Origin: Bacteroidota bacterium
GTDB taxonomy: Bacteria > Bacteroidota > Ignavibacteria > Kapaibacteriales > UBA2268
Reading direction: 5' to 3'
Length of the DNA: 36,408 bases
Assembly (NCBI GenBank): GCA_024278075.1
Contig: JAJRTW010000014.1
Coordinates: 1-36,408, forward strand
In this document: positions 1 through 36,408 of the stretch, piece after piece
Layout of the letters: each line of letters begins with the position of its first letter
Position numbering within the stretch: position 1 is the stretch's first letter
The notes under the pieces: generated by a model
Seen by the model: only the letters and a program-made list of their open reading frames with translations
Told to the model about the DNA's origin: nothing
The model's database searches: none
Position numbers and translations under genes: made by a program

Positions 1-134
1 CAGTATTAAATAATTCAGTATTAAATAATTCAGTATTAAATAATTCAGTATTAAATAATTCAGTATTAAATAATTCAGTATTAAATAATTCAGTATTAAA
101 TAATTCAGTATTAAATAATTCAGTATTAAATAAT
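1..134. repeat. 15-bp tandem repeat, about 9 copies, cut by window edge
   Basis: The unit cagtattaaataatt is repeated eight times without any change, then once more minus its last base. The window opens inside the array, so its full length is unknown. Two of the three forward frames hit a stop in each unit. The third, which is the frame of the downstream glycosyltransferase, stays open and would read Ser-Val-Leu-Asn-Asn over and over. Perfect identity between copies points to recent expansion or active slippage. The unit may derive from the gene's own 5' end, since 135-149 also contains attaaaagtatt. Confidence 0.98.
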
Positions 135-146
135 ATTAAAAGTATT

Positions 147-1172
147 TTGATAATCCGGCTTAGCTCGATGGGAGATGTTATACTCACCACATCGCTACTA
201 AGACAAATCAGGAAAATTTTCCCACAAGCACGAATCGATTTCCTTGTATCCTCAACGTTTTCTGAAATTTACAGATATAATCCGAGAATTTCAAATTTAT
301 TTGAATACGATAAAAGCCAATCTGCATTTGGAAATAAGCATATCAAAAATGAAATGATTTCATCGCTCGGGCATTCAAGTTATGATGTTATCATCGATTT
401 GCAAAATAATTTGCGGTCAAAAGTTTTTTCATACGGATTGAATTCTGTCAAATATAAAGTTGCCAAAAACAGGTTGAATAAATTGTCTCTTGTATATTTT
501 AAGAAATCATCAGCCAAATCCGCCAGATCAATCCCCGATATTTACAGGAATTCCATTGATGCCCTTCGAATTACTGACGATAATAAAGGGCTTGAATTAT
601 GGCTTGAGAATGAGAAGGATTTGGATAAATATCCCCCTTTCAATAAAGATATAAAGTCCGGTGTGCCTGAAGCATTCGAGAATATCGCTATTGCTCCCGG
701 AGCTTTCCATTTTACCAAACGCTGGCTGCCGGAGAGGTATGCCGATTTGGCAAATATATTACATTCCGAATTCGGCTGTGAGATAACTCTTCTCGGCGGC
801 GTGAAAGACAGCGATGTGTGCAGTTACATATCTACGAAATACGATTTTGAGATTAACGACTTGTCGGGTTCCACCTCAATATTGGATACTGCCGCGATTA
901 TCGACAATTGTGACTTATTGATAACCAACGACACCGGAGTTATGCACATAGCCGCTGCCCGCCAAACGCCGGTAGTGGCTATCTTTGGCTCTACCGTTAC
1001 GGATTTTGGCTTTAGGCCTTACAGAGTTAAGAATATAATTGTTGAGAAGGATATGAATTGCAGGCCATGCACTCATATTGGCAGGGATAAATGCCCGAAG
1101 AGACACTTCGATTGCATGGAATTAATTTCGACGGATGATGTGGTGGAAGCTGTTAAGAGGATAGCAGAATGA
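147..1172 (+). CDS. Glycosyltransferase family 9 (heptosyltransferase-like), 5' end uncertain
   Basis: Family 9 glycosyltransferases move heptose or related sugars from nucleotide donors onto the lipopolysaccharide core at the inner face of the inner membrane. The N-terminus IIRLSSMGDVILTTSLLR is the family's opening signature. The second half has the donor-site pattern: IAPGAFHFTKRWLPERYADL near residues 182-201, then ITNDTGVMHIAAA near 260-272 and VAIFGSTV. Length (341 aa) is normal. The start is a problem: 147 is TTG, there is no ATG nearby, and family members usually start two to four residues earlier (M-K-x-I-L-I-I-R). Here that position is ATT (135-137), and the same frame runs open through the upstream repeat. 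The true start could be TTG 147, ATT 135, or lie before the window. Acceptor sugar cannot be told. Confidence 0.9.
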   Translation: MIIRLSSMGDVILTTSLLRQIRKIFPQARIDFLVSSTFSEIYRYNPRISNLFEYDKSQSAFGNKHIKNEMISSLGHSSYDVIIDLQNNLRSKVFSYGLNSVKYKVAKNRLNKLSLVYFKKSSAKSARSIPDIYRNSIDALRITDDNKGLELWLENEKDLDKYPPFNKDIKSGVPEAFENIAIAPGAFHFTKRWLPERYADLANILHSEFGCEITLLGGVKDSDVCSYISTKYDFEINDLSGSTSILDTAAIIDNCDLLITNDTGVMHIAAARQTPVVAIFGSTVTDFGFRPYRVKNIIVEKDMNCRPCTHIGRDKCPKRHFDCMELISTDDVVEAVKRIAE

Positions 1173-1194
1173 TAACGGCTTTGTTCGATTGTTC

Positions 1195-1256
1195 CGTCAG
1201 TTGTTACAACTGACGAAAAGCGACTGTTATTGCAAGTCAGGTGTAACGCCTGACTT
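1195..1256. repeat. Two adjacent palindromic elements (REP-like)
   Basis: Positions 1195-1215 form a near-perfect palindrome, CGTCAGTTGT-T-ACAACTGACG. Positions 1234-1256 form a second hairpin with arms AAGTCAGG and CCTGACTT. The core CAGTTGTTACAACTG occurs again at about 3736-3750, 3778-3793 and, with a change, near 25674, so this is a dispersed family. The site lies between two convergent genes (glycosyltransferase end and nuoI end), so it could also fold as a bidirectional terminator, though no T-run follows. Confidence 0.8.
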
Positions 1257-1303
1257 AACATTGAATAATAGATTTCTCCCTGTGGCCGAAAAGACAAAGA
1301 TAT

Positions 1304-1330
1304 GGATTCTGAAATTAATTCAGAATGACA
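1304..1330. repeat. Dispersed palindrome GATTCTGAA..TTCAGAATGAC
   Basis: The inverted repeat attctgaa-att-aattcagaat is followed by gac. Close relatives are found at about 26562-26588, 30333-30360, 31752-31776 and 31840-31862 in this window, always in gaps between genes. It is a short REP-like family, seen directly in the sequence; its function is unknown. Confidence 0.75.
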
Positions 1331-1355
1331 AAACATACTACAAACACAAACCTTT

Positions 1356-1853
1356 TCACTTATATTCCGCCAAATACTCCAGCCGGTCTTGCAATTGCTC
1401 TTCGGGGACGAGCAGATCTTCTTTGCCGAGTATGGCCTCCTCCTGGCTTGTGAAGACAATATCGTATTCCTTGCTCATAACGATTGCCTCTTCGGGGCAT
1501 ACCTCCTCGCAGAAGCCGCAGAAGATGCACCGCAGCATATTAATTTCGAATTTCACGGGGTATCTTTCTTTTTCGCGTTCTGTCTCGCTTGCCTGAACTT
1601 CAATTGCCAGCGCCGGGCAAACCCGCGAGCATAGCCCGCAGGCAACGCACCTTTCGCCACCTGTGGTATCCACCAGAACCGGCCGCCCCCTGTATGACCC
1701 TGTAGGCTCGAATCGCTCTTCGGGATACTGCCGCGTGAACTTCGGCTTGAACATATATTTCATCGTAAGGCCCAGGCCTTTGGCTATCTCGGGAAGATAT
1801 AATTTCTCCATGAAATTCAGTCTTTCCGCTTCCGTATTTTTTGTGTTGTTCAT
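1356..1853 (-). CDS. nuoI: NADH-quinone oxidoreductase subunit I (two 4Fe-4S ferredoxin)
   Basis: NuoI carries clusters N6a and N6b that pass electrons from NuoG towards the quinone-side subunits in the peripheral arm of complex I. The 165-aa protein has the two diagnostic motifs [12 protein letters not shown] (about residues 69-80) and [12 protein letters not shown] (about 109-120), each giving CxxCxxCxxxCP. The N-terminal stretch [20 protein letters not shown] matches the family's pattern before the first cluster. Length is normal. It follows nuoG and nuoH on the same strand but is 670 bases beyond nuoH, with two small genes in between, so it may have its own promoter or depend on read-through. 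Confidence 0.96.
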
Positions 1854-1905
1854 TTATTGATTCCAAATTGTTATTTCTAATTTAGCCTTTTAGGTTTTTA
1901 GCCAT

Positions 1906-2103
1906 TTAGGTTTTGCGTAAAGATCTGATTAAAGCCCTCAAAACCTTTTCAGTTTCAATAAATTTTGAGTCGAAATCAGTATCAATAGCATTGGCTACAA
2001 TCGCAGGTACGACTTCCATAACGGGGTTTAAATTAAGGGATTCTTTTTCTATCTTATTCAGATTATTAGAATAAGCGTCGATTATTTCTATTTGCACACT
2101 CAT
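1906..2103 (-). CDS. Small hypothetical protein, 65 aa
   Basis: No recognised family. The protein begins MSVQIEIIDAYSNNLNKIEK and ends in a basic, helix-prone tail (FIETEKVLRALIRSLRKT). Its ATG overlaps the stop of the upstream gene at 2100-2103 in an ATGA junction, which is the best evidence that both are translated, as this arrangement usually reflects coupled translation. It lies between nuoH and nuoI and has no visible link to complex I. There is no signal peptide or membrane segment. Confidence 0.6.
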   Translation of the reverse strand: MSVQIEIIDAYSNNLNKIEKESLNLNPVMEVVPAIVANAIDTDFDSKFIETEKVLRALIRSLRKT

Positions 2104-2306
2104 TTCGGCTCGAATATTATTTCATTATCTTGATTTAAATACGGCTTGTCATGCCATTCATCATTATTTAGTAAGGCCTTTGGTATCTCTTCGAATGCTT
2201 TGCATGATTTGCTTTTATAATCTATCAAATGCTTGCAATTAATACATTGAGAAAACCCATATAGAAAACCTTGCGAGTCCGCATTCCATCTATCTATAAT
2301 TGACAT
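2100..2306 (-). CDS. Small Cys-rich protein (CxxC...CxAFxxIP...DxxIxFE type), 68 aa
   Basis: The protein shows CINC at about residues 21-24, a third Cys in CKAFEEIP near residue 35, then HDKPY and a DNEIIFEP ending. I know this pattern (CxxC, CxAF..IP, H..PY, D..I.F) from a widespread family of small uncharacterised bacterial proteins often found in cargo-type gene clusters. The Cys residues could bind a metal, but that is inference. The start ATG at 2306 lies one base after the stop of an upstream open remnant (2308-2448), and the 3' end overlaps the next gene by four bases, so these were probably parts of one tiny operon inserted between nuo genes. Confidence 0.7.
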   Translation of the reverse strand: MSIIDRWNADSQGFLYGFSQCINCKHLIDYKSKSCKAFEEIPKALLNNDEWHDKPYLNQDNEIIFEPK

Positions 2307-2307
2307 G

Positions 2308-2448
2308 TTAATCCTTTGTCATACTCATAGAAACAGTTATTACTTCTTCATGTATTTTTTCCACGCCAGTTATTTCAAAATGGCTGTCAGGTGTTAAAAA
2401 TAATTTTCTGTTGCATGATAGATAATCATAGCCAATTCGTCGGCTATC
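2308..2448 (-). pseudogene. 5'-truncated remnant of an unknown gene upstream of the Cys-rich protein
   Basis: A minus-strand frame is open from the TGA at 2449-2451 to the TAA at 2308-2310 and encodes about 46 residues with protein-like composition (for example IGYDYLSCNRKLFLTPDSHF, then EITGVEKIHEEVITVSMSMT). There is no ATG, GTG or TTG before the last few codons, so it cannot start normally. Its stop is one base from the next gene's ATG, as in a tight operon. I read it as the 3' end of a gene whose front was lost. The family is unknown to me. Confidence 0.4.
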
Positions 2449-2489
2449 TCAAATGCACGAAGCTTATTATGATCTCTCTTATCTTCAAC
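2394..2489 (-). pseudogene. Fragment of a four-helix bundle (S23-type) protein
   Basis: Between in-frame stops the minus strand reads about 31 codons containing RDHNKLRAFEIADELAMIIY followed by HATENYF. This closely resembles the N-terminus of the small four-helix bundle proteins related to the 23S rRNA intervening-sequence protein (typically M-R-D-H-x-K-L-x-A-F-x-L-A-D-x-L-A). The start codon is missing (AAG where ATG is expected) and the frame stops where FPKxE would continue. It overlaps the other remnant in a different frame. It is probably a relic left by a deletion or by frameshift decay. Confidence 0.5.
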
Positions 2490-2523
2490 CTAAACTCCTA
2501 CGGCCCCCACGCCTCCTAAACCC

Positions 2524-3558
2524 CTATCCAAATATCATTATCCATACGCCGGTAATAACTATGTTCAATATTGCAAGCGGCAGAAGGACTTTCCAGCCGA
2601 GGTTCATCAATTGGTCATACCTGAAACGCGGCACCGTCCAACGCACCCAGATAAAGAATAATATGAAGAAAATTACCTTAGCCAGGAACCATGCGAATTG
2701 CACAAGAGCAAGGGCAATAGAACCGGCCCCGAGGCCAATGTCGAACGGAATCTGCCAGCCGCCGAAATAGACTAATACTATAAAAGCAGACGCAGTGGCC
2801 ATATTGGCGTATTCGGCAAGGAAGAACATCCCGAATTTCATGCCGCTGTATTCCGTGTTGAAACCGCCCACAAGCTCCGGCTCGGCCTCGGGCAGATCAA
2901 AGGGAGTCCGGTTGGTTTCGGCGAACGATGACACTAAAAAGATTATAAACCCAAGTGGCTGCACGAAAACATTCCACCCCCAGCCGGATTGCTGCAATAC
3001 GATTTCGTTCAAAGATAAAGTCCCCGTAATCATCAGAACTCCTATCAGCGACAATCCCATCGACAACTCGTAAGAAATCATCTGAGCCGACGACCTCAGG
3101 CCGCCAAAGAGCGAATACTTATTATTCGACGACCAGCCGGCAAGTGTGATGCCGTACACAGACACCGAGGTCATAGCCAATATATAGAGCAGTCCGATAT
3201 TCACATTCGGGGCAATTCCGAAGTAATATTTAGTTCCGCCAATTTCAATATAATGAGCAAACGGGATTACAGCATATACGGCAATTGCAATTCCCAGTGA
3301 GATAACCGGTGCCAGGCGGTGGAAGCCCATATCGGCAGCTTTCGGCACCACATCCTCTTTCCAGAACAGCTTAAATACGTCCGCTATCGGCTGCAATAAT
3401 CCAAACGGGCCGACCCTGTTCGGGCCCAATCGTAACTGAATAATTGCCGAAACCCGCCTTTCGGCATATACCGAAACTGCGGCCGCACTTAAAATTAATA
3501 TTACTATAAACACAGCCTTAACGCCTGCTTCCACCAATATCCATCCAATTTCCGGCAT
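2524..3558 (-). CDS. nuoH: NADH-quinone oxidoreductase subunit H
   Basis: NuoH is the membrane subunit that joins the peripheral arm of complex I to the proton-pumping arm and forms much of the quinone tunnel. The 344-aa protein has about eight hydrophobic helices. It shows the strongly conserved loop AERRVSAIIQLRLGPNRVGP and LLQPIADVFKLFWKED near residues 31-68, and the later NRTPFDLPEAEPELVGGFNTEYSG loop with its acidic residues around 216-240. Length is typical (about 320-350 aa). It lies 483 bases downstream of nuoG, an unusually wide gap filled with palindromic repeats. Confidence 0.97.
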   Translation of the reverse strand: MPEIGWILVEAGVKAVFIVILILSAAAVSVYAERRVSAIIQLRLGPNRVGPFGLLQPIADVFKLFWKEDVVPKAADMGFHRLAPVISLGIAIAVYAVIPFAHYIEIGGTKYYFGIAPNVNIGLLYILAMTSVSVYGITLAGWSSNNKYSLFGGLRSSAQMISYELSMGLSLIGVLMITGTLSLNEIVLQQSGWGWNVFVQPLGFIIFLVSSFAETNRTPFDLPEAEPELVGGFNTEYSGMKFGMFFLAEYANMATASAFIVLVYFGGWQIPFDIGLGAGSIALALVQFAWFLAKVIFFILFFIWVRWTVPRFRYDQLMNLGWKVLLPLAILNIVITGVWIMIFG

Positions 3559-3649
3559 AATAATTTACTATCTATATTTATTAATCTAAATTTCTTTTGT
3601 ATCTACTGTTTTAATAAAACCACTTAAATTTATCTATAGAATTTTTTTT

Positions 3650-3664
3650 CCACGAGCTAAAGCA
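3650..3664 (-). promoter_or_regulatory. Conserved upstream motif TGCTTTAGCTCGTGG ahead of nuoH
   Basis: The minus strand reads TGCTTTAGCTCGTGG followed by an A-run, about 92 bases before the nuoH ATG. The identical 15-mer lies upstream of flgI at 25588-25602 in the same orientation relative to its gene, and in both cases it forms one end of a block of palindromic repeats. It may be a leader or operator element, or simply the edge of a repeat element. Function is not known. Confidence 0.5.
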
Positions 3665-3729
3665 ATCTATTGCGTGCACCTGGCTATTGAATAACTATTA
3701 CGGTATCTCACAATAAATTAATATTCAAC

Positions 3730-4031
3730 GTTCTGTCAGTTGTTACAACTGGCAAATGGCGGCAGTTTTTATATCGCCAGTTGTTACAACTGGCAGAACA
3801 TAAATTCAGGCAGGTTGCGAACCTGCCACTACACATACATTGATTGAACTGTAAAAAATAGTTATCAATCATTTATGAGATGGCGGCACTAGTGTCGTGT
3901 CAACTGTACTATGTCATTCCTGTAAAAACAGGAATCCGGTATTCCAACACAATCAGGTTATATCAAGATGGATTCCGGCTCTTCGGCCGGAATGACAGAT
4001 CAAATGATCCGTCATAGTATGCCTGACACGT
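3730..4031. repeat. Composite palindromic repeat block between nuoG and nuoH
   Basis: In order: gttctgtcagttgttacaac through a second copy of the CAGTTGTTACAACTG palindrome ending in gcagaac (3730-3799); the hairpin GGCAGGTT-cgc-AACCTGCC-like arms (3809-3827); ATTCCTGTaaaaACAGGAAT (about 3914-3933); GATTCCGGctcttcgGCCGGAAT (about 3971-3995); then a 23-nt segment (4009-4031, ending GCCTGACACGT) that recurs perfectly, inverted, at 34766-34788. Much of the same order is repeated at 25671-25851. No reading frame of note is present. Confidence 0.8.
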
Positions 4032-4041
4032 CACTAGACTT

Positions 4042-5841
4042 CTAATTACCTAAATTCCTAATTACTTGTAATCCGGGTTTCATCGAATAGGACTGATAGA
4101 CGGCTAATTTCGGCTCCGGCTTGTCCGCCCTGCTAAGAATAATTCCCTGATACTGCTTCAGCAAGGAATAGCTCATCCCTTTGAATGTAGCGATAGTATT
4201 GGAAATTTCATCAAATATATCCGACGAGCTTTTATAAGACCAATTGTGTTCGATGCAATTGGCCACGGCCTGAATCACTCTCCAGCTTTGCCTTGCATTG
4301 CGATAATTATCCGACGTCCACCGGTCATTATCAGTCCCAAACTTATCTAACCGGCTCATTTTCATTCCCATGGTACGCAGGTTCTCTTTGGTGGCCAGCA
4401 CGGGCGAGAAATACTGCACCCTCCGGCCGGCGTTCACAAAAGTACCTTCGCTTTCGGCAAATGACGAAGTGGGGAATACTACATGAGCCAATTCGGTTAA
4501 TTTTGAATTGTTTACGGCATGGACAGCCAGGAATTCCAACTGGCCCAGCGCCTCCAGAATATGCGGATACATCAAGAAGTCCTCTTCCATCACGTAAAGA
4601 GCTTTCAAATGGCCGTTATTAATTTTATCGGCTAAATCGCTGATTCTAATTCCATGCACATTGGTATTGACACCTACCTCATTCGCACCGAGCGAATTAG
4701 CTCTTATGTCGGATAATTTAAGGAAATCATCGGTGAAGCTATCGTCTTCCGCCTTAAGGAAACCGATATTATGGGTTCTTAATACCGTCTTGGCAAATTT
4801 CTGGAGAATATAATTATCCTCGTTCGCGGCGTTTGGCGAGCCGATTACCATTATCTCGTTTGACCTGTATTTCTTTAAATTGTAAGATGCATATTCACAG
4901 GCTTCATCCCAATCCGTATTTCTTCTTTCTCCCTTTTCAATTACCATTGGGGATTCAACACGGTTCGAATTCACATCCGGATATATATTCAGCCTGCCGT
5001 AGTCGCACATCCAATGCTTGTTCACATACATATTCGTCCTTGGCTCGAACCTTAATATTTCATTGTCACGCACGCCGGCACTGATATTACACCCCCTGGC
5101 ACATCCGGTGCAGATCGTATCATTAAAGCTCATGTCCCACACGCGGGCCTTGAACCTGAAATCAGGGCTTGTCAGCGCCCCAACCGGACAAATATCAATA
5201 ACGTTCATCGAATAATCATTGTCGAATTCGGTTCCGTCAAATAATTTAATAGTAACATGGTCGCCGCGATGAATAAATGTCAGAACATCCTGATGCGCCA
5301 CTTCTTTGGCAAACCTTATGCAGCGTGAACAAGATATACATCTTTCCCCGTCATATATAACATTCGGCCCCCATTTCTGCCTTTTCAGGTTGTGGTTCTT
5401 CTCCTCATCGAAGCGGCTTTCGCCATTTGAATGCCTGAAAGAATATTCCTGGAGCTTACATTGGCCGGCTTCGTCGCAAATCGGGCAGTCCAATGGGTGG
5501 TTAATTAAAATAAATTCCATCACCGCTTCTCGGGCAGTTATTGCTTTTTCGGTATTGGTCAGAATATGCATACCGTCGGCGACTGTGGTGGCGCAAGCAA
5601 TCTGTAGTTTCGGAAAGAAGTTAACCACCGGTGTACCATCGGGGTTGGTGTCGAAATCGCCGTCCGGCAGCCTTTTGGGCAACCCGACTTCAACCAGGCA
5701 CATACGGCAATTCCCGGATACGCTCAGCTCCGGGTGCCAGCAAAAATGCGGCATTTGCATTCCGTTGTCGTAGGCCGCCTCGATCACGGTCTTGCCATCT
5801 CTGGCTTCAATCCTCTGTCCGTCAATAACAATATGTGGCAT
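4042..5841 (-). CDS. nuoG: NADH-quinone oxidoreductase subunit G (iron-sulfur subunit)
   Basis: NuoG carries several of the iron-sulfur clusters that link NuoE/F to NuoI. The N-terminal 2Fe-2S domain has Cys in PHFCWHPELSVSGNCRMC plus a later Cys (ACATTV). Next comes HPLDCPICDEAGQC for the His/Cys cluster N5, then CISCSRCIRFAKE and the later ICPVGAL for N4. The CTGCARGC motif with a distant Cys in WMCDYGR provides the ligands for cluster N7, present in some bacteria. The rest is a shortened molybdopterin-oxidoreductase-like region. At 599 aa it is much shorter than the roughly 900-aa E. coli protein, like other compact NuoG forms. No nuoE or nuoF lies upstream; the gap beyond 5841 is long. 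Confidence 0.95.
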   Translation of the reverse strand: MPHIVIDGQRIEARDGKTVIEAAYDNGMQMPHFCWHPELSVSGNCRMCLVEVGLPKRLPDGDFDTNPDGTPVVNFFPKLQIACATTVADGMHILTNTEKAITAREAVMEFILINHPLDCPICDEAGQCKLQEYSFRHSNGESRFDEEKNHNLKRQKWGPNVIYDGERCISCSRCIRFAKEVAHQDVLTFIHRGDHVTIKLFDGTEFDNDYSMNVIDICPVGALTSPDFRFKARVWDMSFNDTICTGCARGCNISAGVRDNEILRFEPRTNMYVNKHWMCDYGRLNIYPDVNSNRVESPMVIEKGERRNTDWDEACEYASYNLKKYRSNEIMVIGSPNAANEDNYILQKFAKTVLRTHNIGFLKAEDDSFTDDFLKLSDIRANSLGANEVGVNTNVHGIRISDLADKINNGHLKALYVMEEDFLMYPHILEALGQLEFLAVHAVNNSKLTELAHVVFPTSSFAESEGTFVNAGRRVQYFSPVLATKENLRTMGMKMSRLDKFGTDNDRWTSDNYRNARQSWRVIQAVANCIEHNWSYKSSSDIFDEISNTIATFKGMSYSLLKQYQGIILSRADKPEPKLAVYQSYSMKPGLQVIRNLGN

Positions 5842-6484
5842 ATATAAAGCTCCGTTTCATAGCTGAGTCAAGTACTGCATTAATTATTTACTTATATAAA
5901 TTATTTGAAACTTCTGAAAAGTAGTGAAATTGTCATTCCCATGAAAACTTTCAAAGAAAATAGATCAAATTTTGTCATTCAGAACGTAGCCATTTATGGC
6001 GTAGTGATGAATCCATCTTAATACTGCCAAAAATCCTATAAACACTGGATCCTTCGACTCCGCTCAGGATGACAGTTCATTGAATATCGGTAAGTATTTG
6101 GAACGATTCATTTTATTACCGGACACTTGTAAATTATTTTATTAAATAAAATATTGCAGTAATGATTGCAATAGGATATTCAGTTCTGTTTGAGAATGTT
6201 CAATATCGTATCTAAAATGTACCTCCAATGCATCTCCAATTGGTGTTTGATCATCATTCGATATGTTGTCAAACCATATAATGAAACACAGTAAGGAAAT
6301 AACTCTACAAAATACGAATTTTTCTCACTCTTTAAAATATTTAGTAGCGAATTTTCCGTCTAAAATTGCATGATGTAATTATGATGTTTTTGTCCACGGC
6401 CTTACGCAGTGCCTGGCATACTCCCAATGGCGAGTCGGACACATGGCTGATATTTAATCACTATAAGCGTTTGGCTGCCGGTGG
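5842..6484. other. Gene-poor gap upstream of nuoG with repeats
   Basis: This 643-base gap holds a GTCATTC...GAATCC type repeat near 5972-6014 and the hairpin ggatccttcgactccgctcaggatgac at about 6047-6073 (related to copies at 15121, 15194 and 33143). The only coding-like stretch is on the minus strand (see 6142-6324). An open + strand frame at 6366-6551 has no family resemblance and runs into the HisA-like gene, so I do not call it. The nuoG promoter should lie near 5842-5930, but I cannot point to clear boxes. Confidence 0.6.
6142..6324 (-). pseudogene. Possible decayed small gene
   Basis: Between a TGA at 6325-6327 and a TAA at 6142-6144 the minus strand is open for 61 codons with protein-like content near the end (GDALEVHFRYDIEHSQTELN then ILLQSLLQYFI). 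There is no normal start codon in that frame. A neighbouring frame just upstream reads ENSLLNILKSEKNSYFVELF, so a single frameshift would join the two. No family is recognised. It could be chance, and I give it as a weak remnant only. Confidence 0.25.
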
Positions 6485-7237
6485 CTATCCCCCGCATTCT
6501 TTAGCCTCGATCAATCTCCAGATTTTCTGGCACGGGAAGCAATTCTCATAAAAGGGTTTACCGATTATTAACGAATCCACACCGCAGGGCCTTAATTCCT
6601 CTAATTTCCAAAGCTGTTGCGGAGTCTTGGCCGCTTTATATAAAGTGATTTTCATTTTGCAAATTTCCGACAACCGAACGAAATTATCAAAATCAAATCC
6701 TGAATCGGACGTTTCCCATTGCTTTTCGTGGAAAATAATCCTGTCGCCACCCAATGATTGAATATGCTTTACATAATCAGAAACCGGCAGAATCGTTTTG
6801 CCATCATTTAGGGCCACTTCCCACTTATTGGCAAAAACGGCAAATGATATTCGCGATGAGGAATACTGGCCAATCAATTTAATTATTCCAGCGGGGTCGT
6901 TCACGGCAAGATCATCGACAACGATTCTGTATATTCCGCTGTCGAGCAATAGCTTGCATTGCTGGCAATCATTAAATTTCGAATAAAACTGGATGGGAAT
7001 ATCGATTGCTTCGGTGGCATATATCAATGAATTAATATTGCTGTGATTATTCTTGTTATTTAGCGAATCCGTATCATTAATATGAATTGTCTTGGTATTT
7101 TCCCGGCGAAGCAGCCCTAATAAACCCGTCAGATTCTTCGACAATTCTTTGTAATACTGCTCTGTGCCGGACTGGCCAACGATACAATCGGTACAAATCC
7201 CTTCGGATATATCTATGGATGGAATGACTAATATCAT
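6485..7237 (-). CDS. Divergent HisA-like TIM-barrel protein
   Basis: HisA isomerises ProFAR in histidine synthesis using two Asp residues at the ends of strands 1 and 5 of a TIM barrel. Here the start MILVIPSIDISEGICTDCIV keeps the first Asp (IDL-type motif), IHINDTDSL recalls the strand-2 LHVVDLDGA motif, and SLIIGKPFYENCF recalls the C-terminal IIGKALYEG. However, the phosphate-binding GGG of strand 3 (PVQVGGGIR) is replaced by IPIQFYSKFND, the later GG by YKAAKTP, and no second Asp is seen at the expected strand-5 position (FAVFANKWEV). I chose the ATG at 7237 because homologues start at this strand; an in-frame ATG at 7270 would add 11 residues. It is probably a paralogue with changed or unknown activity. 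It lies upstream of no his gene in this window; ruvA precedes it on the same strand. Confidence 0.6.
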   Translation of the reverse strand: MILVIPSIDISEGICTDCIVGQSGTEQYYKELSKNLTGLLGLLRRENTKTIHINDTDSLNNKNNHSNINSLIYATEAIDIPIQFYSKFNDCQQCKLLLDSGIYRIVVDDLAVNDPAGIIKLIGQYSSSRISFAVFANKWEVALNDGKTILPVSDYVKHIQSLGGDRIIFHEKQWETSDSGFDFDNFVRLSEICKMKITLYKAAKTPQQLWKLEELRPCGVDSLIIGKPFYENCFPCQKIWRLIEAKECGG

Positions 7238-7361
7238 AGTGCTTCGTAATAAATTACGTGTAAAACGCATTCACAATTGGGAATAATTACCATGAACTTT
7301 TGCTCGCAGAATATGAAGCATACTTTTGGCTCTCCCTATCAAAGCCGGATTGCTTGACATG

Positions 7362-7437
7362 CTATTTCAGAGCCATTTTCCCTATTTCAAGGCAATCCCT
7401 ATTTCAAAGTATTTCCTATTTCAAAGCAAATTTCAAG
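7362..7437. repeat. Short 17-bp-period repeat of CCTATTTCAA at the ruvA 3' end
   Basis: CCTATTTCAA occurs at 7381-7390, 7398-7407 and 7415-7424, exactly 17 bases apart. Weaker copies (ctatttcag, 7362-7370; atttcaagg, 7429-7437) flank the array. On the minus strand the unit reads TTGAAATAGG, and the third copy supplies the last codons and the TAG stop of ruvA. The repeat therefore fixes where RuvA ends. Confidence 0.8.
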
Positions 7438-8015
7438 GAATTTCTTATTAATACCTCCGCCGTGAATTCGCCGGCCGCCAGCTCGCCCAAGGCCCTGGTT
7501 ATGGATTTCTCCGCCACAGCCCTCGAATATCCTAATGTAATCAAAGCCGAAAGCGCCTCCTGTTTGACAAGATTTTGCTCTTTTGCAAACGCCGATGCAG
7601 CCCCGCCGCCAAGGAGGCTGATTTTATCCTTAAGCTCCAGAATAAGCCTCTGTGCGGTTTTCTTGCCGATTCCCGGAAATTTTGTGATAGCATTTGCATT
7701 GCCGCTAATGATATATTCCTGGAAATCGGCTATCGTAACAGATGATAGTATGCCGATTGCCATCTTCGGGCCTATGCCGGAAATTGAAATTAGCAATTTG
7801 AATGTATTTCTCTCCATTTCGGTTAGAAAGCCGAATAAAGTGAGGGAATCTTCGCGGGGAATCAGCAAGGTTTTGATTATTACTTTATTGCCGGTTTGGG
7901 GGAGCGAGTCGGATGTTCGTACCGAAACAAGCGCAGAATAGCCAACACCACCGCAATCGACAACTATTTCGGTGGGTGTTTTCTCTATCAGAATTCCGTC
8001 TAACTGAGATATCAT
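7416..8015 (-). CDS. ruvA: Holliday junction branch migration protein RuvA
   Basis: RuvA binds four-way junctions as a tetramer and loads the RuvB motor for branch migration. The protein (199 aa, normal length) has the N-terminal OB fold (MISQLDGILIEKTPTEIVVD and GVGYSALVSVRT), the LFGFLTEMERNTFKLLISISGIGPKMA segment with the first helix-hairpin-helix, and the second HhH at FPGIGKKTAQRLILELKDK. The C-terminal three-helix domain that contacts RuvB follows (QEALSALITLGYSRAVAEKSI). No ruvB or ruvC adjoins it, which is common outside the Proteobacteria. Confidence 0.97.
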   Translation of the reverse strand: MISQLDGILIEKTPTEIVVDCGGVGYSALVSVRTSDSLPQTGNKVIIKTLLIPREDSLTLFGFLTEMERNTFKLLISISGIGPKMAIGILSSVTIADFQEYIISGNANAITKFPGIGKKTAQRLILELKDKISLLGGGAASAFAKEQNLVKQEALSALITLGYSRAVAEKSITRALGELAAGEFTAEVLIRNSLKFALK

Positions 8016-8105
8016 TTGTTAATTACCTCCATCTGCAAATATATCAAGAGGTATCAATTAAATAAAGCTATTTCGGGATAATATAAAAAAAACTGCTCCC
8101 TGCAG

Positions 8106-8279
8106 ATTAACCCGCATATTGCGGGACTTTTACTCAAGAGCTTCGTATCTCTAAGGAAGTATGCGAGTTAGGCCGATTTCACGGTGATTATGTTTGGCTT
8201 ATTATTAGAGTTATCTTAAATATCTATTATCCATTGCCTGTCAGGTATTTTGAATATTTTATGAATAATGCGGGTTAAT
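8106..8279. repeat. 174-bp segment bounded by 12-bp perfect inverted repeats
   Basis: ATTAACCCGCAT at 8106-8117 is matched by its exact reverse complement ATGCGGGTTAAT at 8268-8279. The left arm also nests in the small palindrome CCCGCATATTGCGGG (8111-8125), which could act as a terminator-like hairpin. The 15-mer AATAATGCGGGTTAA (8264-8278) recurs, inverted, at 22499-22513 upstream of flgK. The segment lies upstream of ruvA and downstream of the third T9SS gene and contains no open frame of note. A miniature mobile element or a structured RNA are both possible. Confidence 0.45.
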
Positions 8280-8326
8280 AACCGGTTAATAATCATTAGG
8301 TGCAGTTTAGTATAAAAAGTTATATG

Positions 8327-11300
8327 CTATCTATTTATCAATTTCTCGACTATTTGATTATCGCCGTATTTGATAATCATCAGATATATCCCCTTCGGGC
8401 TGCCGGCAAGGTCAATTCGCTTGCTGAACATTCCGCCGGCCATAGGTTCTGAGATGGAAACAACTTCTTCGCCAATCATATTTGTCACCGATATTATAAG
8501 ATTCCCCGGCCTTAGAAGATTCATCTCGATATTGAAATATCCCTCGAAAGGATTCGGATGGATTGAAATGCTCTCAATATCCAAATCATTAACGGAAGAA
8601 ACATTGTAAGGATAAGGATCGGACTTGGAAGAGCATCCATCTTCATTATACACATCTACTTCATATAATCCATCGGCAATCGGCCTGAATACCTGGCTGA
8701 CAGCCCCGGGAATAATTTCTCCGTTACGATACCATTTATATGACGCCGCATCGGAAGCACGCAGTTCATCATTGTCAAATGTAATCGTGGGCTTGTCGGG
8801 AGATGAGCCAATGAATACTTCATAATTCTCAGATTCAGCAGTGCATCCCTTAGAGGTTGTTGCAATCACACTGTAGTTCCCCGGTTCGGTGGTCGTCAGT
8901 TTCCTTGATGTCGTACCATCGGACCATTGATAGCCAATAAAACCAAATGATGCCGACAAAGTAACGCTTTCGCCGTCGCAGAGGGGATTATTCCCCTTTA
9001 TATTGATTCTCAAATTGGGCACATTCAATACTGAAACATGAACAACTTTTGATTTTGGCATACATTCATCGGATTCAGGTATGATAAGTGTAAACGACCC
9101 TTCTTCTGTTACGGTAATGCTTTTTGTAGTTTCACCGGTGGACCATAAATAATTAGGATAGTCCTTATCGGCTTCGAGGACAATCGACTCACCCTTGCAA
9201 AACTCCAGATCGCCGATAACTTTAATAATAGGTGCATCAGCATCACATTCCAAGATGTCTGTTTCCCAAACTCCCCTGCCATAAGTGGACACCCGCAGCT
9301 TCCTTGTGCTGTAATTAATTTCAAGTTCGGAGATGGAAACATGAGGCATATCCTCTCCAAAGGGCAGCCAATACGCTGAGTTATAGTCCGAATAATATAC
9401 TCCGATGTCGGTGCCGATATATAGCCTGTCGGGTGAATCTTTCTGATAAACGATGCAATTTACCGGCACATTTGGCAGGTTGCCGGAAAGATTCGACCAT
9501 TCCTCGCCATCGTACTCTACTACTTTATTTCCTTCAGTAAATCCGGATTTAGTCACAAATATTCTTCTCGGGTTTGCCGGATCCACAGCAACGTAAGTAA
9601 TTGCTGATGATGAGCTTAAAATCCTTTCCCAATTCAAGCCTCCGTCATAAGTTGCATTCAGCACATTTGTAGTGGCAGCATAAATAACGCTTGGATCCGA
9701 CGGAGATATTGCCATCGACCTAAAAGTGCGGTTGCTGGTGAAGTTCGATATTCTTTCCCACGAGCCGTTGCTGCCGTAGTTTCTGGATCTCCATATATTA
9801 GTGTATCCGGCGTACAGAATGTTCGGATTGTTGGGGTCGAGGATATAAGGAGTCACCCAGGCCGAATTCTCATTTGTCATGCTTTGGGTAAGCATGCTTA
9901 AAAAGCGGCCGTCGCTAAGCCTTCTTCTTTTAAGGCTGCCTCTTTGCGATGAAGCATAAACCCTGTTGTCATTTGTCGGGTCAATGATGGCTTCCATCCC
10001 GTCGCCACCCGAGGCGGCTCCCCAATTCCCATTGGAATGCCAGCTTGTGCCATTGTCCTGGGCCCCGGCATAAAGAAGAGTTGGAGAAATAGTTGAAATG
10101 CCCAAGCGGTAGAACTGGGTTATCTCAAGCCCCCTGCTTATGCTTTGCCAGCTTGCACCTCTATTGGTTGATTTGTCCAGGCCTCCGTCATTGGCCGAGA
10201 TGAACAAGGAGCCGTCATCGTTGAAAAGCAAGTCATGGTGGTCAAAATGGATATATGGCTTGCCGCCGCCGCCGGTAACCAATGTCCAATTGGACCCGCC
10301 GTTAGTTGATTTCCATATATTGATACCACCTGTGTATATTTCGTTTTCATTCTGCGGGTTCACCGCAATGGCCAGGTCATAGAATCCTTGCCCTCCGCTC
10401 CCCTGCCCATTCAGGCTCCAGCCAAGAATATTCGGAGAATTATTATAAATTGCCCTCACCTCAAACTCATTGCTCGGATTTGCATTTAAGACCATAAAAG
10501 AGTGAAAACCATTGTCGGCCGATTTGGACAGTACGGCATAAACTTTGTTGGGATTGGCTGTTGAAACGGCCAGTGCTATCCTGTTGGCTTCCGGGTACGA
10601 TTCAATAAAGCTCCATGTTTCGCCCGTATCGTCGGAATAATACATTGCGGCTCCGCCAGACCTGCTATAGGTTGATGCATATATCTTATCCGGTTGGCCG
10701 GGCAGGAACTCCATATCCCTGAAATATATAGATTGAAAAGTATCATACCACGTATCGCCGCCATCAATCGATTTTTTAATCCCCGAACTTGTGCCGGCAA
10801 TTAATATATTCTGATTGGATGGATGAACAAGAATTCTTGCAACAAGCCCCCTTCTCTCAATGGACTGGTTATAGCCGGTCGTATTCCAGGTATTGCCGCC
10901 ATCGGTTGTTTTCAGGATACCAACGCTGTATGTGCTATACTGAGTTGACCCGCTCCCGTTGGCGTCTCCCGTTGCAACATAAACTACATTCGGGTTCGAT
11001 GGAGCTAAAGCAATATCGGAAACACCCATCGAAAGAATCCCGGTGAAAGGGAAATTAATCCACGATTGGCCGCCATTTGACGATTTCCACACACCACCGC
11101 CGGCCGATCCCGCCCAAATTTCATTATCATTGTTCGGATTTAACCTGACTATATTTACCCTTCCGTGGCCACTTATATTTGTGTGAAGATTAGGCCCGAG
11201 GTTATTCCATTTTCTTGCAAGCGTCCGGTTGCCTTGCTTGGAATTATTATTCAAAGCAGTAACATATTCGAACGCATCGTATATCATCTGCGGGTCAGGG

Positions 11301-11548
11301 AAACTCCCATCCTTGCCAACTCGCGGCTCCCAGAAATATTCCCACCGTTTATATTGCTTCCAACCGGGAAGGTTCTTGCCGCCGGCTGCTTCCAGGGCCT
11401 GGTTATATGATCGCTTATAATCAAAAAAATTAGGATTATCTATTTTTGCTAATGTTTCGTTCATCAGCTGAGAATTCAATTTAGATCCGGACAGAAAGAA
11501 AAAGCCCGATAGAAGAAAGAAAAGATATAATTTTATATATGGCCGCAT
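8327..11548 (-). CDS. Secreted BNR/sortilin-like propeller protein with T9SS sorting domain (paralogue 3)
   Basis: The 1073-aa protein should be exported by Sec and then across the outer membrane by the type IX system. Residues 1-27 are a signal peptide ending LNSQ. A conserved segment (KQYKRWEYFWEPRV, DGSFPDP) lies near 63-86. A long propeller region to about 770 holds repeats of the S-x-D/N-G-G-x-x-W type (KSSNGGQSW, KTTDGGNTW, KSIDGGDTW, KSTNGGSNW) as in BNR and Vps10/sortilin or Ycf48-like folds. Ig-like repeats with YLWSTGETTKSITV and YQWSDGTTSRKLTT follow. The last 80 residues are a type A T9SS tail (SIHPNPFEGYFNIEMN ... PKGIYLMIIKYGDNQIVEKL). Substrate is unknown: binding of a surface or extracellular polymer is plausible, glycosidase activity is unproven. 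Confidence 0.9.
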   Translation of the reverse strand: MRPYIKLYLFFLLSGFFFLSGSKLNSQLMNETLAKIDNPNFFDYKRSYNQALEAAGGKNLPGWKQYKRWEYFWEPRVGKDGSFPDPQMIYDAFEYVTALNNNSKQGNRTLARKWNNLGPNLHTNISGHGRVNIVRLNPNNDNEIWAGSAGGGVWKSSNGGQSWINFPFTGILSMGVSDIALAPSNPNVVYVATGDANGSGSTQYSTYSVGILKTTDGGNTWNTTGYNQSIERRGLVARILVHPSNQNILIAGTSSGIKKSIDGGDTWYDTFQSIYFRDMEFLPGQPDKIYASTYSRSGGAAMYYSDDTGETWSFIESYPEANRIALAVSTANPNKVYAVLSKSADNGFHSFMVLNANPSNEFEVRAIYNNSPNILGWSLNGQGSGGQGFYDLAIAVNPQNENEIYTGGINIWKSTNGGSNWTLVTGGGGKPYIHFDHHDLLFNDDGSLFISANDGGLDKSTNRGASWQSISRGLEITQFYRLGISTISPTLLYAGAQDNGTSWHSNGNWGAASGGDGMEAIIDPTNDNRVYASSQRGSLKRRRLSDGRFLSMLTQSMTNENSAWVTPYILDPNNPNILYAGYTNIWRSRNYGSNGSWERISNFTSNRTFRSMAISPSDPSVIYAATTNVLNATYDGGLNWERILSSSSAITYVAVDPANPRRIFVTKSGFTEGNKVVEYDGEEWSNLSGNLPNVPVNCIVYQKDSPDRLYIGTDIGVYYSDYNSAYWLPFGEDMPHVSISELEINYSTRKLRVSTYGRGVWETDILECDADAPIIKVIGDLEFCKGESIVLEADKDYPNYLWSTGETTKSITVTEEGSFTLIIPESDECMPKSKVVHVSVLNVPNLRINIKGNNPLCDGESVTLSASFGFIGYQWSDGTTSRKLTTTEPGNYSVIATTSKGCTAESENYEVFIGSSPDKPTITFDNDELRASDAASYKWYRNGEIIPGAVSQVFRPIADGLYEVDVYNEDGCSSKSDPYPYNVSSVNDLDIESISIHPNPFEGYFNIEMNLLRPGNLIISVTNMIGEEVVSISEPMAGGMFSKRIDLAGSPKGIYLMIIKYGDNQIVEKLINR

Positions 11549-11694
11549 GATTCACTCTTAATAATTAATACTATACGTTCTTGCGAATTTCAAAATATAT
11601 TAGAAGACATTCTATTGCTATGAAAAGTTACAATTCGTAACAATATCGTAACAATAAATGCTGCTATTTTAAATATTGAAACGTTCTTAATAGT

Positions 11695-14600
11695 TTATTG
11701 TTTTATAATCAGTCGATGGACTATGCCGCCTTGATATTGCAAAATCAAATAATAAATCCCGCTTGAGAAATTATTGATATTTATTACTCCAGAATAGTAT
11801 CCGGGGTCGATAAGCACTTTATTATCAAGCACTAAGCGGCCTGTAACATCTGTAAGTTTTATTCCCAGGCTGCCGGGCTTTTCAAAATATGATTCTATTG
11901 CAAACTCATATTCGGCCGGATTCGGATTGATTCTGGCCGGGAAAGCATCTTTGTTTTCATCAAAATCATATTCATTTCCGAAGCCAATTCGAATAATCTC
12001 CGATTTCACCTTGCAGCCATCATCGTCAATTATTTCAGCCTGATAGCCGCCCAATTTAATAATTCTAATCGATTCGGCATTGGAATTATCAATATCAGTG
12101 CCGTCCAGTATCCATCGCACTATTTTGCCGGGGCTAACCATTAAAGAATCACCAATTTTCGTGATTTCCGGTTTTGAGGGCTCGGGCAATATTTCGAATT
12201 CGAACTTACTGCTTATGCCAAAGCATCCGTTGGCGGAAGTGGCCGAAACGAAATACTGGCCGGCGCTGTCCAGCGTTGTCTGGCGGGCCGTATCGCCGTT
12301 GGACCATAAATATTGAATCTCCGCACCGGGCATATTCGCAACCGTTGCCCTCACTGCCAGCCGGCCGCCATAGCATACCGGATGCCGGCCAAGAATTGCA
12401 ACTCTTACATTTGGCGATTCCACCACCCTAACGTTAATAATATCCGATACCGCTCCGCAGCCATTCTTCACATTAGTCTTAATCCCATTAATCTTAATCC
12501 CATTAGTATCAATCGCCGTAACGTAATACCGGCCTGCTTCGGTAATTTCCAAAGACGGGCCTGTTTTTCCATTGGACCATATATATTCCAAACCGCCCGG
12601 ATTAGTTACCGCAACGGTCAATGTGCCGCCTTCACAAATTATTAATTCATTGGAATCGCCTATCTCCGGTTTACGGACACTGCAATCATTCACTTCGGCC
12701 TCCCATACGCCATTGCCATAGGTTGCAGCCCTTAATTTGCCCGATAGATAATTAAGTTCCAGCTCGCTGATAATAGCTACCGGCATGGCTTCATTAAATA
12801 ATAGCCAATCCCTTTCGGATTCGGAATACCTGAATACGCCAATGTCCGTACCGATATATACTTCGCCGTCTTTCACTATATTAGATACGATGCAATTCAC
12901 CGGGAAATTCGGCAGGCTGCCCGAAATATTCTTCCATTTGCCGTTTAATAATTCATAGATTTTCTCATTCGGATAATAACCGGAAAGGCCGGCCCATATA
13001 TGCTGCGGGTTGTCGCTGTCGACTGCAATCGATGTGATTAACTGCTCGGGCGATATAAGCAAGTCCCAGCTGCGGCCGCCGTCTGAGGTCATAAACAGGC
13101 CGCGCTCATTTGCAAAATAGATATAATCCGGATTGCCTGGTGCTATGGCCAAGGCGTTTACCGTAGGATTATTCGGATAATCGAAATCGGATGTTTTCTT
13201 CCAGCTGTCTCCCCTGTCGGTTGATTTCCAGATATTCTCGTATCCGAGGTAAATCACGGACGGGTCGGCGGGATGCAGCAGAAAATTCGTCAGCCAGGGC
13301 TTTCGCTCCTTATGCTCGAAATCGCTGATGGCCTTATTGAAATAATTGCCGCCGTCTTCGGAGCGGAACAAAGCCCCTTTCTGCATCGAGATATATACAT
13401 ACTGCGGATTCTCGTAGTCCACGGCACATTCCATCCCGTCGCCGCCGCCAACCGGAATCCATTCACCATTGGCAAACAGCATACTGCCATTGTCCTGGGA
13501 GCCGCCGAATATCATATTGTCATTGAGCGGATTGCCGCCTATTCTATAGAATTGTGTTATATTCAGGCCAAAGCTTATATTTTCCCATCCGATATTTCCC
13601 AAGCCGATATTTCCCAAGCCGTCGCCGCCGCTCTTAAATATCCCGCCGTCATTAGCGCTGAATATATCGCCGGTGTGCGGCGAGAATATCAAGCAATGAT
13701 GATCCACATGAATGTCTTTGCTCACCTCGCTCCATGATGTGCCGCCATCGGTGCTTTTCCATACCGGAATTCCGCCTATGTAAATAATATTCTCATCGGC
13801 CGGCGAAATGCCGATAGAAAGGTTGTATGCACCTTGCGCTCTGATCAGGCTAATATCTTCGCTTATTTTGATTTCAGTCCAATTATTTCCTTCATCAGCG
13901 GAAACGAACAGGCCACCGAATACAGACAAGTCGGCCGTTGAAATTAATGCCCATATTTTATTTGGCTTGCTATCGCAAACGGCAAGGCGAATGCGGTTCG
14001 AATTGCTAAATGACACTGCTTCCGTCCATGTATCGCCCGCATCGGTAGATTTATATATACTGCATTTTTTGTTATTATTATTATCAACAGTAAAGAAAGT
14101 GGATGTGTACATTACGTCAGGATCGCCGGGCTTATAGATTATTTCTTTAAAATACAAGCTGTCAGATGTCAGCCTCCACAGCTCGCCGCCATCGGTGCTT
14201 TTATAAATACCTTTATTCGTCGAAACGATAACATTATCAGCATTATCTGGCATTACAAGGCAGCCGGCAATTACAAGCCTGTCGGTGAATTCAGCTGCAA
14301 AACCCGTCAGGCTCCACGTTTGGCCGCCATCATCAGAGCGGAGCAGGCCCGAAGAATATCCCCTTGTCATTATTCCGGCTTCGGCATCGCCGGTGGCAGC
14401 ATACATAACATCCGGGCTTGACCTCGAATATGCAATTGCGCTAATCCCCAATGCTACGAACCCGTGCAGATTGATTCTCTCCCAATTCCTGCCATAGTCA
14501 ATAGATTTCCACAAGCCGGATGTTGCCGTCCCCACCCAAACAATATCGGGGTTGTCGGGATGGAAGGCGATGCAATTAATCCGCCCGTTGCCGTGTCTCT

Positions 14601-15000
14601 CATATTTATCTGTTGACAACTCCCTGGGGCCAATAGGCGTCCATGAATTATCATTTCCATGAATACGATTTGGTTCTTTCCTGCTACGGTACTTCTGATA
14701 TTCAGCATTAAGAACCGATTGATCGGGCAGGCTGCCATCTGGCAAAGTCCTGAATTTCCAATAATACTCCCACCGCTTAAATTGCTTCAAAGAAGAGCTG
14801 TCGGTTTTATTCGACTGCTCCCATTTATTATAAAAGCTCTCACTGATTCTATTAAAATTAATTTCATTGACATTATAGCGGTCAATGATTTCGGCTTGCG
14901 GATAGCACGCAGTTGAAGCTGCAATAAATAATAATAAGGTAAGAAATAAGAATGCAGGAAATAAGAATAATGTAGTGGATATTTTCTGCGGCAGGCTCAT
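11695..15000 (-). CDS. Secreted BNR/sortilin-like propeller protein with T9SS sorting domain (paralogue 2)
   Basis: This 1101-aa protein has the same architecture as its two neighbours: a signal peptide (MSLPQKISTTLFLFPAFLFL...), the KQFKRWEYYWKFR / DGSLPD segment, the FHPDNPDIVWVGTATSGLWKS entry to the propeller, many SxDGGxxW turns (KSTDGGELW, KSTDAGDTW, KSTDGGTSW), the DHHCLIFSPHTGDIFSANDGG stretch shared with paralogue 3, Ig-like repeats (YIWSNGKTGPSLEI, YLWSNGDTARQTTL) and a T9SS tail beginning RINPNPAEYEFAIES. It differs by two short in-frame tandem repeats: GLGNIGLGNIGWENI in the propeller and NGIKINGIKTN in the first Ig-like repeat. These look like recent slippage and are absent from the paralogues. 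Confidence 0.9.
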   Translation of the reverse strand: MSLPQKISTTLFLFPAFLFLTLLLFIAASTACYPQAEIIDRYNVNEINFNRISESFYNKWEQSNKTDSSSLKQFKRWEYYWKFRTLPDGSLPDQSVLNAEYQKYRSRKEPNRIHGNDNSWTPIGPRELSTDKYERHGNGRINCIAFHPDNPDIVWVGTATSGLWKSIDYGRNWERINLHGFVALGISAIAYSRSSPDVMYAATGDAEAGIMTRGYSSGLLRSDDGGQTWSLTGFAAEFTDRLVIAGCLVMPDNADNVIVSTNKGIYKSTDGGELWRLTSDSLYFKEIIYKPGDPDVMYTSTFFTVDNNNNKKCSIYKSTDAGDTWTEAVSFSNSNRIRLAVCDSKPNKIWALISTADLSVFGGLFVSADEGNNWTEIKISEDISLIRAQGAYNLSIGISPADENIIYIGGIPVWKSTDGGTSWSEVSKDIHVDHHCLIFSPHTGDIFSANDGGIFKSGGDGLGNIGLGNIGWENISFGLNITQFYRIGGNPLNDNMIFGGSQDNGSMLFANGEWIPVGGGDGMECAVDYENPQYVYISMQKGALFRSEDGGNYFNKAISDFEHKERKPWLTNFLLHPADPSVIYLGYENIWKSTDRGDSWKKTSDFDYPNNPTVNALAIAPGNPDYIYFANERGLFMTSDGGRSWDLLISPEQLITSIAVDSDNPQHIWAGLSGYYPNEKIYELLNGKWKNISGSLPNFPVNCIVSNIVKDGEVYIGTDIGVFRYSESERDWLLFNEAMPVAIISELELNYLSGKLRAATYGNGVWEAEVNDCSVRKPEIGDSNELIICEGGTLTVAVTNPGGLEYIWSNGKTGPSLEITEAGRYYVTAIDTNGIKINGIKTNVKNGCGAVSDIINVRVVESPNVRVAILGRHPVCYGGRLAVRATVANMPGAEIQYLWSNGDTARQTTLDSAGQYFVSATSANGCFGISSKFEFEILPEPSKPEITKIGDSLMVSPGKIVRWILDGTDIDNSNAESIRIIKLGGYQAEIIDDDGCKVKSEIIRIGFGNEYDFDENKDAFPARINPNPAEYEFAIESYFEKPGSLGIKLTDVTGRLVLDNKVLIDPGYYSGVININNFSSGIYYLILQYQGGIVHRLIIKQ
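12466..12510. repeat. 15-bp degenerate tandem repeat inside T9SS paralogue 2
   Basis: aatcccattaatctt (12481-12495) is followed by aatcccattagtatc (12496-12510) and preceded by cttcacattagtctt (12466-12480), giving three 15-base units of decreasing match. In the protein this gives NGIKI/NGIKT/NVK. Being 15 bases long, it keeps the frame. Confidence 0.75.
13576..13620. repeat. 15-bp tandem repeat inside T9SS paralogue 2 (GLGNI)
   Basis: gatatttcccaagcc is present twice in perfect tandem (13591-13605, 13606-13620). A diverged copy, tatattttcccatcc, precedes it at 13576-13590. Translated on the minus strand this is GLGNI-GLGNI-GWENI, between the propeller phrases KSGGD and SFGLNITQFYRIG. The other two paralogues have no such insertion at this point. 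Confidence 0.85.
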
Positions 15001-15105
15001 AGTGGTTCGGGTAATCGGATTGTTTTTGATGAATAAAATGAGTTATGCTCCAATAGTTGTTACAATAGCATGAAGTATAATTTCTCCGTAGGGGCTCGAA
15101 ACGGA

Positions 15106-15243
15106 GCCGATCGTGTCTATAGTTCGACTCCGCTCACTATGACATTTGAATAGTCACTCTGTGCCCTTTCTGAGCCATGCCGATCGCGTCTATAGTTCGA
15201 CTCCGCTCACTATGACATTTGAATAGTCACTCTGTGCCCTTCG
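15106..15243. repeat. 73-bp direct tandem duplication in the gap between T9SS genes
   Basis: A block of about 65 bases starting gccgatcg(t/c)gtctatag at 15106 is repeated at 15179 with one internal change. Each copy includes the palindromic core ttcgactccgctcactatga, a variant of the REP-like hairpin seen at 6050 and 33146. The duplicated unit probably spread by slippage or unequal exchange within the 325-base gap. Confidence 0.9.
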
Positions 15244-15325
15244 GCAGCGGGACGGTTTGGAACCGCCCCCTACAAATTGGTTAAAGCAAAAATCGTGTAA
15301 AGCAAATATCGTATAAATCGAATAT

Positions 15326-18300
15326 CTACCGCTTAATAAACTTACTATATATATTTATCGTCCGGTTGGCAAATTGCATTAGATATATTCCGACAGGCAG
15401 ATACTGCAAATCAAAATCTTTTTCGATTCTCCCGGCGGCCGATTCCAGATCATACGTAATTATCTCCCGCCCGAACACATCGCTTATTATTAAATTGCAA
15501 GGCCCTGGTTGCAGTCCGGCAACGGATATACTAAAAACTCCCGTATTCGGATTGGGGATAATGGATAAAGACGGATTGACTGGCAAGTTGCCGCTGATCG
15601 AAGAGGTAACATCAAACTCATCGGAGAATGTGCCACAGCCTTCAGCGCTGATAGCCTCGACAGTGTAAGGCCCGATTTCCGACATTTCGAACGATTGTTC
15701 ATTAGCTCCGGGTATCAATTCACCTTCAAAATACCATTGGTACCGCCCGGCCACGGTGGATTTTAACATTCTGCCCTTCTGGGTTATCTCCGGTTTTGGC
15801 GGGCGCGGCAGGAATTCGATATGATATTCACCGGCATCGGTATGGCATCCGTTGGCCATTATTGCCCTGGCGCTGAACACTCCGCTTTCGGATACAGTTA
15901 TTAATCTTGTTGTATCGCCGTTCGACCATAGCAGTTCATCATACTCGCCGTCAATCATTAATGTCAATGTATCGCCTATGCAATAGGGTGCATCCGACGA
16001 AAAGGAAATATCTACATCAGGAGCATCCAGGACATTTACCGTTATTTCCTCCGAATAGCCTAAGCAGCCCTCGGCATCTTTCACTACAAGTCCGTAAACT
16101 CCCGAACTTTTGGCCACTATCCTTTGCCCCGTTTCGCCGTTTGACCATAAATAATTATCATAATTGTCGGCGGCCTCGATATAGACACTGTCGCCTTCGC
16201 AGAATTCAAGCTCGCCCGTTACAATTAACTGCGGCCGTCCCAGCGTGCATTCGTTAATATCGGTCGACCATAGCCCCCTCGAGAACGTGCCTGCAAGCAA
16301 TTTGCCGGTATTATATTGAATTTCGAGTTCGTTTATTACTATATTAGGCATTCCCTGGTAAAAAGGCAGCCAGTCGTCCATAAAAAAATCACGGTAATAC
16401 ACTCCGAGGTCGGTGCCAACAAACAGCTTCCCTTCAGTGCCTTTTGGGCATACTATCGTATTGGCCGGCACCATGGGCAGCGAGCAGGTTATATCAACGG
16501 CCAGCCTATCGTTTATTTCATATACTTTTCGGCTGCTTGAGTAATTCGATGCCGTCAGCCAAACCCGGAATGGGTTCGTCGGGTCTACCTCTATGTCGGT
16601 TATTCTATCGGAACCCATAAAAATAGTTTCCCAGCTATCGCCTCCGTCGGCCGTCCGGTACAAATCATTGCCTTTGGAAGCATAAATTACGTTGGAATCC
16701 GATGGTGCTATAATTATCGATAATATAATAGATTGATTGCTGACAAAGGATGATGTTTTATTCCAGCTATTGCCCTTATTCGTGCTTTTCCATATATTCA
16801 CATAGCCGGCCAACAACACATCCGGGTTGTGGGGAGAAATAATATAAGGCGTTACCCATGCGCCGGCTTCCTTAGTGGTGCTTCTGGAAATAATAAGTCT
16901 ATACGAATCTCCTCCGTCTTCGGATTTGTAAATTGCACCTCGCTGGTAGGCAGAATAAATAATATTCGCATCGGCCGGGTCAATAGCACACTCGGTGCCA
17001 TCACCACCCATGATATGTAACCACGAGCCATTCCTAAGATAATTAGTGCCGTTGTCCTGCATCCCCGTGATAACCGAGGCGGAATGCGGCGAGGCCCCAA
17101 TGCGATATATCTGTGCTATCGGCAGGCCATCGGACATATCCTTCCACGTCGTTCCATTATCTTCTGATTTATATATACCGCCGTCGTTTCCGGAATACAA
17201 TATACCCGTGCCCGGCTGAAAGCCAAAGAAATGATTGTCCGCATGAACATACGGCAGGCCGGATTTCCCCTGCCACTCCGATATGACTGTCCAGCTTGCA
17301 CCGCCGTCGGTGGATTTCCAATTATTAATACATCCGGCAAAAAGAAGATTGGAATTCACCGGGGATACAGTAAAAGCCAAAGCATACCATCCAAGTCCGA
17401 AAATTGATGACCCTTCTGTCGTATAGTCGAAAAGATTGGGCGAATTGGACATTAAGTCCCAATTGTTACCGCTGTCCGATGACTTGTATAAACCCAAGAA
17501 AACGCTGCTGCCGGCTTGCGAACATAAGGCATAAACCAATGTAGGGTCGCTGGGGCTAACGGCCAGTGCAATCCTGTTGGAATTCAAGACGAAGGTTTTC
17601 TGCTGCCAGGTTTCGCCGGCATCCCTTGATACAAAATATTTCGCATTGCTTGAATATGTCGACGCATAAATCGTATTGGCATCGCCCGGCTTGAACTCCA
17701 TATCCCTGAAATAGTAATTCGGCGACACCATTTCCCAATTCTTCCCGCCGTCAGTTGTTTTGAATATCCCTTTTGTGGTTGCTGTGTAGACTATATCGGG
17801 CGTATCGGGGTGAATGATTATCCTCGAACAAAGAGCCTTCTCAATAATATCGCGCCTATACTCGGTTTCATCCCAGGTCTTGCCTCCATCTGTGGATTTA
17901 AGCACTCCCAGGCTGTATGCCCTTGTCATGCCAATACCGTTGGCATCGCCGGTTGCCATGTACATTATGTCGGGGTTGGACTGAGAAATTGCGATGTCGG
18001 TAATGCCAATAGTTAGGAATTGCGTGACGGGAACTTCCTGCCATGTGGTTCCGTTATTGTTGCTCAGCCATGCTCCGCCGCTTGCGGCGCCAACCCAGAT
18101 AATATTAGGGTTGGACGGATGGAAAGCAACGCAGTTGACGCGGCCCAGTCCGGATGATTCGAAAGGCATAATATTCTGCGGTTTAGAAAATGGCCCTAAA
18201 GGCTGCCAATTTGCAGTTTCACCCTGGATGGAATTGCCTTTCCTTTGATGCTGAATTTGCTTCCATTGCCGCAATATTTCTTTGCCATCCGGGAAATTAC

Positions 18301-18544
18301 CATCGGCATCCACACGAGCCTGACAAAATTCTTCCCATCTTTTATATTGCTTATATCCACTGCCTTTTTCCGGCGATTTCCCATCCCAATACTCCTCGAA
18401 GGATTGCCGGATTGAATTGAAATTCTCACGCCTCTCGCTTGCGAGGCTTTCAACCCAGGGCTGTGCTAAGAGCTGAGAATTGCAGCATAATGCTATAATA
18501 ATAGCTATATATATCATAATTGCTGATTGTGTTTGTAGTTTCAT
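15326..18544 (-). CDS. Secreted BNR/sortilin-like propeller protein with T9SS sorting domain (paralogue 1)
   Basis: The first of the three in transcription order, 1072 aa. It has a signal peptide ending near LLAQPW, the KQYKRWEEFCQARV / DGNFPDG segment near residues 64-87, the VAFHPSNPNIIWVGAASGGAW propeller entry, SxDGGxxW repeats (KSTDGGKTW, KTTDGGKNW, KSTDGGASW, KSEDNGTTW, KSEDGGDSY), Ig-like repeats (YLWSNGETGQRIVA, LLWSNGDTTRLITV) and a T9SS tail (LSIIPNPNTGVFSIS ... PVGIYLMQFANRTINIYSKFIKR). It lies directly downstream of motA on the same strand after a 417-base gap, so it is probably a separate transcription unit. Tandem copies suggest gene duplication. Confidence 0.9.
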   Translation of the reverse strand: MKLQTQSAIMIYIAIIIALCCNSQLLAQPWVESLASERRENFNSIRQSFEEYWDGKSPEKGSGYKQYKRWEEFCQARVDADGNFPDGKEILRQWKQIQHQRKGNSIQGETANWQPLGPFSKPQNIMPFESSGLGRVNCVAFHPSNPNIIWVGAASGGAWLSNNNGTTWQEVPVTQFLTIGITDIAISQSNPDIMYMATGDANGIGMTRAYSLGVLKSTDGGKTWDETEYRRDIIEKALCSRIIIHPDTPDIVYTATTKGIFKTTDGGKNWEMVSPNYYFRDMEFKPGDANTIYASTYSSNAKYFVSRDAGETWQQKTFVLNSNRIALAVSPSDPTLVYALCSQAGSSVFLGLYKSSDSGNNWDLMSNSPNLFDYTTEGSSIFGLGWYALAFTVSPVNSNLLFAGCINNWKSTDGGASWTVISEWQGKSGLPYVHADNHFFGFQPGTGILYSGNDGGIYKSEDNGTTWKDMSDGLPIAQIYRIGASPHSASVITGMQDNGTNYLRNGSWLHIMGGDGTECAIDPADANIIYSAYQRGAIYKSEDGGDSYRLIISRSTTKEAGAWVTPYIISPHNPDVLLAGYVNIWKSTNKGNSWNKTSSFVSNQSIILSIIIAPSDSNVIYASKGNDLYRTADGGDSWETIFMGSDRITDIEVDPTNPFRVWLTASNYSSSRKVYEINDRLAVDITCSLPMVPANTIVCPKGTEGKLFVGTDLGVYYRDFFMDDWLPFYQGMPNIVINELEIQYNTGKLLAGTFSRGLWSTDINECTLGRPQLIVTGELEFCEGDSVYIEAADNYDNYLWSNGETGQRIVAKSSGVYGLVVKDAEGCLGYSEEITVNVLDAPDVDISFSSDAPYCIGDTLTLMIDGEYDELLWSNGDTTRLITVSESGVFSARAIMANGCHTDAGEYHIEFLPRPPKPEITQKGRMLKSTVAGRYQWYFEGELIPGANEQSFEMSEIGPYTVEAISAEGCGTFSDEFDVTSSISGNLPVNPSLSIIPNPNTGVFSISVAGLQPGPCNLIISDVFGREIITYDLESAAGRIEKDFDLQYLPVGIYLMQFANRTINIYSKFIKR

Positions 18545-18961
18545 ATTGTTAATAACAATATTAAATTATCAAAGTTACTATCATGCAGTATCTTTTTCCG
18601 ATCCCCGGTGCAGCTATACACTAATAAACATGTTATGTTATTAAACTTGGTGTCTGCTTCACCTACGCTATATATCCCAATCTATTGCAAAACGGAGATT
18701 TGCGGGATATTGCATTCCCAAATCGGAATTTGTAAATAAGGTAAATATACTAAGTCTATTGGAAAATGACTACATTTATTTTATATCGTGGGAAAAGGAT
18801 GGCTGATAATTACTTATTTTTCAAAGGGATGCTGCAATAACGGAGCGAAAAATACGAGTGGGATTAAAGGAAAGTTAACCTGCCGGAATACAATACGGTT
18901 CGTGTGATTTATAATCACAAAAACGTCATCGCCCGGATTAAAGCCCGCGAAGTGTGACGGA
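18545..18961. other. Gap between motA and the first T9SS gene
   Basis: No convincing gene. A minus-strand frame open across the motA end and continuing to about 18837 reads NPGDDVFVIINHTNRIVFRQ after the motA stop. It has no proper start of its own outside motA and I recognise no family, so I do not call it. No motB is present where it might be expected after motA. The promoter of the T9SS array should lie in 18545-18700. Confidence 0.5.
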
Positions 18962-19987
18962 TTAAGTTTTGACCGGTTCTTTCTCTTTTTTGGTTTTATC
19001 TCTAACTTCGGATTTGGAATCTTTCTTATTTTTTTTCGATGCAAACAGCTTAGTAATTAAGCTTACATCGGGTTTTTTATCGTTATTTTTTTTCAGTTTA
19101 GTATCATCTTGTTTTTTAATTTCAGGCTTTTCGGAAGAGCCGTGAATTCCTTTGCTAAGGCCAGCTGCAATTGGCCTGCCTGTTGGCTGCAGACGTCCTG
19201 TCCCCATCCTTCTTTGTGCCGAAGAATATTTCTGCTGCTGGCTTAAGGTGAACACACTTATCAACCTTGCGCGTATAACAGTTGGGGTTTCGCCTACCTG
19301 CACACCATTGACTCCATCAAGCATAACCTGCATTACGGACATTTCCTCGTCGTGCATTGTTTGCAATTTATCACCAATCGGCAGCCAAAACATATTTGCC
19401 ATCAGTATGCCCCACATGGTAGCAATAAAAGCTGAAGCAATGTGGTGAATAAGAACATTCGGGTCCTGCCCGGCGGAAGCCAGAGTAGCTATTAACCCCA
19501 TAACGGTTCCGATAATACCCATGGTGGGCGAATAGCCGCCGAGTTTCAGGAAATAATTAATATTCGCTTCGTGCCGGTCAGTTATATGCAAGACTTCCGA
19601 AGCAATTATCTGGCCTAATGTTTCCGGGTCGGCACCATCTATGCATATCTCGAAAAGCTTCTTAAGAAATGGGTGATCAACCTCATTCAGCCTGGGTTCA
19701 ATCGACAGAATTCCTTCTTTTCGTGCCATGCCCGCAAACATAACAATCTGAGTTATTATCTTCTCGACGTCGTATTTCTTTGGCGTGAACGAAAGCTTAA
19801 TCAAAAACGGCATCTTCTTGAATTGCTCAAACGAACTGCCCGCCATGCCCGCCATCAGCGTTCCGCCAAAAACTATTAACATCGGCGGAAGCCAGAACAC
19901 CATATCGAATGACCCGCCTTCCCAATAAAATGCACCGAATACGGCTGCAAAACCCAATATTATTGCTACTAATGTACTTGCTTTCAT
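18962..19987 (-). CDS. motA: Flagellar motor stator protein MotA with extended basic C-terminus
   Basis: MotA with MotB forms the ion-driven stator around the flagellar motor. Two N-terminal membrane helices (about residues 4-24 and 28-50), a cytoplasmic loop with MARKEGILSIEPRL (the R-x-E-G-x-L-x-x-E motif), and two further helices around GGYSPTMGIIGTVMGLIATL and IASAFIATMWGILMANMFW are seen. The Pro in SPTMG matches the functional Pro at the third helix. The protein is 341 aa, about 70-80 longer than usual, because of a Lys-rich tail from about residue 260 (KPEIKKQDDTKLKKNNDKKP). It follows flgL by 18 bases, so it is probably co-transcribed. No motB follows. Confidence 0.93.
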   Translation of the reverse strand: MKASTLVAIILGFAAVFGAFYWEGGSFDMVFWLPPMLIVFGGTLMAGMAGSSFEQFKKMPFLIKLSFTPKKYDVEKIITQIVMFAGMARKEGILSIEPRLNEVDHPFLKKLFEICIDGADPETLGQIIASEVLHITDRHEANINYFLKLGGYSPTMGIIGTVMGLIATLASAGQDPNVLIHHIASAFIATMWGILMANMFWLPIGDKLQTMHDEEMSVMQVMLDGVNGVQVGETPTVIRARLISVFTLSQQQKYSSAQRRMGTGRLQPTGRPIAAGLSKGIHGSSEKPEIKKQDDTKLKKNNDKKPDVSLITKLFASKKNKKDSKSEVRDKTKKEKEPVKT

Positions 19988-20005
19988 ATTAACAATTTAG
20001 TCAGC

Positions 20006-20998
20006 TTATCTGAGAAAATCAAATAAAGAATTCTGAATTAAACGCGAACCGACCTGGAGAGCATATTGCAAGGCTGTATTATCGCGCTGAAGATCCATGA
20101 TCGCCTTTGCAAAATCGGTATCTTCTTTAATTGACCTTAAGTCTTTCAATCTGATATTTTCTTCAATAAATTGCATGTTCATAGCTTCGAAACGTGTAAT
20201 TTTCGTCCCGTTTCTTGATGCGGCGTTATTCATCACTTCATAGGCAGCGCCCAGTTTCTGTTGCAAAGTATTCAACTGATCTATGTCTGCTTTCGTCAGG
20301 AAGTCCAGCCTGCCGCGCTGTGTGCCGTCGGGATTATATGCCAAAACATTAAATATGCCGACAATACTTTCGAAAACATCGGAATCATCCGACCCGAACA
20401 TCTCTTTTGCCTGTACGTTTAAAACTTCTGTTGATTGTTTATCTATATTCATTATCCTGTCTTCGTTGTTGCCTTTATAAACCACCTTATAACCTGAGAA
20501 ATTGTCTTGACTTGCTGTGGTTTTAATTATTTGGAACGGGTTATTATCGGGAGCCTCGGATTTGTCAATCGAAGTTGGTGTGGTGGCTGTGCCGGAGAAA
20601 AGGAAATGCCCGTTGAATTCCACATTTGCATCTTTCACAATTGATTCAAGGAAGCCTTTCACTGAGTATGCAATCCCGGAAGTGCTTGCACTGTTGCCGG
20701 TGCTGGTAGCATCAATGGTTATCTGCCGAATTGATTGCAAAAGGTCGGACATTTGGCGGATACTCTCGTCAACTGCATACAGCTCCCTTAGGGCTAAGTT
20801 GAGGTTGTCGTTATAGTTCTGATTCTGCTCAATAATCGAGGACAGCCTTTTGACTTGCACAACAGCAACCGGGTCTTCCGATAGGTTTTGTATGTTTTTG
20901 CCTGATGCTATACGAAGTTCATTCAGGGCTTTTCTTGCCTGAATTTCCTCGAGATTCCTTTGAAAAGGCCCGAATGATGAATTGCTTGTAACTCTCAT
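20006..20998 (-). CDS. flgL: Flagellar hook-associated protein 3 FlgL
   Basis: FlgL joins the hook-side adaptor FlgK to the filament. The 330-aa protein begins MRVTSNSSFGPFQRNLEEIQ and has flagellin-like N- and C-terminal coiled helices: LRIASGKNIQNLSEDPVAVVQVKRL near residues 28-52 and the last segment ETDFAKAIMDLQRDNTALQYALQVGSRLIQ. The middle FNGHFLFSGTATTP phrase is typical of FlgL. It follows flgK by seven bases and precedes motA by 18, a tight operon. Confidence 0.95.
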   Translation of the reverse strand: MRVTSNSSFGPFQRNLEEIQARKALNELRIASGKNIQNLSEDPVAVVQVKRLSSIIEQNQNYNDNLNLALRELYAVDESIRQMSDLLQSIRQITIDATSTGNSASTSGIAYSVKGFLESIVKDANVEFNGHFLFSGTATTPTSIDKSEAPDNNPFQIIKTTASQDNFSGYKVVYKGNNEDRIMNIDKQSTEVLNVQAKEMFGSDDSDVFESIVGIFNVLAYNPDGTQRGRLDFLTKADIDQLNTLQQKLGAAYEVMNNAASRNGTKITRFEAMNMQFIEENIRLKDLRSIKEDTDFAKAIMDLQRDNTALQYALQVGSRLIQNSLFDFLR

Positions 20999-21005
20999 AT
21001 ATTAA

Positions 21006-22457
21006 CTATCTTCCTAAATTCACAATCGTACCGAGAATTTCATTGGTTATTGCTATTATTCTTGCCGAAGCTTCGAAGGCCTTTTGGAACTTAATCAGGT
21101 TAATTGCTTCCTCGTCGAGGTTTACTCCAATAACCGCTTCCCTTTGATTGGTCAATTGGTCCAGCACGAGCTTGGTAGTTTTGCTGCCATTGATGGCGTC
21201 GTTGCCAAGATTGCCTATCTTGCCCAAAAAGCTTGCATAGAACTCCGCCGGCTTTTGGCCGTGAAGAAAATCCGCATCGTCGGCAAGCCTTGCTATCTGC
21301 CGCGCAACTGTCGAATCGCCCGGCTGTCCGCCTTTGGCCGATAGTGGAATGTCCGATGGCTTGTTCTTCACATCAGCGGAAATCTCGATGGTCATGGCCG
21401 TGGCATCACCAACGGCCGGCTCGAAGAAGAACCTGCCCGGAGGGACTTGGCCAGTGTCATTCAACCCAAAGCCGGCTATTGTTAATTCATTTACCTTTTG
21501 GACTAAAGCATTTGCGAAATCATTTAGATTTTGCGAGACTGAAAATTCATCCGTACTGTCCTTATCGTCGAGTGTAATATTATAATGCTTCAGCAAACTG
21601 CTCAATTTGCCAGCTTCGGGATTCACCGATCCGGTAATCACATTATTTGCACTAATAGTAACAATCCGTATCGTTCTTTCGCCGGTTGCAGTATTTATAT
21701 CTTCCTGTAATTTCAACTCGTTACGAGTCTGGCCTGTTATAAGGTTCTTGCCATTCATAAAGGCGTTCAAAGAGCCGTCATCGTTTTGAGTCACCGTTAC
21801 AACTCCAAGCTCAGACAATTCCTCAAGCATAACCTCTCTTTTGTCAAGCAATGACTGCACTTCAGTGCCTGCAATAACTTTAGTGGAACCAATGCTTGTA
21901 TTTATGCCGGTAATGTTTCCTATTAGCTTATTGGCTCTGTCGATGGCATCACTAATATTATTTCTTACTTCATTCCTTGTTTCATTCAACTGAACAGCAG
22001 TACGGCGGAACTGGTCAACCACCCCTTTAGCATTGCTCAGCACAAGTTCCCTATGGGCCACGCTTTCCGGTTTCAGGCTTATTTCATCAAAGTCATAAAG
22101 AAATCCCGATACAACTTCGCTCAAGCCGTTTTCGGTTGGCTCGGCAAGTATGGCTTCAATCCTTTGCACCAGTCGCTCATCGGTTTCATAACCTATATTC
22201 CTCGAAATAGACCTGCGGATTTCCTTGTCAAAAAACTCCTCCCGGAATGTGCGCATTTTCTCATTGATAACTCCGGTGCCGAGGAAGTTCCCATTCTTTA
22301 TCAATGGGTCGGCCTCTGAGAATGTAGCTTCACGCCGCGAAAACCCGGGTGTATTCACATTGCCAATATTATTACTGGTAATTTCAAGGCCCAGCCTTTG
22401 GGCCTGTAAAGCACGTTTCCCTATTTCGAGTGACGATAGCGGCATATTAAACGACAA
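21006..22457 (-). CDS. flgK: Flagellar hook-associated protein 1 FlgK
   Basis: FlgK is the first junction protein between hook and filament. The N-terminus SLEIGKRALQAQRLGLEITSNNIGNVNTPGFSRRE is the family signature; the C-terminus EAINLIKFQKAFEASARIIAITNEILGTIVNLGR is the matching axial helix. At 483 aa it is within the usual range. The flgK-flgL spacing is seven bases. The 85-base leader contains the repeated 15-mer TTAACCCGCATTATT (22499-22513). Confidence 0.97.
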   Translation of the reverse strand: MSFNMPLSSLEIGKRALQAQRLGLEITSNNIGNVNTPGFSRREATFSEADPLIKNGNFLGTGVINEKMRTFREEFFDKEIRRSISRNIGYETDERLVQRIEAILAEPTENGLSEVVSGFLYDFDEISLKPESVAHRELVLSNAKGVVDQFRRTAVQLNETRNEVRNNISDAIDRANKLIGNITGINTSIGSTKVIAGTEVQSLLDKREVMLEELSELGVVTVTQNDDGSLNAFMNGKNLITGQTRNELKLQEDINTATGERTIRIVTISANNVITGSVNPEAGKLSSLLKHYNITLDDKDSTDEFSVSQNLNDFANALVQKVNELTIAGFGLNDTGQVPPGRFFFEPAVGDATAMTIEISADVKNKPSDIPLSAKGGQPGDSTVARQIARLADDADFLHGQKPAEFYASFLGKIGNLGNDAINGSKTTKLVLDQLTNQREAVIGVNLDEEAINLIKFQKAFEASARIIAITNEILGTIVNLGR

Positions 22458-22542
22458 TTAATAAATATAATATTTCCCAAGTGGTTAAGCCAATTTACTT
22501 AACCCGCATTATTTGTAATATATCCAAAATACTATTTCTACA

Positions 22543-22902
22543 TCAACTTTCATACCCGATGTACTTATTCGACGAGTTCAGAAATCTCCTGAACTTCTGC
22601 AATTCATCGACTAAGTGTTTAGTTTCAGCGTATTGCAGCTGTTCGACTAAATTCAAATAATCGTTGCATTGGTCCAGGTTTACTTCGGCCAGTACATAGT
22701 ACCTCATTTTGTCTACTATGCTCTTTTCTATCCCCAGGGAATGAATATTATCTGGCAATGGCGAAATACAATCCAGAAACCGGCTTTTGAAATATCTCGC
22801 ATCGGAATCGGGTATGGATTCGCAAAAATCTGTCAGCTTTCTCTTTAATTCTTCAGCCATTGTCTGAAGGTCATTTTGTTTATTATGGGTTGATTGTTCC
22901 AT
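22543..22902 (-). CDS. Unknown 119-aa protein in the flagellar cluster
   Basis: No family is recognised. It is a soluble, mainly helical protein without signal peptide or membrane segment: EELKRKLTDFCESIPDSDAR near residues 18-37, IDKMRYYVLAEVNL in the middle and a helical ETKHLVDELQKFRRFLNSS end. It lies between the flgN-like gene and flgK, 55 bases from the former and 85 from the latter, all on the same strand. In many bacteria this slot holds flgM or a chaperone; nothing in this sequence clearly identifies it as FlgM. A flagellar accessory or chaperone role is inference from position only. Confidence 0.75.
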   Translation of the reverse strand: MEQSTHNKQNDLQTMAEELKRKLTDFCESIPDSDARYFKSRFLDCISPLPDNIHSLGIEKSIVDKMRYYVLAEVNLDQCNDYLNLVEQLQYAETKHLVDELQKFRRFLNSSNKYIGYES

Positions 22903-22957
22903 TATTTGATTGCTCTGTTTTCGATTAATAAATCTTAATATTTAACAACATATTTTT

Positions 22958-23395
22958 CTATACTTTAACATTACATACGTGATTCAAGCCATTGGTGAAA
23001 ACCGACAGAATCTGCTGAACACTGCTCCGGGCGCGATTGGCCAAAACCCTGTTCGTGGAGTTTGTGCTAAGAATGTCTGCAACCACATTATTAATATCTT
23101 CCTTGAATCTCTTGATTTTAATAAGATCAACGCCCTTGCAATGCTTTTCGATTGACGACAGCCTAATCTTCACAGCATCTTTCATCGGGATTGACAGCCA
23201 TACCATCATCAGCTTTATCCTCTTTTCTTCAATCTGCCTTAGTTTTTTGCTGCAATCAAGCTGCTGTTCCACCACGGACTCGAGGGCTTTAATATCGAAT
23301 TTAACCAAAGCTTCCCGGTGCTTTTCAGTCAACTCGGAATATTGTACAAGCAAATGAAGTTCATGTTTTAAATATGTAAATAATGTTGATAGCAT
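22958..23395 (-). CDS. flgN: FlgN-like flagellar export chaperone
   Basis: FlgN family proteins are small helical chaperones that keep FlgK and FlgL soluble and deliver them to the export gate. The 145-aa protein is all-helical: an N-terminal helix (LKHELHLLVQYSELTEKHREALVKFDIKALESV) with the spaced Leu/Glu and D-x-x-x-L pattern of the family, then a Lys-rich segment QQLDCSKKLRQIEEKRIKLM. It lies just ahead of flgK and flgL, its expected clients. Sequence similarity is weak, so the call rests on length, composition and position. Confidence 0.65.
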   Translation of the reverse strand: MLSTLFTYLKHELHLLVQYSELTEKHREALVKFDIKALESVVEQQLDCSKKLRQIEEKRIKLMMVWLSIPMKDAVKIRLSSIEKHCKGVDLIKIKRFKEDINNVVADILSTNSTNRVLANRARSSVQQILSVFTNGLNHVCNVKV

Positions 23396-23489
23396 TATGT
23401 TTCTGTATTTTTTTGTTAATACAATTTTATCTTATGCAAAGCCCACTTAACTTCTTTTCTCGACAAAAAGGGCCGAAAGGGTGGTTAAC

Positions 23490-24395
23490 CTACACATCGT
23501 CCGGATTCATAAATATTTCGTTGTATTTCTTCACCCTCGATATATACGCCCTGGTTTCCGGAAACGGAGGCACACCGCCGTATTTCATAACATTGCCCGG
23601 GCCGGCATTATAAGCGGCCAAAGCCAATTCAAGATCGCCGCCAAAGCGGTCGATCATCTTGCTGATATAGCTTGTGCCGCCATAGATATTCTGCTCCGGG
23701 TCGAAAGAATTATCAACGCCCAGGCCGGTGGCAGTAGCGTCCATTAGCTGCATTAATCCTTTGGCACCGGCGCTCGAAACAGCATCATGTTTCCCGGCCG
23801 ATTCGGCTGTAATTATCGCTTTGATAAGACTTCCCGGCACATCGTACTTATCGGAAGCACCGGATATATAGTTTTCGTAGCCCGACAGCCGGCCAATCAG
23901 CCGTGCCATAAAGTTCCCGCCGCCAACATCACCGAAAACATTATTTGATAGAATATTATTTAACGAATCACTATTTAATGGAATATGATTCGATGGAATA
24001 TTTACTGCCGTACGGGCATGATTATTAATGACAGTTTTAGGCTCCAGTTTCTCACCGCCGGAGAGCTGAGAGTATATTTTTTCGGCTATCCCAATGCCAT
24101 TTCCAGTGTTGGCAATATCATCGGCCAAAAGCATATCGGTATATCCCGACAAAGTATCGGCTCCGAAATTTTCAGCATCTTTTTTCTCTTCCAGCATTGC
24201 CGATTTCATCTCTTTAATCATCATGTGTACAAACATGGATTCGAATCCGCGGGCAGCCTTTGCCAGTTGTGCTTTTTCAGCACTATCCATAGCTTTCTTA
24301 GCCGGCCTTGCCTTGGCAATCCTCTTGAGATTGTCGAATCTGGCCTTGCCTATCGAGCTATTGACATCTGTGCTGTTTATTGGTGATATATCCAT
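23490..24395 (-). CDS. flgJ: FlgJ-type rod-binding domain fused to a lytic transglycosylase
   Basis: FlgJ caps the growing rod and opens the peptidoglycan. Residues about 40-110 match the rod-binding domain (ARGFESMFVHMMIKEMKSAM and YTDMLLADDIANTGNGIGIAEKIY). The C-terminal half (about 170-300) is a Slt-type lytic transglycosylase: VPGSLIKAIITAESAGKHDA carries the catalytic Glu, followed by GAKGLMQLMDATA and LALAAYNAGPGNVMKYGG. In E. coli FlgJ the second domain is instead a glucosaminidase-type fold. The linker between domains contains four degenerate pentapeptides (NIPSN, HIPLN, SDSLN, NILSN). It is 16 bases downstream of flgI. Confidence 0.93.
   Translation of the reverse strand: MDISPINSTDVNSSIGKARFDNLKRIAKARPAKKAMDSAEKAQLAKAARGFESMFVHMMIKEMKSAMLEEKKDAENFGADTLSGYTDMLLADDIANTGNGIGIAEKIYSQLSGGEKLEPKTVINNHARTAVNIPSNHIPLNSDSLNNILSNNVFGDVGGGNFMARLIGRLSGYENYISGASDKYDVPGSLIKAIITAESAGKHDAVSSAGAKGLMQLMDATATGLGVDNSFDPEQNIYGGTSYISKMIDRFGGDLELALAAYNAGPGNVMKYGGVPPFPETRAYISRVKKYNEIFMNPDDV
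23941..24000. repeat. 15-bp degenerate tandem repeat in the flgJ linker, four units
   Basis: Units: ttatttgatagaata, ttatttaacgaatca, ctatttaatggaata, tgattcgatggaata, contiguous at 23941, 23956, 23971 and 23986. The array encodes four pentapeptides in the flexible linker between the rod-binding and transglycosylase domains. The second unit differs little from ttatttagcgaatcc in the HisA-like gene (7056-7070) and resembles ttatttaatactgaa, the reverse complement of the repeat at the window start. Confidence 0.7.
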
Positions 24396-24411
24396 CTTTT
24401 TGCATCACTCT

Positions 24412-25542
24412 TTACTGAATAATCAGCTCGCCCTGCAGCGACCCGGCTTCCTTTAATGCCTGGAATATGGCTATTAAATCACGTGGTTTCACTTGTAATA
24501 AATTTAAGGCGTCAGCAATATCAGCAACCGAAGCACCAGTGAATTCCAATGGAGTCGCCGGGTTCAATTCCTCCTGAGTTTCGATAATTGCCGATTCAAC
24601 CGGACGCGGCGGAAATATCGTAAATGGTGCCGGTTGCGCCACAACTACCTGCCTCTGAATGAATATATCAAGCCCGCCGTGAGCTATTACCGCCGGCAAT
24701 AGTTCAACATTTCCACCGACTACTATTGTGCCTGTCCTTTCGTTAATCACCACCCTTGCCACTGGGTCTGCAATTACATTCAGCGCCTCTATTTGGGCAA
24801 TATATTGCATTATTTGCATCTGCTCGGATCCATCAGGGAATTTCACTTCAATTGCCCCCGCATCTATGGGTGTGGCTGAATTAGCCAAATTTGGCGAGCC
24901 GTTAATTGCTGCCGCCACCCTTGTTGATGTGGTGAAATCGGGATCACGCAATACTATTCTAAGCAGCTGGTTGGTTACGAATTTAGCATCCACAGCCGAA
25001 TCTAATATAAGCCCGTTCGGCACCCTGCCTGACGTCACGAAATTCCTTCCTATCCTTGACCCCAATGAACGGTAATCATAACCACCAACCGAAACAGCTC
25101 CCTGGGCGTTTCCTAATATTGTGCCTTTTGAAGTTGACATCGGAGTCATCAGCAGCACTCCGCCCTGCAGAGAAGTCGCATCACCAAGCGAAGAGACAAG
25201 AACATCAACTTTGGAACCGGCCTTTAGGAATTGTGGAATCGTTGCGGTAATCATCACGGCCGCCACGTTTCGCATTCGTATATTTTTATTTGGCGTGGTA
25301 AGGCCAAACCGCTTAAGCATATTTAATACTGATTGGTTCGTATACGACGTTAGCTGGTTATCGCCGGTCTGGTTCAGGCCAACCACCAAACCGTAGCCAA
25401 TCACCTGAACGCCGCTCACGCCTTCGATAGCAGCTATGTTCTTTATCCGCGCTCCCGATGTAGGATTATACGAAAGAACAAAAGCAACAAGTGCCAGCAT
25501 GATAAGTTTAAGTGACGATATTTTATTTAGATTGTAATTCAT
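24412..25542 (-). CDS. flgI: Flagellar P-ring protein FlgI
   Basis: FlgI polymerises into the periplasmic P-ring around the rod. After a signal peptide (KLIMLALVAFVLSYNPTSGA) the mature start ARIKNIAAIEGVSGVQVIGYGLVVGLNQTGD matches the family's R-I-K-D-I-x-x-I-x-G-x-R-x-N-x-L-x-G-Y-G-L-V-x-G-L-x-G-T-G-D pattern. Later signatures are VSSLGDATSLQGGVLLMTP and ERTGTIVVGGNVEL. The C-terminus ends with SVADIADALNLLQVKPRDLIAIFQALKEAGSLQGELIIQ, as usual. I chose the ATG at 25542 because it places the signal peptide at the N-terminus; an in-frame ATG at 25605 would add 21 residues that come from an upstream repeat motif. Confidence 0.95.
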   Translation of the reverse strand: MNYNLNKISSLKLIMLALVAFVLSYNPTSGARIKNIAAIEGVSGVQVIGYGLVVGLNQTGDNQLTSYTNQSVLNMLKRFGLTTPNKNIRMRNVAAVMITATIPQFLKAGSKVDVLVSSLGDATSLQGGVLLMTPMSTSKGTILGNAQGAVSVGGYDYRSLGSRIGRNFVTSGRVPNGLILDSAVDAKFVTNQLLRIVLRDPDFTTSTRVAAAINGSPNLANSATPIDAGAIEVKFPDGSEQMQIMQYIAQIEALNVIADPVARVVINERTGTIVVGGNVELLPAVIAHGGLDIFIQRQVVVAQPAPFTIFPPRPVESAIIETQEELNPATPLEFTGASVADIADALNLLQVKPRDLIAIFQALKEAGSLQGELIIQ

Positions 25543-25587
25543 TATTCCAAATATTAACCATAGGCCTTGTTTTAAAGAAAGCTTTTC

Positions 25588-25602
25588 CCACGAGCTAAAG
25601 CA
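25588..25602 (-). promoter_or_regulatory. Conserved upstream motif TGCTTTAGCTCGTGG ahead of flgI
   Basis: Identical to the 15-mer upstream of nuoH (3650-3664) and in the same orientation relative to the gene, 46 bases before the chosen flgI start. It is extended on one side by GAAAA(G). Its repetition before two unrelated genes, each beside a block of the same palindromes, argues that it belongs to a shared repeat element; a regulatory role is possible but unsupported. Confidence 0.5.
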
Positions 25603-25670
25603 CATAGCTATTTATTCAATTGCCAAGTACTGAGCATGGGTGCATATATATCCAGTTATTTTTGTTCTGC

Positions 25671-25851
25671 CAGTTGTTACAACTTGCAATATAAAAACTG
25701 TTGTTATTAGTCAGTTGTAACAACTGACAGAACGTTTGAATCATAGAATGACGGAACATTTGAATTGTCTTTCCTGCGAAAGCAGGAATCCAGTGTCTCT
25801 ATGCTATTTGGTTGTATCAAGATAGATTCCGGCTCTTCGGCCGGAATGACA
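25671..25851. repeat. Composite palindromic repeat block between flgH and flgI
   Basis: In order: ttctgccagttgttacaact and the facing copy cagttgtaacaactgacaga (to about 25736), TTTCCTGCgaaaGCAGGAATCC (about 25770-25791), and GATTCCGGctcttcgGCCGGAATGAC (about 25825-25850). This is the same order as at 3730-3997 between nuoG and nuoH, with the 15-mer CCACGAGCTAAAGCA again at the left edge. The block sits in a 333-base gap inside the flagellar cluster. Confidence 0.8.
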
Positions 25852-25875
25852 AAGAACACTTAACACGACACGACC

Positions 25876-26481
25876 TTAAAACAGCATTCGCAGAAATTTG
25901 GTTATTAATCCCGGTTCCTGTATCTCTGTGATATTGCCTTCGCCTTCAATCGTCAATGTCAGATCCATAATATTATATGACAAAACCGAATTATCTGGCT
26001 GAATATCAACCACCCGGACAATTCCCGAAATCATTATTTTCTGCGTTTCGCCGTTAATTTTGGTAGTCCTCTCGCCCTTGATATTCAGGTTGCCATTATC
26101 CTCCACACTTTCGACCTTTGCTGATAATCTCGACCTAATCCTCTCGCTGCGTGAATTCTTCCCCCTTGCCCTAAAATCATTGCCACTGCCAATGCCGAGA
26201 TCTATCTTTGTCGGCCCGCTTTCAGAGCCAGTGCTCAGGTCAAATCCGGCATCTAAATCAGTTGAGCGTCCTTCGGTGGTTGAAGCGCTGTTGTCGGCTT
26301 TAGTATCTTCGATTATCAGCACCATAAGCGCATCGCCTTACTTAAATGCCTTCACATCCGAGAACAAGGAACGGGTATTGTTCTGGACGAACTGGGCGTT
26401 TAGATCATCAACAAAAAAACAATTCATACAGAATAATGCTATGATAATAAAGGCCAATATTTTCGCTTTCGATTTATTCAT
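25876..26481 (-). pseudogene. flgH: Flagellar L-ring protein FlgH, split by an in-frame TAA
   Basis: FlgH forms the outer-membrane L-ring. From the ATG at 26481 the frame reads a signal peptide (MNKSKAKILAFIIIALFCMN, ending near DDLNA), then TRSLFSDVKAFK, then TAA (26338-26340), then GDALMVLIIEDTKADNSAS in the same frame to the normal C-terminus (GIVRVVDIQPDNSVLSYNIM and GLITKFLRMLF). FlgH homologues continue straight through this point (SLFSD-x-K-A-x-x-x-GD-x-x-x-V-x-I). Including the stop position, the gene is about 201 codons, the usual length, so a single base change or assembly error explains it. A restart at ATG 26325 would lack the signal peptide. Unlike many FlgH proteins the leader lacks a clear lipobox before the predicted cut. 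Confidence 0.85.
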
Positions 26482-26557
26482 TTGATTCTCATATATTTCT
26501 TTTTTTCATTAAGTCATCCTAAATTTATTTCAGGATCCAAATACCGCAGCATTACAG

Positions 26558-26632
26558 GCTTATGGATTCTGAAACGAGTTCAGAATGACATTCTCACAAC
26601 TCAATCCCGACATTCTCACAACTCAATCCCGA
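26558..26632. repeat. REP-like hairpin followed by a 22-bp direct duplication
   Basis: GGATTCTGAAacgagTTCAGAATGAC occupies about 26563-26588. It is followed by the unit beginning cattctcacaactcaatccc at 26589 and again at 26611, a perfect 22-base tandem copy. Then come further short near-repeats (acctaatacc, acctgatacc). All lie in the 180-base gap between flgA and flgH. Confidence 0.85.
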
Positions 26633-26661
26633 CACCTAATACCTGATACCCAATACCTGAT

Positions 26662-27390
26662 TCATCTCCCCGCCACAGCAACACTGCCATCAATATTAAC
26701 AATGCCCTTCAGCACATTGCTGCCGCCGTCCCTCATAACTTTAATTTCATCGCCGATAGCTGCATCACTAAGCGCCGCACCGGAGGCTTTAATCCTGACA
26801 CTCGGCGTTTGCACAACTATAACAACCTTATCGCCGCGGCTGATTATTTTTTCACCTTCCAGCATATTCCTCTTAATCACCGCACCTTTCGAAATATGCG
26901 AGGCACTTTTGACTCCGGCAATTTCATTGAGTGTTGGGATTTCACTGGCCGATAAATCGGTAATATCCATTCTTGCCAATGAAATATCGGCAGATTCAAT
27001 CGTTGTCCCTTTTGCAATTCGTTTGGAAGCAGTTGGAACACGCCCGAAAATTTTTATCCTGTAGGCAATCGGCACCCTTTTGATAACCCTTCCATTATGC
27101 ATGAACTCAATATTAACCTTGCACAATCCCCTTAATAAAGATTTATTCGCCGTGCATCTTGCCGTGACGCCATCTTGCTCGAATTCCTGGTCGAACACCA
27201 CCTGCATGCATTCGGTTTCAATATCGCCGGCCACATTCTTAAGGATATAATTTTCACAAGCCGCTTCGAGCCTGCCACCCGGGAAAGTTGATTTCGCTTC
27301 GGACTCATAAGACAACAAAAGCAGAATCGCCGTAGACAATCCCGCCAAAGTTAATTCCCTCAATATGCCTTTGTGAATCCTAAACATCAT
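26662..27390 (-). CDS. flgA: Flagella basal body P-ring formation protein FlgA
   Basis: FlgA is a periplasmic chaperone needed for P-ring assembly by FlgI. The 242-aa protein has an N-terminal hydrophobic leader (about residues 10-28). The C-terminal SAF domain is clear: VPTASKRIAKGTTIESADIS, the I-P-T-L-N-E-I-A-G-V-K segment, RGDKVVIVVQTPSVRIKASG and the ending GDEIKVMRDGGSNVLKGIVNIDGSVAV, which matches the family's V-x-N-x-x-S-G-K-x-V-x-G-x-V pattern. Three bases separate it from flgG, so the two are surely co-transcribed. Confidence 0.93.
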   Translation of the reverse strand: MMFRIHKGILRELTLAGLSTAILLLLSYESEAKSTFPGGRLEAACENYILKNVAGDIETECMQVVFDQEFEQDGVTARCTANKSLLRGLCKVNIEFMHNGRVIKRVPIAYRIKIFGRVPTASKRIAKGTTIESADISLARMDITDLSASEIPTLNEIAGVKSASHISKGAVIKRNMLEGEKIISRGDKVVIVVQTPSVRIKASGAALSDAAIGDEIKVMRDGGSNVLKGIVNIDGSVAVAGR

Positions 27391-27393
27391 CGA

Positions 27394-28182
27394 TTACCTT
27401 TTCAAATTTACTGCCATTGCAAGCACATCGTCTGCGGTTTTTACTGCTTTGGAGTTCAGCTCATACGACCTTTGCGCCGTAATCATATTCACCATCTCGT
27501 CGACTATGTCCACATTTGATGCCTCGAGGTGCGACTGGTATAGCACGCCTGTGTTATTTTCTCCGGGTCGGTCAAATATTGCTCTTCCAGACCCGGGCGT
27601 CTCGACAAAAAGATTATCTCCAATCGACCTCAGTCCAGCGGGATTAACAAATCTTGCCAGTTCAATATTGCCCACCGCCTCTTCATCCACACTGCCTTCC
27701 CTTAGTATTTCAATTATGCCGTCTCTTTTTATCTTCACATCCATCACGTCATCGGCTATAGTAATTCCCGGGTCGAGAAAATATCCCTGCGAAGTCACTA
27801 TCAGGCCATTGCGGTCCAACTGAAACGAACCGTCGCGGGTATAGGCATAAGTATTATCAGGCCTTCGGACTATAAAGAATCCATCGCCGTTGATGGCAAT
27901 GTCTAAACGGTTGTTTGTTTGATGAATATCGCCCTGGCCAAAGATTTTAGTGGTGGCAACCAGCTCGGTGCCGGAACCAATCTGAACCTCGTTCAAAGGC
28001 TCAACGCCTGTGCGCGCCGTATTGCCGGCAGGACGCAGAGTTTCGTACAGAAGGTCTTGGAACTCCGGCCTGGTTTTCTTGAACCCCGTAGTGTTAACAT
28101 TAGCAAGATTATTCGATATGATCTCAATGTATCTTTGCTGGGCACTTAGCCCCGTGGATGCTGTCCTTAATGTTTTATCCAT
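27394..28182 (-). CDS. flgG: Flagellar basal-body distal rod protein FlgG
   Basis: FlgG builds the distal rod. The N-terminus LRTASTGLSAQQRYIEIISNNLANVNTTGFKK is the rod/hook axial signature. The family-specific features include QGDIHQTNNRLDIAINGDGFFIV, YTRDGSFQLDRNGLIVTSQGYFL and a C-terminus SNVDIVDEMVNMITAQRSYELNSKAVKTADDVLAMAVNLKR. The YELNSK phrase and 262-aa length separate FlgG from FlgF. An AAGGA lies eight bases before the ATG. Confidence 0.96.
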   Translation of the reverse strand: MDKTLRTASTGLSAQQRYIEIISNNLANVNTTGFKKTRPEFQDLLYETLRPAGNTARTGVEPLNEVQIGSGTELVATTKIFGQGDIHQTNNRLDIAINGDGFFIVRRPDNTYAYTRDGSFQLDRNGLIVTSQGYFLDPGITIADDVMDVKIKRDGIIEILREGSVDEEAVGNIELARFVNPAGLRSIGDNLFVETPGSGRAIFDRPGENNTGVLYQSHLEASNVDIVDEMVNMITAQRSYELNSKAVKTADDVLAMAVNLKR

Positions 28183-28277
28183 GGTACGTCCTTGTATTTA
28201 ATTACATCCCTGAATTATATGGATAAATGAGACTGTTATTAAGCATTATAATCAATCATTACAACTAATTATAATTA

Positions 28278-29057
28278 CTAATAATAACGTCCCATTCTTA
28301 TGCTGTCATCAAGTGTCGACTCGTTGGTTTTAATGACCTTGCTTCCTGCTTCGAACATCCGTTGTAGTTCAATCATAGAAACCATCTCCCTGATGATATC
28401 AACATTTGAGTTTTCAAGCCATCCTTGTTTAACTGTGATTTCCTCCAGCGGAACATATTCAATTTCAGTGTTTATTGTCGGAATAAACGAAGTTTTCGAT
28501 ACTCTTTGGAGGCTCTGGGGATTAATGGCCCTGCCTATCAAAAGATTGCCAATACTATAGTCATTAGCAAACACTTCGCCGCTTAGGTCAATCCTGATGT
28601 CGACCGATTTCGAATCCCCCGTTATCATGGGCCTCGACAAAAACTCGCCCTGAACATTTAATGGCCCGCCAATGCCCATAAGGGTTTTACCATCCATGGT
28701 AATTATAGTACCGTCTGCTGACATTCTAAATCTTCCGGATCTTGTATAGTACAATTTCCCTTCGTCGTCCTGAACGGCAAACAATCCATCGCCATCGATA
28801 GCAATATCCAGCGGGTTGTTGGTTTGGGTGAATGCACCGGCACTAAAATCAGTGTACGACCCGATCGGCGGATCGTTCTGCTCCACATCGCCCGGAACGT
28901 TATATAGGTTCGCCCGGGCATCAATTAAGTTCCTTTCGAACACCGACTGGCGCTTGAATCCGGCAGTGCCGGCATTTGCCATATTGTTCGCTATTACTTC
29001 GAGCCGTGTTTGCTGTGGCACCATTCCCATGGCCGCAGTATAGATTTCCTTAAGCAT
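28278..29057 (-). CDS. flgF: Flagellar basal-body rod protein FlgF
   Basis: FlgF is a proximal rod protein. The 259-aa product begins MLKEIYTAAMGMVPQQTRLE with the axial motif VIANNMANAGTAGFKRQ, continues with NPLDIAIDGDGLFAVQDDEG and YTRSGRFRMSADGTIITMDG, and ends with NVDIIREMVSMIELQRMFEAGSKVIKTNESTLDDSIRMGR, which suits FlgF better than FlgG. It overlaps the upstream gene by eight bases, and a GGGGAG Shine-Dalgarno lies in that gene's last codons, implying coupled translation. Confidence 0.9.
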   Translation of the reverse strand: MLKEIYTAAMGMVPQQTRLEVIANNMANAGTAGFKRQSVFERNLIDARANLYNVPGDVEQNDPPIGSYTDFSAGAFTQTNNPLDIAIDGDGLFAVQDDEGKLYYTRSGRFRMSADGTIITMDGKTLMGIGGPLNVQGEFLSRPMITGDSKSVDIRIDLSGEVFANDYSIGNLLIGRAINPQSLQRVSKTSFIPTINTEIEYVPLEEITVKQGWLENSNVDIIREMVSMIELQRMFEAGSKVIKTNESTLDDSIRMGRYY

Positions 29058-29382
29058 TTACTGCTCCCCGCACTTTCGTTTGATTTCCATTGACCCTGTA
29101 AATAAACGAAAGTATTTCGGCAACTGCGGCATTAAGCTCACCAGGAACGTTATCTAAGAAATCGAGATTTGACAGCTGAGTAAGCAATTCGAGATTTTGG
29201 TGAATCGGCACATCGTTTTGCATTGCAAGCTCGATTACCTTTTCAGCAGGCCCGCCCCTTGCAAAATATGTCGCCTGCCGAACGCCATCAATGTGATTAC
29301 CATGGCCCGGATTCGCATTCTGCTTAAAAGCGTTATACTGTACGGCAACTGTCTTTGTTATGTTTTTTGTTTGCATGTCCAT
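29050..29382 (-). CDS. FlhB C-terminal-like protein (FlhX/YlqH type)
   Basis: Full FlhB is the substrate-specificity switch of the flagellar export gate. This 110-aa protein has only the cytoplasmic-domain half: TVAVQYNAF, then a region ending PAEKVIELAMQNDVPIHQNLEL and IPGEL-like VPGELNAAVAEILSFIYRVN, which match the last 90 residues of FlhB. There are no membrane helices, and the autocleavage NPTH motif is absent (a chance NPGH occurs nearby). Such stand-alone copies are known in other flagellated bacteria and can partly replace the FlhB C-domain. It heads the cluster behind a sigma-54-like box. Confidence 0.8.
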   Translation of the reverse strand: MDMQTKNITKTVAVQYNAFKQNANPGHGNHIDGVRQATYFARGGPAEKVIELAMQNDVPIHQNLELLTQLSNLDFLDNVPGELNAAVAEILSFIYRVNGNQTKVRGAVNA

Positions 29383-29419
29383 TCTGCTAATCTGTTTTTT
29401 TTGTGTTTAGACACATTAA

Positions 29420-29435
29420 TACAATGTACGTGCCA
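29420..29435 (-). promoter_or_regulatory. Sigma-54-like promoter box ahead of the flagellar cluster
   Basis: The minus strand reads TGGCACGTACATTGTA. The consensus is TGGCACG-N4-TTGCW, so all of the -24 box and TTG of the -12 box match with correct spacing; the single departure is T for C at -12. Transcription would start near 29410, giving a leader of about 28 bases to the FlhB-like gene. Sigma-54 control of rod and hook genes is common, but no rpoN or activator is in this window. Confidence 0.55.
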
Positions 29436-29776
29436 TTAAAAAAACATGGTGATATATTTCAATTACCTCACAAGCCTATGTCCATATTAATCAAATAGTT
29501 ACAAAATTATGATTATTTAAGCAAATTAATTTGTCGTGATTTTACTCCCCCAAAACATGTGTATATTTATAGCCATTGGTGAATATTTATAGCCACTAAC
29601 TACGTTAGTTTTCACACTTCGTGTGTTTCCATTCTTTGTGATTTAATTCTTCGTGTGTTCTTAAAATTCGGTTATTGCCGCCATTCCAGCAACTACTAAG
29701 TAGCAGTGAAGCTCACGCAGGGATTCATTCCCCGTGTGTTTTTATTGTCCATGTTAATTCGTAATTTGTAATTTTT

Positions 29777-29800
29777 TATTTATTTATTTATTTATTTTTA
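29777..29800. repeat. (TTTA)n microsatellite upstream of the lipoprotein gene
   Basis: About six tetranucleotide units of ttatttatttatttatttat run into a short T-stretch, ending 23 bases before the ATG at 29823. A tetranucleotide tract between promoter and start could change spacing by slippage; phase variation is conjecture. Confidence 0.7.
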
Positions 29801-29822
29801 ATTAATTATTAATAAATTTATT

Positions 29823-30239
29823 ATGCTCAACAAACTCAAATACATAATATTCGTTGTCTTCGTTCTTTCCCACATCTCTTGCGGCAGCAGTGGCAATGGC
29901 ACAAAAAAGCAATCCGTTGATAAATTTTCCGGGACATGGAATTGGGTGCGAACCACCGGAGGTTTCGCTGGTGGAATTACCACCCCGGATTCGGCCGGCA
30001 AGAACATGCAATTAGTCTTCCCGGGCGATGGCATGGTTCAGCATATTGGGGATATGAATATTATTTTCTCTGGAACATACCAGCTTGCAACCGACAAGAC
30101 AATTTTCAGTTCCGGCTCGATACCCGTAATTATTATTGGGAAAATGACTTACTCTTATCTCTTTCCTGCTGAGAACATATTGATACTGTCTGAAAATGTT
30201 TATGACGGATTCACTCATGAGTATATAAAAGCGGAGTAA
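29823..30239 (+). CDS. Small lipoprotein with lipocalin-like fold
   Basis: The 138-aa protein has a lipoprotein signal (LKYIIFVVFVLSHISC, Cys at about residue 20) followed by a Gly/Ser spacer. The mature part begins FSGTWNWVRTTGGFAGGITT and continues DSAGKNMQLVFPGDG and FSGTYQL, with a strand-rich remainder. This layout (GTW-x-W-x-x-T-G-G, then a DG turn and a G-T-Y strand) is common in small Bacteroidota lipoproteins of a lipocalin-like beta-barrel type. The role is unknown. It stands alone on the + strand between the flagellar cluster and kbl. Confidence 0.8.
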   Translation: MLNKLKYIIFVVFVLSHISCGSSGNGTKKQSVDKFSGTWNWVRTTGGFAGGITTPDSAGKNMQLVFPGDGMVQHIGDMNIIFSGTYQLATDKTIFSSGSIPVIIIGKMTYSYLFPAENILILSENVYDGFTHEYIKAE

Positions 30240-30332
30240 ATTGTTACTGTTTCCATGTTGAATATATCAGCAGTGGCCGGTGAAACAGGAGATGAAGTTC
30301 TAAATTAATCTGGAATTAACTTAAGCAATACA

Positions 30333-30360
30333 TGGATTCGGAAATTAATTCGGAATGACA
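30333..30360. repeat. REP-like palindrome GGATTCGGAA..TTCGGAATGAC
   Basis: Variant of the GGATTCTGAA..TTCAGAATGAC family with matching base changes on both arms (CTGAA to CGGAA and TTCAG to TTCGG). Compensating change keeps the pairing, so the palindrome itself seems to be what is conserved. It lies in the 257-base gap before kbl. Confidence 0.75.
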
Positions 30361-30496
30361 AAGATGTTTAAAATGCACCTCAAGCATCCCCCCATATATA
30401 GGAAGATTTCAATATGTACATTTCCCAATATTTCGTAGTTTGGAAAATTGAAATAATAACATCTCACATTTTCTGATTACACCAACGGAGAATCAA

Positions 30497-31741
30497 ATGT
30501 ACGGCAATTTAAAAGACTTCCTTTCCAGCGAGCTTGAGCAACTTCGCCAGCAAAAATTATATAAACACGAAAGAATAATCGAAAGCCGGCAGGCAGCCGA
30601 AATCACAGTCGGCGGCAAGCGGGTGTTGAATTTTTGTGCCAATAATTACCTCGGCCTGTCATCCCACCCCGAGCTAATCCAAGCTGCCCACAAGGAAATT
30701 GACGCCCGCGGTTTTGGGCTGTCGTCGGTAAGGTTCATCTGCGGCACTCAGGACATCCACAAAACCCTGGAACGCAAGGTAAGCGAATTCCTCGGCACAG
30801 ATGACACCATCCTGTTCTGCTCCTGCTTCGACGCCAACGCAGCCGTATTCGAGCCATTGCTCGGCCCCGATGACGCCATTATCACCGACGCCCTGAACCA
30901 TGCTTCGATCATCGATGGTATCCGCCTGTGCAAGGCCCATCGCTGGATCTATAACCACGCCAATATGAGCAACACTGAAGAATTGGACCCCGCCACCGGC
31001 AAGACATTAAAAGGCCTGGAGCGCTGCCTGATTGAAGCCTGCGAAAAGAACTGCCGCTTTAAAATGATTGCAACCGATGGTGTGTTTTCTATGGATGGCG
31101 ATATTGCTAAACTCGATGAAATAGTCGTCCTGGCGGAGAAATACGATGCCCTCGTTATGGTCGACGACAGCCACTCTTCGGGTTTTATGGGCAAAACCGG
31201 ACGTGGCACTCACGAATACCGCGACGTTATGGGCAAAATTGATATTATCACTACTACCTTCGGCAAAGCCCTTGGCGGCGCTTCCGGCGGCTGCATCTCC
31301 GGCCATAAGGAAATTATCGAATGGATGAGAAATAAAGGCAGGCCTTACTTGTTCTCAAATTCTCTCCCGCCTTCGGTTGTTGGGGCCACCATTAAATGTA
31401 TCGATCTGCTGACCGAGTCGACTGCACTGCGCGATAAATTAGAAAAAAACACCCGCCGTTTCCGCAGCGAGATGACCGAAGCGGGCTTTGATATTATCCC
31501 GGGCGGCCACCCTATAGTACCCATGATGTTCGGCAAATATGACAATTGCTCGGCATTGGCCGTTGAATTCGCTAACCGTATGCTTGATGAAGGGATATAC
31601 GTAATCGCATTTTCATTCCCGGTGGTGCCGCGCGGCAAAGACCGCATCAGAGTCCAAATCTCGGCCGGGCATGATGACGGACATCTCGATAAAGCAATAG
31701 CAGCGTTCATTAAAGTCGGCAGGGAATTGAATATGATATGA
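30497..31741 (+). CDS. kbl: Glycine C-acetyltransferase (2-amino-3-ketobutyrate CoA ligase)
   Basis: This PLP enzyme splits 2-amino-3-oxobutyrate with CoA into glycine and acetyl-CoA, the second step of threonine breakdown. The 414-aa protein is slightly longer than usual (about 398). It shows NFCANNYLGLSSHPELIQAA, GFGLSSVRFICGTQDIHKTLE, the VMVDDSHSSGFMG segment with the PLP Asp and His, and the Schiff-base Lys in TTTFGKALGGASGG. GRPYLFSNSLPPSVVGA and FSFPVVPRGKDRIRVQISA are diagnostic for Kbl against related oxoamine synthases. A GGAG Shine-Dalgarno lies seven bases before the ATG. Threonine dehydrogenase is not adjacent. Confidence 0.96.
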   Translation: MYGNLKDFLSSELEQLRQQKLYKHERIIESRQAAEITVGGKRVLNFCANNYLGLSSHPELIQAAHKEIDARGFGLSSVRFICGTQDIHKTLERKVSEFLGTDDTILFCSCFDANAAVFEPLLGPDDAIITDALNHASIIDGIRLCKAHRWIYNHANMSNTEELDPATGKTLKGLERCLIEACEKNCRFKMIATDGVFSMDGDIAKLDEIVVLAEKYDALVMVDDSHSSGFMGKTGRGTHEYRDVMGKIDIITTTFGKALGGASGGCISGHKEIIEWMRNKGRPYLFSNSLPPSVVGATIKCIDLLTESTALRDKLEKNTRRFRSEMTEAGFDIIPGGHPIVPMMFGKYDNCSALAVEFANRMLDEGIYVIAFSFPVVPRGKDRIRVQISAGHDDGHLDKAIAAFIKVGRELNMI

Positions 31742-31751
31742 GGAATAGTTT

Positions 31752-31862
31752 GTCATTCTGAATTTGTTTCAGAATCTAAAATACTCCGACATTGATGAAG
31801 ACTTGCTTCGTTTATAGTATGCTCGCAAAAGAATAGATGCTGAAATAAATTCAGCATGACAT
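31752..31862. repeat. Two REP-like palindromes downstream of kbl
   Basis: CATTCTGAAtttgtTTCAGAATC (about 31752-31774) and GATGCTGAAataaaTTCAGCATGAC (about 31838-31860) belong to the family seen at 1304 and 26563. The second has matched changes in both arms. They may end the kbl transcript or fold in the kbl-acyl-CoA dehydrogenase gap; there is no T-run. Confidence 0.7.
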
Positions 31863-31972
31863 TGATGATAAATTATTCATATTTACACTCATCCGTGTAT
31901 TTTTTTTCGGAATATTAGACAAAAACATGTAAATTATATATTCATATAAACTGATTATACCAAAAGCTTATA

Positions 31973-33103
31973 ATGGATTTCCAACTAAACGAAACGCAAT
32001 TATTAATCCAACGCACATTCCGCGATTTCGTGGATAGGGAAGTTAAACCGCAAGCAGAAGCAATCGACGAAAATAAAGCGTTCCCCGCCGAACTGTTTAA
32101 GAAAGTGGGCGAATTGGGATTCTTCGGAATGCGCTACCCGGAAGCAGCGGGCGGCAGCGGCCTTGATATTATGTCCTATTGCATTGCCTGCACAGAGCTT
32201 GCACGCGGCTCTATGTCGTTGGCTGCGGCTTGCTGCATGCAATCTCTAATGGCAACATATTTCCTATACCGCTTTGGCAATGAGAACTTAAAGAAAGAGT
32301 ATTTCGACAAGGCACTGACGGGCGAGAAAATCGGCACCATCTGCATGACAGAGCCAAACGCCGGAAGCGACCTGATGGCAGTCACTTCCATTGTGCAAGT
32401 AAAAGACAATCACTTCGTATTGAACGGACAGAAAACATGGATTACATCGGCTCCGGTTGCCGATTTCTTCACAGTACTGGCCAAAACCGACACGAACGAG
32501 AAATTATCATTCTTCTTCGTGCCGGCTCGGTTCAAGGGTGTAAATGTTGGCAAAAGTATCGAAAAACTTGGTGTTCGTGGTTCGGTTACAAGCGAAGTAT
32601 CTTTTGAAAATGTTATAATTCCGAAGGACCACCTGCTGGGCGAAATTGGCAAAGGAACCGTAGGCCTGTTCGAGATATTGGCAGAAATCAGGGTGATGAC
32701 AGCGGCTTTGGCCCATGGCGTGGCTATTGCGGCGTTCGAGGATTCGCTGGAATATGCTAAAACCCGCACTCAATTCGGCAAGCCAATCGGGAAATTCCAG
32801 GCGATTAAAATGAAATTTGCCGATATGGCCACTCAGCTTGAAACCTCCAAGCAGATGATATATCATTGCGCCAGGCTCTGCGACCGGAAATTGCCGAGGG
32901 ACAAGGAAGCTGCTATGGCAAAATTATACGTCTCGGAGTGCGCCAATTCCATTTGCGACCAGGCATCGCGGATTATGGCATCTTACGGCTATGCAATGGA
33001 ATATCCGATTCAGAGGTATTTGCGGGATGCGAGGTTCACGCTTATCGGCGGTGGGACTAACGAACTTCTGAAAATCAATATCGCTAAAGAATACGGATTA
33101 TAA
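31973..33103 (+). CDS. Acyl-CoA dehydrogenase
   Basis: This FAD enzyme oxidises an acyl-CoA to the 2-enoyl-CoA and passes electrons to ETF. The 376-aa protein has the helical N-domain (NETQLLIQRTFRDFVDREVK), CMTEPNAGSDLMAV with the FAD-site T-E-P pattern, WITSAPVADFFTVLAKT, and the C-terminal helices LEYAKTRTQFGKPIGKFQAI and RYLRDARFTLIGGGTNELL. In short-chain enzymes the last motif is Y-E-G-T with the catalytic Glu; here it is G-G-G-T, as in a known subfamily in which the base lies elsewhere. Substrate cannot be told. It shares its strand with the following synthase and thiolase, but gaps exceed 200 bases. Confidence 0.93.
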   Translation: MDFQLNETQLLIQRTFRDFVDREVKPQAEAIDENKAFPAELFKKVGELGFFGMRYPEAAGGSGLDIMSYCIACTELARGSMSLAAACCMQSLMATYFLYRFGNENLKKEYFDKALTGEKIGTICMTEPNAGSDLMAVTSIVQVKDNHFVLNGQKTWITSAPVADFFTVLAKTDTNEKLSFFFVPARFKGVNVGKSIEKLGVRGSVTSEVSFENVIIPKDHLLGEIGKGTVGLFEILAEIRVMTAALAHGVAIAAFEDSLEYAKTRTQFGKPIGKFQAIKMKFADMATQLETSKQMIYHCARLCDRKLPRDKEAAMAKLYVSECANSICDQASRIMASYGYAMEYPIQRYLRDARFTLIGGGTNELLKINIAKEYGL

Positions 33104-33142
33104 GCAGATGGTTCGGGGTTTTATCTTTAGTGTTATGTCATG

Positions 33143-33286
33143 TGCCCTTCGACTCCGCTCAGGGTGATAAAATAAAAATAACGCTCAGGGTGATAAAATA
33201 AAAATAACGCTCAGGGTGATAAAATAAAAATACCGCCCTGGGTGATAAAATAAAAATACCGCCTGGGTGATAAATATCTGTCAGGG
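33143..33286. repeat. 26-bp tandem repeat grown from a REP-like hairpin arm
   Basis: The sequence starts with the hairpin cccttcgactccgctcaggg. Its right arm plus spacer, cgctcagggtgataaaataa then aaataa, then repeats every 26 bases from 33156: 33156, 33182, 33208, 33234 and 33260, the last two with changes (cgccctggg, cgcctggg) and the fifth cut short. A final tcagggtgac follows. The array fills the gap between the dehydrogenase and the synthase. Confidence 0.92.
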
Positions 33287-33325
33287 TGACTTGATTTCTT
33301 TGCATAAAATGGATTCGAATAAAAT

Positions 33326-34723
33326 ATGAGCAATATTATTAGTTACGGGGTTTCGTTCCCGAGATACCAGATTGACGGCACAGTGCTTGACCCGGCCAAA
33401 GGGAAAAGGAAAGGGAAAGCAACTGTTACGTTTTCGGATGAAGACATCATAACCATGTCATTTGATGCGGGGATGAAATGTCTTGATGGAATGGACAGGG
33501 ATTGTGTTGATGCTGTAATCTTTGCAAGCTCTACGCCAATTTTCCATAATCGGTTTCATGCTTCATTCGTTGCCGGCCTGCTCGGCTTGAAGGATGGAAT
33601 TTTCACTCTCGACCTCACATCTTGTCCCCGCTCCGGTACAGATGCAATGATTTTGGCAGATAATTTAATTGCAGCCGGCAAATATCGCAATGTCATGGTT
33701 CTCGCCTCGGATACACATTTCCCCGAAACGGGCGATGAATTAAAGCCGTTCGGCCATGCCGCCGCCGCAGTACTGCTATCGGATTCGGGTGGTTTCGCCG
33801 AAATCTTGTTCAATGATTCATTCGGAAATGCGATTGCCGAGGAGTTCACATATAAGGGAAATGATATACGGTTGGATGCCCGCTTTGGCAGGGAAGCCGG
33901 GTTTAAATCGAATCTGAAAACAGCACTGAACTCCGTGTTAATCACTAAAATTGTCGAAGCTGAGGATATTAACTGTGTAATCCTGAATTCACCTTATGCC
34001 AAACTTGCTATTGGGATATTGAAGAAAATGGGGCTGGCCCCTGAGAAGCAATTATGTAAGGATTCTTTCTCGGCCGAGACCGGATTCACGGGCGCAACCC
34101 ACGCTATACTGCACTTGATTGAATGCCTTGAGAATAACTCCGGCAATATATTGCTTATGGATTATTGGAATGGCACAAATATATTATCTGTCAAGCTGTT
34201 GGGCGAATCACCTGTTGATTCGTCTTTGAAGAATAATTGCAGCGGTTTCTTGCAGGTTCGAACCTATCAGGATTATCTGAAACTAAAGAAAGCCTGCTTG
34301 GGCGTGTTCTCCGCTATCGATACAAAAGACATTTATTCATCGGAAATGATGCTGGAACGAGAGAAAGGCAATCTATTGCATTTGATTGGTTTCCAGTGCA
34401 AAGCCTGCGGCACGGTATATTTTATTAAGACGAAGCGGTGCAAGAAGTGCAATTCGGAGGAATTCGTACCAAAGCAGCTAACGCGAACCGGCACCGTATT
34501 TTCAATTACAGCCGAGTACTATTTCCCCACCACATTTCCGCCGGTTGGGATGGCTGTAATTGATTTGGATGGCGGCGGGCGGATGACGCTTCAGGTTGCC
34601 GATGAGATGTATTACAACAATGACAGCAAGCTGCAAATTGGCGATCGTGTGGAATTGGTGCTGAGGAAGATGATGGAGAACGACCCCAAGCCGGTTTACT
34701 TCTGGAAATCCAGGAAGATGTAG
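33326..34723 (+). CDS. Ketosynthase III / HMG-CoA-synthase-like protein fused to a DUF35 zinc-ribbon/OB domain
   Basis: Residues about 1-300 have a thiolase-fold KAS III / HMG-CoA synthase-like pattern: SYGVSFPRYQID, DAVIFASSTPIFHNRFHASF, and the nucleophile Cys in TLDLTSCPRSGTDAMILA. VMVLASDTHFPETGDELKPF with the following GHAAAAVLL is also typical. Residues about 345-465 form a DUF35 (ChsH2-type) domain: CKACGTVYFIKTKRCKKCNS zinc ribbon, then an OB fold (TRTGTVFSITAEYYFPTTFP, GVELVLR-like end). HMG-CoA synthases also need a Glu and a His; at those places I see SST (near residue 70) and NSPYAK (in place of H-x-P), so the activity is uncertain. The fusion joins two parts that are separate proteins in archaea. 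Confidence 0.8.
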   Translation: MSNIISYGVSFPRYQIDGTVLDPAKGKRKGKATVTFSDEDIITMSFDAGMKCLDGMDRDCVDAVIFASSTPIFHNRFHASFVAGLLGLKDGIFTLDLTSCPRSGTDAMILADNLIAAGKYRNVMVLASDTHFPETGDELKPFGHAAAAVLLSDSGGFAEILFNDSFGNAIAEEFTYKGNDIRLDARFGREAGFKSNLKTALNSVLITKIVEAEDINCVILNSPYAKLAIGILKKMGLAPEKQLCKDSFSAETGFTGATHAILHLIECLENNSGNILLMDYWNGTNILSVKLLGESPVDSSLKNNCSGFLQVRTYQDYLKLKKACLGVFSAIDTKDIYSSEMMLEREKGNLLHLIGFQCKACGTVYFIKTKRCKKCNSEEFVPKQLTRTGTVFSITAEYYFPTTFPPVGMAVIDLDGGGRMTLQVADEMYYNNDSKLQIGDRVELVLRKMMENDPKPVYFWKSRKM

Positions 34724-34765
34724 GAATTAAGGAATTATCTTTGAAAAGAGATAATGTGAATAGCC

Positions 34766-34788
34766 ACGTGTCAGGCATACTATGACGG
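34766..34788. repeat. 23-nt segment repeated inverted from 4009-4031
   Basis: The segment containing GTGTCAGGCATACTATGACG matches 4009-4031 exactly as its reverse complement. Weaker likeness continues past it (ttcaagcgatatgtcatt here against atcatttgatctgtcatt there), and both loci have a cactagt word close by (about 3891 and 34825). The two sites are 30 kb apart in gaps between genes, which suggests copies of one larger, decayed repeat element. Confidence 0.8.
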
Positions 34789-34980
34789 TTCAAGCGATAT
34801 GTCATTATAAGGTTGACATAACACTAGTAATAGTATTGCTAAATATATTACCTTTTCATAGGGATGCTACATTAGCCGAAAGGTTTGAAGTTCCGGCATT
34901 ACAAAATATCAGCATGTAAATATTTATTGTCGCACGATAATCTGTCGCCTATTATAACAATGATTAACCAAAAACTCAAA

Positions 34981-36171
34981 ATGAACAACTACAAACCAAA
35001 TATTGCAATTATCGGAACCGGCTCAACAAGATTCGGTGAATTATTCGATAAAAGCTACGACGACCTTGTACGGGAAGCCGCAGGCCAGGCAATCAAAGAT
35101 GCCGGTATTTCATTGGATATGATTGACGGCGCCTGGCTGTCGACCGCATTCCCGGAAATCGGGGTGTTCAAAGGCCGAAGCGGTATGGACCTTAGCGAGC
35201 CTTTGTCGTTGTACAATTTACCCGTTACGAGAGTCTCAAATTTCTGTGCTTCCGGCGGTGATGCAATAAGAAATGCTGCAAATGCCTTGATGGCCGGTGA
35301 ATGCGATGTGGCTATGGCACTTGGCGTAGAAAAACTTCGTGACCGCACACCGCAGGACAGTATTGTAAAATTGATGGTCGAGCTGGGCCATCCCTTCTAT
35401 CAAAAAGGATTCACTGCTGCAGGCACTTTTGCCGTTTACGCCGCACGGCACTTCAAGGAATTCGGAATGACACGTGAAGACCTTGCCCGCGTTTCGGTGA
35501 AGAACCACTACCACGGCACATTGAACGAAAATGCCCACCATCGCCGTGAGTTCACGGTCGATCAGGTGCTTTCTTCGCCGATGGTGGCCGATCCGCTAAC
35601 CGTGATGGACAGCTGCCCGACCACCGACGGAGCTTCATGCGTTATCATGGTCAGGAATGAAGATGTCGATAAATCTATGCATCAGCCGGTCTATATTAAG
35701 GGGCTTGGCCTGTCGGTATCGACCGGTTGGGATATGCCGTTTTTCGACCCGAATGATGAATTCCTTTCATTTCTGGCGACTAAAACTGCTTCGCAAAAAG
35801 CGTATACACAAGCCGGAATCACTGACCCATTAGAAGAAATTGACCTGATCGAAGTGCACGACTGTTTCTCGATTGTTGAATTATTAACCTACGAGGATTT
35901 GGGGCTGTGCAAGCCGGGGGAAGCGAAAGATTTAATTCGAAGCGAGGCCACTAAGCTTGGCGGCGAGATTCCCGTTAATGTTAGCGGTGGGTTGCTGTCA
36001 TGCGGCCATCCGGTTGGTGCAACCGGAATAAGAATGGTGACTGAAATATCAGGCCATCTGCGAAACAGGGCCGGAGGCCGCCAGGTTAAGGGAGCTAAAA
36101 CGGGTTTAACCCATAATATCGGCGGGCCGGGTGCGATTGCGTTTGTGTCGGTGTTGAGCAGTGAGTTGTAA
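34981..36171 (+). CDS. Thiolase family protein (SCP-x / archaeal acetoacetyl-CoA thiolase-like)
   Basis: Thiolases join or split acyl-CoA with acetyl-CoA. The N-terminus PNIAIIGTGSTRFGELFDKS and the Cys nucleophile in VSNFCASGGDAIRNAANALM are typical of the SCP-x-like branch. GGLLSCGHPVGATGIRMV carries the catalytic His, and GLTHNIGGPGAIAFVSVL closes the protein. The length from 34981 is 396 aa. I chose this ATG because homologues begin a few residues before the I-x-G-x-G strand; in-frame starts at 34960 and 34885 add only low-complexity sequence. It follows the synthase-DUF35 gene on the same strand after 257 bases. Confidence 0.92.
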   Translation: MNNYKPNIAIIGTGSTRFGELFDKSYDDLVREAAGQAIKDAGISLDMIDGAWLSTAFPEIGVFKGRSGMDLSEPLSLYNLPVTRVSNFCASGGDAIRNAANALMAGECDVAMALGVEKLRDRTPQDSIVKLMVELGHPFYQKGFTAAGTFAVYAARHFKEFGMTREDLARVSVKNHYHGTLNENAHHRREFTVDQVLSSPMVADPLTVMDSCPTTDGASCVIMVRNEDVDKSMHQPVYIKGLGLSVSTGWDMPFFDPNDEFLSFLATKTASQKAYTQAGITDPLEEIDLIEVHDCFSIVELLTYEDLGLCKPGEAKDLIRSEATKLGGEIPVNVSGGLLSCGHPVGATGIRMVTEISGHLRNRAGGRQVKGAKTGLTHNIGGPGAIAFVSVLSSEL

Positions 36172-36209
36172 GTATTTGTGATAGGAGTAAGGCAGGCCGC
36201 GCTTCTGCA

Positions 36210-36287
36210 AGTATATTTTTCCTTCGCAGGGGCAGGTTCGTAACCTGCCCGGGAACCAGATACCAGTATATTTTTTCTTCGCAGGGG
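36210..36287. repeat. Direct repeat AGTATATTTTTYCTTCGCAGGGG with an embedded palindrome
   Basis: The word agtatattttt followed by (c/t)cttcgcagggg occurs at 36210-36232 and 36265-36287. Between them is GGGCAGGTT-cgt-AACCTGCCC (about 36230-36250), the same palindrome type as GGCAGGTT..AACCTGCC at 3809-3827. It lies downstream of the thiolase gene. Confidence 0.8.
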
Positions 36288-36360
36288 TTCCTCAAAAAGT
36301 TGACTGAGATATAATTATTAGTACGTTTGCAATATTAAGGAAAAAAACAACCCCCTAAAT

Positions 36361-36378
36361 CCCCCTTTATTAAGGGGG
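36361..36378. terminator. CCCCCTTTATTAAGGGGG hairpin near the window end
   Basis: A seven-base-pair GC-rich stem (CCCCCTT / AAGGGGG) with a short loop, preceded by ccccctaaat. Read on the minus strand the stem is followed after about ten bases by a T-run (gttgtttttttcc), so it may terminate a leftward transcript from beyond the window. The ccccctaaatccccctt phrase is also known as a dispersed repeat in many genomes, so the terminator reading is uncertain. Confidence 0.4.
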
Positions 36379-36408
36379 AAATAGTTGAAATTACAATAAC
36401 TTAGCTTC

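Follow-up and report, generated by a model that had tools for sequence, protein, structure and literature searches.

A lone in-frame TAA in the flgH gene of a Kapabacteria-type metagenome draft is one of a scatter of single stops in conserved genes

Three described situations lie closest to the locus considered here. The first is the flagellar L-ring protein FlgH (PF02107) itself, to which the gene corresponds as a colinear full-length match, with flgA and flgI as its neighbors and with the SLFSD...GDA core conserved, but from which it differs in having one in-frame TAA, at codon 48. The second is the nonsense pseudogene or 'internal stop' gene of draft annotation, with a single stop in a conserved gene that is otherwise intact; the flgH stop resembles these, as do several others in this draft, and is known here from the consensus. 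The third is stop-codon recoding (codes 4 and 25, and ochre suppressors), which shares with this locus the conservation of a gene beyond its internal stop; the draft described here differs, however, in that its long ORFs end more often in TAA than in either other stop codon, internal stops of all three kinds are present, none of the tRNAs found has the anticodon UUA, and it has release factors.

The window analyzed is one whole contig of 36,408 bases, belonging to a 3.74-Mb, 275-contig metagenome-type draft that is 97% complete. The flgH frame lies on the minus strand (26481-25876), and its translation begins MNKSKAK...SLFSDVKAFK, is interrupted by TAA at 26338-26340, and continues with GDALMVLI... 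through a complete FlgH C-terminus. A first-pass annotation had noted this TAA at codon 48 with the remainder in the same frame, and both the translation and a Pfam match past the stop bear this out. The features of the locus are as follows.

26341..26481, minus strand: flgH 5' part, codons 1-47, with a signal-peptide-like N-terminus and SLFSDVKAFK; aligns with the start of the relatives' FlgH
26338..26340, minus strand: in-frame TAA, flgH codon 48, read from the sequence; the column is never a stop in relatives
25876..26337, minus strand: flgH 3' part, the rest of FlgH in frame with a normal stop (Pfam FlgH)
26662..27390, minus strand: flgA-like gene, intact, upstream of flgH (Pfam ChapFlgA, E=4.4e-23)
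24412..25605, minus strand: flgI (P-ring), intact, downstream of flgH (Pfam FlgI, E=1.9e-108)

Taken alone, the part of flgH 3' of the TAA matches the FlgH profile with E=6.8e-35 over positions 27-170 of 172, and the 47-amino acid part before it, when searched alone, matches no family; the whole frame matches at 5.6e-40 over positions 10-170, with the TAA inside. Where FlgH would have an unbroken frame with an N-terminal export signal, the consensus has a TAA. A search of the whole genome with the FlgH profile finds this 209-amino acid frame as the sole flgH, and no second copy. Alignment with relatives shows no insertion, deletion, or frameshift across the stop, and the homology, which is in register on both sides, far exceeds chance. 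Roughly 10 kb separate the TAA from the nearer end of the contig. The other flagellar genes of the cluster, which the first-pass annotation had described as intact, are indeed open (flgA, flgI, flgG, flgF, flgJ-like, flgN, flgK, flgL-like, and motA), as are flagellin genes outside the window, and there is therefore no sign that the flagellum is being lost, an option that the annotation had also listed.

FlgH scores above the cut-off in 44 of 60 related genomes, the source genome included, and in the remaining 43 the gene is free of stops. In these 43 the residue aligned with the TAA is V, I, E, K, A, Q, P, or T, a variable and tolerant site adjoining the conserved GD; none of the 23 columns that are invariant among the relatives is violated by the FlgH described here. 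A profile search of a second collection, which partially overlaps the first and consists mostly of Candidatus Kapaibacterium and Ignavibacteria drafts with some more distant bacteria, yielded 73 flgH loci, again with no stop in any; about 70 related flgH genes are thus without a stop at this position. A family naturally broken at this point, which had been suggested as grounds for regarding the locus as two genes, is therefore not seen among either the 43 relatives or the 73 loci. The nearest FlgH proteins among the relatives compared are 63-67% identical, and these relatives all lie outside the source genus; a direct search of the second collection, genome_contigs, returned no close flgH relatives, and a profile search of viral_contigs returned none at all.

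The flgH stop is not alone. A coding-potential scan was run over approximately 1.0 Mb (1.005 Mb) of the draft, taken as stretches, and candidates were checked by alignment to NCBIfam and Pfam families and to solved structures, and by tblastn searches of relatives. At least eight further conserved, non-flagellar genes are each interrupted by one in-frame stop that falls within a single homologous domain or gene, so that the single event envisaged in the first-pass annotation does not hold. The genes, with the position and identity of the stop, are these.

mutS, L093:8441-8443 (G000:C155), TAG
rpoN, L089:1574, TAA
ferrochelatase, L121:7297, TAA
inositol monophosphatase, L083:2123, TAG
LOG-like protein, L082:19160, TGA
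PLP-dependent cystathionine gamma-synthase/lyase-like, L118:6160, TAG
NUDIX protein, L134:1423, TAA
FG-GAP protein, L124:13885, TGA

These are spread over different contigs and contain no frameshift, and those that were compared residue by residue are otherwise colinear with their homologues. The mutS TAG occupies a position that is Glu or Asp in 20 aligned relatives, and among the 60 genomes searched an in-frame mutS stop of this kind is present only in the draft itself; a stop is flagged in just one further copy (G038:C185), which is split into halves that overlap, and the mutS of G014 (G014:C110) is in two overlapping pieces in the same manner, both apparently being frameshifts. Ferrochelatase is unbroken in all five of the relatives that possess it. 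Several further candidates from the scan, among them DegP/ABC transporter (L127), TonB receptor (L087), and ParA/NifU (L094), were dropped as natural gene boundaries, and a long surface protein (L122), whose stop may be real but is spanned by no family, was left out of the count. A codon-model frameshift scan was too noisy to be of use, with most hits placed where genes naturally end or where the coding score drops locally. The 130 kb with homology to the control relatives contain three internal stops that are real, and not one frameshift. The control relatives themselves have one confirmed in-frame stop in 0.518 Mb, in a DUF559 gene (L167), as compared with nine lone stops in the 1.005 Mb of the draft, an excess that is suggestive only and not statistically firm (one-sided p ~0.1).

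The flgH stop is thus one in a scatter of lone stops, not specific to the flagellum, and of an ordinary kind. The first-pass annotation had put forward an assembly or sequencing error or a fresh nonsense mutation, and these are still the best two explanations. We favor the first with moderate confidence, that the TAA is a consensus base error or a base introduced by strain mixing, as with the other lone stops scattered through the draft. The TAA would then reflect the substitution of a single base in the consensus sequence of a fragmented Kapabacteria-type draft, most likely through base error or because a minority or mixed-strain base entered it, and lone stops of this kind would number roughly ten per megabase; the base would be absent from living cells, or from most of them, and the real flgH of the organism would probably be an ordinary intact L-ring gene. 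This explanation is favored because the scan finds core genes that are hit and yet are colinear and undecayed apart from one base, because FlgH is likewise without any other decay, and because all of the lesions found are substitutions that generate all three stops; stops without a frameshift in 130 kb is the pattern expected of short-read substitution errors. Several considerations count against it. The stop lies well inside its contig, and the excess over the control relatives is not statistically firm. If the nine nonsense changes arose from random substitutions they correspond to about 2.8e-4 substitutions per base, and ~3e-4 per base is a high rate for an Illumina consensus of good coverage; also, a genome with some thirty nonsense pseudogenes would be nothing unusual.

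The second explanation, that the stop is a real and recent nonsense mutation, is possible but the less probable of the two. The sampled strain would lack FlgH, perhaps with the mutation segregating in the population, and a functional L-ring and motility would probably be lost with it, with the remaining flagellar genes of the cluster still intact. Nonsense mutations are a common natural occurrence, the absence of secondary decay in flgH fits a very young one, and the confirmed stop in the control DUF559 gene indicates that such lesions do occur in the group; it is this confirmed stop, together with an excess in the draft that is no more than suggestive, that keeps a real mutation in contention. 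However, it requires that flgH, mutS, rpoN, ferrochelatase, inositol monophosphatase, and more have been lost in one free-living cell, and that all of these losses are very recent and were followed by no other decay. At the sites whose ancestral residue can be inferred, moreover, most of the changes look like transversions, which is not the signature to be expected of a mutS mutator. Literature searches returned nothing that alters the reading of the flgH stop, and whether base error or ordinary nonsense mutation, it most likely represents no new biological trick. The main value of the case is cautionary: a lone stop in a metagenome draft should be weighed against the draft-wide count of stops before loss of motility or recoding is inferred from it.

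A more elaborate variant is that the lineage is a real mutator, its mutS cut by the TAG, and that a burst of recent core-gene nonsense mutations has included flgH. Were the stops real, the draft would represent an uncultured, mutator-like lineage in the course of losing core functions. We regard it as improbable, as the best-assigned sites suggest mostly transversions, and a predominance of transversions is not what mismatch-repair mutators leave behind.

Read-through of the UAA, either programmed or by a suppressor tRNA, would yield full-length FlgH, and the frame after the stop does remain open and conserved. It is nonetheless very unlikely, and neither recoding nor suppression is supported. 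In a 0.8-Mb sample with 501 long ORFs, the terminator is TAA in 235 (47%), TAG in 137, and TGA in 129, and since the internal stops of the draft include TAG and TGA there is no one codon that is frequent inside genes and depleted at their ends. A search for the suppressor tRNA that the first-pass annotation had recommended looking for found no UUA anticodon among 39 tRNAs, a set that also lacks tRNA-Phe and is thus incomplete. RF1 and a second release factor-like gene, by inference an RF2-like paralogue, are both uninterrupted, folding of the RNA on either side of the stop is no stronger than that of shuffled sequences (z=0.28), and no relative has a stop at this site. The judgment that genome-wide recoding is unlikely is therefore sustained, and the read-through option offered beside it is not.

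Equally unlikely are two functional genes, a 47-amino acid secreted peptide and a leaderless FlgH begun at an internal ATG (26325; ORF 25876-26325) a few codons past the stop, given that none of the relatives examined is split here, that the downstream piece has neither a signal peptide nor the conserved SLFSD motif, and that the short piece by itself belongs to no recognizable family.

Several other features of the window and draft are of note. A 22-nt unit (GACATTCTCACAACTCAATCCC) is present as a tandem pair at 26587-26630, between flgH and flgA. An intergenic REP-like palindromic repeat with the core AGTTGTAACAACTG occurs in the window at 1198-1211, 3737-3791, and 25671-25726, frequently as two inverted copies with a spacing of about 42 nt; it recurs 49 times in 1.0 Mb of draft sequence, never inside long ORFs, and is absent from 0.52 Mb of relatives. 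The genome has three matches to a Y1 transposase, which is a possible source of the repeat. Adjoining the flagellar cluster, at 8327-18544 on the minus strand, are three consecutive and related very large genes (~1070-1100 aa), in whose products repeated Asp-box-like 'S.DGG.TW' motifs and a sorting-like C-terminal end can be recognized by eye.
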